Shown here one piece after another: positions 1 to 64,000 of a DNA stretch of 64,000 nt. Below the pieces are notes generated by a model. That model had not been told where the DNA came from and ran no database searches. It was given only the letters and a program-made list of their open reading frames with translations. Made by a program: the position numbers and the translations under genes. The number at the start of each line of letters is the position of its first letter. Within the stretch, counting starts at the first letter, position 1. The stretch is from Desulfobacula sp. Lineage in GTDB: Bacteria; Desulfobacterota; Desulfobacteria; Desulfobacterales; Desulfobacteraceae. The stretch spans positions 1-64,000 of the forward strand of contig JAMPXP010000019.1 in NCBI GenBank assembly GCA_023701135.1, written 5' to 3'.

Positions 1-18
1 AACTGAAATGTGCGCCAT
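1..18 (-). CDS. First codons of a gene running off the left edge
   Basis: Only the first six codons (reading MAHISV) lie in the window. An ATG at 18-16 on the minus strand is preceded by a near-perfect Shine-Dalgarno AAGGAGG at 30-24 with a 5-base spacer, which is the reason for calling a start here. The product cannot be named. It lies downstream of moaA on the same strand, but the 157-base gap with its own palindrome suggests separate transcription. Confidence 0.5.
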
Positions 19-49
19 ATTGACCTCCTTGAAATAAAATTTTCAAGGC

Positions 50-67
50 GCGCAAAAATTTTTGCGC
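50..67. promoter_or_regulatory. Perfect 18-bp palindrome upstream of the left-edge gene
   Basis: GCGCAAAAA followed by TTTTTGCGC forms a perfect dyad 20 bases upstream of the Shine-Dalgarno of the left-edge gene. The right arm continues as GCGCACATTT (64-73), and its reverse complement AAATGTGCGC recurs at 7-16 over the start codon, so a longer hairpin sequestering the start region is also possible. A TTGACA hexamer lies just outside it (79-74, minus strand) but no good -10 follows at 17 bases. It could be an operator or an mRNA element; the role is inferred. Confidence 0.45.
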
Positions 68-175
68 ACATTTGTCAATAGAAAAATGAAAAATTTTTAA
101 TAAATTTAATGGGTTTTTATGTGCAAAAACCTAACCGGACAGCACTGATTATTTATGAACAACGGCCAAAAAAAA

Positions 176-1162
176 TCAACCGCCAATTGAGGTCATATGG
201 CTTATGGGGGCGCCCTTGATGGAGGAAGAGTCGGTTAGTCCGTGAAAGGATGGTTTTTTGGACAATACAGAAAGGATGATGTCTTTGAGCTCATCATCGG
301 AGGCGCCATTGCGAAGGGGATTGATGATGTCTTTTTCATAATTGTTCAAAAGACAAGGCCGAAGGGTTCCCCTGGATGTCAACCGCAAACGGTTACACTC
401 AGAGCAGAAATGCGAGCTGATGGGAGTGATGAATCCAACAATTCCCTTGGCCCCCTCAATTCGGAATTTTTTGGCAGGCCCGTCATTGGAATCTTTTATG
501 ACCGCTTTTAAGGTTTGAAACCGGGATTCAATTCTTTCTTTGATTTCCTCGGACAAAACCTGCTGCTGTTTTTCTACGGCAGAGTCTCCCATGGGCATAT
601 ATTCGATAAACCGGATGTGAAATGGGTATTTCAGTGTCAGAGCGGCGATGGTCTCAATCTCATCATCATTGATGCCTCTTAAAATTACGGCATTGATTTT
701 AACCGGATTGATGCCCAGTTCATGGGATGTCATAATAGCGTCCCAGACCTGATGAAACCGGTCTCTGCCGGTGATCTGCCCGAATTTGACGGGATCAAGG
801 GTATCGAGGCTGAAATTCAGGCGTTTGATACCCAGAGCTATCAGCCTTTCTATTTTTTCACGATTTAGCAAAGATCCGTTTGTGGTAATGGAAATATCCT
901 TTAGGCGCTCAATGGCGCATAATTGTTCCAGAAAAGAAAATATGTTTTTTCGAACAAAAGGCTCCCCCCCTGTAATCCTTATTTTGGTAATTCCAAGATC
1001 ACAGGCAAGCCTGGCTATTCTCAGGATTTCTTCATACCGGGCGATTTTTTCATGTTCAATCACCGTAAAGGGGGTGGATGGGACGCAATACCGGCACCTG
1101 AAATTACACCGGTCAGTGACGGAGATGCGAAGGTAATTGATGGTGCGGTTCCCGGCGATCAT
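176..1162 (-). CDS. moaA: GTP 3',8-cyclase MoaA (molybdenum cofactor biosynthesis)
   Basis: This radical SAM enzyme converts GTP to 3',8-cyclo-GTP, the first step of molybdopterin synthesis in the cytoplasm. The N-terminal CNFRCRYC motif (CxxxCxxC) binds the SAM [4Fe-4S] cluster, and a C-terminal CSECNRLRL...CL block carries the three cysteines of the second, GTP-binding cluster. The protein ends in GG, the C-terminal double glycine that is functionally important in MoaA. At 328 residues the length is normal. Its ATG overlaps the cobA-hemD stop by four bases (ATGA), so translation is coupled. Formate dehydrogenases and other Mo/W enzymes in this type of organism would use the product. Confidence 0.97.
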   Translation of the reverse strand: MIAGNRTINYLRISVTDRCNFRCRYCVPSTPFTVIEHEKIARYEEILRIARLACDLGITKIRITGGEPFVRKNIFSFLEQLCAIERLKDISITTNGSLLNREKIERLIALGIKRLNFSLDTLDPVKFGQITGRDRFHQVWDAIMTSHELGINPVKINAVILRGINDDEIETIAALTLKYPFHIRFIEYMPMGDSAVEKQQQVLSEEIKERIESRFQTLKAVIKDSNDGPAKKFRIEGAKGIVGFITPISSHFCSECNRLRLTSRGTLRPCLLNNYEKDIINPLRNGASDDELKDIILSVLSKKPSFHGLTDSSSIKGAPISHMTSIGG

Positions 1163-2697
1163 TTGTGTTGCCGGCTTTCATAATGATTCAGCAATGAATC
1201 CACAAGCCCCTGAATGGTGAATTCTTTTGCCTCAATATCAGGTTCAATGCCGAGGGACCGGGCCGTATCCGATGTGATGGGGCCAATGCTCGCAAAGACG
1301 AGGCCGTCCAATACTTTTTTTTCATCTTCAGACTGAAAAAAAGACATGAAATTGGAAACCGTTGAAGAACTGGTAAAGGTAACGGCATCAATTTCGTGGT
1401 TTTTGAGAAGTTCCATCAACTCTATTTTGCCTTCCGCATTCAGATTTGTTTCATAGGCCGTGACCTCGTCCACCAAAGCCCCCATTTTGGTCAATTCTTC
1501 CGGCAGGATGGTTCTGGCAACCTTTGCCCGGGGGAGCAGGACTCTTTTATTTTGGATGTCTACATTTGAAAAGGCCTGGACCACGCTTTCTGCCCGGTAG
1601 GTTTCCGGCAGGATATCACTAACAATACCGTGGTCTTTTAGGCGATCTTTGGTCACGGGACCGATGCAGGCAAATTTGAGATGTCCCAGGGCTCTCACAT
1701 CTTTCCCCATCTCGGCCAGGGTGTCAAAAAAGTATTTGACGCCGTTTACGCTGGTAAAGACAATCCAGTCATAGTGATTCAGGTTTTCAATGGATTGCTG
1801 TAAAGGCTTTATGTCCCGGGGCGGAGAAATTTCAATGGTCGGGATTTCAATGCAGGATGCTCCCAGCTTGGACAGTCTTGAAACCAGATCACTGGCCTGG
1901 GCCCGGGCCCGGGTGATAACAATCTTTTTCCCGAAAAGAGGCCGGTTATCAAACCAGGCCAGTTCATCCCTCAGAGACACCACATGGCCGATGATGATAA
2001 TGGAAGGAGATTTCAGCTTTGCTTCCCGGACCCGATCCACAATGGTTTCTAGGGTGCCGGTGACGGTCTGCTGTTTGGGGGTGGTTCCCCATCGGACCAG
2101 GGCGACGGGAGTATCCGAAGGTTTTCCGTTTTTGACCAGGTTGTTGACAATATTTTCAAGATTCTTCACCCCCATCAGAAACACCAGGGTGGCGTTGGAC
2201 TTGGCAAAGACATCCCATTGCATGCCCGTGTCTTCCTTGGTGGGATCTTCATGGCCCGTGATAAAGGAAACAAAGGAGGTATGATCCCTGTGGGTGACGG
2301 GAATCCCGGCATAGGCCGGTGCTGCAATGGCAGAGGTAACACCGGGAATTACTTCATAGGGGACGCTCTGACCGAGCAGCATCTGGGCTTCTTCCCCGCC
2401 GCGGCCGAAGACAAAGGGATCACCGCCTTTGAGCCTTGCCACATCAAGGCCCTGTTTGGCCTTTTCAATGAGGAGGAGATTGATTTTGTCCTGGGTAAGG
2501 GTATGGTCCCCCCCTTTTTTTCCCACATAAATGATCTCTGCTTCTTTTTTTGCATATTTCAACAGCAGAGGGGAGGCCAGATAATCATAGACCACCACAT
2601 CGGCAGTCTCAATACATTCTTTGGCCTTGATGGTCAAAAGACCCGGGTCCCCCGGGCCGGCGCCAATGAGAAACACTTTTCCGGTCTTAATTGCCAT
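1159..2697 (-). CDS. cobA-hemD: Fused uroporphyrinogen-III methyltransferase / uroporphyrinogen-III synthase (CobA-HemD)
   Basis: A two-domain tetrapyrrole enzyme. Residues ~5-245 are the SAM-dependent SUMT domain (VFLIGAGPGDPGLLT at the start and VARLKGGDPFVFGRGGEE in the middle, both family signatures). Residues ~250-505 are a HemD-type uroporphyrinogen III synthase. Together they turn hydroxymethylbilane, made by the upstream hemC product, into uroporphyrinogen III and then precorrin-2, the branch point for siroheme, cobalamin and alternative heme. Such fusions are common in Gram-positive and Desulfobacterota genomes. The start overlaps the end of hemC by 11 bases. Confidence 0.96.
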   Translation of the reverse strand: MAIKTGKVFLIGAGPGDPGLLTIKAKECIETADVVVYDYLASPLLLKYAKKEAEIIYVGKKGGDHTLTQDKINLLLIEKAKQGLDVARLKGGDPFVFGRGGEEAQMLLGQSVPYEVIPGVTSAIAAPAYAGIPVTHRDHTSFVSFITGHEDPTKEDTGMQWDVFAKSNATLVFLMGVKNLENIVNNLVKNGKPSDTPVALVRWGTTPKQQTVTGTLETIVDRVREAKLKSPSIIIIGHVVSLRDELAWFDNRPLFGKKIVITRARAQASDLVSRLSKLGASCIEIPTIEISPPRDIKPLQQSIENLNHYDWIVFTSVNGVKYFFDTLAEMGKDVRALGHLKFACIGPVTKDRLKDHGIVSDILPETYRAESVVQAFSNVDIQNKRVLLPRAKVARTILPEELTKMGALVDEVTAYETNLNAEGKIELMELLKNHEIDAVTFTSSSTVSNFMSFFQSEDEKKVLDGLVFASIGPITSDTARSLGIEPDIEAKEFTIQGLVDSLLNHYESRQHK

Positions 2698-3619
2698 TTG
2701 AATTCAGATTCTCCAATATCTTTTTTCCGCCTTTATCAAGGACCCTGTCCGCAAGGGCTCTGCCGCCGGCTTTGACCTTGTCCGCCGGGGAAACAACCTG
2801 TTCTTTGATCAGTTCTCTTCCGTCTTCAGAAGCCACCACCGCGGTCAGCAAGACCCCCTGGGGCATCATTTTTCCGAAACAGGCCACGGGAATATGGCAG
2901 GATCCCTCGATCCGTCTTAAAAAGGCCCGTTCTCCTTCCACGCATACCCGGGTATCATGATGATCCAGTTCGGCTGAAATTATTTCAATATCAGGGTCAT
3001 TTTTTCGGGTTTCAATGCAGAGCGCCCCCTGCCCCACGGCCGGAATCATGAGGGCTTCATCCAGGTATTCGGTAATTTCCCTTTCCTGTCCCAGGCGCAA
3101 AAGACCGGCTGCGGCCAGAACAATGGCATCAAATTCACCGGATTTGAGTTTTCTGATCCGGGTATCCAGGTTGCCCCGGATGGATTCGATCCGGATATCC
3201 GGGCGGACATATTTCAACTGGGAGGCTCTTCTGAGACTTGAAGTGCCTATTCTTGCCCCTTTTTTGTAGTTTTTCAGCAGGGAGCCGTCCCTTGAAATCA
3301 GGACGTCAAAGGGGTTGGCCCGCTCAGGCACGGCACCAATCTGGAGCCCCTCCGGAAGTTCCCCCGGCATATCCTTCATGCTGTGGACGGCCAGATCAAT
3401 TTCATGGTTCAAAAGGGCGCTTTCGATTTCCTTGACAAAGAGCCCTTTCCCGCCCACAAGGGCCAGGGGCCGGTCCGTAATGGCATCCCCCGTCGTCTTG
3501 ATGACATTCAATTCAACCTTGAGGTCAGGAAAAAGGCCCTGGATTTCCGATTGGATAAAATGGGCTTGCCACAGGGCCAGTTGACTTCCCCGGGTGCCGA
3601 TGGTCAGATTTTTTTTCAT
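2687..3619 (-). CDS. hemC: Porphobilinogen deaminase (hydroxymethylbilane synthase)
   Basis: Polymerises four porphobilinogens into hydroxymethylbilane. The N-terminus reads TIGTRGSQLALWQA, the family signature. The cofactor-attachment region appears as ERAFLRRIEGSCHIPVA, whose cysteine binds the dipyrromethane primer. The length of 310 residues is typical. It starts 6 bases after the fmdB-like stop and overlaps cobA-hemD, so the genes form one translational unit. Confidence 0.97.
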   Translation of the reverse strand: MKKNLTIGTRGSQLALWQAHFIQSEIQGLFPDLKVELNVIKTTGDAITDRPLALVGGKGLFVKEIESALLNHEIDLAVHSMKDMPGELPEGLQIGAVPERANPFDVLISRDGSLLKNYKKGARIGTSSLRRASQLKYVRPDIRIESIRGNLDTRIRKLKSGEFDAIVLAAAGLLRLGQEREITEYLDEALMIPAVGQGALCIETRKNDPDIEIISAELDHHDTRVCVEGERAFLRRIEGSCHIPVACFGKMMPQGVLLTAVVASEDGRELIKEQVVSPADKVKAGGRALADRVLDKGGKKILENLNSNGN

Positions 3620-3625
3620 GAAAGA

Positions 3626-3865
3626 TTAACCCATTCCGCAGGAAGAGCAGCTTGAGGATGAACAACTGCCGCAGCTTGAAGCGCCTGCGGACCTTGCCGT
3701 TGTTTCTCCGGAAGGTCCAGAGGATTTTGAAACAAATCCGCAGGCAGACATCAGTCTTGACAGATTTTTGCTGTCACAGGACGGGCATTCCGGGATGCTT
3801 TTTCCCATGACAAGAGTTTCAAAGCTTTTTCCGCAGGCATTGCATTTATATTCATATATCGGCAT
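3626..3865 (-). CDS. FmdB-family zinc ribbon protein with Cys-rich tail
   Basis: A 79-residue protein beginning MPIYEYKCNACGKSFE, the hallmark of the FmdB/CxxC_CxxC_SSSS regulatory family, with CxxC at residues ~8-11 and CPSC at ~28-31 forming a zinc ribbon. The C-terminus is unusually rich in cysteine and serine (about six Cys in the last 20 residues, ending CGMG), which may bind extra metal. FmdB was first linked to regulation of a formamidase, but the family's molecular role is unsettled. A good Shine-Dalgarno (GAGG) precedes the ATG. Confidence 0.85.
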   Translation of the reverse strand: MPIYEYKCNACGKSFETLVMGKSIPECPSCDSKNLSRLMSACGFVSKSSGPSGETTARSAGASSCGSCSSSSCSSCGMG

Positions 3866-3951
3866 ATTTTGTACCTCATATTTTACCGGTTAAACAAACA
3901 AACCAATATAAGGATAAAAGCCTGGATTTTCAAGTCTGTATTTTCTTATCC

Positions 3952-4611
3952 TCAATGAGATTGAAGCGCCTGCTTTATTCTTTTTATTTTTTTCTGTAAG
4001 GAAAGGGTATCAGGGATTTTGATGGTGCATCCGGATGTTTTGATTTTTTCATATTCACCCGTGACCTCGATAAAATTGAGCCGGATCAGTTCTTTGACAA
4101 CACCGTCAATTTCAGCCTGGGTCATATGGGTAATATCCATGGCCCTTTGGCTGAAGGAATGGTAATTGACATCCGGATTTGCCCTGGCCATCAGATCCAG
4201 CAGGCTGCAAACGGAAAGCAGCTTTCTCTGACCGGGGGAATCCTCCTCGTGATGGTCCAGCATCTGAAGGGTGTTGGCCAACCGTTTCATCAGAAGCAGG
4301 GTGATGGATTGAATCAGTTTGGGGGTTTTTTTGAGCATGCCGAGCAAAGTGTCCCTGTCGATGATCACAAGGTCGCAATATTCGCTGGCTTCTGCAAAAG
4401 CGGTCCTTGGCGATTCAGTGACGATGCCCATCTCTCCGAATACCTCTCCCGGCCCCAGTTTGCTCAATATTTTTTTTTCTCCGTCAATGAGTTTGTATAT
4501 GGTTACCTCGCCTTTTTTGACAAGATATCCCACATTCCCCGGTTGCCCTTCCCGAAAGATGGGTTTGTTTTTAAAATAGGATTTAACGGTTCCGAATTTT
4601 GGGCCTATCAT
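3952..4611 (-). CDS. Cyclic-nucleotide-binding regulator of the Crp/Fnr type
   Basis: Residues ~10-115 form a cNMP-binding beta barrel: FREGQPGNVGYLVKKGEV, then the phosphate-binding-cassette-like GEVFGEMGIVTESPRTAFAEA. Residues ~120-219 are mostly helical and could hold a winged helix (AMDITHMTQAEIDGVVKELIRLNFI), although a classical Crp recognition helix is not obvious. It may therefore be a transcription factor or a non-DNA-binding sensor. A strong Shine-Dalgarno AAGGAGGG precedes the ATG. It lies between the deoxyhypusine-synthase-like gene and fmdB on the same strand. The ligand is unknown. Confidence 0.8.
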   Translation of the reverse strand: MIGPKFGTVKSYFKNKPIFREGQPGNVGYLVKKGEVTIYKLIDGEKKILSKLGPGEVFGEMGIVTESPRTAFAEASEYCDLVIIDRDTLLGMLKKTPKLIQSITLLLMKRLANTLQMLDHHEEDSPGQRKLLSVCSLLDLMARANPDVNYHSFSQRAMDITHMTQAEIDGVVKELIRLNFIEVTGEYEKIKTSGCTIKIPDTLSLQKKIKRIKQALQSH

Positions 4612-4659
4612 GACTCCCTCCTTAAAAAGGAATGAATGCGTTGAATGCCGGAGCTTTTT

Positions 4660-5598
4660 TTAAAGAGATTCAATGACTCCGGCGGCAATGAGGGGAATCA
4701 GGATCTCATGGTGGCCCACAAGGCTGAAGCCTTTGCCTTTGCCAAGGGTGGGGCGGTTCACCACATTGGTCATGGGCCGGTAATGGCGTATGAAATCAAG
4801 GTTGACGGTTGTGAAATCATCCAGGGTATGCCCCAGATTTCGAACCAGGGTTACGGCTTTTAAAAAGACTTCCGGCAGGATGACGGCTGACCCGGCATTG
4901 ATGAACACCCCTTTTTCAAGCCGGGCAATCCTGGATGCAAAAAGTTTGAAGTCGTAATGGGAGGCAGCTCCGCAGGCTGCTGCGTCAAAATCCGGGTGCA
5001 TGTGGATAATATCCGTGCCCAGGGCCACATGCACCGTTGCCGGGATATTCAAACCGGCGGCCGTTGCAGTCAGACTCAGATGTTTAAAATCCAGGTTCTC
5101 TTTCAGGATGAGATCACCCACTGACTTGCCAAGCCCTGCGGATTTTTGTTTGGCGTTTTGGATGGCCTGGTTGAGAAAGGCCGAAGTTTCCCTGGCCATG
5201 CCGAAGCTGCCGTCTCCCAGAGTTTTTGCCACATCTTCAGAAGTTTGGCCCACCATGGCGGTTTCAAGGTCATGGATAATGCCGGACCCGTTCATGGAGA
5301 TCATGGTCAGGATGTTTTTTTTCATCAGATCAATCAGGATAGGGTTCATGCCGGTTTTGACGACATGGCCGCCCATGGCAAAACAGATTTGTTTTTGGTT
5401 CCTGGCGGCAAGGCTGACGGCATCAATGACGGAACGAAGATCACTCCCTGCCAGAATGGACGGCAGGGTCGAAAGGAAATCGGAAAACCGGCCTCCCTTT
5501 GTCCAGGGGGCTGAAAAATCCCTGATATCGACTTTGCTCTGCCTGTCCTTGATGGAATAGGTTTTCAGACGGCTGTAGTCCAGAAGGGCCTCACCCAT
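4660..5598 (-). CDS. Deoxyhypusine-synthase-like protein
   Basis: A 312-residue protein resembling the bacterial branch of the deoxyhypusine synthase family (COG1899-type). The supporting blocks are FAMGGHVVKTGMNP, the NAD-site-like GSGIIHDLE and NAGSAVILPEVFLKA. Bacteria lack eIF5A, so the substrate is not hypusine precursor; some bacterial relatives act on polyamines (homospermidine synthase-like), while others are uncharacterised. The ATG at 5598 was chosen because it overlaps the preceding isomerase stop by 8 bases and gives the natural family N-terminus. A longer reading from 5688 would lie mostly inside the isomerase gene. Confidence 0.75.
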   Translation of the reverse strand: MGEALLDYSRLKTYSIKDRQSKVDIRDFSAPWTKGGRFSDFLSTLPSILAGSDLRSVIDAVSLAARNQKQICFAMGGHVVKTGMNPILIDLMKKNILTMISMNGSGIIHDLETAMVGQTSEDVAKTLGDGSFGMARETSAFLNQAIQNAKQKSAGLGKSVGDLILKENLDFKHLSLTATAAGLNIPATVHVALGTDIIHMHPDFDAAACGAASHYDFKLFASRIARLEKGVFINAGSAVILPEVFLKAVTLVRNLGHTLDDFTTVNLDFIRHYRPMTNVVNRPTLGKGKGFSLVGHHEILIPLIAAGVIESL

Positions 5599-6160
5599 TG
5601 AACACCATCCTTTCCGTAAGGTCGCACAGGATATGGGCCAGAAGGATATGCACCTCCTGGATTCTGGCGGTAACATCCGAATCCACACAAAAGGGAAAAT
5701 CGCTCAGTTCCTTTAATTGGCCTTTATTTCCTGAGAACCCGACAATGGAAAGTCCAAGGTCCTTTGCTTCCATGACGGCTTTGATGACATTGGGCGAATT
5801 GCCCGAAGTCGAGATGGCCAGAGCAATATCTCCCGTATCGCCCAGGGCCTGGATCTGTTTTAAGAAAATATCATCATAGGAATAGTCGTTGCCGATGCTG
5901 GTGATGATGGAGGTATCCGTGGTCAGGGCAAGGGCGGGCAAGGGACGTCTGTCCATCCGGAACCGGTTGATGAATTCTGCAGCAATATGCTGGCAGTCTG
6001 CTGCGCTGCCGCCGTTGCCGAACAGCAGGAGTTTCTTTTTGGATTTAAAGGCAGATGTCAAAAGTTCGGCGCAGGATTCTATTTGGTCCCTATTCCGGGT
6101 GAAGAATTCTTTTTTGATGCGGATGCTGTCATCAACTGACTGCTGGATGATGGCTCTCAT
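5591..6160 (-). CDS. gmhA: SIS-domain phosphoheptose isomerase (GmhA/DiaA type)
   Basis: A SIS-fold protein of 189 residues, the usual GmhA length. FGNGGSAADCQHIAAEF, TTDTSIITSIGNDYSYDDIF and ISTSGNSPNV match the GmhA signature, including the conserved aspartates and histidine. GmhA interconverts sedoheptulose 7-phosphate and D-glycero-D-manno-heptose 7-phosphate for LPS core synthesis; the DiaA paralogue instead binds DnaA and cannot be excluded. No other heptose genes are nearby. It overlaps the deoxyhypusine-synthase-like gene. Confidence 0.85.
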   Translation of the reverse strand: MRAIIQQSVDDSIRIKKEFFTRNRDQIESCAELLTSAFKSKKKLLLFGNGGSAADCQHIAAEFINRFRMDRRPLPALALTTDTSIITSIGNDYSYDDIFLKQIQALGDTGDIALAISTSGNSPNVIKAVMEAKDLGLSIVGFSGNKGQLKELSDFPFCVDSDVTARIQEVHILLAHILCDLTERMVFNG

Positions 6161-6181
6161 GTTTTTATCTTTGATTTTTCC

Positions 6182-7405
6182 TTAAGCGGTTTTAATAATA
6201 TCTTCCTCGGAACCGGCCCCCTCAATTTTTTCCTGGAGGGTTTGAAGTCTTTCCCTGAATAAGGGATTATCCGGCTCAAGGGCAATGCTGTTTTTTGCAA
6301 AGGTCAGGGCAATGCCAAGGTTTCTGTCCTGGAGTTCCAGGCTTTTTGCATACCCCGACAGGGAGACGGCATCGGAAGGATTCAGTTTGATGGCGGCATT
6401 AAACTCCCGTCCTGCTCGTTCCGGTTCGTTTTGGGCCAGAAAGATTTCTCCTTTTATCCGGTAGACCAGGCTTGATTTCGGGTTGATCCGTCCGGCAGCC
6501 TCAATATGGGGAAGGGCCTGTTGAAACAGATCCTTTTTATACAAAAGATGACCCAAGAGCAGTTCCACTTCAAAAACCGTGTCGTTGATGGCATGGGCCT
6601 TTCTCAGATAGGAAACGGCCTTGGCCATGTCATTGTCGATCTGATGGAGAAGGCCGATATTATAAATCACCATGATTTCATCCGGGTTGATCTTCATGGC
6701 GGCTTCAAATTGATTCCTTGCCCGGTCAAGGTCCCCTGAAACGGCAAAACAGACGCCAAGGCTGTTCATCAGGTTGATATCACGGGGTTTGATCCGGAGC
6801 CCTTCCTCATATTCATTGACCGCAAGATCATATCGGTTGAGATGATAAAGCCTGTCTCCGGAGATATTCAGTGAGGTGCCGTCAAAGGGAGTCAGGGTGC
6901 CGGGTCCGAAAAAAGCCGCATGATCAATGGCCTTAAGGGCATTGGCAACGGTTTTTGTCCTTGGAAAATCATGGTACGGGAAGCTTGCCGTGCCGACCAG
7001 GACATCGGCTCGGACCCCTTTGGATATTCCTTCTTTGAATGAAAGAAGGGTACCGGAAGCCTTCTCTTCATTTTCATAGTCCCAGAAGGCAAAGATAAAG
7101 GAGGTCTCATCAAGGGGTTCCCAGATGCCCCGGTCATGATCCAGAAATAAACTGAAAGCGGCTTCAAAGCTTTCTTTGGTTTCTTCCCGGAGGGTTTCCG
7201 AAGCCCGGGCCGAGATATGGGCCACGGCGCATAAAAATTTTTCATTGGGGATGATGGCCGTTTCCAACCTTTTTTCAAAGGCCTTGATGGCCGGGGAATC
7301 CGTCAGAAGAAGATCGGAAAAATAGGTTTCCGGCGGTTGAATGGTAAGCTCATCAGAGTCTGTTTTCAGAAAATGGATTTCTTTTGAAGCAATTCTGGGG
7401 GTCAT
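6182..7405 (-). CDS. TPR-repeat protein with a degenerate cyclase-like N-terminal domain
   Basis: A 407-residue cytoplasmic protein. Residues ~30-190 contain short blocks (DETSFIFAFWDYEN, VLVGTASFPYHDF, ANALKAIDHAAFFGPG) arranged like the end of a GGDEF domain but without a GGDEF motif, so any cyclase fold here is inactive; this homology is tentative. Residues ~200-390 are five to six tetratricopeptide repeats (for example YDLAVNEYEEGLRIKPRD and RARNQFEAAMKINPDE), a protein-interaction scaffold. The ATG at 7405 overlaps the selA stop in an ATGA junction. The partner protein is unknown. Confidence 0.75.
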   Translation of the reverse strand: MTPRIASKEIHFLKTDSDELTIQPPETYFSDLLLTDSPAIKAFEKRLETAIIPNEKFLCAVAHISARASETLREETKESFEAAFSLFLDHDRGIWEPLDETSFIFAFWDYENEEKASGTLLSFKEGISKGVRADVLVGTASFPYHDFPRTKTVANALKAIDHAAFFGPGTLTPFDGTSLNISGDRLYHLNRYDLAVNEYEEGLRIKPRDINLMNSLGVCFAVSGDLDRARNQFEAAMKINPDEIMVIYNIGLLHQIDNDMAKAVSYLRKAHAINDTVFEVELLLGHLLYKKDLFQQALPHIEAAGRINPKSSLVYRIKGEIFLAQNEPERAGREFNAAIKLNPSDAVSLSGYAKSLELQDRNLGIALTFAKNSIALEPDNPLFRERLQTLQEKIEGAGSEEDIIKTA

Positions 7406-8802
7406 TTTTTTTCCAGTATCCTGGCTAAGGTTGATGCAATAATGGTTTCCTGGCCGTCCTGAAGGGTTCTCGGATCCAGGATATACTGATTGTCTTCGAT
7501 TCGTCCGATAATGGCCGGTGTGGACAGGCGCATGGCCGTTTCCAGTTTGGATACCGAGAGGTTCACAGGCCGCAGGGTGACGCATCTCGTGGGCAGGTCC
7601 AGTTCAGGAAAGGAACCACCGCCGGGTCTGGAATTCATGTCGGAAAACCGGAGATCGACAAGCGGTCCGACAGCCTTTTGAATGGTTTGAAACAGGAGGT
7701 CGGCCTTTTTGACAATATCATCAAAGGACAGGGTCAGCATCCTTAAGGTAGGAATGTCCTGAATGGCCTTTTCTTCATCCCGGTATAATCTTAAGGTGGA
7801 TTCAAGGGCGGCCAGGGTAAGCTTATCAATCCGCAAGGCCCTTGTGAGAGGGTTTTTCCGGATCTGATCAATGTTTTCTTTTTTCCCGACAATGATGCCG
7901 GCCTGGGGCCCCCCCAGAAGCTTGTCCCCGCTGAAGGTCACCACATGGGCGCCGGACCGCACGGCATCGCCGACGGTGGGCTCATGGGGAAGACCATATT
8001 TTGAAAAATCAATCAGGGTGCCGGAGCCCAGGTCTTCCATGACGGGGATGCCGTTTTTTTGACCCAGCATGACCAGATCCTTCAAGGCCACATTGGCGGT
8101 GAAGCCTTCTATCTTATAATTACTGGTATGAACCTTCAGAAAAAGAGCGGTATTCTCACCAACTGCTGTTTCATAATCCCGAAGGTGGGTCCGGTTGGTG
8201 GTACCGACTTCCTTTAGCACACAGCCGCTTTTTTCCATGACATCGGGGACCCGGAAAGAACCGCCGATTTCAACCAGCTCTCCCCGGGACACCACCACTT
8301 CTCTTTGCCTTGCCAGGGTGTTCAGAGCCAGAAGAACGGCCCCGGCATTATTATTGACCACAATGGCGCTTTCCGCTCCGGTCAGCTCACAGAGGAGACC
8401 GTCAACGGCTTCATAGCGGATTCCCCTTTTGCCGGTGCCCAGGTTCAGCTCAAGATTGGAATAGGTTTTGGCAATGGCTGTGATATGGGAAAGGGCCTCT
8501 TCGCACAGGAGGGCCCGGCCCAGGTTGGTATGAAGAACCACTCCTGTCGCATTGATGACGCTGACCAGCCTGGGCTTGATTTTTTCCTCGGCAAGGGAAA
8601 GGGCCTGTTCCAGGAAAAGCGCATCGGTGATCAAGGGATGGGTTCCGGCCAGGATGTCCTTTCTCATGCGATCCAGGGCTTGTCTCAGGGAATCCAGGAC
8701 CACGCTTCTGGGGATAGAAGAAAACCTTGGATCCTGTTTGACGAGTTCCAGTAGATGATCTACTCCGGGCAGGTTTCTCAGGCTTTTATGGATGTCCGTC
8801 AT
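7402..8802 (-). CDS. selA: L-seryl-tRNA(Sec) selenium transferase
   Basis: A PLP enzyme that converts Ser-tRNA(Sec) to Sec-tRNA(Sec) using selenophosphate. The N-terminal SLRNLPGVDHLL, the INATGVVLHTNLGRA block and FSGDKLLGGPQAG with the PLP-binding lysine are diagnostic. The length of 466 residues is typical. The ATG at 8802 (MTDIHKS) fits the family N-terminus and overlaps the CheD-HDOD gene by 17 bases; a start at 8847 would add atypical residues. Neither selB nor selC is found here, so the rest of the Sec system must lie elsewhere. Confidence 0.97.
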   Translation of the reverse strand: MTDIHKSLRNLPGVDHLLELVKQDPRFSSIPRSVVLDSLRQALDRMRKDILAGTHPLITDALFLEQALSLAEEKIKPRLVSVINATGVVLHTNLGRALLCEEALSHITAIAKTYSNLELNLGTGKRGIRYEAVDGLLCELTGAESAIVVNNNAGAVLLALNTLARQREVVVSRGELVEIGGSFRVPDVMEKSGCVLKEVGTTNRTHLRDYETAVGENTALFLKVHTSNYKIEGFTANVALKDLVMLGQKNGIPVMEDLGSGTLIDFSKYGLPHEPTVGDAVRSGAHVVTFSGDKLLGGPQAGIIVGKKENIDQIRKNPLTRALRIDKLTLAALESTLRLYRDEEKAIQDIPTLRMLTLSFDDIVKKADLLFQTIQKAVGPLVDLRFSDMNSRPGGGSFPELDLPTRCVTLRPVNLSVSKLETAMRLSTPAIIGRIEDNQYILDPRTLQDGQETIIASTLARILEKK

Positions 8803-10258
8803 TTTTAACCTTTTGTGAAATGAGGGGTTCATCGCTGTTAAGGACATTGATGGGGATTAAATCAACAAGGGCGGGCAGGTCCGACATGGTTAGCCCCAGA
8901 TGATCCAGGGCCGATTCCAGGCTTTTGGTCTGCATTTTTTCAAGCTCAAAACCGGTATTGAATTTTTCCAGGATCAGGTCTGCCAGATAGGTGATGAAGA
9001 CAAGGGATTGGTTTTCTTTTGTCGCTTTTTCCGGGAGATGGTGATGCTGGATGGCTTCGGTGATATTATCTGAAAAATTCCATTTCTTGGCCAGGACAGT
9101 CCCGGCATGGCAGTGGGTGATACCAAAGATTTTTTCTTCGGAACTCAGGAGGCTTTCCGTTTCTTGAGCCAGCTTTCTGAAAAAAAGAGGGGCGCTGTCT
9201 GCAATATACTGATCCAGAATCACTTTTCCGATATCGTGAAGCAATCCTGCCGTATAGGCGGATTTGGGTTGGCAGAGGCCAGTCTTTTCGGCAATTTTTT
9301 CAGCCAGGACCGCCACGCCTACGGCATGGAAAAAAAGACCGCCCCGGCACAGGGAATAGCCTGAACTCCCGGTCTGGTTGTAGTAGTTGTGAACTGCAGC
9401 CATGATAATGGATTTGATCAGGGTTTCTTCTCCCAGGAGCAGGACGGCTTCCTTGAGGGTATCGACTTTCAGGGAACCTGAAAAGAAGGCTGAATTACAC
9501 AGCTTCAGGGTCTGGCCGGACAGCACCTGGTCCCTGGCCAATTCCTTTGTAATGTCCGAAATATGGCATTGGGGAGATTGAAACGTCCTGAGTATTTTTA
9601 AAGCAGCCTGGGGAATGGGCCTGAGGGTGTCAATGGTTTTTATAATATCTGCCATGGAGGGCGCAACAAAGGCGTTTTCCGATTTGCAGCTCTCCATCCA
9701 GACCGGATGGATGGCGGTTTTACCCGTGGCCATATTTAATTCAAGGGTGCAGGTAAAGAATCCCCCGGTTTCGGATTTAATAATCTTGATTCCGGCGCTT
9801 TCAAGGATAGATACGGCAATGTCGGCAGATCTTCCGCCGATGTCAAGGCTTATGTCCTGACGGCTGATCGGTCCCACAAGGGCTCCCCCGGCAATACAGG
9901 CCCTCAGGTTTTCCGGGTAGGCTCCGAGTTCTATGAGGGCTTTGATGAGAAGGGGTATCCCTGTGGAAGCATATTTTTCAGGGAATTCGGGCTCTGAAAA
10001 ACCGGGAGGCTCGGGTAACAGGATATGAATCAGGCCCCCTGTTTTTGTGGCGCGGTCATAGAGGGTAACGCCGAGGCAGGTGGCAAGATAGGCCTGGAAT
10101 ATCTCTGTCCCGGCTTTTTGGACCCTGAACTGGCCTGCCGTAATATGTTCTATTTTTTGATAACCCATTCGTATATATGAATTTCCGATTCTAAGTGAAA
10201 TACTCTTAGATATCATTAATGATGAAGTGGTTTCAACCATTATCTTAGGCCGGGACAT
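8786..10258 (-). CDS. CheD-HDOD fusion signalling protein
   Basis: A 490-residue fusion. Residues ~35-185 match CheD chemoreceptor glutamine deamidases: the nucleophile Cys61 lies in ATCLGVTLYD, His78 in IHILLP, followed by KYASTGIPLLI and GGRSADIAVSIL. Residues ~200-400 form an HDOD domain, starting IKTIDTLRPIPQAALKIL, with a retained HD motif (LLHDIGKVIL). CheD deamidates chemoreceptors; HDOD proteins act in motility and stress signalling, usually without catalysis. No chemotaxis genes are adjacent. The start ATG has GAGG 12 bases upstream; internal ATGs at 10240 and 10216 are alternatives. Transcribed divergently from the 10356 gene. Confidence 0.85.
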   Translation of the reverse strand: MSRPKIMVETTSSLMISKSISLRIGNSYIRMGYQKIEHITAGQFRVQKAGTEIFQAYLATCLGVTLYDRATKTGGLIHILLPEPPGFSEPEFPEKYASTGIPLLIKALIELGAYPENLRACIAGGALVGPISRQDISLDIGGRSADIAVSILESAGIKIIKSETGGFFTCTLELNMATGKTAIHPVWMESCKSENAFVAPSMADIIKTIDTLRPIPQAALKILRTFQSPQCHISDITKELARDQVLSGQTLKLCNSAFFSGSLKVDTLKEAVLLLGEETLIKSIIMAAVHNYYNQTGSSGYSLCRGGLFFHAVGVAVLAEKIAEKTGLCQPKSAYTAGLLHDIGKVILDQYIADSAPLFFRKLAQETESLLSSEEKIFGITHCHAGTVLAKKWNFSDNITEAIQHHHLPEKATKENQSLVFITYLADLILEKFNTGFELEKMQTKSLESALDHLGLTMSDLPALVDLIPINVLNSDEPLISQKVKNDGHP

Positions 10259-10355
10259 GAATCCGGCGATCCTCGGTTTTATTTTTCAAGGATTGCATTT
10301 TTTCTGCCGATATTTTTTTGAATATAGAGGCATCCATTCCAGGGAGGGAGAGATT

Positions 10356-11789
10356 ATGAAAATAACAGGGTCCGGCATGGCATTTATGTCCAACAACCGC
10401 ACGGAAGAGATGGGTCTGGTGCTGGAAGAAAAAAATGAAAGGGCTCTCCGTCAAACCCGGCCCCGGCTCCAGGACACCCGGGGACTTGTTCTCGTGGACC
10501 GGGTCAGTATTTCTCAAGACAGCTCCCTATCCTATCAGTCGCAGTATTCCTTTACCATGACCGGCAGATCTTCCGTCACCTCGGAAGCCGGCGGGGAGGC
10601 GGTTTCCCATGAACAGCAAACCTCCATGGAGCGTCTGGTGGGCGGTGTCATGGACAGGACCGTCATCATCAAAAACATCCGGGAAAAAAAGGACGTGCCC
10701 CTTGCCGATGACCATATCTCTCTGCCGGAATCTTCCGGCAGTCTGAACACCGGAGGAGAAATCCGTTCCGCTGAAACCTGGGAAATGTCCGTCAGCAGGA
10801 CAGAAATTCACTTTGAAGAAGAAAGCGTGAATTTCCAATCCTCCGGAGAAGTGACCACCGAAGATGGAAGACTGATTCGTTTTTCCCTGGACCTTTCCCT
10901 GGACAGGGCTTTCGTATCAAGAACAGAAGAAGAAACCCTGGTTCAAAGATGGCAGGAACGCATCAATCTGACGGACCCCCTGGTCATCAGCCTGGATGGG
11001 CGGGCGCCAACCCTTACCGATACAAGCTTTGAATTTGACCTCGATTCCGACGGGAAAGCGGAAAAGATCGGTTTTGTTTCTTCAGGCAGCGGGTTTCTGG
11101 CCTTTGATAAAAATGGCGACCATACCATCAATAACGGTTCGGAATTGTTCGGCCCCGGCACCGGCAACGGATTTTTGGAACTCAGCGCCTTTGACCAAGA
11201 TCATAACAACTGGATTGATGAAAACGATAGCGTTTTTTCCCGATTATCCGTATGGACAAGGGATGAAAACGGTCAGGCCCGGCTCGTTTCCCTTAAGGAT
11301 GCAGGGATCGGAGCCGTTTCCCTTCAATCGGCCGCCACGGGCTTTGACCTGACAAGGGCGGACAATCGGCTCCAGGGCCGTTTAAAAAATACAGGCGTTT
11401 TCCTTTTTGAAAACGGGAAAGCCGGCTTCATCCAGGAGATGGATCTTGCGTCACAGGCAGAGGAGCAAACAGATACCCCTAAAGCGGATGTTTTTCAGAA
11501 TGGCCGTCTGATTTCAATTTCACCGGAATTGCCCGTCTTCACCCCTTTTCCCTTTACGGCACCCGTGTCTCAACCGGAAGAAGTCCAAAACCCCTTAAAG
11601 GATCTTCTGGATCGGATTAAAAAATTAAAAGAAGAAATGGGGCGGCTCTATGAAAGCATGAATCCCGATTCAAGCCTCAAGAAATCGGGCCGATTCGGTT
11701 ATGGAGGCCATGGAGCCCTGAACCGCTATCCGTCTTTTTTCCCGGGTGACCCAAAAGGCCGTGGCCCTTCACAAAGCCGACGGGTCTGA
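10356..11789 (+). CDS. Conserved hypothetical with EF-hand-like calcium-binding segments
   Basis: A 477-residue protein without a signal peptide. The N-terminal ~210 residues are polar and charged. The central part (residues ~210-330) has DLDSDGKAE, FDKNGDHTINNGSELFG and FDQDHNNWIDENDSVFSRL, which resemble Ca-binding DxDxDG loops found in dockerin-like and haemolysin-type proteins. Related blocks occur in bacterial hypothetical proteins with VCBS/RTX regions. The C-terminus is proline-rich then basic. The ATG at 10356 has AGGGAGGGAGA just upstream, so the longer upstream reading is rejected. Its 3' end overlaps ilvN convergently by 21 bases. Function unknown. Confidence 0.75.
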   Translation: MKITGSGMAFMSNNRTEEMGLVLEEKNERALRQTRPRLQDTRGLVLVDRVSISQDSSLSYQSQYSFTMTGRSSVTSEAGGEAVSHEQQTSMERLVGGVMDRTVIIKNIREKKDVPLADDHISLPESSGSLNTGGEIRSAETWEMSVSRTEIHFEEESVNFQSSGEVTTEDGRLIRFSLDLSLDRAFVSRTEEETLVQRWQERINLTDPLVISLDGRAPTLTDTSFEFDLDSDGKAEKIGFVSSGSGFLAFDKNGDHTINNGSELFGPGTGNGFLELSAFDQDHNNWIDENDSVFSRLSVWTRDENGQARLVSLKDAGIGAVSLQSAATGFDLTRADNRLQGRLKNTGVFLFENGKAGFIQEMDLASQAEEQTDTPKADVFQNGRLISISPELPVFTPFPFTAPVSQPEEVQNPLKDLLDRIKKLKEEMGRLYESMNPDSSLKKSGRFGYGGHGALNRYPSFFPGDPKGRGPSQSRRV

Positions 11790-12296
11790 CAGAGGCATTT
11801 CCGGCTCCGGGTCGGACTCCTTGTAGAGGGCCAAAACCCCTGACCTGGCCAGTTTTTTAATCCCAAAGGGCGCCAGCAGGGCCAAAAGCTCATCAATGGC
11901 ATATTCATCTCCCACGGCTTCAAAAATGCAGAGATGGGGGCTTTCATCCAGGATCCGGCCCTCATAAAGGGAGATAATCCGGTTTAATTCCCTTTCCGCT
12001 TCAGGCTTTTTCTTGACACAGATCAGGGCCATTTCCCGCTTGACCGCCTTTTCCCCGGTCATGTCCCGGAGTTTGATCACATTGACAAGGCGCTTGATCT
12101 GTTTCATGCACTGTTCGAACTGAAGGGGCTTTGCCTTTGTGGTAATGGTGATCCTGGACATCTTGGGATTGGCCGTGGGCGCCCCGCAGATGGTTTCGAT
12201 ATTATAACCTCTTCCGGCGAAAAGCCCTGCAATCCGGGCTGTAACGCCGGGTTCGTTTTCAACCAGCATGGTCAGTATGTATGTGTCTTCTTTCAT
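11769..12296 (-). CDS. ilvN: Acetolactate synthase small (regulatory) subunit
   Basis: The N-terminal ACT domain (ILTMLVENEPGVTARIAGLFAGRGYNIETI) and the C-terminal ALS_ss_C domain (residues ~80-160) identify the regulatory subunit that confers valine feedback on acetohydroxyacid synthase. The length of 175 residues is standard (IlvH/IlvN). Normally it follows the catalytic gene ilvB, which is not within the window. Upstream on the same strand, 40 bases away, is a diguanylate cyclase. The catalytic partner must be encoded elsewhere. Confidence 0.93.
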   Translation of the reverse strand: MKEDTYILTMLVENEPGVTARIAGLFAGRGYNIETICGAPTANPKMSRITITTKAKPLQFEQCMKQIKRLVNVIKLRDMTGEKAVKREMALICVKKKPEAERELNRIISLYEGRILDESPHLCIFEAVGDEYAIDELLALLAPFGIKKLARSGVLALYKESDPEPEMPLSDPSAL

Positions 12297-12336
12297 GGTG
12301 TCCTGAAGCTTTTTAGGGTTCTATGTGAACGGCCGG

Positions 12337-14004
12337 TCAGGAAAGTTCAATATTGGCAATGATCCTGTTTTTACCGGCTTTTTTGGCTTTATAGAGACAT
12401 TTGTCCGCATCGGAAACCAGGTTTTCGGCCGAAGAGGTTTCAGGAAATGAAGCCATCCCTCCGCTGATGGTCTGGAAGATCCGGTGACTGGAAATGGGTT
12501 TCAATGAACAGTATCGCTTTATTTTTTCACCGTTTTTAATGGCCTCGGCCAGGCTTGTGTCCGGATAGATGATACAGAATTCCTCCCCGCCATACCGGCA
12601 GGAGACGGCATTTCCCTGGACATTGTCGATGATGATGGCCGCGATTTCCTTGAGTACGGTATCTCCTGTATCATGTCCGTACATATCGTTGATCTGTTTG
12701 AAATTGTCCAGATCGATCATGAGAAACGAAAGATTGGTGCGTTCGGCCTGGGCCCTGGCCATCTCATCCTTTAATGCCTTATCAAAATAACGGCGGTTCA
12801 TGAGACCTGTGAGCTTGTCCTTGTAAGCCAGGGATTCAAGGATTCTGTTTTTCTGGACCAGTTCATCCTGAAGTTTTTTTAATTTGATATGGTTTTCTAT
12901 CCTGGCTTTGATCTCATCCCGGCCAAAGGGTTTGATGATGAATTCCGTGGCCCCGTATTTAAAACACTGGAACATGATATCCCGGTCGGTTTCCCCGGCC
13001 ACGGCAATAATAACCGGGGAGTCGCTTCCCAATAGGATCCGGGTCCTCATGCACATGTTGAGTTTGTCTTCATTTTCCGAAAGATCCAGGATAATAATGT
13101 CCGGTGTTGAGACACAAAGATAGGTTTCAAGTTCATCAAAGCGGGTGCAGATGTGGATGCTGGAATTTAAGAAATTCAGGGTCTTTTTTAAGATGGCGCT
13201 TAACGTCATGTCTTTGCTGAGAATGACGGTTGTTCCGGTGGAGCTGATATTTTCCTTTACGGCCACGGATTCGATGATGGCGGCAAGGGCCTTCTGGGAC
13301 ACCGGCTTTTCAAGAAAATCAATGGCCCCGGCCTTGAATCCCTTCCGGAATTGGGCCTCATCAATGGTTCCTGAAACCACGACGGTGGGGATATGTTTAA
13401 GGGCCGGTTCCTGTGATAATTTTTTACAGAATTCAAACCCGTCCATGACCGGCATTTCCACATCCACCAGGATCAGATCCGGAAGGCATTCGGAAGCCGT
13501 TATCAGTCCCTGCATGCCGTCCGATGCGGCCCGGACATCAAAATTCAGGGCCTTCAGATAAGCGGCAAGAGTGCTTCGGACGGCCTTGCTGTCATCAATG
13601 ACAAGGGCCAGCGGGGTTTGCCTTGCTTGTTGAGGGTCATGTTTCCCGGCTCTGTTCAGGGTCTGGATCAGGCTCTCCCGGTCAAAGGGTTTGAGAAGAA
13701 TGGCATCAATATCTCTCAGATCCCATTCTGATTTCATGCTTTCCTGCTGCATGGAAGTGGATACGATAATCGCGCAGGGAGAAAATTCCGGGTCTGCCTT
13801 GATCATCTGAACAATCTGCGGCCCGTTCTGGAATTTAGGAAAGCAGGGGCAGACAACCAGGTTGAATCCGCCTTGCTTGATCAAGCGGTTAATATCTGAA
13901 ACCGTTGAGTTAAACACGCTGACCTCAAATCCGGAATCGTTCAAAAAGGCCTTATAAACAGAGGAAAGGGCCTGGGAATCTTCAATGATGGCTAGTTGTT
14001 TCAT
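12337..14004 (-). CDS. Diguanylate cyclase with three receiver-like domains
   Basis: A 555-residue cytoplasmic signal protein. Receiver 1 (residues ~1-120) keeps IEDS but has no phosphoacceptor aspartate at the usual site (VCPCFPKF). Receiver 2 (~130-250) is canonical: VIDDSKAVR, phosphoacceptor in LILVDVEMPVMDG, K in EKPVS. Receiver 3 (~255-380) has DIIILDLSE and IKPF but lacks the acidic pair at its N-terminus. A GGDEF domain follows with an active RYGGEEF motif and no RxxD inhibitory site, so it should make c-di-GMP without product inhibition. The ATG at 14004 was chosen; a TTG at 14022 is an alternative. Confidence 0.93.
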   Translation of the reverse strand: MKQLAIIEDSQALSSVYKAFLNDSGFEVSVFNSTVSDINRLIKQGGFNLVVCPCFPKFQNGPQIVQMIKADPEFSPCAIIVSTSMQQESMKSEWDLRDIDAILLKPFDRESLIQTLNRAGKHDPQQARQTPLALVIDDSKAVRSTLAAYLKALNFDVRAASDGMQGLITASECLPDLILVDVEMPVMDGFEFCKKLSQEPALKHIPTVVVSGTIDEAQFRKGFKAGAIDFLEKPVSQKALAAIIESVAVKENISSTGTTVILSKDMTLSAILKKTLNFLNSSIHICTRFDELETYLCVSTPDIIILDLSENEDKLNMCMRTRILLGSDSPVIIAVAGETDRDIMFQCFKYGATEFIIKPFGRDEIKARIENHIKLKKLQDELVQKNRILESLAYKDKLTGLMNRRYFDKALKDEMARAQAERTNLSFLMIDLDNFKQINDMYGHDTGDTVLKEIAAIIIDNVQGNAVSCRYGGEEFCIIYPDTSLAEAIKNGEKIKRYCSLKPISSHRIFQTISGGMASFPETSSAENLVSDADKCLYKAKKAGKNRIIANIELS

Positions 14005-14170
14005 AAGATTAATCAGTATCAATCCTTTGGGAATTTGTAAAGTGCGGAATAGGTTAAATTATCCGTCATTCAACTTGCCTTAACGGCTGTTATGAATTAT
14101 TTTAAAAGCTTAAATTGAGGGAAGCGCCTGTCATGGGACCGATCATCTCTTTCACCGGGGAAAACAAAGA

Positions 14171-16618
14171 ATGAGCACCTATCATTTACACAGGGTCATG
14201 AATCCGAATGCCATTGCCGTCATTGGCGCCAGTTTGAAAAAAGGCAGTGTGGGTGCGGCAGTGATGGAGAACCTGGTGACGGGAGGCTTTAAAGGGGATA
14301 TCTTCCCTGTGAACCCCAAATATGAAAATGTGATGGGGCTCCCTGTTGCTTCAACAATAAACGATCTTCCCCCCCATATTGATCTCTGTGTGATTGCAAC
14401 GCCCATGCCCACGATTCCCGGACTTCTTGAGATCTGCGCCCAAAAGGAGATGGGAGGGGCCGTCATTATTTCCGCCGGGGATGACATATCAACGCCTCAA
14501 GGGATCAAAACAGCCCAAACCATCAAAGACATTTCCCTGAGGACCGGCTTGAGAATCATCGGCCCCGACAGTGTGGGAATCGTCAATACCCATCTTTGTC
14601 TGAACGCCAGTTTCATGCACCGGATGCCCCTGAAAGGGAAGATTGCGTTTTTATCCCAGAGCGGGGCCGTCTGCACGGCGGTCCTGGATATGGCCCTCCA
14701 GGAAAATATCGGGTTTTCCCATTTTGTCAGTCTCGGGTCCATGCCCGATGTCTGTTTTGCCGACATGATTGATTTTCTGGGCTCTTTAAATGAAGTGGAA
14801 AGCATTGTCATGTATGTGGAGCAGCTTTCGGGCATCAGGAATTTCATGAGCGCGGCCCGGGCCGTATCCCGGATAAAACCCATGATCGCTCTGAAATCCG
14901 GCCGGTCCGGACCTGACAGCCCCGTTTCCGAGGACCATGTGTACGATGCCGCCTTTAAGAGGGCCGGGATTCTCAGGGTGGATGATTTTGAAGCCCTGTT
15001 TGACTGTGTGGAATTTCTTGCCAAACAGAAACGGCCCAAGGGATCAAACATCGCCATTGTTTCCAATGCCGCCGGCATCGGGGTCATGGCAACGGATGCC
15101 CTGGCCGGGTACAGGCTTTTACCGGCAAGGCTTTCCCAAAAGACCATGAATACCCTTGAAAATCTGTTAAACGACAATTGGAGCCGCACCAATCCCATTG
15201 ATCTTTTAAGGGAATCCTCCCGGAACCATTATGTGGAGGCGGCTAAAATCTGCATGAATGATCCTGAAATGGACGGCCTTCTCCTTTTGAATTCCCCTGT
15301 GGGAACCTATGATACCCTTCCCATTGCCGTGGAATTGGCAGGCATATTGAAAACAAGCCCCTGCCCGGTGTTTACCGCCTGGATGGGGGGGCTGGACAGC
15401 GAGGACTCAAGAATCGTTTTCAATAGAGCCGGTATCGCCACCTATGAAACACCGGAAAGGGCTGTCCGGGCCTTTGTTAATCTTTACCAATTCGGCAGGA
15501 ATATGGAACTTCTCCAGGAAATTCCTTACAGGACCGATAAACGATTGGAGATCGACCGGTCAAAGGCCCGTGAGATCATTGATCAGTCCCTTGCGTCAGG
15601 AGGTGGCCGGCTTTTGGATCACCAGGCCAAAGACCTTGTCTCCTCCTATGGCATCCCTGTGACGGGCGGTGAAATGCAAATTCCGGCAGATTATGAATTG
15701 AGTATCAGCGCCGTCCGCCATAAGGATTTCGGGCCTGTCATCCGGTTCGGCATGGGCGGGGTCATGACCGATGTGATCAAGGATGCGTCCCTGGCCCTTC
15801 CCCCGCTGAACCGCCTTCTGGCCCGGCGAGCCATTGAGGAAACCCGTATCTCCAAAATGTTTGAAGGATACCGGGATATTAAAAGAATTGACCTGGAAGT
15901 CCTGGAGGAAATCCTCATCCGCATGAGCCGCCTGGTGACGGATTTTCCTGAGATCAGGGAAGCGGACATCAATCCGGTCAAGGTGGTCAAAGGCAAGGTG
16001 ATGGCGGCCCATGGCTGTGTCATTGTGGAAAGAACGGACCTGAAAGCCGCTTCCCATCTCATCATCAGCCCCTATCCCTTTTGGCAGGAAAAAACCTTCC
16101 GGCTCAGGGACGGAGCCGATGTTTTTGTCCGGCCGGTAAGGCCCAGTGATGCCCAGCAGATGATTGACCTCTTTGACGATCTCTCGCCCGAAACCATCTA
16201 TCTCAGATTTTTTTCGCCCATCAAACGGATTTCCAGATCCATGCTCATCAAACTGACCCAGATCGATTATGACCGGGAAATCGCCCTCATCGCCTTTTCA
16301 GGACCGGAACAGGAAAGAAAAATCCTGGGTGTGGCCAGGATTATTTTTCTGCCCGATGGCAGGCATGCGGAATTTGCCATAGTGCTGGCCGATGCCTGGC
16401 AGGGAAAAGGGATAGGGGAAAAACTGCTCCGTCATGCCCTTGTCTGTGCCGCATCCTACGGCATCGAAGATGTCTGGGGCCCGGTCATTTCAAGCAATAC
16501 GGGTATGCTCAGGCTGGGCGAGAAGCTGGGCTTCCACGTTGAAAGGGACCTGGATACCTCGGAATACCGCCTCGCCATTGAACTTTCGGGCCTGAGGAAA
16601 CCGCTGCTGAATTTGTAA
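14171..16618 (+). CDS. Pat/PatZ-type protein lysine acetyltransferase with reduced acyl-CoA synthetase region
   Basis: An 815-residue protein. Residues ~1-135 are a CoA-binding Rossmann domain (IAVIGASLKKGSVGAAVMENL), ~150-460 are succinyl-CoA-ligase-like domains, ~478-625 an ATP-grasp remnant and ~640-800 a GNAT acetyltransferase (acetyl-CoA motif WQGKGIGEKLL). In active ADP-forming acetyl-CoA synthetases a His phosphorylated in an SHTG motif follows KSGR; here that place (residues ~246-262) reads GPDSPVSEDH, so the His motif is lost. The ATP-grasp part runs from SYGIPVTGGE almost directly to FGPVIRFGMGG, missing the ATP-binding N-lobe. As in enterobacterial Pat, the ligase part probably only senses ligand. 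Confidence 0.88.
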   Translation: MSTYHLHRVMNPNAIAVIGASLKKGSVGAAVMENLVTGGFKGDIFPVNPKYENVMGLPVASTINDLPPHIDLCVIATPMPTIPGLLEICAQKEMGGAVIISAGDDISTPQGIKTAQTIKDISLRTGLRIIGPDSVGIVNTHLCLNASFMHRMPLKGKIAFLSQSGAVCTAVLDMALQENIGFSHFVSLGSMPDVCFADMIDFLGSLNEVESIVMYVEQLSGIRNFMSAARAVSRIKPMIALKSGRSGPDSPVSEDHVYDAAFKRAGILRVDDFEALFDCVEFLAKQKRPKGSNIAIVSNAAGIGVMATDALAGYRLLPARLSQKTMNTLENLLNDNWSRTNPIDLLRESSRNHYVEAAKICMNDPEMDGLLLLNSPVGTYDTLPIAVELAGILKTSPCPVFTAWMGGLDSEDSRIVFNRAGIATYETPERAVRAFVNLYQFGRNMELLQEIPYRTDKRLEIDRSKAREIIDQSLASGGGRLLDHQAKDLVSSYGIPVTGGEMQIPADYELSISAVRHKDFGPVIRFGMGGVMTDVIKDASLALPPLNRLLARRAIEETRISKMFEGYRDIKRIDLEVLEEILIRMSRLVTDFPEIREADINPVKVVKGKVMAAHGCVIVERTDLKAASHLIISPYPFWQEKTFRLRDGADVFVRPVRPSDAQQMIDLFDDLSPETIYLRFFSPIKRISRSMLIKLTQIDYDREIALIAFSGPEQERKILGVARIIFLPDGRHAEFAIVLADAWQGKGIGEKLLRHALVCAASYGIEDVWGPVISSNTGMLRLGEKLGFHVERDLDTSEYRLAIELSGLRKPLLNL

Positions 16619-16622
16619 AACG

Positions 16623-16651
16623 TTGACGCCATAACGTCATGATGCTATACT
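16623..16651 (+). promoter_or_regulatory. Sigma70-type promoter of the toxin-antitoxin operon with operator-like repeats
   Basis: TTGACG (16623-16628), a 17-base spacer and TATACT (16646-16651) make a near-consensus promoter 30 bases before the antitoxin ATG. TAACGT at 16632-16637 and its inverse ACGTTA at about 16660 bracket the -10, with a further AACGTT overlapping the -35, as expected for autorepression by a ribbon-helix-helix antitoxin. The operator role is inferred. Confidence 0.75.
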
Positions 16652-16680
16652 GCTGATTCACGTTATATGGAGGTAAACTT

Positions 16681-16914
16681 ATGACGACTTTATTAAAACG
16701 ATCCACCCTGTATCTAGACCCGGCCGTTCATCAGGCCTTGAGGCTTAAGGCCCTTGAAACATCCCGTTCAATGTCGGATATCATCAATGAGGCATTAAGG
16801 GGAATTCTTTTGGAGGATGCAGAAGATCTTGCCGCCTTTGATGAGAGAGCGGATGAGCCGTTGATCAGTTACGAGCAAATGGTGAAAAGGCTTAAAAAAG
16901 ATGGCCGCATATAG
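16681..16914 (+). CDS. Ribbon-helix-helix antitoxin
   Basis: A 77-residue protein. LLKRSTLYLDPAVHQALRLKALETSRSMSDIINEAL (written here as adjoining blocks: strand RSTLYLD, helix HQALRLKALE, helix SMSDIINEAL) is a CopG/MetJ-type DNA-binding fold. The acidic C-terminal half would wrap the toxin. GGAGG lies seven bases before the ATG. It overlaps the RelE-type toxin by 14 bases, the normal arrangement for type II pairs, and probably represses its own promoter. Confidence 0.88.
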   Translation: MTTLLKRSTLYLDPAVHQALRLKALETSRSMSDIINEALRGILLEDAEDLAAFDERADEPLISYEQMVKRLKKDGRI

Positions 16915-17170
16915 AATTTTTTTTAAAAATTCGGTTTGGAATGATTTTAAATCCATACCCGACAAAGATTTGACCCCTATTCTGTCCTGTATCGAGTCTC
17001 TAGGTGAGAATCCGCGTCAGCCGGGCAGCAGGAAATTGAGCGTCCAGGAAAAATACCGCCTCAGATACGGCAGATACAGGATTATTTATTCCATCCTGGA
17101 AAATGACTTGGAAAATAAATTGGCGGTCTGGGTTGTGAAGGTCGGGCATCGCAAGGATGTATACCGGTAA
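16901..17170 (+). CDS. RelE/ParE-superfamily toxin
   Basis: An 89-residue protein with the RelE layout: YRIFFKNSVWNDFKSIPDKD, then ESLGENPRQPGSRKL, EKYRLRYGRYRIIYSI and a C-terminal VVKVGHRKDVYR. The arginines and the RKDVYR end resemble mRNA interferases of the RelE branch rather than ParE. Its start lies inside the end of the antitoxin gene, so expression is coupled. The target (ribosome-bound mRNA or gyrase) is not decided by sequence alone. Confidence 0.9.
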   Translation: MAAYRIFFKNSVWNDFKSIPDKDLTPILSCIESLGENPRQPGSRKLSVQEKYRLRYGRYRIIYSILENDLENKLAVWVVKVGHRKDVYR

Positions 17171-17194
17171 GCCCATGAAAAGATAAGGATCGTA

Positions 17195-17929
17195 ATGGCT
17201 AAGACAGGAAAGGATTATATCGTGTTTCCCCTGGATTTTTCTTCGGTCAAAGAAGCCGAAGACTATGTCCGGATACTGGATGGAAAGGTTGGTATGTTCA
17301 AGATCGGACTTGAACTGTTCATCGACCAGGGACCCTCCGTGATCCAGCGGATCAGACAATTGAGCCGGGCCGGAATTTTTCTGGACTTAAAGCTCCACGA
17401 CATTTCTGCAACGGTTGAGCGGGCCATGAAAAGGGTTGCGGCACTGGGTGCCGATCTCATCACCGTTCATGCTTCGTCTTCCCAAAACATGCTGGAAAAG
17501 GCTGTAATGGGGGCAGGGGGGAAAACCGGGGTCCTGGCGGTGACGCTTTTGACGGACAATGATGCCGAAGCGGTTCAGGCCCAGGGCTTTAAGACGGAAT
17601 TTGTCAAGGATCCCCGGCTTCTCATCCTGCACCGGGCCCGGATGGCCCATGATGCCGGCTGTGCCGGGGTGGTCTGTTCAGGCCGGGAGGTCAAAGAGAT
17701 CAAGGAGCGGTTCGGGCGGGCGTTTCTGGCCGTCACGCCGGGAATCAGGCCCTCCTGGTCGGTTCCTGAAAACGATGACCAGAAACGGGTCACCACGCCG
17801 GCCCAGGCCGTTGCCTTGGGCAGCGATCTCATTGTCATCGGCCGTCCTCTAAGGGATGCTGCTGATCCGGCCGGGGCAGCTCTGAGGGTCATCCGTGAAA
17901 TTGAAGACGCCCTAAGCAGGGCGTCTTGA
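17195..17929 (+). CDS. pyrF: Orotidine 5'-phosphate decarboxylase
   Basis: Makes UMP from OMP, the last step of pyrimidine synthesis. The TIM-barrel signatures are FPLDFSS near the N-terminus, MFKIGLELF, the catalytic FLDLKLHDI with the D-K-D set, and the C-terminal TPGIRPSW and GSDLIVIGRPL. The length of 244 residues is typical. It starts 24 bases after the toxin stop and could be read from the same transcript. Confidence 0.97.
   Translation: MAKTGKDYIVFPLDFSSVKEAEDYVRILDGKVGMFKIGLELFIDQGPSVIQRIRQLSRAGIFLDLKLHDISATVERAMKRVAALGADLITVHASSSQNMLEKAVMGAGGKTGVLAVTLLTDNDAEAVQAQGFKTEFVKDPRLLILHRARMAHDAGCAGVVCSGREVKEIKERFGRAFLAVTPGIRPSWSVPENDDQKRVTTPAQAVALGSDLIVIGRPLRDAADPAGAALRVIREIEDALSRAS
17904..17927. 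terminator. Hairpin at the end of pyrF between convergent pyrF and lysC
   Basis: AAGACGCCCT, loop AAGC, AGGGCGTCTT is a perfect 10-bp stem that lies within the last codons of pyrF and ends on its stop codon. A moderately T-rich stretch follows on the plus strand. It sits between convergent genes whose stops are four bases apart and probably ends pyrF transcription, perhaps lysC too. Confidence 0.7.
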
Positions 17930-17933
17930 AGCT

Positions 17934-19160
17934 TTATTTGGGTTCTTGATCCAGGCCGAATGCCGTATGAAGGGTTCTGACGGCCAGTTCGGCGTATTTG
18001 GCCTGGATGACGCAGGAGATCCGGATTTCAGAAGTGCTGATGAGCCGGATATTGATGTTTTCATTGGCCAGGGCCTGGAACATGGCAGCAGCCACACCGG
18101 AATGGCTTTTCATGCCGAGTCCGATGACGGAAACCTTGGCGATATCGGTGGCCGTCACCACTTCGGGAGATCCGATCTCTTTGGCCACCCGCTCAGTGAT
18201 TTCCCTGGCCTTGGCAAAATCGTCCTTGGTGACCGTAAAGGTCAGGTCTGTATCTCCGTTGGACTGGGTATTCTGGATAATCATGTCCACGCAGATTTCC
18301 GCTTCCGCCAGGGGGGTGAAGATCTTAGCCGAAGTTCCGGGCTGGTCCGGAACATTTTTCAGGGTGATTCTGGCCTCATTCATATCACAGGTGATACCGG
18401 ACACCACAACGCTTTCCATATCAGCCGTTTCATTGACAACCATTGTTCCTTCCTCCTCATTAAATGATGACCGGACATGCACGGGCACATTGTATTTTTT
18501 TGCAAATTCAACGGACCGTATCTGAAGCACTTTAGCTCCCAATATGGCCATTTCAAGCATTTCTTCGTAGGTGATCCGTTTGATTTTACGGGCTTTGTCG
18601 CAGATTCTCGGGTCCGTGGTATAGACGCCGTCCACATCTGTGAAAATTTCACAGACATCGGCCTTCAGGGAGGAGGCAATGGCCACGGCCGAGGTATCGG
18701 ACCCGCCCCGGCCCAGGGTCGTAATATCCCCGTCCTCATCGGCCCCCTGGAACCCGGCCACCACGGCAATATATCCGGCATGGAGGGCATTCAGGATGTT
18801 TTTTCCGTCAATATCCAGGATCCTGGCCTTGCCCGAGGTCTTATCGGTTCTGATTCCGGCCTGGAAGCCCAGGAAGGATTTGGCCATATATCCCCTTGAG
18901 GTCAAAATCATGGCAAGAAGGGCGGCCGTGGTCTGTTCGCCTGTGGCCAGGAGGACGTCCAGCTCCCTTGTATCGGGTTTTGGAGCAGCCTTCCGGGCAA
19001 GGGAAATAAGGCTGTCCGTCACGCCGGCCATGGCGGAAAGCACCACCACCACCTTGTCGCCCTCATCATAGGCCTTGCTGACCCTGTCCGCCACCCGGTT
19101 GATGCGGTCTATGTCCGCAACCGAGGTTCCGCCGTATTTTTGTACTCTAATGGCCATCAT
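17934..19160 (-). CDS. lysC: Aspartate kinase
   Basis: Phosphorylates aspartate at the entry to lysine, threonine, methionine and diaminopimelate synthesis. [11 protein letters not shown] at the N-terminus and [15 protein letters not shown] are kinase signatures. The C-terminal ~150 residues form two ACT domains (residues ~265-408) for feedback control. At 408 residues it is of the monofunctional type. Two adjacent ATGs (19160, 19157) are both possible starts. It follows tsaE by 26 bases and no lysine riboswitch is seen upstream. Confidence 0.97.
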
Positions 19161-19186
19161 AACCCCACTGAATCACACATTAAAAA

Positions 19187-19651
19187 TTATAAAAACAATT
19201 TGCCTAACAGATTTTCCCCCCGTTGTCCAGAGCCGGAAACAGATATCCGCCGGTTGTAGTTTTCATCAAATTCAAACCGGATTTCAATATCAAAGGGGAA
19301 AAAAATATCCTTGAGGATGTCCGGCCATTCCACCGCCATAATATGGGTATCGTCCAAGAGGTCATCAAATCCGATATATTCAAGTTCTTCTGCCGAAGAA
19401 AGCCGGTACAGATCCAGGTGGCAGAGGGTGAGGGGAGGCACGGGATATTCATTGATGATCGTGAAGGTCGGACTGGTGATATAATAGTCTTCAGAGACGC
19501 CGAGGCCCTTGGCAAGGCCCTTGACAAAGGTGGTCTTGCCGGCCCCGAGATCGCCTTTCAATGCAATGGACAGGCCCTGGGAAATCTGTCTGCCCATGGC
19601 CTCGCCCAGGGCAAGGGTCTCTTCAGCGGTTTTTGATTCCAGGGTTTTCAT
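19187..19651 (-). CDS. tsaE: tRNA threonylcarbamoyladenosine biosynthesis ATPase TsaE
   Basis: A 154-residue P-loop ATPase that supports TsaB-TsaD in t6A37 modification of ANN-decoding tRNAs. The Walker A motif is LKGDLGAGKTTFVKGLA, followed by SPTFTIINEY and the conserved HLDLYRL and VEWPD blocks. The ATG at 19651 overlaps the nnrDE stop (ATGA) and fits the family N-terminus, so the longer upstream reading is rejected. TsaE beside an NnrD/NnrE gene is a frequent bacterial arrangement. Confidence 0.95.
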   Translation of the reverse strand: MKTLESKTAEETLALGEAMGRQISQGLSIALKGDLGAGKTTFVKGLAKGLGVSEDYYITSPTFTIINEYPVPPLTLCHLDLYRLSSAEELEYIGFDDLLDDTHIMAVEWPDILKDIFFPFDIEIRFEFDENYNRRISVSGSGQRGENLLGKLFL

Positions 19652-21213
19652 AATAAATGCTGAAAAATGATTTCCGGGATAATTTGGGCCATATCCCGGG
19701 CCAGAAATCCGAAGGCCCCTTTTTGCTTTGACAGAACATCTGCGCAAAGGCCGTGGATGTATACTCCGGCAAGGCTTGCGGCTTCAGGGGAAAACCCCTG
19801 GGCCAGGAAGCCTGCAACCATACCGGTCAGCACATCCCCCATGCCGCCCGAGGCCATGCCGGGATTGCCCGTGGGATTGATAAACGCTTTGCCGTCGGGC
19901 AGGGCAATGACGGTTTGTGCCCCCTTCAGGACCAGGATGACATCCCATTCCGAGGCAAATTTCCGGGCAAGGCCGAGGCGGTCTGCCTGGACATCACGGG
20001 TTGAAACCCGGCAGAGCCTTGCCATTTCCCCGGGATGCGGGGTCAGGATGGCGGGCACGGTTTTCCTTTTCAGGATGTCAGGGTCGTCTGCAAGGCAGTT
20101 GACGGCGTCGGCGTCCAGAACCAGGGGGACAGGGCTTTGTTCAACAAGTTTTTGGACCAATTTTGCGGTGCCTTCCCGGGTGCCGAGGCCGGGGCCCAGG
20201 GCCAGGGCCTGCTTGCCCTTCAGGAGGGAGAGGATGTCTGCAAGGCAATTTTCAGACAAAAACCCGGGTTCGTTTTCCGGCAGGGGGTGGGTCATGGGTT
20301 CCAGCACCAGGCCCTCCAGAACCGGGTTGAGGGATTCAGGGACCCCCAGGGTCACCAGGCCGGTGCCGCACCTCATGGCGGCATCGGTGCATAGGGCCGC
20401 GGCCCCGGTTTTGCCCGTGGACCCGGCAATGACCAGAAGATGTCCATAACTGCCCTTATGGCTGTTGAACTCCCTTGGCGGGAAAAGGGCGGCAATCTCA
20501 TCTTGTTCGATCAACGAGAGTTGGATGTTTTTTTCATGGGCAATGAATTTTGGGATGCCGATGTCAATGATGGAAAGTTCACCGGTATGGAGGTTCCCCG
20601 GATAGAGGATGTGCCCGGCCTTGGCAAAGGCAAAGGTGGCGGTGGCAAAGGCCTTGACAGCCGTTCCCATGGGTTTTCCCGTATCCGCATTCAAACCCGA
20701 GGGGATATCCACGGAAAAAACGGGCTTCCCGCTTGAATTCATCAATTCAACGCTCTCCCGGATCAGACCCCTGAGGTCGGCGTTCAGTCCTGTGCCCAGG
20801 ACGGCGTCAATGAACAGATCATGATGGAGGAGCCTTGATCTGTTGGCCTTAAGTTCGGCATCGGTTCTGATTTCAACAAGGGATGAGGCAGAAGACCGGT
20901 CACAGAGTTTTTCAAAAAGCTGCAGATTGATCTGTGCATCCCCTTTTACCGCCTCCTTGGGCGCCAGGAGAAAGGCGGTGACCCTGTAGCCCTTTTCAAG
21001 AAGATACCGGGCCATGACAAACCCGTCCCCGCCGTTGTTACCCCGGCCGGCCAGGACGGCAATTTTTTTTATGTCCATGGCATTGATCTTTGACAGCAGA
21101 GCCTTGGTAGCTCCCCTCCCGGCGTTTTCCATGAGGACCAGCCCCGGAATCCCAAAGGAATGGATGGTGGTCTGATCCATCTCCTGCATTTCATTTGCGG
21201 TCACCAGCAACAT
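19648..21213 (-). CDS. nnrDE: Bifunctional NAD(P)H-hydrate epimerase / ADP-dependent dehydratase
   Basis: Repairs hydrated NAD(P)H. The N-terminal epimerase domain (YjeF_N, residues ~1-215) shows VLAGRGNNGGDGFVMAR and DAVLGTGL. The C-terminal kinase-fold dehydratase (YjeF_C, ~225-515) shows HKGSYGHLLVIAGS, LTPHPGEMARL and GNPGMASGGMGDVLTG. The ATG at 21213 has a strong AAGGAGAAGG just before it and begins MLLVTANEMQ as in the family, so the earlier start is rejected. Translationally coupled to tsaE. Confidence 0.96.
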   Translation of the reverse strand: MLLVTANEMQEMDQTTIHSFGIPGLVLMENAGRGATKALLSKINAMDIKKIAVLAGRGNNGGDGFVMARYLLEKGYRVTAFLLAPKEAVKGDAQINLQLFEKLCDRSSASSLVEIRTDAELKANRSRLLHHDLFIDAVLGTGLNADLRGLIRESVELMNSSGKPVFSVDIPSGLNADTGKPMGTAVKAFATATFAFAKAGHILYPGNLHTGELSIIDIGIPKFIAHEKNIQLSLIEQDEIAALFPPREFNSHKGSYGHLLVIAGSTGKTGAAALCTDAAMRCGTGLVTLGVPESLNPVLEGLVLEPMTHPLPENEPGFLSENCLADILSLLKGKQALALGPGLGTREGTAKLVQKLVEQSPVPLVLDADAVNCLADDPDILKRKTVPAILTPHPGEMARLCRVSTRDVQADRLGLARKFASEWDVILVLKGAQTVIALPDGKAFINPTGNPGMASGGMGDVLTGMVAGFLAQGFSPEAASLAGVYIHGLCADVLSKQKGAFGFLARDMAQIIPEIIFQHLL

Positions 21214-21320
21214 GGCCTTCTCCTTTTCCCTGTAAAACCTGAGTTCAGTTTTGCATACTTCCATTGAAAATAAAAGTCCAAAAACGGCTGAAATTTCGGG
21301 ATGAAAAACCAGCAGAGGCC

Positions 21321-22322
21321 TTACCAGGTGGCATGATGTTCTTCCACCACCCCGCCCAGGCCCGAGAAACGGACGGTCAAGCCGTCCTTTGTGCGGACGG
21401 TACCCTCAAAGGACCCGCAGGGCTGGATAAAAAAGCTTTTAAGGATGAGAAGATCGTCGTGGGCCCGGCGGATGCCTTCGGGGGTGAAGGTCAGGTCGAT
21501 GAGCCCGTCCCGGCTGTTGATCCGCCAGGGCAGGGAGGGGTTTTCAGGATCATAGACAAAGACCGTCTCGCCGGTTTTTTCCGGTTTTCCATTGATCCAC
21601 AGGGTATTTTCCAGGAGACCCTTTTCATAGACCCCGGAGGAAAAATTAAACCCGATCCGGGTTCCGCCCCCGGCTATGCCTGCACCGCAGGCCCAGTTCC
21701 AGGAGGTCCTGCGGGGATAAAAGCCGTTGGTCCAGTCAAAAATTGCAAAGGTATTTTCCGGTTCAAGATCAAAGGCTTTCCCGTTGAGGCGGATGCTCCC
21801 CTTTGCCGTCAAGCCCGCCGCCTTGGTGGTAAAGGCGGATCTCCCCTTTTCCATGGGCATGTGAAAATGCATGGGCAAAAGGCCGCCCTCGGGGTCCGTG
21901 ATGTCGATGTCGGCCTTGAGGGACCGGCCCGGCAGATAAAAATTCGCCTGGACGGTCCTTGGGCCTTTTGGGTCCCGGGTCAGGCAGAGCCGCCCCCGGA
22001 GACTCTGATAGGAAGCCACCCCATGGTCGGGATTCCGGTCAAAGGAAACCTGGCCCAGGGGGAAAAAGACCGGGGCGTGTTCGATCATGCGGGAAGCTTT
22101 CCGGTCAAAGCCGAAGGCAAAGGAGCCGGCCATATACCCCAGATGGATCACGGCGCACCCGAAGATGATGTCCGGATGGATGATCCCCACATAGCACCAG
22201 CGTTTTTCCCGGAACCGGTCCGGGTTGAAAAAAGAGGGGTTCAGGTTTAACAGGGCCAATGTATCCGGGTGATGAAAGGGGCCGGACCATTCTTTGCCGG
22301 AAAAGCGATCATCGTTTTTCAC
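21321..22322 (-). CDS. DUF2804 family protein
   Basis: A 333-residue protein with the DUF2804 layout, including WCYVGIIHPDIIFGCAVIHLGYMA near residues 45-70, FDWTNGFYPRRTSWNWACG in the middle and a C-terminal GTVRTKDGLTVRFSGLGGVVEEHHATW-type ending with conserved histidines. Family members are probably lipocalin- or tocopherol-cyclase-like beta-barrel proteins of unknown role. It begins with GTG overlapping the tag stop, so it is co-translated with tag. Confidence 0.85.
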   Translation of the reverse strand: MKNDDRFSGKEWSGPFHHPDTLALLNLNPSFFNPDRFREKRWCYVGIIHPDIIFGCAVIHLGYMAGSFAFGFDRKASRMIEHAPVFFPLGQVSFDRNPDHGVASYQSLRGRLCLTRDPKGPRTVQANFYLPGRSLKADIDITDPEGGLLPMHFHMPMEKGRSAFTTKAAGLTAKGSIRLNGKAFDLEPENTFAIFDWTNGFYPRRTSWNWACGAGIAGGGTRIGFNFSSGVYEKGLLENTLWINGKPEKTGETVFVYDPENPSLPWRINSRDGLIDLTFTPEGIRRAHDDLLILKSFFIQPCGSFEGTVRTKDGLTVRFSGLGGVVEEHHATW

Positions 22323-22882
22323 GGCATGACCTCCTGATACCTGAAGCAGGAGACCAGGTGGTCATTGACCATGCCCACGGCCTGCATATGGGCGTAGATG
22401 ATGGTGGACCCCACAAATTTGAAGCCCCGTTGCTTCAGGTCTTTGGAAAAGGCGTCCGATTCTTTGGAGGTGGCCGGCACATCCTTAAGATGCCGGAAGG
22501 TATTGATTTTCTGTTTTCCGTCCACAAACCGCCAGGAATAGGCGTCAAAGGAACCGAAATCCTCCCGGACCTTGAGAAAGGCTTGGGCATTGGTCACGGC
22601 GGCGGCGACCTTGAGCCGGTTCCGGATGATGCCGGGATCAAGAAGAAGATCTTCTATTTTTTTTTCGGTAAAGCCTGCCACCTTTTCCGCATCAAAGCCT
22701 GCAAAGGCTTTTCGATATCCCTCCCGCCGTTTCAGGATGGTCAGCCAGGAGAGCCCGGCCTGGGCCCCTTCCAGAATAAGGAATTCAAAGAGTTTACGGT
22801 CGTCATGAACCGGCACCCCCCATTCTTCATCATGGTACCGGATATACTCGGGATCTTTTACGGCCCAGCCGCATCGTTCCAT
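22319..22882 (-). CDS. tag: DNA-3-methyladenine glycosylase I
   Basis: Excises 3-methyladenine from alkylated DNA. It starts MERCGWAVKDPEYIRYHDEEWG with the conserved Cys (zinc ligand), and FEFLILEGAQAGLSW and the C-terminal GSTIIYAHMQAVGMVNDH complete the family pattern with the zinc-binding histidines. The ATG at 22882 has AAGGAGG seven bases upstream; an upstream in-frame start at 22951 is rejected. The length of 187 residues is normal. Confidence 0.96.
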   Translation of the reverse strand: MERCGWAVKDPEYIRYHDEEWGVPVHDDRKLFEFLILEGAQAGLSWLTILKRREGYRKAFAGFDAEKVAGFTEKKIEDLLLDPGIIRNRLKVAAAVTNAQAFLKVREDFGSFDAYSWRFVDGKQKINTFRHLKDVPATSKESDAFSKDLKQRGFKFVGSTIIYAHMQAVGMVNDHLVSCFRYQEVMP

Positions 22883-23087
22883 GGTCAGCCTCCTTTTCGC
22901 CAAACGGGTATCTTTTCCATCAGGTATAATATGCCGGAACGGTTTTATCAATGATAGTTTTCGGGGATAGTTTTCTTGGGATAGTGTCCAGAATCGTTTT
23001 CAGATCTCTTTGCTCGGCCCGGTTTTCTTTTTCTTGCCAGGGGAAGGGAAGATATGGTAATTTAAGCGTTTTTTTGGGAGCACAAGA

Positions 23088-24722
23088 ATGATTCATCTGA
23101 CGGGTATTTCAAAACAGCACGGGTCCCGGATGCTTTTTAAAAACGCAAGCCTCCAGATCCTGCCCGGCACCAGGACCGGCCTGGTGGGGGCCAACGGCAC
23201 GGGCAAGACCAGTCTTTTCCGGTTTATCATGGGCGAGGAAGAGCCGGATTCCGGGGACATCTCCTTTTCAAAAAAGGTGAAACTGGGATATTTTTCCCAG
23301 GATGTGGGGGAGATGTCCGGCGGATCAGTGCTCGCCGAGGTCATGTCCGCGGCTTCGGACCTGGTGGTGCTGGGGGAGCGGATGAAGGAAATGGAAGCGG
23401 CCATGGCCGAGCCCATGGATGAGGACGCCTTGAGCACCCTTTTGGAAATTTACGGGGAGGCGGCCGAAGAATTTGAAAGCCGGGGCGGCTATGACCTTGA
23501 AACCCGTGCCCAGACCGTTCTCACGGGCCTGGGCATCGGGCCTGCCGACTATGTCCGGCCGGTATCCTCCTTCAGCGGCGGATGGAAGATGCGCATCGCC
23601 CTGGCCAGGATCCTGACCCTGAACCCCAATGTCCTGCTTCTGGATGAGCCCACCAACCACCTGGACATGGAATCCATCATCTGGCTGGAAAACTGGCTGG
23701 TCACGGATTTCAAGGGAGCCCTCCTCATGACCTGCCATGACCACGATTTCATGAACCGGGTGGTGTCCCGGATCATTGAAGTGGCCAACAGCGCCATTAC
23801 CTCCTATGGCGGAAATTATGATTTTTATGTCCGGGAGCGGGAGATCCGTCTGGCCCAGCTCCTGGCAAGCCATCGCCGTCAGCAGGAAATGCTGGCCAAG
23901 GAGGAGGATTTCATTGCCCGGTTCAAGGCCAGGGCTTCCCATGCAGCCCAGGTCCAGTCCAGGATCAAAAAAATTGAAAAAATAGAAAGGATTGAAATCC
24001 CGGCTTACCAGCAGGTCATCCGGTTTCAGTTTTCCGAACTGCCCCGATCCGGGGATGATGTGGTGATCCTGGAAAATTTGGGGAAGACCTGGGAAACGGA
24101 AGACCTGGGGTCCAAAACGGTCTTTTCCGGAGTATCCGGTCATATCCAACGCGGGGACAAGATCGCCGTGGTGGGGGTGAACGGGGCCGGTAAATCCACC
24201 TTTCTCAAGGTCCTGTCCGGGAATACGGAGCCCACCCAGGGCAGCGTCAAAATCGGGGCCAATGTCAGCATCGGCTATTTCAGCCAGCACAGCATGGATG
24301 TCCTGGATTCGAAGAAAACGGTTTTTGATACGGTTCAGGATGTCCTTCCCCTCAGCAATATCGGCGTCATCCGCAATCTCTGCGCCGCCTTCCTGTTTTC
24401 CGGAGACGAGGTGGAAAAACGCGTGGATCAGCTCTCCGGCGGGGAAAAAAGCCGCCTGGTGCTGGCCACCTTGTTGGGACGGCCTTTGAATCTTCTCATC
24501 CTGGACGAGCCCACCAACCACCTGGATATCCAGTCCAGGGAAGTCCTCCTGGATATTTTAAAGGAATTTTCCGGGACCCTGGTCCTGGTCAGCCATGACC
24601 GGTATTTTCTCCGGAGCCTGGTGGGCCGGGTCTTTGAAATCGGCCAGGGACGGATGACCGACTACAAAGGCGATTATGAATATTACCTGTCCAAAACCGG
24701 GCGGGATCACCGGGCGGTTTAA
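23088..24722 (+). CDS. ABC-F family ATPase
   Basis: A 544-residue protein of two fused ABC domains with no membrane segments. Walker A motifs are GANGTGKTSL (residues ~36-45) and GVNGAGKSTF (~360), signature motifs SSFSGGWKMRIALARIL and QLSGGEKSRLVLATLL, Walker B LLLDEPTNHLDMES and LILDEPTNHLDIQS. ABC-F proteins act on ribosomes, resolving stalls or gating elongation (EttA, Uup, YbiT types); the subtype is not resolved here. Transcribed divergently from tag. Confidence 0.95.
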   Translation: MIHLTGISKQHGSRMLFKNASLQILPGTRTGLVGANGTGKTSLFRFIMGEEEPDSGDISFSKKVKLGYFSQDVGEMSGGSVLAEVMSAASDLVVLGERMKEMEAAMAEPMDEDALSTLLEIYGEAAEEFESRGGYDLETRAQTVLTGLGIGPADYVRPVSSFSGGWKMRIALARILTLNPNVLLLDEPTNHLDMESIIWLENWLVTDFKGALLMTCHDHDFMNRVVSRIIEVANSAITSYGGNYDFYVREREIRLAQLLASHRRQQEMLAKEEDFIARFKARASHAAQVQSRIKKIEKIERIEIPAYQQVIRFQFSELPRSGDDVVILENLGKTWETEDLGSKTVFSGVSGHIQRGDKIAVVGVNGAGKSTFLKVLSGNTEPTQGSVKIGANVSIGYFSQHSMDVLDSKKTVFDTVQDVLPLSNIGVIRNLCAAFLFSGDEVEKRVDQLSGGEKSRLVLATLLGRPLNLLILDEPTNHLDIQSREVLLDILKEFSGTLVLVSHDRYFLRSLVGRVFEIGQGRMTDYKGDYEYYLSKTGRDHRAV

Positions 24723-24773
24723 AAAATTATAATGTGAGCCTGCTGTTACTGCAGCTCTCCAATAGTTGAACTG

Positions 24774-25325
24774 TTATTCGATATAGCGCGGCTCACAAAT
24801 CAGTATATTCCGTTTGTCGATTTCCAGATGACATTCTTTTTCCAGGACCGCTTTAAATTTTTTGCGTGCCCGATGCAGGCGAACTTTTGTGTTTTCCACA
24901 CTGATATCAAGGATATCTGCAATTTCGCCATGACTGAAACCCATCATATCAAACAGCAGCAAAGGAGTCCGCAAAGATTCGGGCAAAAATTTCATCTTCT
25001 CCTGAACACATTGACTCATTTGCTGCTGTTCCAATAATTTTTGGGACGACAATGGGTGGGGAAATATTTCAGTCTGTTGGACTGAATTCTCTTGCTGAGC
25101 TTTCCGTTTAGAGTTCCGGAAATGGTCTTGACATATATTATAGGCAATCCGAAATATCCATGAGTATGTTTTTTGGCTGTCATTTAACTGGGTCAGGTTT
25201 TTTTGAACTTTAATAAATGTTTCCTGGAGCAGATCCTCGGCAACCCACATATCTTTAACCATCAGGAAAATAAATCTTCTGACGCGCTCATAATATGTTT
25301 CATATATGTCCCAATAAGGATCCAT
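24774..25325 (-). CDS. ECF-type RNA polymerase sigma factor
   Basis: A 183-residue sigma70-family protein with region 2 (VRRFIFLMVKDMWVAEDLLQETFIKV and the -10-contacting YSWIFRIAYNICQDHFR; shown as separate blocks) and region 4 (LPESLRTPLLLFDMMGFSHGEIADIL, VENTKVRLHRARKKFK). No anti-sigma gene is adjacent. Its ATG follows the stop of the AhpD-like gene directly, so both are one transcript, and an ECF-like promoter upstream suggests self-activation. Redox control through the cysteine-rich neighbour is a plausible inference. Confidence 0.93.
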   Translation of the reverse strand: MDPYWDIYETYYERVRRFIFLMVKDMWVAEDLLQETFIKVQKNLTQLNDSQKTYSWIFRIAYNICQDHFRNSKRKAQQENSVQQTEIFPHPLSSQKLLEQQQMSQCVQEKMKFLPESLRTPLLLFDMMGFSHGEIADILDISVENTKVRLHRARKKFKAVLEKECHLEIDKRNILICEPRYIE

Positions 25326-25592
25326 TTAGCAGCCACATCCCCCTTTTCCGGAAGGGCCGCAGCAGCCCTCGATGCTTTCTTCTGATTTGATACCCAGGGT
25401 ATCATCCATATGCGTTTTTAAAAAAATCTGAGCCCCGTTTTTCACCTTGGTGGCAATCAGAATAACATGCTGGACCTCTTCGGTGCTAAGACCCACTTCT
25501 CTGGTTTTTTCAAATAAATGGTCAAAACATGGGATACAGTTGCTGCCAACAGCAGCGGCCAGTGCAATTTGAATATCTTGTTTGTTTGACAT
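25326..25592 (-). CDS. AhpD-like (carboxymuconolactone decarboxylase family) protein with Cys-rich tail
   Basis: An 88-residue protein with AAAVGSNCIPCFDHLFEKTREVGLS split around a redox CxxC (Cys19, Cys22) typical of AhpD-like proteins, which handle peroxide or other thiol redox reactions. The tail, ending GCCGPSGKGGCGC, adds five cysteines not seen in ordinary AhpD domains and could bind metal or sense oxidants. Such genes often neighbour ECF sigma factors. It has a strong AAAGGAGG before the ATG. Confidence 0.85.
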   Translation of the reverse strand: MSNKQDIQIALAAAVGSNCIPCFDHLFEKTREVGLSTEEVQHVILIATKVKNGAQIFLKTHMDDTLGIKSEESIEGCCGPSGKGGCGC

Positions 25593-25622
25593 GAAATTTC
25601 CTCCTTTTAAATTGTTTGTATG

Positions 25623-25652
25623 TATGACGACAACTCAATCAAAAAGGTTACA
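25623..25652 (-). promoter_or_regulatory. ECF-type promoter for the AhpD-like/sigma operon
   Basis: On the minus strand TGTAACC (25652-25646), a 16-base spacer and CGTCATA (25629-25623) fit the general ECF pattern of an AAC-containing -35 and a CGTC -10. The predicted start would lie about 25 bases before the AhpD-like ATG. The same operon encodes an ECF sigma factor, so autoregulation is the simple reading. Confidence 0.75.
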
Positions 25653-25828
25653 TTAAAAAATCCGTACAAGAACATTTATGTGTCTAATTATTTCTATTTT
25701 CTTTTCAATTCAATGGTGATCGGCTCAGCCGCCGTCAACAAAAAAATCTGTGGCTTGCCCCTCAGCTTTTTTATTTTTGAGGATATAAGTTATTTATTGA
25801 TTAGGGAATTCTGAGTTGATATAAAAAA

Positions 25829-26203
25829 TTAGGGCTTCAATTCTTGGATAATTCTTTGGATAGTATCCAGAAGTGCAGGGATTTTTCTTTTACATGTGAA
25901 AAACACTGTTTCAGCATTAATATTGGCATAGTGATGCGTAATAATATCCCTCATCCCTTTTGCTTTTTTCCAGTCAACATCAGAATAGCGCGATAGCAGT
26001 TTTTCTCCCGTAACTTTATCAAGATTTTTTAAAGACTCTCCAATAACGATGAGCATCATGCAGATGGCATCCATTTTTTCCATCCCGGAGGCAGTATCCG
26101 TAAAATCTTTTGGATTATTGATCCCCTTAAATCGCAGAACGACCTTTTTGGCAGCATCTTCGATTTGGTGAAGAATTTCCAATATCAGTTCATTATCAGG
26201 CAT
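25829..26203 (-). CDS. hepT: HepT-like RNase toxin (DUF86)
   Basis: A 124-residue all-helical HEPN protein. Arg85-x4-His90-x-Tyr92 in RDIITHHY is the RX4HXY motif that forms the RNase active site and holds the AMPylated tyrosine. It overlaps the mntA-like gene by 8 bases. In characterised MntA/HepT pairs the nucleotidyltransferase inactivates HepT by adding AMP to the tyrosine. The pair lies in an AT-rich patch between unrelated operons, suggesting acquisition. Confidence 0.92.
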   Translation of the reverse strand: MPDNELILEILHQIEDAAKKVVLRFKGINNPKDFTDTASGMEKMDAICMMLIVIGESLKNLDKVTGEKLLSRYSDVDWKKAKGMRDIITHHYANINAETVFFTCKRKIPALLDTIQRIIQELKP

Positions 26204-26486
26204 ACACCGCCTCTTGGTCTATCCTGTTTTTTAAGAAAGGGTTCATCGAGTCTGTATAAATTACAATATCAATAGATTTGTTAAGCATTTTTTCTAAATC
26301 TTCCTTTATTCCCGCAAGCATGAAAAAATCGGGTTCAGAAATACGGATCACGATGTCGACATCACTCTCATCTCCTGATTCACCACGAGCAACAGAACCA
26401 AAAACGCCAATGGTCAGGATATTATATTGATTCGCAACTTCATTTTTATAGTTACGTAAAATTTCTATGATATCTTTTTTGCCCAT
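26196..26486 (-). CDS. mntA: MntA-like minimal nucleotidyltransferase antitoxin
   Basis: A 96-residue protein with GVFGSVARGESGDESDVD: the GSX10DXD motif (Gly30-Ser31 ... Asp42, Asp44) of minimal nucleotidyltransferases. It would AMPylate and neutralise the HepT-like toxin encoded just downstream. The length is typical of MntA. The gene order, antitoxin before toxin with an overlap, also fits. Confidence 0.92.
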   Translation of the reverse strand: MGKKDIIEILRNYKNEVANQYNILTIGVFGSVARGESGDESDVDIVIRISEPDFFMLAGIKEDLEKMLNKSIDIVIYTDSMNPFLKNRIDQEAVYA

Positions 26487-26688
26487 AATTTCCTCTCGCA
26501 GGCCCCATTCTCTAAAAGTTCTTAATACATTTTATAAACCAACCATATCATGGTTAGAATATGATCTCAATTGTATCATTTATATGGATTATTTTTTCTT
26601 ATCAGTGTGCAAAATTCAAATTTTTACACACTTAAGTACCCAAGCTTTCGATGCTTTCGTGACGGGATACGGCCAATGAAGGTGGTGA

Positions 26689-26724
26689 AGCCTTGAGGCC
26701 CGGTTTTATGCGAACCTCAAGGCT
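26689..26724. terminator. Stem-loop terminator downstream of uspA
   Basis: AGCCTTGAGG (26689-26698) pairs perfectly with CCTCAAGGCT (26715-26724) around a 16-base loop, ten bases beyond the uspA stop. There is only a short T run on the plus side, so it may work as a weak bidirectional terminator separating the TRAP operon from the MntA/HepT pair. Confidence 0.6.
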
Positions 26725-26733
26725 TTGTAAGGA

Positions 26734-27261
26734 TTATTCCGGCAGCCGGACGATAAGGACGGGGATCTTGGCCTGCTGCACCACTTTTTTGGCCGTGCTG
26801 CCCATGAGGATCCCGGTCAGGCCACCGTGGCCGTGGCTTCCCATGACAATGAGGTCGCATTCCTTTGCCTCGGCCGCTTCAATGATCACATCCACCGGGT
26901 TTCCCCGGCCCACCACGACCTCGTCCAGGACAAAGGACTGGTTTTCCTCATTTTCCGAAACCGTTTCATAAAACTGTTTCAGGGCGTCCTTCATGCCCGG
27001 ATCAACGGCCCGCTGCTTCCCGATGATGGCGCTTCTGGCGCTGTCCTCCTGTTTCTTTTTGATCCTGGCCCAGGCCTCGGCCCCTACGTGATAAGCAATG
27101 GCCGCTTCCATGCCCTGGGTTTCCTCCAGGGCATGGACAATGGTGATGCCGGCCCCGTAGAGGTTGGAAAGACTGACGGCATAGGCAAGGGACTGCCGGG
27201 CAGACTCGGATAAATCCGTTGCAAAGAGTATTTTTTTGATTTTAATCTTGGGCAATATCAT
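26734..27261 (-). CDS. Universal stress protein (TeaD-like, TRAP-associated)
   Basis: A 175-residue UspA-fold protein. LFATDLSESARQSLAYA at the N-terminus and the ATP-binding MGSHGHGGLTGILMGSTAKK near the C-terminus are conserved. It begins 12 bases after dctM. In Halomonas the TRAP operon teaABC is followed by teaD, an ATP-binding USP that modulates transport, so a similar regulatory role is likely. The insert with residues ~60-110 is longer than in minimal USPs. Confidence 0.9.
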   Translation of the reverse strand: MILPKIKIKKILFATDLSESARQSLAYAVSLSNLYGAGITIVHALEETQGMEAAIAYHVGAEAWARIKKKQEDSARSAIIGKQRAVDPGMKDALKQFYETVSENEENQSFVLDEVVVGRGNPVDVIIEAAEAKECDLIVMGSHGHGGLTGILMGSTAKKVVQQAKIPVLIVRLPE

Positions 27262-27273
27262 GGGTCCTCCTCC

Positions 27274-28551
27274 TTAAAACAAAAGATTGGGCAGCCACAG
27301 GGATATCTGGGGCACATAGGTGATCAGGATGAGATAGGCCAGCATGACCAGAATCCACGGGGCGCAGGCCTTGGTGGTTTCCGTCAGGCCCAGATGGGAG
27401 ATGCCCGAGGCCACATAAAGGTTCAGGCCCACCGGCGGCGTGATCATGCCGATCTCCATATTCACCGTCATGAGAATCCCGAGATGGATCTCGTCGATCC
27501 CGAGCTGCATGGCCATGGGGAAAAGCAATGGCGCAGTGATAAGAAGGATGGACGAGGGTTCCATGAAATTACCGGCGGCCAGGAGCAGCAGGTTGACCAT
27601 AACCAGGAAACCCACCTTGCCCAGGCCCAGGCCGGTGATCCAGGCGGTCAACTGCTGGGGCACCTGTTCCGAGGTGAGCAAAAAGGAAAAGAGCACGGCA
27701 TTGGTGATGATATACAGGATCATGGCCGACATATTGGCCGAGGCCAGGAGGGTCCGGGGAATATCCTTAAAGGTCATGTCCCGGTAGATGAAGACCGAGA
27801 CGACAAAGGCGTAGACCGCGCTCATGGCCGCCGCTTCCGTGGGGGTGAAAATTCCGGAATAGATGCCGCCGATGACCACCACGATGAGCATGAGTCCCCA
27901 GACGCTTTCCCGGAAGGTGCGGACTACGGTGGCAAAGCTGGCCCTGGGAAGCCGGGGATAATTGTTTTTCTTTGCAACCACCCAGGTCACAAACATCAGC
28001 AGCAGCACCAGGAGGATGCCCGGTATGATCCCGGCAATGAAGAGCTTGCCGATGGAGGCATTGGTGGAGACGGCATAGATGACCATGACGATGGAGGGCG
28101 GGATGAGGATGCCCAGGGCTCCGGAGGTGCCGATGACGCCGACGCCGAATTTCATGGGATAGCCGTGCCTCACCATGGCCGGCATGAGGATGGACCCGAT
28201 GGCCACCACCGTGGCCGGGCTGGACCCGGATACGGCGGCAAAGAGGCCGCAGGCCACGATCCCGGCCAGGGCCAGGCCCCCGGTGAAATGGCCCACCAGG
28301 GCCGAGGCGAAATGGATCATGCGTTTGGCCACGCCGCCGTGGGTGAGGAAATTCCCGGCCAGGATAAAAAACGGGATGGCCATGATTTCGAATTTCTCGA
28401 TGCCGGTGAAAAGCTTCATGGCTACGGATTCAATGGGCACCGAGGTCATGGTGAACAAAAAGGTCAGGACCGTGAGCCCCAGGGAGATGGAGATGGGCAT
28501 GCCCGTCAACATGAGACAGGCCAGCAGGGCGAAAATAATCAAGGCACTCAT
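27274..28551 (-). CDS. dctM: TRAP transporter large permease (DctM)
   Basis: A 425-residue inner-membrane protein with about 12 hydrophobic helices, the catalytic permease of a sodium-driven TRAP transporter. FFILAGNFLTHGGVAKRM, AVSGSSPATVVAIGSILMP and the C-terminal NMEIGMITPPVGLNLYVASGI are DctM signatures (given as separate short blocks). It overlaps dctQ by four bases. Substrate is set by DctP. Confidence 0.96.
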   Translation of the reverse strand: MSALIIFALLACLMLTGMPISISLGLTVLTFLFTMTSVPIESVAMKLFTGIEKFEIMAIPFFILAGNFLTHGGVAKRMIHFASALVGHFTGGLALAGIVACGLFAAVSGSSPATVVAIGSILMPAMVRHGYPMKFGVGVIGTSGALGILIPPSIVMVIYAVSTNASIGKLFIAGIIPGILLVLLLMFVTWVVAKKNNYPRLPRASFATVVRTFRESVWGLMLIVVVIGGIYSGIFTPTEAAAMSAVYAFVVSVFIYRDMTFKDIPRTLLASANMSAMILYIITNAVLFSFLLTSEQVPQQLTAWITGLGLGKVGFLVMVNLLLLAAGNFMEPSSILLITAPLLFPMAMQLGIDEIHLGILMTVNMEIGMITPPVGLNLYVASGISHLGLTETTKACAPWILVMLAYLILITYVPQISLWLPNLLF

Positions 28552-29198
28552 GAATTACCTCCTTTTGTCCCGGCAGCCGGTCCGGTTTGGGCTTCACCAA
28601 AATCAAAATCTTCGGAAAGGCCGTCCACATGGGAGGTATCGGTCTGGGGCAGTTGGCCGGTCTGGATGAATTTTTTGATGACCTGGAGGAAGCGGAAGCA
28701 CATAAGATAGGACCCCATGGGGATGGCGGAATAGAAGATCCACACCGGCCATTCCAGATCCGGGGAAACCGGTCCCGAGGTCAGATCCGGCCAGTTGAAG
28801 CCAAAGGTGGTGGCGACGGCGTAGCGCAGGCCCACCTCCCAGACAAAGCCGAACCCGATGGTGCCGATGATGCCGGTGAAGAGCGCGCCGCCGGAAAGGC
28901 CGATGACGACGAATTTGGCCCGGGTCTTGTCTTTCAAACTGTTGATGAACACATCCACCCCCACATGGATGCCGGTACGGACCCCGTAAGCAGCTCCGAA
29001 TTTGGCCATCCAGATGAACATATAAATGCACAGTTCCTGGGACCAGCTCATGTTGATGGTCAGGAGCCAGTCCTGGAGTCCCGGTATGGGCAGGCCGCTG
29101 GCATAGCGATGCACGACGGACAGGAAAATGATGATGGTGGCGGCACCGATGAGCGTGGCCACCAGCCATTCTTCCAGGTGGTCAAGAAATTTCAGCAT
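28548..29198 (-). CDS. dctQ: TRAP transporter small permease (DctQ)
   Basis: A 216-residue membrane protein with four predicted helices, for example TLIGAATIIIFLSVVHRYA, and the conserved SWSQELCIYMFIWMAKFGAA segment. It forms the membrane complex with DctM and receives substrate from DctP. The C-terminal ~40 residues are charged and cytoplasmic, longer than in many DctQ proteins. A hairpin lies between it and dctP upstream. Confidence 0.94.
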   Translation of the reverse strand: MLKFLDHLEEWLVATLIGAATIIIFLSVVHRYASGLPIPGLQDWLLTINMSWSQELCIYMFIWMAKFGAAYGVRTGIHVGVDVFINSLKDKTRAKFVVIGLSGGALFTGIIGTIGFGFVWEVGLRYAVATTFGFNWPDLTSGPVSPDLEWPVWIFYSAIPMGSYLMCFRFLQVIKKFIQTGQLPQTDTSHVDGLSEDFDFGEAQTGPAAGTKGGNS

Positions 29199-29237
29199 CC
29201 TTACAATCCTCCAAAAAAAATTGAACCGGGCGGAATA

Positions 29238-29267
29238 CAGAATGCCGAGGGGTGCCCCGGCATTCTG
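29238..29267 (-). terminator. Intergenic stem-loop between dctP and dctQ
   Basis: CAGAATGCC (29238-29246) pairs with GGCATTCTG (29259-29267), with an inner GGG/CCC extension. It has no strong T tract in the reading direction. Such hairpins between the binding-protein gene and the permease genes usually stabilise the upstream mRNA and lower permease expression, giving excess DctP. Confidence 0.7.
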
Positions 29268-29295
29268 TTAAATCTGCCTCAGGTGTTTCGTGTTT

Positions 29296-30294
29296 CTATT
29301 TTTTAAACCCGGTGGCCGTATACACTTCCTGGATCAGGTCGGCGCCGATACGGTCCGCCATTTCCGTGTGGACTTTGACCAGGGCGGATTTCCAGGCGGC
29401 CTTTTCCTCATCGGAAAGCATGATGATTTCGGATTTGCCCGAGGCCTTTACAGAGGCCAGGTCTTCTTCATTTTTCTGTTTGGCGATGCTGTTGGCAAAG
29501 ACGGTGGCATCGACCATGGCGCCTTCAAGCTGGGTCCGGATATCGGCCGGCAGGCCTGCCCAGAATTTTTTATTTACAATGACGGCATATCCCAGATACC
29601 CGTGGTTGGAAAAAGTGACATATTTCTGGACCTCATGCATTTTCTGGGTATAGAGATTGGAGGGCGGGTTTTCCGTTCCGTCTACGACACCGGTCTGGAG
29701 GGCCTGGTACACTTCCGAAAAGGCCATGACCTGGGGAATGGCTCCCAGGGCCCGCATCTGGGCGTCAAGAATCTTGGAGGACTGGATGCGCATCTTGAGG
29801 CCTTTGAAATCGGCCGGGGTTTTGAGTGCTTTATTGGCGCTCATGACCTTGAATCCGTTGTCCCAATAGGCCAGGCCCTGGATTCCCTTGACTTCCAGCA
29901 TGTTCAGGAGCTTTTTGCCCACGGGTCCGGTGGTGATTTTGTGAAGGTCCTCGTATCCGTCAAAAATATAAGGCAGATCAAAGACTTCAAATTCCTTCAC
30001 GCCCAGGGGGGCGAATTTCGCCAGGGAGGGGGCCAGCATATCCACTGAACCCAACTGGAGAGCTTCCATTTCTTCCTTGTCCTTGTAGAGCTGGCTGTTG
30101 GGATAGACTTGGATGGTGACCGCGCCCTTGGTGCGTTCTTCGGCCAGTTTCTTGAAATATTCAGCAGCCTGGCCCTTGGGTGTGTCAACCGCCACCACAT
30201 GGCTGAATTTGATCACAATGGGTTCGGCCATGGCTGTTGCTGCGAAGGCGAAAAACATGGCAAAAATGACCGCTAACAGAAGTTTTCTTCTCAT
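29296..30294 (-). CDS. dctP: TRAP transporter substrate-binding protein (DctP)
   Basis: A 332-residue periplasmic protein with a clear signal peptide (residues 1-23, cleavage after AMA). FKGLKMRIQSSKILDAQMRALGA contains the conserved Arg that binds a substrate carboxylate, and ALQTGVVDGTENPPSNLYTQK matches DctP of the C4-dicarboxylate branch. The ligand is probably a dicarboxylate such as succinate, fumarate or malate, but other organic acids are possible. First gene of the dctPQM-usp operon. Confidence 0.95.
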   Translation of the reverse strand: MRRKLLLAVIFAMFFAFAATAMAEPIVIKFSHVVAVDTPKGQAAEYFKKLAEERTKGAVTIQVYPNSQLYKDKEEMEALQLGSVDMLAPSLAKFAPLGVKEFEVFDLPYIFDGYEDLHKITTGPVGKKLLNMLEVKGIQGLAYWDNGFKVMSANKALKTPADFKGLKMRIQSSKILDAQMRALGAIPQVMAFSEVYQALQTGVVDGTENPPSNLYTQKMHEVQKYVTFSNHGYLGYAVIVNKKFWAGLPADIRTQLEGAMVDATVFANSIAKQKNEEDLASVKASGKSEIIMLSDEEKAAWKSALVKVHTEMADRIGADLIQEVYTATGFKK

Positions 30295-30511
30295 TTGAAT
30301 CTCCTTTGGTTAGAAATTATGTTTAATTTCCAAGGCCCTTCGGGTGATGAAAACTAAACGCATACAAACATCAAAATTTTGCTCTGGATAGATATGTATC
30401 CTTATCATACAAAGTTTTAAATCGGAAAGGTTTTGATCTTGTTGTAAGAAATTTTCTTAGGGCCCGATCTTGAAGCTTGTCTTTAACCCGGGAGTGTATT
30501 AGGCTGGCGGG

Positions 30512-32425
30512 GTGAAAGTGCTTCTGATCCAACTGCCCATACCCCGGCTCAATTTCGGTTTAAAGACCGGGAATATCCCCCTGGGTGCCGCCTGTCTCAA
30601 ACAGGCCGCCGACGGTATCCCGGATCTGAGGGTGGATATTCTGCCCGAAGCGGTGGCCTCCCATGCCGGCGATCAGGCCTTGATCAAGGCGGTTGCCGAA
30701 TACCATCCCGATATCCTGGGCTTTACGGTCTTTTCCTGGAACCTGGAACGCTCCCTGTATCTGGCGAAAAAAATAAAGGAAAAAATTCAGACCCGGATCA
30801 TTTTCGGCGGCCCCGAGATTACGCCGGATAATGAACCGGCCCGTTCCCCCTTTGTTGATGGTTATGTATACGGAGAAGGAGAGGGTGTTTTCAGACGGCT
30901 TCTTACGGACGAAACCTTCTGGAAAAAGGGCCGGGTCGAGGACCGGTCCGGGATTTCTTATCTGGGCCTTGGCAGCCCCTATGTGAATGGTTTTCTTGAA
31001 CCCGGAGCCGAAAATTTCATGCTGCTCGAAACCCAGAGGGGTTGCCCCTACCGGTGCGGGTTCTGCTATTACCATAAATCACGGAAAACCCTCAGCATGG
31101 CCGAGGACGGGATTGTGTTGGACGGGATTGCCCATGCCCTGGACCAAGGGGTAAAAGAAGTCTATCTTCTGGACCCATCCCTGAATTCAAGGCCCGGGCT
31201 TTCCGCCCTGCTGGAAAAGATCGCCGGTCTGAACCGGTCCGGGAAGCTCGCCTTCACCAGCGAGATCCGGGCCGAATCCGTAAATGAGAATATGGCGGAA
31301 CTTTTCAGAAAAGCGGGGTTTACAGGCTTTGAGGTGGGCCTTCAATCCACCAATCCCCCGGCCTTGAAACAGATGAACCGGCCCACCCGTCTTCCGGTCT
31401 TTCTTTCCGGGGTCAAGGCCCTCCAGGATCAAGGCATCGCCCCCACCGTGGACCTGATTTTCGGTCTGCCCGGAGATACCCTGGAAGGGTTTGAAAGAAC
31501 CCTTGATTTTGTCCATGACCATGGCCTTTATGACCATCTCCAGGTCTTTCCCCTCCTGGTGCTGCCGGGTACGGCCTTCAGAAAAAAAAGCCGGGAACTG
31601 GGGCTTAACTATGACCCCCACCCGCCGTACACCCTGATCTCCAGCCCCGGATTTTCGTCCCAGGACATGGTCCGGGCCCTGGACCTGGCCGAAGATAAAT
31701 TTGACACCGGCTTTATCCCCTTCCCGGACCTTGAGGTTTCCTTTAAAAGTGAAAAAGGGGGAGATCTCTATATTCCCCTGAACGGACGGCCTTGTCTTGC
31801 AAAACTGATCCTGGAGGACCGGCGCGACCTTTTAGAGATTGAATCCCTGGCCCGGAATATCACCTCTCCCTTCCAGGTTTTCTTTGGCCCCGCCGTCCGG
31901 GATGCGGCCTATCAAAAGGCGGTGCTGACCTGCATTTCCGGGCAAAACCCCTTTGTCCCCCTGGAAGTGGTCTTTCTGGAACCGGGGGAGATTCCAAATA
32001 CCGGGGACCTGCTGGCGGCCATGGCCATAAGAAGACCCCATTTCCTGGACCAGGATTTACGATACCTCTATCCCGAACCCGGAAACCGGGCGGTTCAGTT
32101 CACCCTGGTGACAAAAAATTCAGGCCTGTGCTTTGAAGGGGAGATGAGGCGCCAGGTCTTTCTCTGGGACCGGACCGGCCTGCCGGAGGATTCGGATTTC
32201 AAAGACTTGGCCTATCTGGACGGTGTTCTGATCGATTCCTGTCTTCCCTTTGACCGGCAGAAAAAATTCCAGGACAGGATCATGCCCTTACATGAAGATA
32301 TCCTGCCCGTCAATTTTGCCGATGTCCGGCTCCAGACCCGTTGGATCCAGGGAACCGGGGCTGAACGGTACAATATCTCCCTGCTCCGGGATTTTTTCGG
32401 GTTAAGATCCTGTATGGGGTGTTGA
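30512..32425 (+). CDS. B12-binding-domain radical SAM protein
   Basis: A 637-residue protein starting with GTG. Residues ~1-135 form a cobalamin-binding-like domain (VLLIQLPIPRLNFG, GFTVFSWNLE, IIFGGPEIT). The radical SAM core follows with the cluster motif CPYRCGFC near residue 178 and HLQVFPLLVLPGTAF. The C-terminal part (from PYTLISSPGFSSQDM) is like the DUF4080 extension. The cobalamin domain lacks a clear DxHxxG, so B12 may bind base-off without a histidine or not at all. The family is large and mostly uncharacterised; substrate unknown. Divergent from the TRAP operon. Confidence 0.85.
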   Translation: MKVLLIQLPIPRLNFGLKTGNIPLGAACLKQAADGIPDLRVDILPEAVASHAGDQALIKAVAEYHPDILGFTVFSWNLERSLYLAKKIKEKIQTRIIFGGPEITPDNEPARSPFVDGYVYGEGEGVFRRLLTDETFWKKGRVEDRSGISYLGLGSPYVNGFLEPGAENFMLLETQRGCPYRCGFCYYHKSRKTLSMAEDGIVLDGIAHALDQGVKEVYLLDPSLNSRPGLSALLEKIAGLNRSGKLAFTSEIRAESVNENMAELFRKAGFTGFEVGLQSTNPPALKQMNRPTRLPVFLSGVKALQDQGIAPTVDLIFGLPGDTLEGFERTLDFVHDHGLYDHLQVFPLLVLPGTAFRKKSRELGLNYDPHPPYTLISSPGFSSQDMVRALDLAEDKFDTGFIPFPDLEVSFKSEKGGDLYIPLNGRPCLAKLILEDRRDLLEIESLARNITSPFQVFFGPAVRDAAYQKAVLTCISGQNPFVPLEVVFLEPGEIPNTGDLLAAMAIRRPHFLDQDLRYLYPEPGNRAVQFTLVTKNSGLCFEGEMRRQVFLWDRTGLPEDSDFKDLAYLDGVLIDSCLPFDRQKKFQDRIMPLHEDILPVNFADVRLQTRWIQGTGAERYNISLLRDFFGLRSCMGC

Positions 32426-32438
32426 TCCGCAAGGATCA
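32423..32438. terminator. Short hairpin spanning both stop codons of a convergent pair
   Basis: TGATCC, loop GCAA, GGATCA is a 6-bp stem closed by a GNRA tetraloop. It begins on the radical SAM stop codon and ends on the CBS gene stop codon. No T tract follows, so termination is uncertain. Confidence 0.4.
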
Positions 32439-32885
32439 GGGGATGAGCACCTTTAGAATATCTTCTTTTCCGATGATCCCCACCAGTTTTCCCTTTTCAA
32501 CCACCGGGATGGTATGAAAATGCTTTTCCACCATGAGGCTCGCGATTTCCGAAATCGGTGCCTCGGGCCCGACAAAAACCGGGTCTTTGACCATGGCCTG
32601 TTCCACCGTTACCGCAGCCATTTTTTTAAGTTCGGCATTGAATTTTTTGGATGAGGACAGGGGAATGATGCCGTCCAGGAGAATGAAAATAGGGGGGACG
32701 GGAATTTTCCGGTGTTGAAAAATCAGATCACTCTGGCATAGAATCCCTTTCAGCGCACCGGTTTCGTCCACCACGGGGACCCCGTTGATGTGATGGTTCA
32801 AAAGAATTTCAACGGCTTTTGTGATCTCTGTCTCAGGTTGAACGGAAATGATATTTTTTTCCATAATATCGCTTGCTTTAATCAT
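32436..32885 (-). CDS. CBS-domain pair protein
   Basis: A 149-residue cytoplasmic protein built of two CBS motifs: ASDIMEKNIISVQPETEITKA with HHINGVPVVDETGALKGIL, and VEQAMVKDPVFVGPEAPI with HFHTIPVVEKGKLVGIIGKEDIL (quoted as separate blocks). Such pairs bind adenine nucleotides and sense energy charge. The ATG at 32885 has AAAGGAGG upstream; the long upstream in-frame extension overlaps the USP gene and is rejected. It follows the tandem USP gene, another nucleotide-binding stress protein. Confidence 0.92.
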   Translation of the reverse strand: MIKASDIMEKNIISVQPETEITKAVEILLNHHINGVPVVDETGALKGILCQSDLIFQHRKIPVPPIFILLDGIIPLSSSKKFNAELKKMAAVTVEQAMVKDPVFVGPEAPISEIASLMVEKHFHTIPVVEKGKLVGIIGKEDILKVLIP

Positions 32886-32911
32886 GGAGCCTCCTTTGTT
32901 CAGATCAGGTG

Positions 32912-33895
32912 TCAGGAGATGGGGCGAACCGCAAGGACTGGGCACGAGGCCCGGCTGATGACTCGGTCCGTAGTGGAACCCACCAGGAATTTTTCCAAAA
33001 GACTGTGGCCCCGGATACCGAGAACGATCATGTCTGCATCTATTTTTCCGGCATAGGTGATCAATTCCTGGTAGGGCTGTCCTTCCAGCACAACAGTGAC
33101 CGGGGTGCACCAGTTCCGGCTCTCCCCGGGGACCATCTCCAGGAGCCGGGTTTCAATCTGTTTTAACCAGGTGCTTCTTCTGTCTCCGGTCTCATCCATG
33201 GATCTGTCAGGGGGCTTTGCCCCGGACCCGGTCCAGCCTGAAAACGGGTTCACATCCAGCATAACTGGATCAGGCGCCATGAGTTCCACCGGTTCCATGG
33301 GACTCACCACATGGGCAAGATAGAGCCGGGTCTGAAATTCCTGGGCCAGGCTCAGGGCATAATCAAAGGCCAGCCGGGAATCCGGGGAAAAATCACATCC
33401 CACCAGGATCCGGTTTAATTTTATTTTTTCCTCACTCTGGGACGCCCGGCCGTCATCCTTTGCATGGAGGACCAGAAGCGGGCATGATAACATTTTGGTG
33501 AGCTTATTGGTGACCGAACCGGTCAAAAACCGGATCACCCCTGATCCGCCGTTGGTTGCGGCGATCACCATATCGATCTTATGCTGCAGGGCTGCCAGTT
33601 CGATCTGATCCGCCGGGTGACCGAGGGATACCGAGACGATGATCTCACACTGAATATCAAATTCCTTTGCAATTTCTTCCAGACGGGTACGGGCATTATG
33701 GATATGGTCGCTTTCGATCCCGGCATAATCAATATAGGAAGACATATGGCTTGAAACCACAAGCGTGGGGACGATATGGCAGAGATAAAGCCTTGCATCA
33801 AATTCCGAAGCCAGAGATTTTCCATAGGATACGATCATATGGGTAAAATCGGAAAAATCAATGGCACACATTATTCTTGCGGGTTCCATCCTCAT
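32912..33895 (-). CDS. Tandem universal stress protein
   Basis: A 327-residue protein of two UspA domains. Domain 1 (~5-150) has IMCAIDFSDFT and VIAATNGGSGVIRFLTGSVTNK; domain 2 (~170-325) has ILVGCDFSPDSRLAFDYAL and IVLGIRGHSLLEKFLVGSTTD. Both keep a recognisable GxxGxxxxxxxxG(S) nucleotide site, though domain 1 is altered. A segment of ~25 polar residues between parts of domain 2 is an insertion. The second of two neighbouring ATGs (33895) has the better spacing to AGGAGG. Probably co-transcribed with the CBS gene. Confidence 0.9.
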   Translation of the reverse strand: MRMEPARIMCAIDFSDFTHMIVSYGKSLASEFDARLYLCHIVPTLVVSSHMSSYIDYAGIESDHIHNARTRLEEIAKEFDIQCEIIVSVSLGHPADQIELAALQHKIDMVIAATNGGSGVIRFLTGSVTNKLTKMLSCPLLVLHAKDDGRASQSEEKIKLNRILVGCDFSPDSRLAFDYALSLAQEFQTRLYLAHVVSPMEPVELMAPDPVMLDVNPFSGWTGSGAKPPDRSMDETGDRRSTWLKQIETRLLEMVPGESRNWCTPVTVVLEGQPYQELITYAGKIDADMIVLGIRGHSLLEKFLVGSTTDRVISRASCPVLAVRPIS

Positions 33896-34115
33896 CATCC
33901 ACCTCCTTTTTAAACTTTGTTTTTAAAAAGAGCATGACCTGTAATTCTGAGTGATGTCCGGAAAAAAAATAAAACAAGGGCAGCATTGCTTTTAAGATGG
34001 TTCCATTCTAATCCCTTTAGGCTGTTAACGTCAAGCAAAAACCAGGGCCATTTGATCGGGGCATATTGAATTCCCTTGCCGGGTCTGATATCTTTGATCG
34101 AAAAAAGGAGAAATC

Positions 34116-34937
34116 ATGAACCTGTTTCACATTGATACTGAAAAATGCAATAAAGATGGGATCTGCGCCGTGGAATGCCCGGCCCATATCATTGAAATGA
34201 CCGGAGACGGACCCGTGCCCGCCACCGGTGCAGAGGAATTCTGCATCGCCTGCGGCCATTGCGTGGCTGTCTGCCCCCAGGGGGCCCTGACCCTTTCCAT
34301 CCTGGCGCCCCAGGACTGCCTGGACATGGACAAGGATCTGGTTTTGGATGAAAGGCAGACGGAGCATTTCTTAAGGTCCAGGCGGTCCATCCGGCGCTAC
34401 AAAGACAGACCCGTACCCCGGGATCTGTTTGAAAAGGCCCTGACCATCGCCTGTTGCGCCCCCTCGGGCAGCAACCGGCAACCGGTGAAATGGCTGGTGG
34501 TGGACAAAAAGGAAGATGTTCACACCATCGGCGGCCATGTCATCAACTGGATGCGGTATCTGCTCCATAAAAGCCCGGAAACGGCAAAGGCCTTGAAAAT
34601 GGACGCCCTGGTGGAAGCCTGGGACAAGGGCTCCGACCGGATCTGCCGGGATGCGCCCCAACTGGTCTTTGCCCATGCCTCCAATGAATTCGGTAGCGCC
34701 TCGGCTGACTGCCATACGGCCCTGGCCTATCTTGAGTTGGCCCTGACCGGTTTCGGCCTCGGCAGTTGCTGGGCCGGGTATGTCAATTACGCAGCCGGGC
34801 AATGGCCCGACCTGAAAAAGATGCTGGCCCTTCCGGAAACCCATACCTGCCACGGCGCCCTCATGGTCGGATTCCCCAAATTCCATTATTTAAGAGCTCC
34901 CCGCCGCAATGCCCCGGATATCCGGTATCATGGCTGA
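34116..34937 (+). CDS. Ferredoxin-nitroreductase fusion protein
   Basis: A 273-residue protein. Residues ~1-60 hold two iron-sulfur motifs: Cys11-x2-Asp14-x2-Cys17-x3-Cys21-Pro, where an aspartate replaces the second cysteine, and a canonical CIACGHCVAVCP. Residues ~75-260 are an FMN-dependent nitroreductase (SRRSIRRYKDRPVP, CAPSGSNRQPVKWLVV, GLGSCWAGYV). Such fusions pass electrons from ferredoxin to FMN for reduction of nitro compounds, quinones or unknown substrates in anaerobes. A good AAAGGAG precedes the ATG. It overlaps the patatin-like gene. Confidence 0.93.
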   Translation: MNLFHIDTEKCNKDGICAVECPAHIIEMTGDGPVPATGAEEFCIACGHCVAVCPQGALTLSILAPQDCLDMDKDLVLDERQTEHFLRSRRSIRRYKDRPVPRDLFEKALTIACCAPSGSNRQPVKWLVVDKKEDVHTIGGHVINWMRYLLHKSPETAKALKMDALVEAWDKGSDRICRDAPQLVFAHASNEFGSASADCHTALAYLELALTGFGLGSCWAGYVNYAAGQWPDLKKMLALPETHTCHGALMVGFPKFHYLRAPRRNAPDIRYHG

Positions 34938-36006
34938 CGCCATTTCCGTCCGGGCCGGCCGCAGGGCCATTGGGATCATCCGGGACGAAGGCCTGGACCC
35001 TTCACGGATCAAGGTTTTGGCCGGGGCTTCCGGGTCCGCCAAATTCCTGGTTCTCACCGGCATCGACCGGGTGCTCATGGATCTTTTCAAGGGCCGGACC
35101 GAGCCCCTTTACCTCATCGGAACCTCCATCGGCGCCTTCAGGATGGCGGCCTTCTGCCAGAATGACCCTGCCGCCGCCCTGGGCTCCCTGGAAAGGGAAT
35201 ATATTGCCCAGCATTACCAGCACCGGCCCACCCGGGAGGAAATCAACAGGGAAACCTTGAGGATACTGGACGCCTTCATCGATGAAAAAAGGATCGAACA
35301 GGTGCTGAACCACCCTTTCATGCGGATTTCATTTCTGGCCAACCGGTGCCGGGGCCTGCTCAAGAGCGAGGCCCTGCCCCTCCAGTGGATGGGGCTGGGG
35401 CTGGCCGCCGGGGCCAATCTCATGAACCGGGATTTCCTGGGCCTGTTTTTTGAACGGGCCCTTTTCTGCGCTCCGGGTGAATTGCCGCCCTATGCCGGTA
35501 TGAACCGTTTTCCCCTGAAGGTCTACGGCCTGACCAAGGACAATTTCAAGCCGGCCCTCCTGTCTTCCGGGGCCATCCCCGCAATCATGGCCGGGGTATC
35601 GGATATTCCCGGCGTTAAAGGTATGTTCCGGGACGGCGGGATCCTGGATTACCACCTGGATATCCCGTTTTTGCCCGGACCGGTCCTGCCCGGAGAAAAC
35701 CAGTTGGTTCTGTTTCCGCATTTTTATGAGCACATCACCCCGGGCTGGTTTGACAAGCGCCTGAACCGGCTCCCGGCCCCTGACAATATGGCCGACGTGG
35801 TTCTGATTGCCCCGTCTCCGGCCTTTGTCCAAAGCCTTCCCCTGGGCAAAATCCCGGACCGGAAGGATTTCTATGGGTTTAAAGGAAGGGATGGGGAGCG
35901 CATGGCCTATTGGAAAGAAACCGTTAACAGAAGCCGGGAATTGGGCCTGGAATTTGTCGAATCCATTGCATCGGGACGGATCAGGCAGATGGTCAAACCC
36001 TTGTGA
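34930..36006 (+). CDS. Patatin-like phospholipase/acyl hydrolase
   Basis: A 358-residue protein with a patatin-like Ser-Asp dyad: Ser66 in the GTSIG nucleophile elbow and Asp in FRDGGILDYH. The oxyanion-like GASGSAK block lies near residue 32. It has no signal peptide and may hydrolyse lipid acyl esters in the cytoplasm or at the inner membrane. The ATG at 34930 overlaps the nitroreductase stop by 8 bases; an ATG at 34909 is an alternative. Substrate unknown. Confidence 0.85.
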   Translation: MADAISVRAGRRAIGIIRDEGLDPSRIKVLAGASGSAKFLVLTGIDRVLMDLFKGRTEPLYLIGTSIGAFRMAAFCQNDPAAALGSLEREYIAQHYQHRPTREEINRETLRILDAFIDEKRIEQVLNHPFMRISFLANRCRGLLKSEALPLQWMGLGLAAGANLMNRDFLGLFFERALFCAPGELPPYAGMNRFPLKVYGLTKDNFKPALLSSGAIPAIMAGVSDIPGVKGMFRDGGILDYHLDIPFLPGPVLPGENQLVLFPHFYEHITPGWFDKRLNRLPAPDNMADVVLIAPSPAFVQSLPLGKIPDRKDFYGFKGRDGERMAYWKETVNRSRELGLEFVESIASGRIRQMVKPL

Positions 36007-36018
36007 TGACCCAGAACC

Positions 36019-36702
36019 TTATTCAAATTGTTTCATTTCCCTTGCAAAGCAGTCCGGACAGATCCCATGGGAAGGCTGGGTGCCGGCGATATCCTGGATA
36101 TATTTCTCAATTTGAACCCAGGTCCCTGAATTTTCACGGACTTTTTTACAATAGCTGCAAATCGGGTAAATCCTGCTCAAATCATTGATCAACCGCTCCT
36201 GCTGTTCGATCAGATCCTTATCGTAGATGATGCGGAGGGACAGCTCCACCATCCGCTTGACCTGGCTGAGCATTTTGATGTGCAACTCATTGTGGGGATT
36301 CGCCTTGTTGTCCAGAAAGCATACGGTCCCGAAGTCCCCGCCGTCGGGGCGATGGATGGGCAAGCCCACGTAGGAGATGATATTCAATCCGGTGACGGCG
36401 GCATTGTCTTTCCATTCAGGGTCCCGGAGCGCATCCGGAATGAGATTCAGGCCCCTGCTCTTCAGGGTCCGCTCACAATACCATCCCGAATCCGGGTAAT
36501 GTGTTGTGTATCCTGCCGTATAAGGATTTCCTTTTGATGCGCTGGACAGGAGGATCTCGATTTGATCTCCGTCAACCCGTGTGATCAGCCCGGCAGGGAC
36601 GCCAAAAATGTCAGCCGTAGCGTCGATAAGGTTCTGCCATTCGTTCAGAACGTCCTGGGCCAGCTTTTCCCGGGTAAATGGGTTTGCCTTTGCGGCTCTC
36701 AT
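36019..36702 (-). CDS. GAF-domain protein with C-terminal zinc-finger-like motif
   Basis: A 227-residue protein. Residues ~20-160 form a GAF sensor domain (VPAGLITRVDGDQIEILLSS, YVGLPIHRPDGGDFGTVCFLD as blocks). The C-terminus has ICSYCKKVREN, WVQIEKYIQ and HGICPDCF, two CxxC pairs found at the end of many Desulfobacterota receiver, PAS and GAF proteins. Ligand and output are unknown. The ATG at 36702 has GAGG seven bases upstream. Confidence 0.85.
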   Translation of the reverse strand: MRAAKANPFTREKLAQDVLNEWQNLIDATADIFGVPAGLITRVDGDQIEILLSSASKGNPYTAGYTTHYPDSGWYCERTLKSRGLNLIPDALRDPEWKDNAAVTGLNIISYVGLPIHRPDGGDFGTVCFLDNKANPHNELHIKMLSQVKRMVELSLRIIYDKDLIEQQERLINDLSRIYPICSYCKKVRENSGTWVQIEKYIQDIAGTQPSHGICPDCFAREMKQFE

Positions 36703-36924
36703 ATGCAAGCCTCGTTTTGTTTGATAAGATAAGAGCTGATGTAAATAGCATAAAGAGAACGGATACAGATGTCAATGGAAACGGTTTGAATTTATAAACT
36801 CCGGTCCCCGGCCGTTAACCGACGCTTCCATGGTGATATAAAAGGCATCTCCGCAAAGGGCATCATAGAGCGCTTCCGCATATTTCCTGTATTTTAAATT
36901 GGAAATTCATGTTTTTGATGTGGT

Positions 36925-36997
36925 GTATAACGCCGAACTCTCCGTAAAATTTGGAGCGCAGCCGAATTGCCGGCCCGGTCTGATGCGGCGGTTATGT
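36925..36997 (-). repeat. attC-like imperfect palindrome after the lipoprotein gene
   Basis: The ends GTATAACGCCG (36925-36935) and CGGCGGTTATG (36986-36996) are nearly complementary and the inside includes CTCC/GGAG and GCCGAA/TTGCCGGC elements. In the minus orientation it lies 14 bases after the lipoprotein stop, the usual position of an integron attC site, with GTTATAC as a near-match to the GTTRRRY core. The inner pairing is weaker than in the sites near 53.5 kb. The 222 bases between it and the GAF gene hold no gene. Confidence 0.45.
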
Positions 36998-37010
36998 TTC
37001 TTTTTATCAA

Positions 37011-37403
37011 TCAGAACTGCTTTTTTGGAGCAGTCCCGGTTATTGATTTAACATGCTCGCTGTCATCATATGTAATATTGAGTTGTCTCTTTTCGCCTTG
37101 GACGCCTTCTATGGGGGTTCCTACCACTTCCCAAAGACCGAGAGTTAAGACATCCATTACGCCATGGCCCACTGCACGGCCTGCGCTGGGCTCGTTTCCG
37201 AGTTCATATTCATAAATATCAATTCGTGTTCCGTCCGCAAGTGTCGTTGACGTTGCGGGAGAGCCAAGGTGCATTTCAACCTCGCCACGCGTGGAACCAA
37301 CTTTGATGGCTCCTATATTGGGTTCCTTTTTCCCTGATAGAGCCATGCCGACTGAACAGCCGCACAGACAGAGAAGACTCATGATGGTCATAAAATTTTT
37401 CAT
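37011..37403 (-). CDS. Small lipoprotein, SmpA/OmlA-like
   Basis: A 130-residue protein with a signal peptide and a lipobox ending at LCGC, so the mature protein is lipid-anchored, probably in the outer membrane. IGAIKVGSTRGEVEMHLGSP resembles the BamE/SmpA pattern of a short helix-strand region, though similarity is too weak to assign the role. The ATG at 37403 has AGGAG upstream. It follows the SEFIR gene on the same strand and may be a cassette gene. Confidence 0.75.
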   Translation of the reverse strand: MKNFMTIMSLLCLCGCSVGMALSGKKEPNIGAIKVGSTRGEVEMHLGSPATSTTLADGTRIDIYEYELGNEPSAGRAVGHGVMDVLTLGLWEVVGTPIEGVQGEKRQLNITYDDSEHVKSITGTAPKKQF

Positions 37404-37508
37404 ATCAATCTCCTGAATGATGATTGGTTTCTGCATAACGTATGGCCAACGCCTGAGCTGAGAGGTGCGCGCGTTTTTTGTGCGTCTTCACCAGTAGGTG
37501 GCTCGGCA

Positions 37509-39026
37509 TCATTCTAAATCATTAAACAAATTCTCATGAATAATAGTCGTTCTAAATCTAAAAAAAGAAGACGATCTGCTAAGCCAATACGTTATATGAT
37601 AAACCCAGCGAGGCCATAATTCCTTGATCTTGTTTTCCGGTATATTTTTGGCTACCCAAATATCTCTAATTTGAACAGGGTCAACTAACAGTAAGCGATA
37701 CGCTCTTCTCAAAATTTCATAATCTTCATGCAGGAAGCTCAAAGGTACATCTAACCTAATCTCATTTTCTTGAAGCATGCTTTCATTTCCTGCCGCAATG
37801 GTGTCCACAAGTTCAATAATATTTAGAACCAAATAGTAGGCGCATAAAGATTCTCGATACTCTTCGAACTTACCGAATGGTTCGTTCAGCCACTCCCATT
37901 TTCGAGATATACTACTTAAGAAACTCCAAACATCCGTTGATTTCCTTCCCAATGTATCAGGCCATCCAACTATCTCGTGGCGCTGATATAAAGGAAGAGA
38001 TTTATCCTCATATCTTTTCGTGACTTTTGCTCTTGCAAGTTTTGCTGAGAGGGATAATTGATGCGTCTGAAGACACATCGCTCCATTCAAAGCTTGGTAA
38101 ATGCAAGCAACTGCGTCTGGAAAATACACAATTGTCGTGATTCCACCAGGGTTCCAAGCTCGCGGGTTAAGTATTTCATCAATTAGGCTAATCTGATTAG
38201 AAAATTTATCTCTTCCTGATTCAATACCAGCAAGAGCTATGCTAAATAAAGGAGCATATGCGTTTGTGCCTTCCAATGCCATCCGATGCAAAGATTCTAA
38301 ATCATTTGGAACATTTTTCTCGTATTTACTTCTCCACATGGTCAATTTATCTGAGATTGGCAAAATAGCCTGTTTAACAATTCTTCTCCATGCAACTAAA
38401 TCACCCTTTCTCGCGACATCAAGAGCTGTGTGGTATACAGATAAAATGTCATCAGATAATGAAATAATATCAGGTATAGCCTCCGGGTTGGATGATGCTG
38501 AAGATGTTTCTCCACCTGAGGGTTTTTGCGCAAAAGGATTTTTTCCTAAAGGAGGTTTTACAGAGGAGGGGGCTTCATGCAGCTCTCTTAAGAAAATTTC
38601 AAATTGATCATCAAAGTTGTGTTCATCACTCAGGTCAACATAAAATCTTGTTGCGACTGATTTAGGCAAGAGTCGCTCAACACCTTTTTGTTTTACAATT
38701 GGGATGAACTTGGAAGTTCCCAAATTTCGCACTAACTCTCCAGTAACAATCATCGCTTCATAGCCAACGCCACCTGTTCCCTCATCGGCTTTCTTAACGT
38801 AGGTTTCCGTACAAACCATTAACACACGATCTGAAACAGATACGCTTTTTTCCATGAATTTTGGGATATCGTCACCAAGCCCTAAATCCCACTGATCCAG
38901 AATTACATCGATCCCATTCTTGACGAGTCTGGATGCCAATTCACCAACCCATTTTTTGTGTTTCGCACTATCATGTGAATATGAAATGAAAACCTTCGGA
39001 ATTCTTTTCTCTTGATCGTTTATCAT
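37509..39026 (-). CDS. SEFIR/TIR-domain protein
   Basis: A 505-residue cytoplasmic protein. Residues ~8-150 form a SEFIR domain of the STIR superfamily: KVFISYSHDSAKHKKWVGEL, GIDVILDQWDLGLGDD, SDRVLMVCTETYVKKA and GGVGYEAMIVTGEL (quoted as short blocks). The remaining ~330 residues, of helical appearance, match no family I recognise. Bacterial TIR and SEFIR proteins include antiphage NAD-consuming effectors; whether this one has NADase activity is unknown. GAGGATCTC precedes the ATG. The gene is AT-rich compared with its neighbours. Confidence 0.85.
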   Translation of the reverse strand: MINDQEKRIPKVFISYSHDSAKHKKWVGELASRLVKNGIDVILDQWDLGLGDDIPKFMEKSVSVSDRVLMVCTETYVKKADEGTGGVGYEAMIVTGELVRNLGTSKFIPIVKQKGVERLLPKSVATRFYVDLSDEHNFDDQFEIFLRELHEAPSSVKPPLGKNPFAQKPSGGETSSASSNPEAIPDIISLSDDILSVYHTALDVARKGDLVAWRRIVKQAILPISDKLTMWRSKYEKNVPNDLESLHRMALEGTNAYAPLFSIALAGIESGRDKFSNQISLIDEILNPRAWNPGGITTIVYFPDAVACIYQALNGAMCLQTHQLSLSAKLARAKVTKRYEDKSLPLYQRHEIVGWPDTLGRKSTDVWSFLSSISRKWEWLNEPFGKFEEYRESLCAYYLVLNIIELVDTIAAGNESMLQENEIRLDVPLSFLHEDYEILRRAYRLLLVDPVQIRDIWVAKNIPENKIKELWPRWVYHITYWLSRSSSFFRFRTTIIHENLFNDLE

Positions 39027-39319
39027 GAGATCCTCTGCGTTATACCGAACCATTTACTATCAGGTCGGTTTCCCCTTATAGCCTGAAGTTCACCCCTAAG
39101 ATTAAAAAAAATATCATCAGGTTTTTATGAATGAGTCCTATCGCAGGGAGAAAGAAAAAGTCAAGCGCGAATAACAGGCTTCCGCCGGAGGCCGTCCGCG
39201 CGAGATAGGAAATGATCACCCTCCGGCCGGCGTTTTGCCCTTGAAATATAAAGAATTAGCCATTAGTATGGATTTTCCCGTCGGCCGGGGAGGCGAGGGT
39301 TTAATAGAGGAGGAAGGGC

Positions 39320-40261
39320 GTGGATTCCGGTATCTGTGTAGATATAATGGACAATATATCCAAGGTGATTGTGGGCAAGAAGGAGAGTTTGAAACTCATG
39401 CTGACGGCCCTGCTGGCCGACGGCCATGTGCTGCTGGAAGATGTGCCCGGTGTGGGCAAGACCCTTATGGCCAGATCCCTTGCCGCCTCCATGGGCGGAA
39501 TTTACAAGCGGATCCAGTTTACGCCGGATCTTTTGCCCTCGGATATCACGGGATTTAATATTTATCATCAGAATGAGGGCCGGTTTCAATTCCAGGAAGG
39601 GCCGGTTATGGCCAATGTGCTCCTGGCCGACGAGATCAACCGCACCGTGCCCAGGACCCAGTCCAGCCTCCTGGAAAGCATGGAGGAACGCCAGGTCACC
39701 GTGGACGGCCAAACCTATCCCCTGCCGAATCCGTTTTTCGTCATCGCCACCCAGAACCCGGTGGAGCTGGAGGGGACCTTTCCCCTGCCCGAAGCCCAAC
39801 TGGACCGGTTTCTGCTGAAGATCGACATGGGCTACCCGGACAAGCAGGAAGAAATGGATATCTTAAAGCGGTTTCAGACCTGTGATCCGTTTCTGTCCCT
39901 GGAGCCTGTGGCCACACCGGAACAGATCCGGATGCTCCAGCAGGAGCGGAGAACCATCACTGTGTCCGAGCCGGTAAGGGAGTATATCACCACCCTGGTC
40001 CAGGCCACCCGGCACCACCCCATGATCCGCTACGGGGCCAGCCCCAGGGGGTCCATGGCCCTGATGCGGTCGGCCCAGGCCCTGGCCGCCCTGGACGGCC
40101 GGACCTTCACCCTGCCCGATGATGTCAGGGCCTTGGTCAAGCCGGTCCTGGCCCACCGCCTGGTATTGAATGAAAACGAACGGATGAGGGGTGAAAAACC
40201 GGACCGGGTGCTCAAAGACATCCTGGACCGGACCCCGGTGCCCGGCGGCATTCCCGGATAG
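39320..40261 (+). CDS. MoxR-family AAA+ ATPase
   Basis: A 313-residue ATPase starting with GTG behind AGGAGGAAGG. Walker A is VPGVGKTLMARSLA, Walker B and sensor regions are VLLADEINRTVPRTQSSLL, and the arginine-containing GASPRGSMALMRSAQALA block is typical of MoxR. MoxR ATPases act as chaperones for VWA- or DUF58-containing partners. It begins a three-gene operon with the DUF58 gene six bases downstream. Confidence 0.95.
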   Translation: MDSGICVDIMDNISKVIVGKKESLKLMLTALLADGHVLLEDVPGVGKTLMARSLAASMGGIYKRIQFTPDLLPSDITGFNIYHQNEGRFQFQEGPVMANVLLADEINRTVPRTQSSLLESMEERQVTVDGQTYPLPNPFFVIATQNPVELEGTFPLPEAQLDRFLLKIDMGYPDKQEEMDILKRFQTCDPFLSLEPVATPEQIRMLQQERRTITVSEPVREYITTLVQATRHHPMIRYGASPRGSMALMRSAQALAALDGRTFTLPDDVRALVKPVLAHRLVLNENERMRGEKPDRVLKDILDRTPVPGGIPG

Positions 40262-40266
40262 GCGAC

Positions 40267-41457
40267 ATGGTGAAGGATCAGCCGGTTTCAAACCATTTCA
40301 CCAGTATCTTCACCGCCACCTTTATCCTCATCCTGGCCCTGGCCTTTCTTTTCATCGCCCTCCTGCTCCGCGAGACCCTTCTGGCGGTTCTGATCCTGCT
40401 GGTCCTGGGCCTTGTGGCCCTTACCAGACTCTGGAGCCGTTACGGGTTCCGGCATATGGCCTTTGAATCCGGATTTGAACGGACCCGGGTGTTTCCGGGA
40501 GAAACCATCCGGGTTGACCTCCTGGCCCAGAACAATAAGATCCTCCCCGTATGGCTGGAAGCCGGGATGACGGCAGACGGCAAGGGGCTTGTGTCTGTGT
40601 CCCAAACCCTTGAAACCGCATTCCTGTTGTGGTTCCAGGAGACGCGGTTCCGGTTTGACCTCCTGGCCTTGAAAAGGGGATGTTTTGATCTGGGCCGGGT
40701 TCAGATAACGGTATCCGATCTTTTCCGGTTTTTCCCAAGGGAACGGGTCCAAAAGGACGCCACCGATATCATTATCTTTCCCAAAATTTTTCCGGTGAGG
40801 CCTTTTTTTCTGCCTGAGCACGGGTTTTTCGGCGTACCCGGCGCCAAAAGCCCGGTCCAGGACCCGGTGTATATCCTGGGAACCCGGGATTACCAGAGTT
40901 TTACCCCGGTGCGGCATATCCACTGGAAAGCCAGCGCCCGCCAGGATAAATTAAAGGAAAAGGTCTGCGAACCCTCGGTCCAGGAAAAAATCCTCATCGT
41001 GGTGGATGTGGATCTGTTTTTCGCCCATGAGGCCGGGGATGATTTTGAAAGAATGCTGGAAGCGGCGGCCTCCATGGCCGTGTTTTTTGAAGACCGGGGC
41101 AAGAGTGTGGGGTTCATGACCAATGCCGTCATCAAAGGAAATCGGCCCGGCTTCATCCCCCTGCGCCGGAATCTTGAAACCCTTTCCCTGATCCTGGAAA
41201 CCCTGGCCCGCATGGAAATGAAACCTGAAAAACGGATGCCGGAAATGTTTTCAGACCATATCAGCGTGCTCTGGGGCATCAATTGTATCTTCTGCTCCCA
41301 CAGCATGGATGCCTCCATCATGGAGATGAGGGCCTTTTACGCCGGGAAGAGAATTCCGGTGAAATATTTTGTGTCACGGCCCGGTGAAAATGAAGGCCTT
41401 CCGGACCTGGTCTTGCCCATCGAATCCATTTTCCTGACACAGGCGGGTCAGCAATGA
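40267..41457 (+). CDS. DUF58 protein
   Basis: A 396-residue protein with two N-terminal transmembrane helices (residues ~12-60) and a C-terminal DUF58/VWA-like domain, shown by GTRDYQSFTPVRHIHWKASARQDKL (two blocks). DUF58 proteins nearly always pair with MoxR, as here, and are thought to be their substrate or effector in envelope or stress functions. It overlaps the next gene by four bases. Confidence 0.92.
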   Translation: MVKDQPVSNHFTSIFTATFILILALAFLFIALLLRETLLAVLILLVLGLVALTRLWSRYGFRHMAFESGFERTRVFPGETIRVDLLAQNNKILPVWLEAGMTADGKGLVSVSQTLETAFLLWFQETRFRFDLLALKRGCFDLGRVQITVSDLFRFFPRERVQKDATDIIIFPKIFPVRPFFLPEHGFFGVPGAKSPVQDPVYILGTRDYQSFTPVRHIHWKASARQDKLKEKVCEPSVQEKILIVVDVDLFFAHEAGDDFERMLEAAASMAVFFEDRGKSVGFMTNAVIKGNRPGFIPLRRNLETLSLILETLARMEMKPEKRMPEMFSDHISVLWGINCIFCSHSMDASIMEMRAFYAGKRIPVKYFVSRPGENEGLPDLVLPIESIFLTQAGQQ

Positions 41458-42818
41458 CGGCCACCCGGCATAAAGGCCTTTTTTCGGCCTTCTTTGGCAT
41501 GGAACTTTTCTGGCTCTTTGCCTGGTCCGATTTTCTCATGGGGGCCACGGCCCGGCTTTCCCTTCCCTTTATTCCCCTTGCGGCCGGGTATTTTCTTGCC
41601 TTTGCCCTGGCATCGGGGTTCCAGCAGAAAGGCCTGCGTCTCATCTGGGGGGTCCTGGGGCACGGGGCCGCGTTTTCCGCCCTGGCCGCCCTTGCCCTGG
41701 AAACAGCCACAGGGAGGGTCTTCCCCTCGGGGCCGGATGTGTTTCAATGGTATCAGTCCATCCTGATACTGGCCCTGGCCGGGTTTTTCTGGTACAAGGG
41801 AACCAAGCTCTGTTTCCGGGTGATGTCCTATAAAATGGTGTGCAATTATTTTGACCTGGGCCTTGCTCTTTTTTTCGGCCTGCTCCTGATCAAACTCCTG
41901 GTCTTTTACCAGTCCGGGGTCCGGTTACCGGACGGGGGCCTATTGTATCTGATGACCGGTTTTTTTTTCATCGGCCTTGCGGCCATCTTTTTATCCAACG
42001 CCCCCACCACCCGGAAAAGACACTATATGGAAGGATTCCGGGGGACCGGGGTGATGATCAGCTTCTGCATGATGTTTCTTCTGTGCGGTCTGGGCCTTGT
42101 CTTTGTGTTCCTGCCCCTGATGACATCCATGGCCGAATCCGGGTATACGGTATTAAAAGGGGTGTCCGGCTCCCTGGGCCCCTATTTGATCCATATTCTC
42201 CGCTTTATCCTCCTGGTTCCGAAACCCAGGGGAGCGGCGGAAGCCCCTCCATCCGCGGACCAGGGCATCCAGGGGCCCCATGATATGGGGATGACCGGTG
42301 AGGCCGGGTGGTTTTCCGCCCTTGTATTTTACGGGATACTGGCGGTGGTTGCTGCTGTGGCCCTGGTGCTTATCGGAACCCTGATCCTGCGGCTGCTGAG
42401 GTTTCTCCTGCAAAAGCCCTTGACCGGGCCTGCGCCGGAGACCCGCCCTTCCCTGTGGTCCACGATCAGGGGCTTTCTTGAGGCGGCAGGGGGTTTTTTC
42501 AGAAGATTTATTTCACTGTTTTCCGGACGGATCAACACGGCTCAGGCCGGGTTTGCACGGCTCATGGCCTGGGGGCGGAAAAGCGGGGTGAAGCGCCGCA
42601 GCACTGAAACACCGGGAGAATACGCCCAGCGCCTTCAGACCCTGTTTCCCCCCCTTGAGACGGAAATTCTGACCATCCTTCATACCTTTCACCTGGAAAC
42701 CTATGGGGAGATGGTCCTGCCGGGCCCGGAACTGGGTCGGGTGATCCGGGCCCTAAAGAAAATCCGCAGCCCTTCCTTCTGGAAAATGAGGGTAAAGGTC
42801 TTTTTCCGCAATTTATAG
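41454..42818 (+). CDS. Membrane protein with DUF4129-like C-terminus
   Basis: A 454-residue protein with about eight hydrophobic helices in the first ~315 residues and a soluble C-terminal tail (residues ~390-454) in which TPGEYAQRLQTLFPPLETEI resembles the DUF4129 domain often found next to MoxR-DUF58 genes. In many operons this domain is joined to a transglutaminase-like domain, which is absent here. The function is unknown but membership in the MoxR-DUF58 unit is clear from overlap. Confidence 0.8.
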   Translation: MTATRHKGLFSAFFGMELFWLFAWSDFLMGATARLSLPFIPLAAGYFLAFALASGFQQKGLRLIWGVLGHGAAFSALAALALETATGRVFPSGPDVFQWYQSILILALAGFFWYKGTKLCFRVMSYKMVCNYFDLGLALFFGLLLIKLLVFYQSGVRLPDGGLLYLMTGFFFIGLAAIFLSNAPTTRKRHYMEGFRGTGVMISFCMMFLLCGLGLVFVFLPLMTSMAESGYTVLKGVSGSLGPYLIHILRFILLVPKPRGAAEAPPSADQGIQGPHDMGMTGEAGWFSALVFYGILAVVAAVALVLIGTLILRLLRFLLQKPLTGPAPETRPSLWSTIRGFLEAAGGFFRRFISLFSGRINTAQAGFARLMAWGRKSGVKRRSTETPGEYAQRLQTLFPPLETEILTILHTFHLETYGEMVLPGPELGRVIRALKKIRSPSFWKMRVKVFFRNL

Positions 42819-42945
42819 GAGGGGTTGAAAGACGAACCGGCTGAGACCCGAGGCATGAATTATGAGGCTTGAGATTTTGACTTTTATGCCGAACCTGGGT
42901 ATATTACCCTGTAATTTTTTGTGAACCATGGGGGAAAGCTTATCC

Positions 42946-43485
42946 ATGAATCAACCGGAGTATAAAATAGGCGCAGGCCATGACGTCCACCGGCTGGTAA
43001 CGGGCCGCAGGCTCATCCTGGGCGGAAAGGATATTCCCTTTGAGAAGGGCCTTGAGGGGCATTCCGATGCCGATGTCCTGGTCCATGCCGTCTGCGACGC
43101 CATCCTGGGCGCCCTGGGATGCGGGGATATCGGGGAGCATTTCCCGGACACGGACCCGGCCTATAAGGGCATATCCAGCCTGGTCCTGCTTGAAAACTGC
43201 CGGGCCCTCATGGAAGAAAGGGGGTATGCCGTCAACAATCTGGATTGCATTGTCTTCGCCGAAAGGCCCAAGCTCAGCCCCCACAAAAAAGACATGGAAG
43301 AAAACCTGGCCCGGGTCCTGAAAACAGACCCCGGCCTTTTGAACATCAAAGCCACCACCACGGAAGGCCTCGGGTTTACCGGGAGACAGGAGGGTATTGC
43401 GGCCCAGTGCACCCTCCTGCTCAAGGCCCTGAACATTGAAACACAAAACCATAGGAAAGATCAGCATGGGTTTAAAAGTCTATAA
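42946..43485 (+). CDS. ispF: 2-C-methyl-D-erythritol 2,4-cyclodiphosphate synthase
   Basis: The fifth enzyme of the MEP isoprenoid pathway. IGAGHDVHRLVTGRRL has the zinc-binding Asp and His, followed by GLEGHSDADVLVHAVCDAILGALGCGDIGEHFPD (as blocks) and TTTEGLGFTGR. At 179 residues it is about 20 longer than usual because of a C-terminal extension that runs over the cysS start. The ATG at 42946 has GGGGGA upstream; an earlier in-frame ATG at 42928 is less likely. Confidence 0.96.
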   Translation: MNQPEYKIGAGHDVHRLVTGRRLILGGKDIPFEKGLEGHSDADVLVHAVCDAILGALGCGDIGEHFPDTDPAYKGISSLVLLENCRALMEERGYAVNNLDCIVFAERPKLSPHKKDMEENLARVLKTDPGLLNIKATTTEGLGFTGRQEGIAAQCTLLLKALNIETQNHRKDQHGFKSL

Positions 43486-44929
43486 TACACTGAACGGCAG
43501 AAAAGAAGAATTTGTCCCCTTGACCGAGGGCCGGGTGAAAATGTATGTGTGCGGCCCCACGGTCTATGACACCAGCCATATCGGCCATGCCCGGTCCGTG
43601 GTCGTGTTTGACGTCATTTTCAGGTGGTTTGAGCGCCTGGGCTACGAGGTCACCTATGTCCGGAATTTTACGGATGTGGACGACAAGATCATCAAAAAAT
43701 CCAATGAAACCGGCGAAGACTGCGCCGTGATCACGGAAAAATATATCAATGAATTCCATGTTGAAATGGATGCCCTGAACGTGAGACGGCCCACCATTGA
43801 ACCCCGGGCCACGGGCCATATCACCCATATCATCGATTTCATCCGGATGCTCATCGAAAAAGGCAAGGCCTACAGCGTGGAAGGCGGGGACGTGTATTTT
43901 TCCATTGACGCTTTTAAAGAATACGGCCGCCTGTCGGGCCGGAACCCGGAAGACATGAGGGCCGGGGCCAGGATTGCCGTGGATGAAAAAAAGAGAAATC
44001 CCCTGGATTTTACCCTGTGGAAACCGGCCAAGCCCGGCGAACCCTTCTGGGAAAGCCCCTGGGGAAAGGGGCGGCCCGGCTGGCATATCGAATGCTCGGC
44101 CATGAGCTATGAATACCTGGGAGAAGGCTTTGATGTCCACGGCGGGGGCAAGGACCTTATCTTTCCCCACCATGAAAACGAGATCGCCCAGAGCGAGGCC
44201 CTTTTCGGCCGCCAATTTGTCAAATACTGGATTCACAACGGGTTTGTGGACATCAACAATGAAAAAATGTCCAAATCCCTGGGCAATTTTACCATGATTA
44301 AGGAAGTGCTGGCCAAATACCCGGCCGAGGTCATCCGCATGTTCCTCCTGTCCAATCATTACCGGAGTCCCATTGATTACAGCGAAGATTCCATGCGGGA
44401 GATTTCCCTGGGCCTGGACCGGGTCTATGCCTTCCTGGAAAGACTGGATCAGCTAGGATTGGACCAGACAGGGATCAAAACCGGCGATGGCCACACCGGA
44501 TCTCTGTGGGAAGAGTTTGCCGGGGCCATGAACGACGATTTTAATTCTGCCAGGGCCCTGGCCTGTGTTTTTGACGCCGTTAAAAAAGGCAACCGGCTCC
44601 TGGACGAGGCCAAGGGCGGCTTGGATGAGGCCCTTTCAAAGGAACTGGGCCTGATGCGTTCTGATATCCGGTCCCTGGCCGAAATCCTCGGCATTTTTCT
44701 GCTGTCCCCGGCCGCTTATTTTGCGGCTAAAAAGGAAAAGGGCATGGCGGATCTGGCGGCCGAATCCGGCGCAGCCACCCCTGCTGAAATCGAAGATCTC
44801 ATCCGTCAGCGGGCCGAGGCCCGGAAAGCCAGGGATTTCAAGCGGGCCGACGAAATCCGGGATCAGCTCCAGAGCATGAAGATCGTTCTGGAGGACGGCC
44901 CCGGCGGCACCACCTGGCGGTTTGAATAA
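43466..44929 (+). CDS. cysS: Cysteinyl-tRNA synthetase
   Basis: A class I aminoacyl-tRNA synthetase. [16 protein letters not shown] contains the HIGH motif, zinc-binding residues appear in WHIECSAMS and HHENE, and KMSKSLGNF is the KMSKS loop. The length of 487 residues is standard. The ATG at 43466 has AGGAAAG upstream and lies 20 bases inside ispF, so the two are translationally coupled, an order common in bacteria. Confidence 0.97.
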
Positions 44930-44938
44930 AATTGGCCT

Positions 44939-46609
44939 TTAACCGGACAGCTTGGCCCAGGTATCCTTCAGGGTCACGGTCCGGTTGAACACCGGCCGTC
45001 CAACGGCCCCGGCCTTTGAATCCAGGCAGAAATACCCCAGCCGCTCAAACTGGTAGACCTTTTCCGGCAAAGCCTGGCCCAGGCTTTTTTCAAGTTTGCA
45101 TCCCTTCAGTTCCTCCAGGGAGGCGGGATTCAGGTTTTCGATAAAATCCTGTTTGTCCTGTTCCGGGTTTTCATCCTTGAAAAGCCGGTCATAGAGCCTC
45201 ACATCCGCTTCCAGGCAGTCCTGGGCATTGACCCAGTGAAGGGTGCCCTTGACCTTGCGGCCGTCCGGGGTATTGCCGCCTTTGGTGGCCGGATCATAGG
45301 TGCAGATGAGTTCCGTGACCCGGCCGGTTTCATCCTTGACCACTTCCTTGCAGGTCACCAGATAGGCGTACCGGAGCCTTACTTCCCGGCCCGGCCCCAG
45401 GCGGAAGAATTTTTTGGGCGGATCTTCCATGAAATCGTCCTGCTCGATAAAGATTTCCCTGGAAAAGGTCAGGGGCCTTTTGCCCATTTCCTCTTTCTGG
45501 GGGTGGTTGGCGGCCTCCAGGGTTTCGGTCAGGCCTTCCGGATAGTTTTCAATGGTGAGCTTCAAAGGCCTTAACACGGCCATGGCCCTTGGGGCCCGTT
45601 CGTTGAGATCATCTCTCAGGCAGCTTTCCAGAAGCCCCATGTCCACCCGGCTGTCTTTTTTGGAAACCCCGATGAGGTCGCAGAAATTCCGGATGGCCTC
45701 GGGGGTATAACCCCTCCGGCGGATGCCTTCCAGGGTGGGGAGCCGGGGGTCATCCCAGCCGTCCACATGACCTTCTTCCACCAGTTTCTGGAGTTTGCGT
45801 TTGCTTAAGACCGTATAATTGATATTCAGGCGGGCAAATTCAATCTGCTGGGGATGGCAGGGGGTGTCCAGGACGTCCAGGATCCAGTCGTAAAGGGGCC
45901 GGTGGTCTTCAAATTCCAGGCTGCAAAGGGAATGGGTAATGCCTTCCAGGGCATCGGAAAGGCTGTGGGTGAAATCATACATGGGGTAGATGCACCATCG
46001 GGTCCCGGTTCTCGGGTGGGAGGCCTTTTTGACCCGGTAGATGATGGGATCCCTCAGATTGATATTGGGTGAGGCCATGTCGATTTTGGCCCGGAGGGTG
46101 TGCCGGCCCTCCTCGAATTCCCCGGCCTTCATGCGGGCGAAGAGATCCAGGTTTTCCTCCACGGACCGGTCCCGGAAGGGGCTGTTCTTGCCTGGCTCCG
46201 TCAGGGTGCCCCGGTATTCCCGGATTTCCTCCGGGGCCAGGCTGCACACGTAGGCCTTGCCCTTTTGGATCAGTTCCACGGCAAATTCATAGAGTCGGTC
46301 AAAATAGTCGGACGCATAATAGGGGGTCCCGAATTCAAATCCCAGCCAGTGAACAGTGGATTGGATGGAATCGATATAGACCTGTTTTTCCTTGGCCGGA
46401 TTGGAATCGTCAAATCTCAGATTGCATTTGCCGCCGAATTTTCCGGCCATGCCGAAATTCAGGCAGATGGATTTGGCGTGGCCGATATGCAGATACCCGT
46501 TGGGCTCCGGCGGAAACCGCGTGGCGACCCTGCCGTTGTTTTTATGATTCTTTATGTCTTCCCTGATGATGGCTTCTATGAAATGCCCTTTACCGGTCTC
46601 TGTTTCCAT
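44939..46609 (-). CDS. glnS: Glutaminyl-tRNA synthetase
   Basis: A 556-residue class I synthetase. [20 protein letters not shown] carries HIGH and [11 protein letters not shown] is the KMSKS equivalent. The C-terminal beta-barrel anticodon-binding domains (residues ~345-556) are complete, distinguishing it from GluRS. The GAGG Shine-Dalgarno lies 8 bases before the ATG. It converges on cysS with a 9-base gap. Its leader sequence is repeated 6 kb away. Confidence 0.96.
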
Positions 46610-46682
46610 TTATATCCTCAACCTGAGTGTTAAATTTAAAGCTCCTTTTTAACACAGTTTGGAAATTCGAGGCAAATATTAA
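46597..46682 (-). repeat. glnS leader repeat, copy 1
   Basis: The first bases of glnS and its leader recur at 52547-52639 in the same orientation. Identical stretches include TTATATCCTCAACC (46610-46623) and TTTAACACAGTTTGG (46648-46662) at the same 38-base spacing in both copies. In this copy GTGTTAAA and TTTAACAC form an inverted repeat around AAGGAG, which could make a leader hairpin. Confidence 0.85.
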
Positions 46683-46906
46683 TGTAAGCTTTTATACCAT
46701 TATGATTGGTTTTGATTTACTTCATTTTATCGGAATGATTGCTTTTTATTGTCGTTTTCTGTAACGTTGATAAAATCTACAGGAAAAATAGTCCGATGAT
46801 AGCACAAACCTGAATTTCATTTTTAGAGAGAGATATACGGTTAGGTAGCAATCTTGGCACTGGTGAAATCAAAATTTACCGGTCGAAAAAATGATTTGGA
46901 GAAAAT

Positions 46907-49873
46907 ATGAATTCCTTTCTGATTCCAGGTCTGATAGCCGTTACCACCATGTCCTTGATAGTGGCCGCTTTGTACCTGTATCTTTTCCTAAATAATCAGG
47001 ACAGAATATTGCGGTTATGGAGCGCGGCCTGGGGAGTTTATGCCCTGCGCTTTGTGATCCAGACTTCGGTGGTGTTACACATTCTGCCTCCCTGGATGGG
47101 TGTGCTCCAGGAGGTAGCCACCCTGACCGGTGCCTTTCTCTGTATTGCTGGTGCCAAAGCTCTGGCGGACAAACCCGCTGACGCCTGGTGGGGGTATGGG
47201 GCTTTAATTTCTATTGGCTGGGTGGTGTTTGCCCAGATAGCACATCTGCCGTTTTTTTGGGCTGATCTGCCGATCTCCTTTTTTACTGGTTTTCTTTTTT
47301 GTTGGTCCGGAATCATCATTCTGCGCCAAACTCAAATTGGCGGCCCCGGAAGAACTGTATCAGGCTATGCACTGATTCTCTGGGGTATTCATCGGGCCGA
47401 CTACACATTCCTGAGACCTGTGGCATGGTTCGCTCCCTGGGGCTTTCTGATCGCCGCGCTGCTCTTTCTCACCGCCGCCATCGGTATTCTGCTGCTTTAC
47501 TATGATAAAATCCGGGCCGAACTTGAACGTGAGATTCATGAACGCAAACTGGCGCAGGAATCATTAGCGGCAAGTGAGGAAGATTTAAAAGAATCCCAGA
47601 GGATTGCTCGCTTGGGCAGTTGGCGCCTGGACGTTGCAAGCAATAAGGTCGTTTGGTCGGAAGCGCTCTACAAGATGTATGGGTTTAACCCCGCACTCCC
47701 TCCACCGCCTTACACCGAACACCAGAAGCTGTTTACCGTTGAGAGCTGGGAAAAACTTACCAAAGCCCTGAATAAAACCAAAGAAGAAGGTATTCCCTAC
47801 GAGCTTGAGTTGCAAACGGTGAGGAAGGATGGAAGCTATGGATGGATGTGGGTGCATGGCGAGGCCTTGCGGGATGCAAACAACGCAATAACCATGCTTA
47901 GGGGTGCGGCTCAAGACATCACCGAGCGAAAACAAGCGGAAGATGCTCTGCTGGAAAGCGAGAAGCGTCTGTCTTTTGTACTTGATGGCAGCCAACTGGG
48001 GTTCTGGGACTGGGATATTCCTACCGGCAAAGTCATTCGAAATGAAGTATGGGCGCAAATGCTGGGATACACTCTCGAAGAGGTTGAATTGACTGTAAAA
48101 CAATGGACTGACCTTCATCACCCGGATGATAAAGACGCTGCCTGGCAATCCATCCAGGATCATTTGGAGGGACGAACACCAATACATCGAATTGAGTACC
48201 GGATGAGAACCAAGGATGGTCAATATAAATGGATCTTGGATCAGGCCAAGATTGTCCAACGAGACTCAAATGGGAAACCCTTAAGGATGAGCGGCACCCA
48301 CACCGACATTACAGACCGGAAGAAGGTAGAAGAGAAGCTGAAGGAGAATGAACAGCGCTATATAAGAGCCCAGCGTATGGGGAAGGTAGGAAACTGGGAA
48401 TATGATCTTGTCAAGGAGACTTTCTGGGGTTCTGAAATGGCCAAACGAATTTATGGGTTTGATCCAGAGAGTGACCGGTTCACCACCGATGAAGTAGAAA
48501 CCTGTATTCCAGAAAGGGAGCGAGTACATCAGGCGCTGATCGATTTGATCGAAAAGGACGTTCCTTATCACCTTGAATTTGATATCCACCCCGTTTCAGG
48601 GCCTAAAACCAGCACAATTCGATCCATAGCGGAAGTCCTTAGAGACGATTCGGGTGCGCCGTTAAAAGTTATCGGTGTGATTCAGGATATCACAGAGCAA
48701 AAAGAATCATTGAAACAAAAAGAAAAACTTGAAAACGAACTTATTCAAGCTCAAAAAATGGAATCCATTGGGACATTGGCTGGTGGTATTGCCCATGATT
48801 TCAATAATATGCTCAGCATTATCTTGGGCAATTCGGAAATAATGATGGACGATATCGGGCCTGACCATCCATGTTCTTCAAATCTGAAGGAAATTCGAAA
48901 TGCGGCACAGCGCTCAGCAGACCTTACCCGCCAGTTACTGGCGTTTGCCCGGAAACAGACCATTTCTCCAAAAATTCTTAATCCCAACCATGTGATCGAG
49001 GGCATGCTTAAAATGTTAAAACGCCTGATAGGAGAAGATATTGACCTGTTATGGCAACCTCAAACGGATTTATGGCCCGTTAAAATAGATCCTTCCCAAA
49101 TTGATCAAATATTGGCCAATCTCTGTGTCAATGCAAGGGATGCCATAAAAGACGTGGGCAAAGTCACCATTGAAACCGGCAATATTAGCTTTGATGAAAC
49201 CTACTGCGAGGAGCACGCAGGTTTCATACCTGGAAATTATGTTCTAATCGGTGTCAGTGATAACGGCTGCGGAATGGATAGGGAAACGACAACGCATCTT
49301 TTTGAGCCATTTTTTACGACAAAAAAGAAAGGAGAGGGAACCGGACTTGGTCTATCGACCATATACGGCATTGTGAAACAGAATAACGGATTCATAAACA
49401 TCTACAGTGAACTCGACCAGGGAACCACTTTCAAGATTTATCTGCCGAGATACTCTGGAAATTTCGAACAAAAAGCAGAAAAAGAAGTTCAAAAAGAATC
49501 TCCAAAAGGCCATGAAACCATTCTTCTGGTAGAAGACGAATATGCTATTCTGCAGATGACCATACAGATGCTTGAAAGGCTGGGTTATACCGTGTTGGCG
49601 GCAAACTCTCCCGATGAAGCGATTCGGATCAGCAATGTCTCCGGCATTATCATCGACTTGCTGATGACCGACGTGGTCATGCCGTCAATGAATGGACGTG
49701 AGCTTGCCGTGAAAATCCTGTCGTCATTTCCTAACATGAAATGCCTGTATATGTCAGGCTATACGGCCAACGTCATTGCCCACAGAGGGATATTGGATGA
49801 GGGTCTGAATTTCATAAACAAACCATTTTCAAAACACGAGCTTTCCATGAAATTGAGAGAAATATTGGATTGA
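46907..49873 (+). CDS. Membrane-bound hybrid histidine kinase with three PAS domains
   Basis: A 988-residue inner-membrane sensor. About seven transmembrane helices (residues ~5-210) are followed by three PAS/PAC units (~230-345, ~350-475, ~485-605), a HisKA domain with the phosphorylated His in LAGGIAHDFNNMLS, a HATPase domain (NLCVNARDAI, DNGCGMD, GTGLGLSTIYGIVKQ) and a C-terminal receiver (LLVEDE, phosphoacceptor in LLMTDVVMPSMNG). The input is unknown. GGAGAAA precedes the ATG. Base composition is more AT-rich than the neighbouring core genes. Confidence 0.94.
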   Translation: MNSFLIPGLIAVTTMSLIVAALYLYLFLNNQDRILRLWSAAWGVYALRFVIQTSVVLHILPPWMGVLQEVATLTGAFLCIAGAKALADKPADAWWGYGALISIGWVVFAQIAHLPFFWADLPISFFTGFLFCWSGIIILRQTQIGGPGRTVSGYALILWGIHRADYTFLRPVAWFAPWGFLIAALLFLTAAIGILLLYYDKIRAELEREIHERKLAQESLAASEEDLKESQRIARLGSWRLDVASNKVVWSEALYKMYGFNPALPPPPYTEHQKLFTVESWEKLTKALNKTKEEGIPYELELQTVRKDGSYGWMWVHGEALRDANNAITMLRGAAQDITERKQAEDALLESEKRLSFVLDGSQLGFWDWDIPTGKVIRNEVWAQMLGYTLEEVELTVKQWTDLHHPDDKDAAWQSIQDHLEGRTPIHRIEYRMRTKDGQYKWILDQAKIVQRDSNGKPLRMSGTHTDITDRKKVEEKLKENEQRYIRAQRMGKVGNWEYDLVKETFWGSEMAKRIYGFDPESDRFTTDEVETCIPERERVHQALIDLIEKDVPYHLEFDIHPVSGPKTSTIRSIAEVLRDDSGAPLKVIGVIQDITEQKESLKQKEKLENELIQAQKMESIGTLAGGIAHDFNNMLSIILGNSEIMMDDIGPDHPCSSNLKEIRNAAQRSADLTRQLLAFARKQTISPKILNPNHVIEGMLKMLKRLIGEDIDLLWQPQTDLWPVKIDPSQIDQILANLCVNARDAIKDVGKVTIETGNISFDETYCEEHAGFIPGNYVLIGVSDNGCGMDRETTTHLFEPFFTTKKKGEGTGLGLSTIYGIVKQNNGFINIYSELDQGTTFKIYLPRYSGNFEQKAEKEVQKESPKGHETILLVEDEYAILQMTIQMLERLGYTVLAANSPDEAIRISNVSGIIIDLLMTDVVMPSMNGRELAVKILSSFPNMKCLYMSGYTANVIAHRGILDEGLNFINKPFSKHELSMKLREILD

Positions 49874-49905
49874 AAATGGAATCTGAAACACTTTCAAGTT
49901 TTGAT

Positions 49906-52401
49906 TCAAACCATCAATAATTCCTGCAGAGCCGTTTGTCTCTTACTGATGTCCTGATTTTTAACGGCCATGGCAAGCGCTTTTCGGGTGCCGACAAATA
50001 CAGCCAGTTTTTTTGCCCGTGTGATGCCGGTATAAATGAGATTGCGAAACAGCATTTTAAAGTGCTGGGTCAGGACGGGTATGATGACCACTTCAAACTC
50101 ACTGCCCTGGGATTTGTGGATGGTAATGGCATAGGCCAGATCCAGCTCCATGATATCGGTCTGTTGGTAATGAACCAGCCGGTTATCCGGATAAAATGAA
50201 ACAGAGCAGGTCAGGTCGATATTATCCATATCCCGGATGACGCCGATGTCGCCGTTAAAGACACCCAGATCATAATTGTTCCGCCGGTGTATGACCCGGT
50301 CTCCGATTCTGAAAATCCTTTCTCCGACCTTTAATTGTTTTTTGCCCTCAATGAATGGGTTTGAGGCTTCCTGGATGACTTTATTCAGGCTGACCGTCCC
50401 CATGCTTCCCCGGGTCATGGGAGAAAGGATCTGTATTTCACAGTTGCCGTAATACCGGGGAATCCATTCCTGATAAAGCTGCCTGACGACATCCAGGGCG
50501 GACAGGCCATAATGAAGGGACGACCAGGGATGAACTTTTTTTAAGACAGCAAGCAATTCGTCAGCTCTGGTTTCAGCCTCACACACCTTTTGTAAATTCA
50601 CATGCTCGAATTTTTTCGGAATAACGATTTCCGTCTCGTAGGGAATCACCGGTTCCTGAACCCGGAATTCAAAAAAGTCCGCTTCATCCGGGTCATCGGA
50701 CAAATTGTTTTCCAGCCCGGAAAGGGTTAATTCATAAAATCGCTTCACCCTTGAAATAAAGCTGATCTGATCTTTGCCGGCCTCGTCTGCATCCAGAAAC
50801 AGGCAATCAATTTTGTCCTGCCAGACCTCAGGATGTTTAAACGGGGATTGTATCCAGGGAATCTCGCCTTTGTTGATCTGGTGGGCGTATTGAATGATAA
50901 GAGATTCCCGGGCCTGGCGAAATATCTGTGTCAGTTCAAAGCAGGGAACGGTCCGGGATGCAATGATATCCTTTAAAACATTGCCGGCGCCCACGGCCGG
51001 CAGTTGGTCGGCGTCACCGATGAAAAGCACCCGGGCAGTCCTGGGGACCGCCTTGAGCAAGGATGCCGTAAGATTGATATCCAGCATGGAACATTCATCA
51101 ACGATAAGAAAGTCTGTCTTTAAAGGGGTCTCCTCGTCTTTTTTAAATTTGCCGTTTTGCCATCCCAGCAGGCGGTGGATGGTTTTGGATTCTTTCCCAA
51201 TAACGTCTATCATCCGCTGGGCCGCCCTCCCGGTGGGTGCTGCCAGAAGAACCGTTAACCCCATGGCTTCAATTAATTTGACGATCACAAGGGTGGTGGT
51301 GGTTTTGCCGCACCCCGGCCCGCCCGTAAGCACGGAAAATTTCTCACAGACAATACCCTTGACGGCTTCGGTCTGTTCATCACTCAAAGAGATATTTTTC
51401 GCCTTGCAGTATAGGCTTACCCATCGGCTCACCCTTTCTTTTTCAATTTTTGGAGGGTCGCCAATATCCGCAATCCTTTTTGCAACATACAGCTCATCAA
51501 AATACAAAGACTTTGAATAATAGCATCGTTCAGGTATGCCGCCGGCCACGGCAAGGTCACGAACCATCAAAAACTTTTCGTCTTCCATATATTGCAAAAG
51601 CTCAGGCAGTTTATGGGACAGATCCAGTTTTAAGAGTTCATTCACCTGGGAATTGATTTGAGATTCGGTCAGGAAACAATGTCCAAAGTCCCGGCTGGCC
51701 GCAAGCACATGTTTTATACCCGCCATGATGCGTTGCCGGCTGTCGGGAGCAAGACCGACGCTTAAGGCAACCTTGTCGGCAGAAAAAAAACCGATTCCAT
51801 AAAAATCATTGGCCAGCCGGTATGGATCTTCGGTAACGATGCCTATGGCCTCATCCCCGTATTCCTTATAAATCCGGACGGCAAACAGGGTACTGATGCC
51901 ATGGGATTGTAAAAACATCATGACTTCCCGGATGGCTTTATGCTCTGTCCAGGCGGCACTTATCATGTCCAGTTTTTTCCGGGCAATCCCCGGAACCTCG
52001 GTCAGCCTTTCAATATCTTTTTCGAAGATATCCAGGGTTTGCTGATCAAAATAGGTCACAATTTTTTTTGCAGTTTTGGGCCCCACGCCTTTAATCAGAC
52101 CTGATCCCAGGTATTTTTCAAGGGCCGCTGCCGTTGCCGGTTTTTTTTCCTTTGCCAGGGTTGCCTGAAACTGACGGCCGTGTTTAGGATGAATGGTCCA
52201 TGATCCTTGGAACTCCATGGTGGCACCGGCAAAAACCTTGGTCTGATGAACAATGACGGTTTCCTGCCCATGCGGATGATTAAAGGGCGTCACCCGAAGA
52301 ATAGACCAGCCGTTATCGGGATTATGAAAGGTAACCCGGTCCACAATGCCCGTAAGACTCTCGGTAATCATTCCTGTCCGGTTTACCGGTTGCTGCTTCA
52401 T
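49906..52401 (-). CDS. recD2: RecD2-type 5'-3' DNA helicase
   Basis: An 831-residue SF1B helicase. The N-terminal OB-like region and a helix-hairpin-helix stretch (GSGLIKGVGPKTAKKIV) precede the helicase core: Walker A GGPGCGKTTTTLV, motif II FLIVDECSMLD, motif III RVLFIGDADQLPAVGAG and C-terminal AITIHKSQGSEFEVV. The extended N-terminus marks RecD2, which works without RecBC in DNA repair. It converges with the histidine kinase gene across 32 bases and lies between the two glnS-leader repeats. Confidence 0.93.
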   Translation of the reverse strand: MKQQPVNRTGMITESLTGIVDRVTFHNPDNGWSILRVTPFNHPHGQETVIVHQTKVFAGATMEFQGSWTIHPKHGRQFQATLAKEKKPATAAALEKYLGSGLIKGVGPKTAKKIVTYFDQQTLDIFEKDIERLTEVPGIARKKLDMISAAWTEHKAIREVMMFLQSHGISTLFAVRIYKEYGDEAIGIVTEDPYRLANDFYGIGFFSADKVALSVGLAPDSRQRIMAGIKHVLAASRDFGHCFLTESQINSQVNELLKLDLSHKLPELLQYMEDEKFLMVRDLAVAGGIPERCYYSKSLYFDELYVAKRIADIGDPPKIEKERVSRWVSLYCKAKNISLSDEQTEAVKGIVCEKFSVLTGGPGCGKTTTTLVIVKLIEAMGLTVLLAAPTGRAAQRMIDVIGKESKTIHRLLGWQNGKFKKDEETPLKTDFLIVDECSMLDINLTASLLKAVPRTARVLFIGDADQLPAVGAGNVLKDIIASRTVPCFELTQIFRQARESLIIQYAHQINKGEIPWIQSPFKHPEVWQDKIDCLFLDADEAGKDQISFISRVKRFYELTLSGLENNLSDDPDEADFFEFRVQEPVIPYETEIVIPKKFEHVNLQKVCEAETRADELLAVLKKVHPWSSLHYGLSALDVVRQLYQEWIPRYYGNCEIQILSPMTRGSMGTVSLNKVIQEASNPFIEGKKQLKVGERIFRIGDRVIHRRNNYDLGVFNGDIGVIRDMDNIDLTCSVSFYPDNRLVHYQQTDIMELDLAYAITIHKSQGSEFEVVIIPVLTQHFKMLFRNLIYTGITRAKKLAVFVGTRKALAMAVKNQDISKRQTALQELLMV

Positions 52402-52546
52402 CTTCGCTGATCCTCGTTCGTATATAATGTCAGTAGATACACCAATGCAGCTTGGGTGATCAATATGTTTGAGATTTTTTGAAACGGGAATATACCGGAA
52501 GGCTATGAATTCATCCCGGCCGGGGATAGTGAAGATGGGGTTTTTT

Positions 52547-52639
52547 TCTCTGTTTCCGGTTATCCGTTATATCCTCAACCGGACTGCTGAATATGAATGT
52601 CCTGTTTAACACAGTTTGGCAATCCGACGCGAATATTAA
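52547..52639 (-). repeat. glnS leader repeat, copy 2 (decayed)
   Basis: It repeats the start of glnS (TCTCTGTTTCC, 52547-52557, the reverse complement of the glnS start region without the ATG) and the leader with small changes; the inverted repeat of copy 1 is destroyed and no open reading frame follows. It lies in a 468-base gene-free stretch (52402-52869) in which I see nothing else. It looks like a remnant left by a duplication or insertion. Confidence 0.8.
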
Positions 52640-52869
52640 CTTTATTTTTATAAAAATCGATTACTCAAAGTTCTTTACACGTTATAAAAATACTGATACG
52701 GATTCAGCAGCCGGGTGTCTGGGTTACTGGATCTGGAAATAGTCGGTTTCAAACAGTCCACAGGCAATGGTTTTTACCTGATAGCAGCCTTTTTTCCAAC
52801 TTACGCGTGACATGCAGGTTATAAGGGAAAATTGACCCGATAATAAATGATTAGCCACCAAGGAATACA

Positions 52870-53502
52870 ATGAAAAAAATTTTATCATTTTTGCTGGGGA
52901 TATTTCTACTCATTGGCATTTTTTGGGTAGCCTACTGGTTGCTTTCCGAAATATGGGGGCAGTTCAAATCTCTTGATACTAACGTTGCTGTCGCTGCACT
53001 TACTGCTTTTACAACGGTAACTGTATCAACATTAACAGTTGTTCTCGGTAAATATTACGAACGTAAAAAAGATATCGAAGCTCATTATAGACAGAAAAAA
53101 ACGGAAATATATGATGAATTTCTGAAAGAATTTTTTAAAGCATTCTACTCCGAGGCAGACAAAGACGACGAGGCCGACCAAAAAAGCATGATTGATTTTT
53201 TACGTGAATGGCAGCGAAAAATGGTTCTTTGGGGTGGTCAAAATGTTTTAATGAAATACATTAAGTGGATGACCCATCTCAAAAAGGGAAATCCCGATGC
53301 AGCGACAATTTTCTTGATGGAGGATTTCTTTAGAGAGATACGTAAAGATCTTGGTCACAAGAATAACAAACTTGAAAAAGGAACCTTCGCCCACCTTATT
53401 TTGCAGAATGCTGAAATTTTTCTCGAAATGGCAAAAAAGAATCCTAATGTAACGTTAGCGGAGTTGGCTGAGGCAGAAAATGAGTTGCAATCGATAGGCT
53501 AA
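52870..53502 (+). CDS. Membrane-anchored protein of unknown function (probable cassette gene)
   Basis: A 210-residue protein with two N-terminal transmembrane helices (residues ~4-26 and ~38-60), then a charged, helical cytoplasmic domain rich in Lys and Glu. I do not recognise the family. AAGGAAT precedes the ATG. The stop codon TAA lies inside an attC-like site, as in integron gene cassettes. The gene is clearly more AT-rich than the housekeeping genes. Confidence 0.75.
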   Translation: MKKILSFLLGIFLLIGIFWVAYWLLSEIWGQFKSLDTNVAVAALTAFTTVTVSTLTVVLGKYYERKKDIEAHYRQKKTEIYDEFLKEFFKAFYSEADKDDEADQKSMIDFLREWQRKMVLWGGQNVLMKYIKWMTHLKKGNPDAATIFLMEDFFREIRKDLGHKNNKLEKGTFAHLILQNAEIFLEMAKKNPNVTLAELAEAENELQSIG

Positions 53503-53568
53503 CGCGGCTGCACGAGGGTGCCAACCTCTACGCTTCGAGGTTGGCACCTGTGAGCCTTGGCGTTACGT
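53497..53568 (+). repeat. attC-like integron recombination site 1
   Basis: The outer ends GGCTAAC (53497-53503) and GTTACGT (53562-53568) are near-matches to RYYYAAC and GTTRRRY, and AACGC pairs with GCGTT. Inside, GGCT...AGCC forms the L stem with an unpaired base, and GGTGCCAACCTC pairs perfectly with GAGGTTGGCACC around an 8-base loop. The order R, spacer, L, terminal hairpin is that of an attC site. It begins on the stop codon of the preceding gene. Confidence 0.72.
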
Positions 53569-53646
53569 TTTAATAAAGCCCATGACTTTGAATAATTTAT
53601 ATTAATCAGAAACAAAACCATTATTTTAAATTGAGGAGATATTTCG

Positions 53647-54030
53647 ATGGAGCAAAATTTTAAAGCATCCGTTCAGTATGATGATCTATTGGGCAGTGTC
53701 GCTGCTGATAGGGCAGACAAAAATGGTCCTTCTAAATGGCTATCAGAAAAGAAACTAATTAAGGAGGGCGAACTCGTTGTTGGAATTTCTATGTATTCTG
53801 GAGAAAACCACGGCACACATCAAGATCCTGTTTATGCCACTTTCTTGGTTACAGATCTAAAGGGATACGAAAATGTACCTGAAATGCTTGTTTCCATTGA
53901 TGGCCCAATACAAGTTAGAAAGATCGACGTGGATATGAATCTTAGAGATTTTTTTGCCTTATTTAAACGCTTTAATGTAACACTTTCTACAAAAGGTATG
54001 ATGGAAGGCCAACAGTATAGAACTGAATAA
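53647..54030 (+). CDS. Small soluble protein of unknown function (probable cassette gene)
   Basis: A 127-residue protein, without signal peptide or membrane segment, that I do not recognise. It has an alternating strand pattern (ELVVGISMYS, YATFLVTDLKGY, MLVSIDGPIQVRKIDVDM). GAGGAGA precedes the ATG by seven bases. It lies between two attC-like sites, separated from each by 30-80 bases, matching a gene cassette. AT-rich. Confidence 0.7.
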   Translation: MEQNFKASVQYDDLLGSVAADRADKNGPSKWLSEKKLIKEGELVVGISMYSGENHGTHQDPVYATFLVTDLKGYENVPEMLVSIDGPIQVRKIDVDMNLRDFFALFKRFNVTLSTKGMMEGQQYRTE

Positions 54031-54059
54031 CTCATAGGAACCTCATTACTTGAAATGTA

Positions 54060-54183
54060 ACCAAACGCTGGCGAGGGACCGGGCTTACTTCACGGATTTT
54101 TGAAAAAATGTGTTTTAAGAGAATAAAATTTTTTATTGAGGTTCTGGGTTAAAAAAGCCCGATCCCTCAGCTTTGCGTTCAGT
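54060..54183 (+). repeat. attC-like integron recombination site 2
   Basis: CCAAACGC at the left and GCGTTCAG at the right mark the outer stem (AACGC with GCGTT). GC(T)GAGGGAxCGGGCTT pairs on both sides with one unpaired base, forming a long L-type stem (54069-54085 with 54156-54173), around a ~70-base variable region. The spacing and the single extrahelical base are attC traits. The terminal loop is larger than in site 1. Confidence 0.68.
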
Positions 54184-54203
54184 TCAGCACGTCAAAGATA
54201 TGC

Positions 54204-54234
54204 TTGATGATAGTATCAGATGATGCTATCATCA
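54204..54234 (+). promoter_or_regulatory. Promoter with overlapping dyad operator for the Fic gene
   Basis: TTGATG (54204-54209), a 17-base spacer and TATCAT (54227-54232) form a likely promoter. TGATGATAG (54205-54213) and CTATCATCA (54226-54234) are perfect inverted arms that cover both the -35 and the -10. The predicted start would lie within about 5 bases of the fic ATG, with no Shine-Dalgarno, so the mRNA may be leaderless. Confidence 0.62.
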
Positions 54235-54241
54235 TTGCGCT

Positions 54242-55201
54242 ATGAAACCGCCTTACGACATAACGAACAGGATACTGCTCCTTTACGGACAGATTACGGA
54301 AGCGCTCGGCTCGTGTAAAAGCCTGTTGCTGATGAAGCCGGAAGCAAGGCTGAGGAAACAGAACAGGATTAAGACGATTCATTCATCGCTTGCCATTGAG
54401 GGGAATACCCTGGATATCGACCATGTAACGGCGCTGATTGAAAATACAAGGGTTGTCGGACCCAAAAAAGACATTCTGGAAGTTCAGAATGCCGTTCGGG
54501 CTTATGATCAACTCGCAGAATTTGATCCATATGCTGCAAATGACTTTTTAAAAGCTCACAAAGTCTTAATGGATGGCTTGGTTGAATCAGCAGGGCGATA
54601 TAGAAAGAAACACGTCGGGATCTTAAAAGGGTCGGAAGTTCAGCATGTGGCACCCGGTTACGCCATGGTGCCGGGGCTGATGAAGGATCTGTTCAGCTAC
54701 ATTAAGAAAGATACGGATATTGATATTATAAAGAGTTGTGTCTTTCACTATGAAATGGAATTCATACATCCCTTTGAAGATGGAAACGGCAGGCTGGGAA
54801 GATTCTGGCAAACACGGCTTCTCATGGAAGTGAACCCGATATTTGAATATGTGCCCATTGAGGAGACAATAAAGAATAATCAGGAACAATATTATAAGAC
54901 CCTGGCCGAAGCCGATCATACAGGGAAATCAACCATTTTTATTGAGTTTATGCTTGAAACCATAAACAAGACCTTACGCAGGACAATTGATGAATCCAAT
55001 CCGGGAACCATTGATTATCAAAAAAGGACGGAGTTCGCACTTGCAGCCCTGGAAGGCTGGTTTGACAGGAAAGACTACATGAAAATAAACAAAGGAATAT
55101 CTACTGCTACGGCAAGCCGTGACCTGAAACAATTGCTTTTGGAGGGAAAAATCGAATCCACCGGTGGAGGAAGAATGACAAAGTATAAGAGGAAGCTGTA
55201 A
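54242..55201 (+). CDS. Fic-family AMP transferase (class II, N-terminal inhibitory helix)
   Basis: A 319-residue protein. HPFEDGNGRLGR is a complete Fic core motif with the catalytic His and the nucleotide-binding Gly-Asn-Gly-Arg. Ser49-x3-Glu53-Gly54 (SLAIEGN) is the inhibitory (S/T)xxxE(G/N) helix, here N-terminal in the same chain, so activity is self-restrained. A C-terminal winged-helix-like part (residues ~260-319) could bind DNA and repress the fic promoter. Targets unknown. Its TTG-initiated neighbour starts two bases after the stop. Confidence 0.92.
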   Translation: MKPPYDITNRILLLYGQITEALGSCKSLLLMKPEARLRKQNRIKTIHSSLAIEGNTLDIDHVTALIENTRVVGPKKDILEVQNAVRAYDQLAEFDPYAANDFLKAHKVLMDGLVESAGRYRKKHVGILKGSEVQHVAPGYAMVPGLMKDLFSYIKKDTDIDIIKSCVFHYEMEFIHPFEDGNGRLGRFWQTRLLMEVNPIFEYVPIEETIKNNQEQYYKTLAEADHTGKSTIFIEFMLETINKTLRRTIDESNPGTIDYQKRTEFALAALEGWFDRKDYMKINKGISTATASRDLKQLLLEGKIESTGGGRMTKYKRKL

Positions 55202-55202
55202 A

Positions 55203-57677
55203 TTGAATCGTCTATCCCTGAAATCAAGGCTCATTGTCAATACCCTGGTCATTCTGACCCTGGCCCTGGGGTTCAATGCCATGCTGACCCTGAATTCCCT
55301 TGAAAAATTTTATGTGGAATCCATTGCCTCCCAGTACAGCGTCGTTGGCAAGGATTTGAAACGCAATATCGAGCGCTCCCTGGGGTTTGGAAAATCCATT
55401 GAAAATTTTGTCGGCATGGAAAAAATCCTGGAAGACACAAAAAGCAATTTAATCCAAAAAAATGTCCGGGATGAGGCAGCCATCCATCTCAGCACTTCAA
55501 CCAGCGATGATGTTTCCGTGTCCATGGCCCTGCCCGACGGCCGGATTCTTTCCAGCACCCGGCCGGATCTGGTCGGCACCCGGCCGGCGGTCCATGCCCG
55601 GATCGATTATAAAAACGCCCCGGATCAGGCTTCGCCCGCCTATATCAAATACAAGGATACCTATGTGACCCATATTTCCATCCGGGATGCCAAGGATGAA
55701 TGGGTGGCCACGGCCATGATCCTGTTTAACCAGGACCAGGTGAAATCCGTTCTGAAAAAGGTCCGGAATCAGAGCATCGCCCTCATTTCAGCCATTCTAT
55801 GCGGGGGAGTGGCGGTTCTGGCCTTGATGTTTCATTTTATGCTGCCGGACAAGACCGGTTCGCCCGGAAAGAACGGCAATTCCTCCAAATTGAAGCTCCA
55901 GGTGATGGTGTTCCTGGTGGTCGGCCTTGCCCAGATTGTGTTTTCAGGCATCAATACCTATTCCTTTAAGACCTATTATCTTGAGATCAACCGGCAGAAA
56001 GCCGGCAGCCTGATCCATCTTTTGAAGGAGGATATCGAATTCCTTCTGAACAGGAATATCCAGATCCACAAACTGGTCAGGATCGATGCGGAATTGAACA
56101 AGATCATCACCGGCTCTCCGGAACTCCGGGAAATCGCCATCCTGGATGCGGACGGGACGCCCCTGTACAGGGCCGTAAGCCCCGAGGCCGGAAACCCAGA
56201 CGCTGGAAACCCAGACGCTGGAAACCTGGCCGGCGGGGCCGGGATCAAGGAGGAAGACCCGTATACCATCCGGGTTGAATTAATGAAGGAAGGCCGCATT
56301 GAAGGCTATATCTCCACCCAAATTTTAAAAAAGGCTTTATTCAAGAAACTCCTGGAAACCGGCCTGGATTCGGCCACCATTATCGTCATCTCCATCCTGT
56401 TTTTCGGGGAACTGCTGGTTCTGGCCTTCCAGTTCATCAATCGTCAGGCAAGGGCTTCGTCGGCAAGGCGAATCCATTATAAGAGCATCCGGCCCATTGC
56501 CTTTTTGTTTCTGTTTTGTATTGATATATCCATTTCATTTCTTCCCCTGCACATGGAAGCCCTTTATAAACCGGTTTTCGGATTTTCCAAGGCCATGGTC
56601 ATGGGGCTGCCCATCTCCATGGAAATGTTTGCTTCGGGCCTTGCCATTCTATGGGCCGGGGTATGGATGGACCGGAGGGGATGGTATGAGCCGTTTTTCT
56701 GGGGGCTGGTGCTCTCCTTTCTCGGCCTGCTGTATTCCTGGGCCGCCCCCAACGCCCTTCAGTTCATTCTGTCCAGGGGGATGGTGGGCGCGGGATACGG
56801 CTTATCCCTCATGGCCGTCCAGGGGTTTGTCATTGTCCACTGTGATGAGAAAAACCAGGCCCAGGGTCTGGCCCAGCTTTTTGCCGGTGTCTATGCCGGA
56901 AGCATCTGCGGCGCCGCCATGGGGGCCATGCTGGCGGAAAGAATCGGGTATAGGATCGTGTTTCTCATTGCCGCCGCCATCCTTGTTCTTTTGATCCTGG
57001 GCATTCTGGTCCTCATGGAGGCTTCCTTTAAACGGCAAAAACCCATGACAGGGTCCCATGACGGGCCCGCCGGGCCGGCGCAGATCCGGGCGTTTTTCTT
57101 TAACCGGAGCATCCTCGGGCTTCTGCTCTTTGGGATCATTCCCAGCGCCACGGCCGTGGTGGGATTTGTAAATTATTTTTTCCCGGTTTACCTGGACCGG
57201 ATCGGCACGTCCCAGTCCAATATCGGCCGGATATATATGGTGTTCGGCCTCTGTCTCATCTATATCGCCCCCTTCGTCGGCAGGATCATGGATGCCTCGG
57301 GCAGTAAGAAAAAATACCTGGTTATGGGCGGGGCCCTGGGCAGCTTTGCCCTTATCCTCTATTATTTTTTCGGCGGCCTTGCCGTTACCGCCGGGGCCAT
57401 CTTTTTGTTGGGCCTTTCCATGTGTTTTGACGCTTCCCGGCCCTATGCCCTGACCTTCAGGGAAACCCGGAACCTGGGCATTGGAAAATCCCTGAGTATT
57501 TTTACCTCCTTTGAGAAAATCGGTCAGATCATGGGTCCTGTTCTCTTCGGGGTCCTGTTCTTGGCAAAGAATCTTCCCCTGGCCCTGGCCTATTTTGGGA
57601 TCGGCTACCTGGCCCTGACCCTGGCGTTTTTCCTCACGGCCCAAAAGGATGGCCCGTCTTCCCCGGATAGCCCATGA
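55203..57677 (+). CDS. MFS-type membrane protein with two N-terminal periplasmic sensor domains
   Basis: An 824-residue protein. Helix 1 (residues ~10-32) leads to a Cache-like periplasmic domain (~35-195); helix 2 (~198-218) and helix 3 (~235-255) are followed by a second periplasmic domain (~258-395) and another helix; then a 12-helix major facilitator part (~425-815). The TTG start at 55203 is supported by GAGGAAG upstream and by helix 1 beginning immediately. The DNA at 56190-56227 encodes AGNPD repeats. The sensors may control transport; substrate unknown. It is coupled to the next gene by an ATGA overlap. Confidence 0.82.
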   Translation: MNRLSLKSRLIVNTLVILTLALGFNAMLTLNSLEKFYVESIASQYSVVGKDLKRNIERSLGFGKSIENFVGMEKILEDTKSNLIQKNVRDEAAIHLSTSTSDDVSVSMALPDGRILSSTRPDLVGTRPAVHARIDYKNAPDQASPAYIKYKDTYVTHISIRDAKDEWVATAMILFNQDQVKSVLKKVRNQSIALISAILCGGVAVLALMFHFMLPDKTGSPGKNGNSSKLKLQVMVFLVVGLAQIVFSGINTYSFKTYYLEINRQKAGSLIHLLKEDIEFLLNRNIQIHKLVRIDAELNKIITGSPELREIAILDADGTPLYRAVSPEAGNPDAGNPDAGNLAGGAGIKEEDPYTIRVELMKEGRIEGYISTQILKKALFKKLLETGLDSATIIVISILFFGELLVLAFQFINRQARASSARRIHYKSIRPIAFLFLFCIDISISFLPLHMEALYKPVFGFSKAMVMGLPISMEMFASGLAILWAGVWMDRRGWYEPFFWGLVLSFLGLLYSWAAPNALQFILSRGMVGAGYGLSLMAVQGFVIVHCDEKNQAQGLAQLFAGVYAGSICGAAMGAMLAERIGYRIVFLIAAAILVLLILGILVLMEASFKRQKPMTGSHDGPAGPAQIRAFFFNRSILGLLLFGIIPSATAVVGFVNYFFPVYLDRIGTSQSNIGRIYMVFGLCLIYIAPFVGRIMDASGSKKKYLVMGGALGSFALILYYFFGGLAVTAGAIFLLGLSMCFDASRPYALTFRETRNLGIGKSLSIFTSFEKIGQIMGPVLFGVLFLAKNLPLALAYFGIGYLALTLAFFLTAQKDGPSSPDSP
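56190..56227 (+). repeat. 15-bp tandem repeat within the MFS-sensor gene
   Basis: GGAAACCCAGACGCT occurs twice in direct succession with a partial third copy. The unit is a multiple of three and encodes GNPDA repeats in a linker of the second periplasmic domain, so copy number can change without a frameshift. Confidence 0.8.
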
Positions 57678-59143
57678 CACCTGACGCCTTATTGGATCTT
57701 GCCTGCAAGGGCCTGCCAAAGGTCGGCCGGATCATCGGGCAGTACGGGGATCTGTCCCTGCCCGGCTATCTTGAAACCCTTGTCCCGGATGCCGGAACCC
57801 CTTCCTATCAGCCGAGAAAGGATTTGCTGGAGGTGGTGCGTCAGTATATTGAGCCTTTGCTGGGGCTTGATGCTGCAAAGACGGCAGTGCAGGACCTGGA
57901 GGAACGTCCCGTGGTCCTGACGGCATCCCATTTCGGGGTGGAATATTTTGCCCAGACCTTTCAGGGCCGGGTCATCTTCGCACTTTCGGCCCTGAAAAAG
58001 CAGATCCCCACCTTCCTGACCTTTGCCTGCGGAAATATTCCCCTTAACAATGCCGTCTTTCCCAGGGGCGCCCTGATTTACCAGGGCAGGCCCGAAGATC
58101 TGGACCATCTGCCCGTGCGGTTGCCTGTTTTTCCGGAACGGCTCAAAAGAACCATCGTCAATGCAGCCCCTGCCTTTGACCGGGATATGGTGGACCGGGC
58201 CGGGGCAAGATTCAGCCGGATGGCGGCGGAGCAAGATATCCCGCCCGGGGTTTGTGATGCCCTGCATCATATCCTTGAAGACATGTATGGGAACCCTACG
58301 GTTCTGGCTCTGTCTTCCTATTCAGACCAGTCTGTTGTCGTGAACCGGTTGATCTGGAAGCGGATTTTCAAAGGCATGGACAGTGCCCCGGAGTCAATCT
58401 GCCTGGAGTTTGAACGCATTGCAGGCCGGCTTCTGGAAATGGATCTCTTTAATCCCCAAAGCCTGGCCGGGCTCATCCTGTTTGACCCTGACCTGAGGGA
58501 GGGGGTTTTGGCGGAGCTGTCTTCAACCTGGGGGCCTGTTTTTTTCTGGGGAATGGATGATGCAGGACGGAAATTTTCCCTGGACCTGGAGGCAGGGAGT
58601 TCCGGTATCCCGTCCTTTTCCGGCCTGGATGACAAGGGCCGGTCCCGGCAATGGCCCTGTACTCCCGAAGCCTTGCAGGCTGGGATATCTGAAGGCCGTC
58701 TCCTTCCCTCCCTGTTTTTGTGCTTTGCCGTTCTCTTGTTTGCCCGGGGCCTGACCTGTATCGGCGGCTATCTCCAGGGAGAATACCTTCCGGCCATGCA
58801 AAGGGGCCTGGTCCGGGCCCTGGAAAAGATCCGGAAATATGAGACCTTGGCCGGTTTCGTGGCCCGGGCCCGGACCGATGCCTATGTGGACGGCATGCTG
58901 GCGGTCATGGCCAGGGTGGGGGATCATCTGGTGCCGGCCGGGCCTGTTGAACTGATGGCCGGTGGAATGACCCTGGCCGATATGGATCACCTGTCCCGGC
59001 TCACGGTGCGGGAAGCTCACCTGGCAGACCTCTTCGAGACCCTTCAGGATGCCGTCCCGGCCGATACCCTTCCCCACGGATGGAAACGGCAATGGGCCAA
59101 GGATACCTTCCAATCCTTGAAAGATAAGGTGGTGATGAAATAA
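57674..59143 (+). CDS. Protein of unknown family coupled to the MFS-sensor gene
   Basis: A 489-residue soluble protein without a signal peptide. I do not recognise any family. Visible features are VVLTASHFGVEYFAQTFQG near residue 80, SALKKQIPTFLTFACGNIPLNN near 105, ALSSYSDQSVVVNRLIWKRI near 215, and a hydrophobic, possibly buried LLPSLFLCFAVLLFARGLTCIGGYL segment near 345 (short blocks). The conserved-looking HFG and CGN elements suggest an enzyme. The ATG overlaps the MFS stop (ATGA). It converges with the binding-protein gene 7 bases away. Confidence 0.8.
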   Translation: MTPDALLDLACKGLPKVGRIIGQYGDLSLPGYLETLVPDAGTPSYQPRKDLLEVVRQYIEPLLGLDAAKTAVQDLEERPVVLTASHFGVEYFAQTFQGRVIFALSALKKQIPTFLTFACGNIPLNNAVFPRGALIYQGRPEDLDHLPVRLPVFPERLKRTIVNAAPAFDRDMVDRAGARFSRMAAEQDIPPGVCDALHHILEDMYGNPTVLALSSYSDQSVVVNRLIWKRIFKGMDSAPESICLEFERIAGRLLEMDLFNPQSLAGLILFDPDLREGVLAELSSTWGPVFFWGMDDAGRKFSLDLEAGSSGIPSFSGLDDKGRSRQWPCTPEALQAGISEGRLLPSLFLCFAVLLFARGLTCIGGYLQGEYLPAMQRGLVRALEKIRKYETLAGFVARARTDAYVDGMLAVMARVGDHLVPAGPVELMAGGMTLADMDHLSRLTVREAHLADLFETLQDAVPADTLPHGWKRQWAKDTFQSLKDKVVMK

Positions 59144-59150
59144 GATCCGT

Positions 59151-60314
59151 CTATTTTCTGGCCGGTTTTATTTCCGTATAGATTTCATCGGCTGATCCCA
59201 ACACATCCACGGGCGGGTCATATTGAATCAATTCGGCGGTCTTGAGGTTGATGGCAATTTTAGGCGGTTCTTCAAACAATTGATCCAGTTGTCCGGGTTT
59301 GGCCCCATTGAATATTTTGGCCATGCTTTCTGCAAAAAACCGGCCCACATATTTCCAACTGGCCTGGGAGATGCTCATTAAAAATCCGGCCTTGACTTCA
59401 TCGGAACTGGCCTGGGCAAAGGTGGGGATCTGGGCCGCAGTGACAATCTTCACCAGTTCGGGAATGCTGCCCGGGTTGACCCCGTTCTGGGCCGTGACAT
59501 AGATGGCATCCACTTTCCGGCTCAGGTCCCGGAAACATTTTTTTACAGTTTCTTCAGCCAGCTTCACATCCGGGATCTCATCCTGGGTATGACAACGGAC
59601 CACTTCAAACCCGAGTTGCTTGGATAATTTTTCAATGTCATGAATGGCGGCGTAAGCTCTGCCGGCCTTTGTGTCGGCATAGGCCACCCCTAAGGTTTTA
59701 AATCCGATGATGTCGTGAAACACCCGGATCTGTCGTTCATACCGGAAGGGGTCCACCTGGGCCATGACATGATCAAACCCGGAATCCTCCCGGCTTTTTA
59801 CGATCCCTGCGCCAATGGGGTCTGAGGAAGAGATCACAAGGGTGGGGGTGCTGTGGCGGTTATTGGCCAGGCCCTGGCCGGCCGTGGTGCCCGCGGCGAT
59901 CATCAGGTGGATGTCCTTTTTCGTGTTCAGGCGGGAAATGATGGTTTCAACGGTTTCCCTGGTCCGGGCCTCATCCCAGTCGGCGCTGTAATGGCCGTCC
60001 TCGGCAAATTCGATATAATCGCTTGTGATGTTTTTCCCCAGCCATTTCCAGAGGTCGCGGGTCTGCTCTCCCTGTTGTTCCGGGATATCCATGGGGCGTA
60101 TCCAGCCCAGGGCCATTAATTCTTTTACGGTGGCCATAAAAACCTGCTGGTAATCCAGATATTCTCCGCCTTCATAATAGCCGACCCGCCATTTTTTCTC
60201 ATGGTTTGTTTTCGGCGTGACGCTGAACTTCCCCTTATCCTGGGCCGTTGCCGGCCAGACAGAAATACATGCAAACCAGAAAACCATGAGCCAGATCTTA
60301 AAAATGAATTTCAT
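59151..60314 (-). CDS. Periplasmic ABC-type substrate-binding protein (TrpX-like family)
   Basis: A 387-residue protein with a signal peptide (cleavage near residue 24, after ATA). RVGYYEGGEYLDYQQVFMA, MIAAGTTAGQGLANN, PTLVISSSDPIGAGIV and AIYVTAQNGVNPGSIPEL fit the DUF534/TrpX-like binding-protein fold that binds small amino acids or related ligands. No ABC permease or ATPase gene is in the window, so it may act as a sensor partner. It follows the racemase-like gene by 45 bases on the same strand. Confidence 0.82.
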   Translation of the reverse strand: MKFIFKIWLMVFWFACISVWPATAQDKGKFSVTPKTNHEKKWRVGYYEGGEYLDYQQVFMATVKELMALGWIRPMDIPEQQGEQTRDLWKWLGKNITSDYIEFAEDGHYSADWDEARTRETVETIISRLNTKKDIHLMIAAGTTAGQGLANNRHSTPTLVISSSDPIGAGIVKSREDSGFDHVMAQVDPFRYERQIRVFHDIIGFKTLGVAYADTKAGRAYAAIHDIEKLSKQLGFEVVRCHTQDEIPDVKLAEETVKKCFRDLSRKVDAIYVTAQNGVNPGSIPELVKIVTAAQIPTFAQASSDEVKAGFLMSISQASWKYVGRFFAESMAKIFNGAKPGQLDQLFEEPPKIAINLKTAELIQYDPPVDVLGSADEIYTEIKPARK

Positions 60315-60359
60315 TGTTTCCCCTTTCCCAATTTACAGCCGCATTCTTTTTAAAGGCCC

Positions 60360-61427
60360 TCAGTAGTGATAAACAATATCCGTAAACGGACTCATAAAGG
60401 CCTGGAGCATGCTGATATAGTTCATTTTAAATTCGACAAAATCACCGGGCTTTAAGGACCTTTGGCTGTCCGTGTAATCAATGACGGTATAATTGCTGTT
60501 GACGCAGACAATGAAAACCCCCCCATCCAGAGGCCTGAGCCCCAGGGGATAGGTATCGGAAATGCCGAAATTCAGAATGGCCCTTTTCCGTTTGCCCTTA
60601 AAAGCGGCCACAGGGCTGAACCCCAGGGCATCCACCCCTGAATGCGGGCAAGGGCCGACATTTTTTTCCTGGGTTTCCAGGACATCTCCTTTGAATATCA
60701 GAACATCATCATGCAGATGTTCATGTTTACGGCAAAAGGCCGGGATATTCCCGAGAAAAATGGCTTCACCCAGCCTGATCTGGTTGATCCTGTCCGGCAG
60801 GCCATGGGATTTAAGCCATTCAAGGAAAACAGACCCGCCCACGGAGACGGTTTCAACGGCAATGCCCAGCCGGGTTTCGATTTCAAGGGCCAGGTCCTGC
60901 AAGATCAGGACATTTTCTTCATCGGGCACCATTCCGGCGCAGCATCCCAGGTTTGTCCCGATGCCGGAAAAGCCGAGCCTTCGATCCCTGATGTCATGGA
61001 TTTTTCTTACGGTATCCACCACATTTTCCGGCAGCACCCCTTCCCGCAGGTCGCCGGTATCCACCATCAGGATAATGTTGTGGGAACGGTTTTCAGCAAC
61101 CAGGACCTCATTGATCCTCTGGATGACGGATATTTCGGAATTGAGGCTGGTGCCGAAATGCCGGACCATTCGAGGGATTTCGTGAATGGAGGGCAGGGAT
61201 ATGAAAACCGGTTTCTGGGGCAGGGTTTCATCATGGGGTCCGGTCCTGGGGATGCTGGAAAAACCAAAGGTCTCTATGCCGTTTTCCCTCATGGTCCGGA
61301 TGATGGCGGAATCCGGCCCCGGCCCTTTGAGTATGCCCATCATATCAAGGCCTGCGGCTTTGCAGGAGCGGACCAGGAAGCGGATATTACGGGCCAGTTT
61401 TTCGATGTCTACCGTCAGTTGAGCCAT
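60360..61427 (-). CDS. PLP-dependent ornithine/alanine racemase-like protein
   Basis: A 355-residue fold-type III PLP enzyme of the YhfX/ornithine racemase branch. Lys34 in GILKGPG is at the position of the PLP-binding lysine; SLNSEISVIQRINE, ILMVDTGDLREG, GIGTNLGCCAGMVPDEEN and NQIRLGEAIFLGN match this branch more closely than alanine racemase. The substrate amino acid is uncertain; relatives racemise ornithine. It is between the SpoIIE phosphatase and the binding protein, suggesting a linked signal or metabolite. Confidence 0.85.
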   Translation of the reverse strand: MAQLTVDIEKLARNIRFLVRSCKAAGLDMMGILKGPGPDSAIIRTMRENGIETFGFSSIPRTGPHDETLPQKPVFISLPSIHEIPRMVRHFGTSLNSEISVIQRINEVLVAENRSHNIILMVDTGDLREGVLPENVVDTVRKIHDIRDRRLGFSGIGTNLGCCAGMVPDEENVLILQDLALEIETRLGIAVETVSVGGSVFLEWLKSHGLPDRINQIRLGEAIFLGNIPAFCRKHEHLHDDVLIFKGDVLETQEKNVGPCPHSGVDALGFSPVAAFKGKRKRAILNFGISDTYPLGLRPLDGGVFIVCVNSNYTVIDYTDSQRSLKPGDFVEFKMNYISMLQAFMSPFTDIVYHY

Positions 61428-61468
61428 GCCTGTCCTTTTATACCATCCGAAAAAATAAATAAACCGGT

Positions 61469-63481
61469 TTAGGGGCGTTTTCCATTATATTTGATCATGA
61501 GCATGGCAATATCATCGGACTGGGGTGCGAGCCCTGAATGGTCCTTGATGCTGCCCAGGACCCGTTTGATCATTTCATCCGGAGGGGCGTCCTTGTTCTT
61601 TTGGATGCGGGCCAGCAGGCGCTGGTTGGAATATTGTTCCCCATCCAGGTCCATGGCTTCATTCACCCCGTCCGTATAAAGGAAAAACCCCTCTCCGGGA
61701 GACAGGGTGAATTCCAGATCCGTATAGGTCATTCCGGCCATGGCCCCGACCAGGGGTTCATTTCTTCCTTTTCTATAATATGCCTCTCCCTCCCCTGGAA
61801 TCACAATGGGCGGGTTATGACCGCCGTTGGCATATTGGATTTGCCCGGTCCGGATATTCAGGATGCCGATGATCAGGGTGACAAACATGGCCCTGGGGTT
61901 GTCCTGGCTCAGGATATTATTGATATTCACCATCATTTGGGAGGGAGAATGGATTTTTTCGCTCAGGGTCCGGATCAGGGTCCGTGTCACCACCATGAGC
62001 AGGGCCGAAGGGACTCCCTTGTCCGATACATCCCCCAGGGTAAAACACAGGCGGTCCTCATCCATGAGGAAGAAATCATACAGGTCTCCGCCGATCTCCT
62101 TTGCCGGCATCAGGGTGGCATAGAGGTCAAATTCCGTATACTGGGGAAAGGAAGGAAAGGTTTTGGGCACCATGCCGAGCTGGATTTCCCTGGCAATGCT
62201 GAGTTCGCTCTCGATCCGCTCCCGGGAAGCCGTGGCGGTGATCAGGTTTAATATATTACGGCTCAATTCCCGGCGCATTAAAATAAAGGATTCGGCCAGG
62301 GCCCCCACCTCGTCCTTATATTTGGCAGGCAGTTCATCAATGGGGGTTTCAGAGGCCAGGGGTTTGGTAAAATCCAGTTCCGGGATTTCTTTTGCATAGG
62401 AGGATAAAAGGTTTAAAGGCTTTGCGATACGGATCACCAGAAGGATGACCACCGCCAGCCCGGTCATGAACAGAATCGTGGTGATCAGGCTCTGCCTGAC
62501 CACCAGGGTCCGGGCCGGGGCGTTGATTTCATTCACCGGGACAAAAACCGCCGTATACCATCTGAGCGGTTTGAAATAATTGCAATATACGATCATCTCG
62601 GTTTCATCCGCGTTGGAGGAAACGACCCGGAGTTTTGACATCTCTGATCCTGCCGCAGCTTTGATGTCGTCATAGATGGTATTTTGGGTCAACCTGTTTT
62701 TGGACAGATGGATATCATTTTTGATGTGGTCCGGCGGCGGGATCAGGATGGTGCCCTCTGCATCAAACATATACACGAACCCGTTCTTTGTGATGGTCAA
62801 CTGCCTGGAAAATTCCGTGAGGGAGGCCCGTATTTTTTCCAGTTTTGCCTGGGCTTCGGCTTCAATATCACTGATGTCGATGGAGGTGGCAAGGGTATAC
62901 CGCCATGGGTCCATGGGCAGGAAATGGGCGAGAACAGACCTTTTTTTACCCTCTCCGGTTTCAAGGACAAAGCCGGCATAATCTCCCTGTTTTTTAAGAT
63001 TGTCAAAAGACATGACACGGGACAGGGTCTGGTGCTTGGTATCCTTTAACGCTTTCCAGGCTTCCGTGGTAATGGTATTGCCCGAGCTTGCGAGAATGTG
63101 AGCGTCTTTATCGATGATAAAATAGGCGATTTCTCCGAAAGGCGCTGAGGCCAGCCATTGGATGGCCTGGTCCGCGGTCCTGTCCCGGCCGTTTTTTTCC
63201 CCGCCGCAATAGCCCTTGAAAACCGATTCGATCATATGGGATGCGTCTTTTAACTGCTGCCGTTTCGAAAGGGTCATGGTTCTCTTGTCGGATAAAAGGT
63301 TGTGGTAGTCGTCCCGGATAATGATATCCAGGGAGTGGAGGATATTGGCGGCAGACTTTTCCTGGGCCAGGAGCATGGCATTTCCCACATCCCGGTGCGT
63401 AAAATAGATAATGACAACCGCACAGACCACCATGACCAGGGTGACAAAGAAGATGATTTTTCCTTTGATTGTTGAAAACAT
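61469..63481 (-). CDS. Cache-HAMP-SpoIIE serine/threonine phosphatase
   Basis: A 670-residue membrane protein. Helix 1 (~8-28) and helix 2 (~330-352) flank a large periplasmic double-Cache-type sensor; a HAMP domain follows (~353-425) and then a PPM/SpoIIE phosphatase (~450-665) with the metal-binding EIGGDLYDFF, LGDVSDKGVPSALLM and SDDIAML. SpoIIE phosphatases usually act on anti-sigma antagonists in partner-switching pathways; none is visible here. AAAGGACATC precedes the ATG at 63481; an earlier start at 63514 is less likely. Confidence 0.93.
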   Translation of the reverse strand: MFSTIKGKIIFFVTLVMVVCAVVIIYFTHRDVGNAMLLAQEKSAANILHSLDIIIRDDYHNLLSDKRTMTLSKRQQLKDASHMIESVFKGYCGGEKNGRDRTADQAIQWLASAPFGEIAYFIIDKDAHILASSGNTITTEAWKALKDTKHQTLSRVMSFDNLKKQGDYAGFVLETGEGKKRSVLAHFLPMDPWRYTLATSIDISDIEAEAQAKLEKIRASLTEFSRQLTITKNGFVYMFDAEGTILIPPPDHIKNDIHLSKNRLTQNTIYDDIKAAAGSEMSKLRVVSSNADETEMIVYCNYFKPLRWYTAVFVPVNEINAPARTLVVRQSLITTILFMTGLAVVILLVIRIAKPLNLLSSYAKEIPELDFTKPLASETPIDELPAKYKDEVGALAESFILMRRELSRNILNLITATASRERIESELSIAREIQLGMVPKTFPSFPQYTEFDLYATLMPAKEIGGDLYDFFLMDEDRLCFTLGDVSDKGVPSALLMVVTRTLIRTLSEKIHSPSQMMVNINNILSQDNPRAMFVTLIIGILNIRTGQIQYANGGHNPPIVIPGEGEAYYRKGRNEPLVGAMAGMTYTDLEFTLSPGEGFFLYTDGVNEAMDLDGEQYSNQRLLARIQKNKDAPPDEMIKRVLGSIKDHSGLAPQSDDIAMLMIKYNGKRP

Positions 63482-63507
63482 GATGTCCTTTCTCTTTTTA
63501 TTCAAAC

Positions 63508-64000
63508 CTACCATACAAACGAAAATTCAATGGGCCCGGAACCCGGAAAAACCGATTCCGGCGGTAAAACTGAAATATGAAAGACCCGGCCGTCAGGGGA
63601 GGCCTTGCCTGTGTTTGCCACATCAATGATTCGGGGAAGGCCGTGGCCGGTTTGGGTAAAGATGCGGGTGAGTGCAAGACGGATCTCATCCCCGGGATCG
63701 TCGGACGTCTTTGTCCTTCGGGCATGAAGCAGGGCTTCAACCATCCGGTTCATCAGCAGTTGAAATGTTATGGAATCCCCGGTCAGAGCGGCGGCCTTGG
63801 GGATACAGGCCGTGTCCTTGTGCTTTATTCCGGCCATGGGGGTAATTCCCGCCTCAATAAGCTGCAGGATTCTGTCTTCGGAAAAAAGCGTCTGGGTGGA
63901 AGCCGTATTTTTTTCATCACAGGCGGCCATGGCCAGGTTTTCCATTTGATACGCCGGATACCGGGTGAATTCCAGGGGCCAGCCTGAAGCTGCAACCGAT
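63508..64000 (-). CDS. C-terminal part of an unrecognised protein, open at the right edge
   Basis: The reading frame is open from the right edge to the stop at 63508 (164 residues); an ATG at 63945 is probably internal because the frame continues upstream with coding-like sequence (WPLEFTRYPAYQM). The layout, with MAGIKHKDTACIPKAAAL, a helical middle and a strand-rich end (VFHISVLPPESVF, IEFSFVW), is faintly like the C-terminus of type VI secretion sheath proteins of the TssC group. That resemblance is weak. It lies 26 bases upstream of the SpoIIE gene and is probably co-transcribed. Confidence 0.55.
   Translation of the reverse strand, partial: SVAASGWPLEFTRYPAYQMENLAMAACDEKNTASTQTLFSEDRILQLIEAGITPMAGIKHKDTACIPKAAALTGDSITFQLLMNRMVEALLHARRTKTSDDPGDEIRLALTRIFTQTGHGLPRIIDVANTGKASPDGRVFHISVLPPESVFPGSGPIEFSFVW

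What the first reader, a model, noticed from the sequence alone, without database searches (positions are those of the whole stretch)
55203..64000. Candidate sensing/transport system: sensor-MFS, unknown 489-aa protein, binding protein, racemase-like enzyme and SpoIIE phosphatase
Two proteins with periplasmic sensor domains (the MFS-type protein and the SpoIIE phosphatase), a periplasmic amino-acid-type binding protein without its ABC partners, an ornithine/alanine-racemase-like enzyme and a coupled protein of no known family lie within 9 kb in two convergent units. The gene set suggests a D- or L-amino-acid-related signal that is sensed outside, modified by the racemase and moved by the MFS protein. 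The link between the two units is inferred from proximity.
Basis: partly seen in the sequence, partly recalled or inferred. Interest (0 to 1): 0.75.

Follow-up and report, generated by a model that had tools for sequence, protein, structure and literature searches.

The report
Signal cassette wired to injection machines
Five neighbouring genes in this sulfate-reducing bacterium form a conserved cassette that probably makes, exports and senses a small modified amino acid, and it sits against the genes of a molecular syringe, as related cassettes do in other bacteria.

Summary
In detail: sensor-MFS, HP489 (the 489-aa protein), orphan ABC_sub_bind protein (SBP), Orr-like racemase and dCache-HAMP-SpoIIE phosphatase form one conserved cassette, all on one strand in nine T3SS loci of Desulfovibrionaceae.

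Two things were missed. (1) SpoIIE overlaps a T6SS sheath-like gene by 7 nt and abuts a T6SS locus, with a STAS + HATPase_c_2 pair, the usual SpoIIE partners, at its far end. In Desulfovibrionia the cassette is tied to T3SS instead (HP489 in 21 of 49 T3SS+ against 6 of 198 other genomes). An Aureimonas plasmid repeats the window's layout near a T6SS. The published Bordetella btr locus, which regulates T3SS, lists a SpoIIE phosphatase with an MFS, alanine racemase, ABC protein and 'gamma-glutamylcysteine synthetase', these four of unknown function. (2) Within 3 kb of the sensor-MFS, 75 of 81 fetched loci have exactly one of HP489, GCS2 ligase, GNAT or formyltransferase, never two.

Best reading: an N-modified, often D-, amino-acid signal is made, exported and perceived, and gates an injection system by partner switching. 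Gene content and linkage are shown; chemistry and direction are inferred. HP489 is an unnamed family with no relative of known structure found.

The parts
55203..57677 (+). sensor-MFS: two periplasmic segments (about residues 34-191 and 251-382) between four extra predicted TM helices, then the MFS core (from about residue 431)
   Evidence: MFS_1 E 1.5e-27; hydropathy; weak sCache in 2 of 10
57674..59143 (+). HP489: unnamed protein family, 4-nt overlap with the MFS gene; candidate amide-forming enzyme of the cassette; this copy lacks an internal stretch of about 31 aa with the GCW motif
   Evidence: no family at its cut-off, no PDB hit; 49-row alignment; slot comparison
59151..60314 (-). orphan periplasmic ABC_sub_bind-type binding protein
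   Evidence: NF041285 TrpX 75.7 bits, cut-off 390; an SBP within 6.5 kb of the sensor-MFS in 73 of 81 loci
60360..61427 (-). Ala_racemase_N (fold-type III PLP) racemase, Orr-like; candidate PLP lysine K34 conserved in 18 of 18
61469..63514 (-). dCache_2-HAMP-SpoIIE sensor phosphatase; D477, D495, D615, D667 and D668 invariant in 27 of 27 (their role as PP2C metal ligands is recalled, not tested)
63508..64000 (-). 3' part of a divergent T6SS sheath (VipB/TssC-like) gene, whole gene C41:63508-64944; its stop overlaps the SpoIIE start by 7 nt; first gene of the T6SS locus that continues beyond the window
   Evidence: TIGR03355 46 bits, below its cut-off of 271.5; VipB E 3.6e-17, 62.8 bits against 27

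Best explanation
The five genes are one signalling cassette that makes, exports and perceives a small amino-acid derivative and passes the reading to a neighbouring injection machine, here a T6SS. Proposed steps: (1) the racemase supplies a D-amino acid; (2) HP489 modifies it at the amino or carboxyl group, the step done in other cassettes by a GCS2-type ligase, a GNAT or a formyltransferase; (3) the sensor-MFS exports the product, its periplasmic segments reading occupancy outside; (4) the orphan SBP captures it and presents it to the dCache domain of the SpoIIE phosphatase or to the MFS; (5) SpoIIE dephosphorylates the STAS protein, which exchanges partners with the HATPase_c_2 kinase encoded at the other end of the T6SS locus, and so sets expression or activity of the machine. 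Shown: gene content, conservation, linkage to T3SS/T6SS loci, presence of the STAS-kinase pair, mutual exclusion of the modifying enzymes in the loci fetched, conserved candidate catalytic residues. Inferred: the compound, its direction of transport, which protein binds it, and the effect on the T6SS.
For: Conserved gene set in several layouts. Of 247 Desulfovibrionia genomes HP489 is in 27 and T3SS (SctR over cut-off) in 49; 21 have both, Fisher 3.7e-12. Sensor-MFS is in 59, 32 of them T3SS+, Fisher 1.8e-12. T3SS export genes lie in the fetched stretch of 19 of 57 mapped loci; in 9 of the 19 SpoIIE-MFS-HP489-racemase-SBP follow on the T3SS strand, in 6 SpoIIE alone does. STAS and kinase follow SctR (midpoints within 1.1 kb, same strand) in 14 of 17 regions from HP489+ genomes, and are annotated so on the N. 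vulgaris plasmid. In the window genome SpoIIE overlaps a VipB-like gene, and STAS + HATPase_c_2 lie at C41:92845-93594, just past the T6SS genes. Aureimonas plasmid: MFS, GCS2, SBP, SpoIIE in the window's layout, near a T6SS locus that holds STAS and an ATP-binding protein. Modifying slot within 3 kb of the MFS: HP489 46, formyltransferase 15, GNAT 9, GCS2 5, none 6 of 81, never two. Bordetella btr gene list (PMC7498569 Table 3, passage), where BtrU, BtrV and BtrW are all required for T3SS secretion (passages).
Against: No fold or homology for HP489: no PDB hit, no family at its cut-off, hhalign to GshA, YbdK and the Aureimonas GCS2 protein under 0.5% probability; AlphaFold model useless at pLDDT 33. 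A racemase is absent within 6.5 kb in 46 of 81 loci, a SpoIIE or kinase sensor in 39 of 81. STAS-kinase also follows SctR in 15 of 20 HP489-negative T3SS+ regions; 7 of those 15 genomes have no sensor-MFS at E 1e-60, so partner switching does not need the cassette. Overlap with a T6SS is seen in one HP489 genome; in Desulfovibrionia HP489 and T6SS are not enriched together (4 of 27 against 61 of 220, Fisher 0.17), nor sensor-MFS and T6SS (10 of 59 against 55 of 188, 0.06). 27 of the 59 sensor-MFS genomes have no T3SS by SctR. The 81 loci are those fetched, many through HP489; the Desulfovibrionia set was drawn around an HP489+ genome; related genomes make Fisher values too small.
Confidence: 0.5

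Rival explanations
1. Environmental amino-acid sensing only: SBP and dCache read an external amino acid, the MFS takes it up or clears it, and racemase/HP489 break it down or detoxify it; the phosphatase tunes the T6SS/T3SS to nutrient or host cues.
For: dCache domains commonly bind amino acids (recalled). D-serine is studied in relation to E. coli niche specificity and LEE T3SS regulation (PMC4366372 and PMC4456613, listing and start of abstract only). A racemase is absent in 46 of 81 loci.
Against: The known enzymes beside the MFS (GCS2, GNAT, formyltransferase) are amide-forming rather than degradative families. The Streptomyces relative of HP489 sits in what looks like a biosynthetic cluster with ATP-grasp, DapF-like and LysA-like proteins and an MFS nearest to exporter profiles, all below their NCBIfam cut-offs.
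Confidence: 0.25
2. Metallophore or nutrient-scavenging module: racemase + HP489 make a metal chelator, the MFS exports it and the SBP brings it back, as in staphylopine or staphyloferrin A systems (recalled).
For: DapF-like or Orr-like racemases with an MFS resemble those systems (recalled); in G047 an Opp-type ABC importer and an MR_MLE enzyme lie beside the cassette.
Against: No IucA/IucC, nicotianamine-synthase-like or opine dehydrogenase domain was hit in the window's cassette proteins; the SBP has no ABC partner in the window; neighbours recognised again and again are secretion and partner-switching genes. Metal transport genes were not searched for systematically.
Confidence: 0.1
3. Island hitch-hiking: the cassette and the injection systems are both accessory cargo that accumulate in the same islands without a functional link.
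For: Patchy distribution (7 of 395 phylum genomes, two of these matches doubtful); on plasmids in N. vulgaris and Aureimonas; flanks differ among close relatives.
Against: Co-directional placement directly behind SctU and an NtrC-type gene in nine loci; T3SS linkage in four separate parts of the HP489 tree as I read it (8 label changes) and a T6SS neighbour in a second phylum; SpoIIE and STAS-kinase are a matched set split between cassette and machine.
Confidence: 0.15

Closest known systems
Bordetella btr locus (btrS-A-M-N-U-O-alr-btrW-V), T3SS regulation (PMC7498569 Table 3, passage seen)
   Same: SpoIIE phosphatase, MFS transporter, alanine racemase, an 'ABC transporter' protein and an amino-acid-ligase-type enzyme in one locus of an injection system, with STAS and serine kinase partners
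   Different: No Bordetella sequence was compared here. btr has BtrM, listed as gamma-glutamylcysteine synthetase, where the window has HP489; btr has the ECF sigma factor BtrS and BtrA, which were not searched for here; the window is beside a T6SS, not a T3SS; gene order differs
Aureimonas sp. AU20 plasmid pAU20a cassette (L148)
   Same: MFS> enzyme> <SBP <dCache-SpoIIE in the same layout; SBP 46%, MFS 30% and SpoIIE 32% identical to the window's; T6SS locus with STAS and ATP-binding protein a few kb away
   Different: GCS2 ligase in place of HP489; no racemase annotated beside it; the first T6SS gene (tssG) is 7.6 kb from SpoIIE rather than overlapping it
Nitratidesulfovibrio vulgaris RCH1 plasmid pDEVAL01
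   Same: SBP-MFS-HP489 on a plasmid that carries a T3SS with SctR-STAS-ATP-binding protein
   Different: No racemase or SpoIIE recognised in the 20.5 kb read around SBP-MFS-HP489; about 34 kb between SctR and HP489
Ornithine racemase Orr (NF040742)
   Same: closest named family of the racemase, nearly full length
   Different: 252.6 bits against a cut-off of 480; substrate unknown
TrpX-type ABC_sub_bind proteins (NF041285)
   Same: fold family of the SBP
   Different: 75.7 bits against 390; no ABC permease or ATPase partner beside it

Membership tests
btr-type secretion-regulating locus | SpoIIE-family phosphatase | tested here: met
   163.6 bits against 25; residues
btr-type secretion-regulating locus | STAS antagonist and HATPase serine kinase encoded with the injection system | tested here: met
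   C41:92845-93189 STAS, 93190-93594 HATPase_c_2, just past the T6SS genes; about 29 kb from SpoIIE
btr-type secretion-regulating locus | MFS, racemase and ABC-type protein in the same locus | tested here: met
   btr list. Same kinds of gene, homology not compared
btr-type secretion-regulating locus | gamma-glutamylcysteine-synthetase-like BtrM | tested here: not met
   HP489 shows no similarity to GshA, YbdK or Aureimonas GCS2
btr-type secretion-regulating locus | next to a type III secretion locus | tested here: not met
   no SctR match at E 1e-58 in the window genome; it is next to a T6SS. Met for 19 of 57 mapped HP489 loci
btr-type secretion-regulating locus | protein-level homology to BtrO, BtrN, BtrM, Alr and BtrU of Bordetella | not tested
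   no Bordetella sequence was fetched
Glutamate-cysteine ligases (GshA, GCS2) | profile similarity | tested here: not met
Ornithine racemase Orr (NF040742) | curated cut-off 480 bits | tested here: not met
   252.6 bits
Ala_racemase_N (fold-type III PLP) racemase | domain above gathering score with a conserved N-terminal lysine | tested here: met
   53.7 bits against 24.1; K34 in 18 of 18
TrpX substrate-binding protein (NF041285) | curated cut-off 390 bits | tested here: not met
   75.7 bits
Cache sensor in the MFS | Cache domain in the extra N-terminal segments | tested here: inconclusive
   sCache_3_2 in 2 of 10 homologues, best E 2.3e-4; none in the window protein
T6SS locus next to the cassette | core genes on the same contig | tested here: met
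   TssC over cut-off, VgrG, Clp-type AAA ATPase, IcmF-type TssM, PAAR-like, VipB-like, TssG; TssA, B, E, F, J, K, L and Hcp named by reading only

The most novel reading that the evidence does not exclude
The cassette is one form of an unrecognised, widespread class of self-signalling circuit: an N-modified, often D-, amino acid is built by interchangeable enzymes (HP489, GCS2, GNAT or formyltransferase, with or without PLP, DapF-type or enolase-type racemases), exported by a dedicated sensor-MFS, captured by an orphan binding protein and read by a dCache-SpoIIE phosphatase that gates T3SS or T6SS injection by partner switching. HP489 would be a new amide-forming enzyme family, and the unexplained accessory genes of the Bordetella btr locus would be the same kind of circuit.
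Probability: 0.3. Interest if true: 0.92.

Novelty: new variant of a known kind. Interest (0 to 1): 0.8.

Why it matters
If right, injection machines of two unrelated kinds share a plug-in chemical signalling cassette, and the four accessory genes listed with unknown function in the Bordetella btr locus gain a testable role: making, exporting and perceiving one small molecule. The mutually exclusive enzymes predict the chemistry (an amide-type modification of an amino acid), so the signal can be looked for directly. HP489 is an unnamed family with strongly conserved residues and no structural relative found here.

Tried and rejected
HP489 as a known enzyme: Pfam, NCBIfam, PDB by phmmer and by profile, hhalign to GshA, YbdK, GCS2: nothing convincing (best Pfam hit among 14 relatives 4HBT, E 0.035, in two of them). 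AlphaFold on window + L026 only (rules allow few other rows): pLDDT 33, not used, no fold search made. Metallophore idea (staphylopine/staphyloferrin A, recalled) put low when neighbours proved to be secretion and partner-switching genes. HP489 in viral contigs and phages: no relative found. T6SS as the general partner: not enriched in Desulfovibrionia, so only T3SS is claimed at genome level there. STAS-kinase as a mark of the cassette: rejected, 15 of 20 HP489-negative T3SS+ regions have it too. A racemase as an obligatory part: rejected, absent within 6.5 kb in 46 of 81. SBP-MFS fusion in L056: left open, the contig begins inside it. Fic gene upstream as part of the cassette: not supported, no homologue among the other loci compared. 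The G328 hit (L058, 27 bits) is doubtful, and the G388 match (L057) has stop codons inside; neither is counted as an HP489 locus at 100 bits, and L057 served only as one of five DapF seeds.

Rows dropped: the slot count uses 81 of 92 loci; 11 had no sensor-MFS of at least 150 bits and 450 aa. The tree uses 49 of the 57 mapped loci (at least 150 bits and 380 aa). In the T3SS label count twelve short-contig loci were named to be left out, two of them not in the tree anyway. STAS check: 17 regions from HP489+ genomes, one (L145) from HP489-negative G034 without the pair, and 20 of the 28 HP489-negative T3SS+ genomes. Of 22 T3SS-, HP489-negative genomes with sensor-MFS, 18 were fetched, plus second copies in G521 and G662. 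L181 counts as 'none' though a GNAT lies beside other of its four MFS copies; L197 counts as 'none' though the ORF after its MFS looks GNAT-like by eye (not scanned). One HP489 locus, L119, also holds a weak formyltransferase match (39 bits) over 4 kb from its MFS, below my threshold. Most slot labels rest on phmmer to one seed each; Pfam confirmed 1 of 5 GCS2, 5 of 9 GNAT (plus that of L181) and 2 of 15 formyltransferases.
Full report
1. What is there. The window is C41:1-64000 of a 4.8-Mb genome; the nearest named relative found is a Desulfobacula MAG (L026, HP489 92% identical). The finding's five genes are real. MFS and HP489 overlap by 4 nt; SBP and HP489 converge with 7 nt between them; the SpoIIE-racemase and racemase-SBP gaps are 41 and 45 nt. 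The next - strand gene (C41:63508-64944) is a VipB/TssC-like sheath gene whose stop overlaps the SpoIIE start by 7 nt, and a T6SS locus follows to about 92.6 kb (TssG; some Tss names by reading only). Directly after it lie a STAS protein (C41:92845-93189) and a HATPase_c_2 kinase (93190-93594), the kinds of protein that work with SpoIIE phosphatases in partner switching (PMC8256260, passages).

2. The cassette is conserved. HP489 relatives were found in 12 of 97 relatives, 7 of 395 genomes of the phylum (two matches doubtful), 11 of 37 of one family and 27 of 247 Desulfovibrionia; each set includes the genome around which it was drawn. I mapped 57 loci; 55 have HP489 at 100 bits or more, and 33 of these have at least 6 kb on both sides. 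Of the 33, 32 have the sensor-MFS, 29 the SBP, 23 a dCache-type SpoIIE or kinase and 19 a racemase or epimerase within 6 kb. The layouts differ: window type in the Desulfobacula-group genomes and in G536; SpoIIE-racemase-MFS-HP489 on one strand with a convergent SBP in G041 and G055; SpoIIE-MFS-HP489-racemase-SBP on one strand in nine Desulfovibrionaceae loci. The link between the two units is therefore not an accident of this window.

3. The racemase place is filled by unrelated enzymes: an Orr-like PLP racemase (window; lysine K34 in 18 of 18), a DapF-like epimerase (G072, G035, second copy of G041, G096, G388; below the DapF cut-off), and in G047 an MR_MLE enolase-superfamily enzyme next to an Opp-type importer. 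Orr-like and DapF-like do not occur together in any of the 33 full-context loci. The Streptomyces plasmid relative of HP489, in a cluster with ATP-grasp, LysA-like and amidinotransferase genes and an overlapping MFS gene, also has a DapF-like protein (NCBIfam matches below cut-off). In G041 a second HP489 copy stands with DapF and without MFS. Racemases are optional: 46 of 81 sensor-MFS loci have none within 6.5 kb.

4. The HP489 place is filled by amide-forming enzymes. Searching with SBP and sensor-MFS gave cassettes without HP489: GCS2 ligase (Aureimonas and four Desulfovibrionia loci, L190-L193); GNAT (two Azospirillum plasmids looked at; seven T3SS+ genomes of one genus, L172-L178); formyltransferase (T3SS+ G577 and G593, and thirteen further loci, twelve in T3SS- genomes and one a second copy in T3SS+ G662). 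Over 92 fetched loci 81 have a sensor-MFS; within 3 kb of it lie HP489 in 46, formyltransferase in 15, GNAT in 9, GCS2 in 5, none of these in 6, and never two. None of the 32 HP489-negative Desulfovibrionia loci searched holds HP489, and no HP489 locus holds GCS2 or GNAT; one holds a weak, distant formyltransferase match. The set is not random: many loci were found through HP489. GCS2 ligases, GNATs and formyltransferases commonly act on amino groups (recalled), so HP489 most likely does too, though it shows no sequence similarity to GshA, YbdK or GCS2 or to any solved structure. In a 49-row alignment Q219, D257, W292, G364, G365 and Y371 are invariant and H86 is kept in 90%.

5. Link to injection machines. 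19 of the 57 mapped loci hold T3SS export genes in the fetched stretch; in nine the whole cassette follows SctU and an NtrC-type gene on the same strand, in six SpoIIE follows them and the other genes, as far as the contig shows, face it. Among 247 Desulfovibrionia 49 are T3SS+; HP489 is in 21 of these and in 6 of the 198 others (Fisher 3.7e-12), one of the six, G691, having SctV-U beside it. The sensor-MFS is in 32 of 49 T3SS+ and 27 of 198 others (1.8e-12). Relatedness makes these values too small; on the HP489 tree the T3SS label needs 8 changes and appears in four separate parts as I read it. T6SS is different: in Desulfovibrionia there is no enrichment (4 of 27 against 61 of 220, p 0.17); in the 97 relatives 8 of 12 HP489+ against 22 of 85 others have TssC (p 0.007), but only the window genome shows both on one contig. 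Aureimonas, in another phylum, repeats the window's layout with a T6SS locus that contains STAS and an ATP-binding protein. In G599 a protein related to one in the window's T6SS locus (147 bits) is one gene from an SBP-MFS pair, with STAS- and kinase-like ORFs on the other side and TssC about 33 kb away on the contig.

6. Partner switching. STAS and kinase follow SctR on the same strand in 14 of 17 regions from HP489+ genomes (a fifteenth genome, G719, has both next to SpoIIE) and in the annotated N. vulgaris plasmid. They also do so in 15 of 20 HP489-negative T3SS+ regions, 7 of these 15 without a sensor-MFS, so the pair belongs to the machine, and the cassette supplies a sensing phosphatase. 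In Bordetella BtrU, BtrV and BtrW are all required for T3SS secretion (passages of PMC8256260 and PMC7498569). Table 3 of PMC7498569, as shown, also lists alr, an MFS (BtrO), an ABC transporter (BtrN) and gamma-glutamylcysteine synthetase (BtrM), function unknown. A search for papers with at least four of BtrO, BtrM, BtrN, BtrU, Bordetella and type III secretion found only that review. In B. pertussis alr of the btr locus was raised with T3SS genes in liquid culture after blood exposure (PMC7828420, passages).

7. Mechanism and limits. The best reading is given in Best explanation. Gene content, linkage and slot exclusion are shown; catalysis, transport direction, ligand and effect on the T6SS are inferred. 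The MFS periplasmic segments are only weakly Cache-like. The window's HP489 and that of sister genome G016 lack about 31 residues with the GCW motif; they are the only two of 49 rows without the motif tryptophan, so this copy may be altered in activity.

8. Known or new. In function the cassette works like a btr-type regulator. As a member it fails two btr features here (GCS-type BtrM; T3SS neighbourhood), and Bordetella proteins were not compared. Literature searches of the held open-access library (some lists capped) showed no paper whose listing describes this cassette, HP489 or the T6SS link; subscription journals and most preprints are not covered. A 'Desulfo' family of T3SS is known (PMC3459982, passages). 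I rate it a new variant of a known kind, with a bolder reading in the section on the most novel reading.

Noticed in passing
window 57674-59143, around residue 283 of HP489: In-frame absence of about 31 aa including the GCW motif, shared with sister genome G016; these two are the only ones of 49 rows without the motif tryptophan.
   Followed up: partly
C41:94945-95940 and 95994-96707 (L124 9946-10941 and 10995-11708): PALP-family PLP enzyme and Asp/Glu racemase shortly beyond the T6SS and STAS-kinase genes: more amino-acid chemistry at the other end of the same locus.
   Followed up: no
L056 104-2422 (G354): Part of an SBP appears fused in place of the first periplasmic segment of the sensor-MFS, at a contig edge.
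   Followed up: partly
L181 8748-19089 (G647): Four sensor-MFS genes in tandem with a GNAT between two of them.
   Followed up: no
L027 (Streptomyces sp. NBC_01423 plasmid): HP489 relative overlapping an MFS gene inside an apparent biosynthetic cluster with DapF-like, ATP-grasp, LysA-like and amidinotransferase genes.
   Followed up: partly
L184-L187, L195, L196, L198, L199, L201-L203: MFS with a convergent formyltransferase gene, in ten of the eleven also an SBP, and no SpoIIE among the neighbours shown, often beside a membrane protein that looks prohibitin-like by eye: perhaps a second, T3SS-free lineage of the cassette.
   Followed up: no
L123 9885-10667 (C41:74884-75666): 260-aa protein of unscanned family in the window's T6SS locus with a relative beside the SBP-MFS genes of G599.
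   Followed up: no
window 54242-55201: Fic-family gene ending just before the sensor-MFS start; no homologue in the other loci compared.
   Followed up: no
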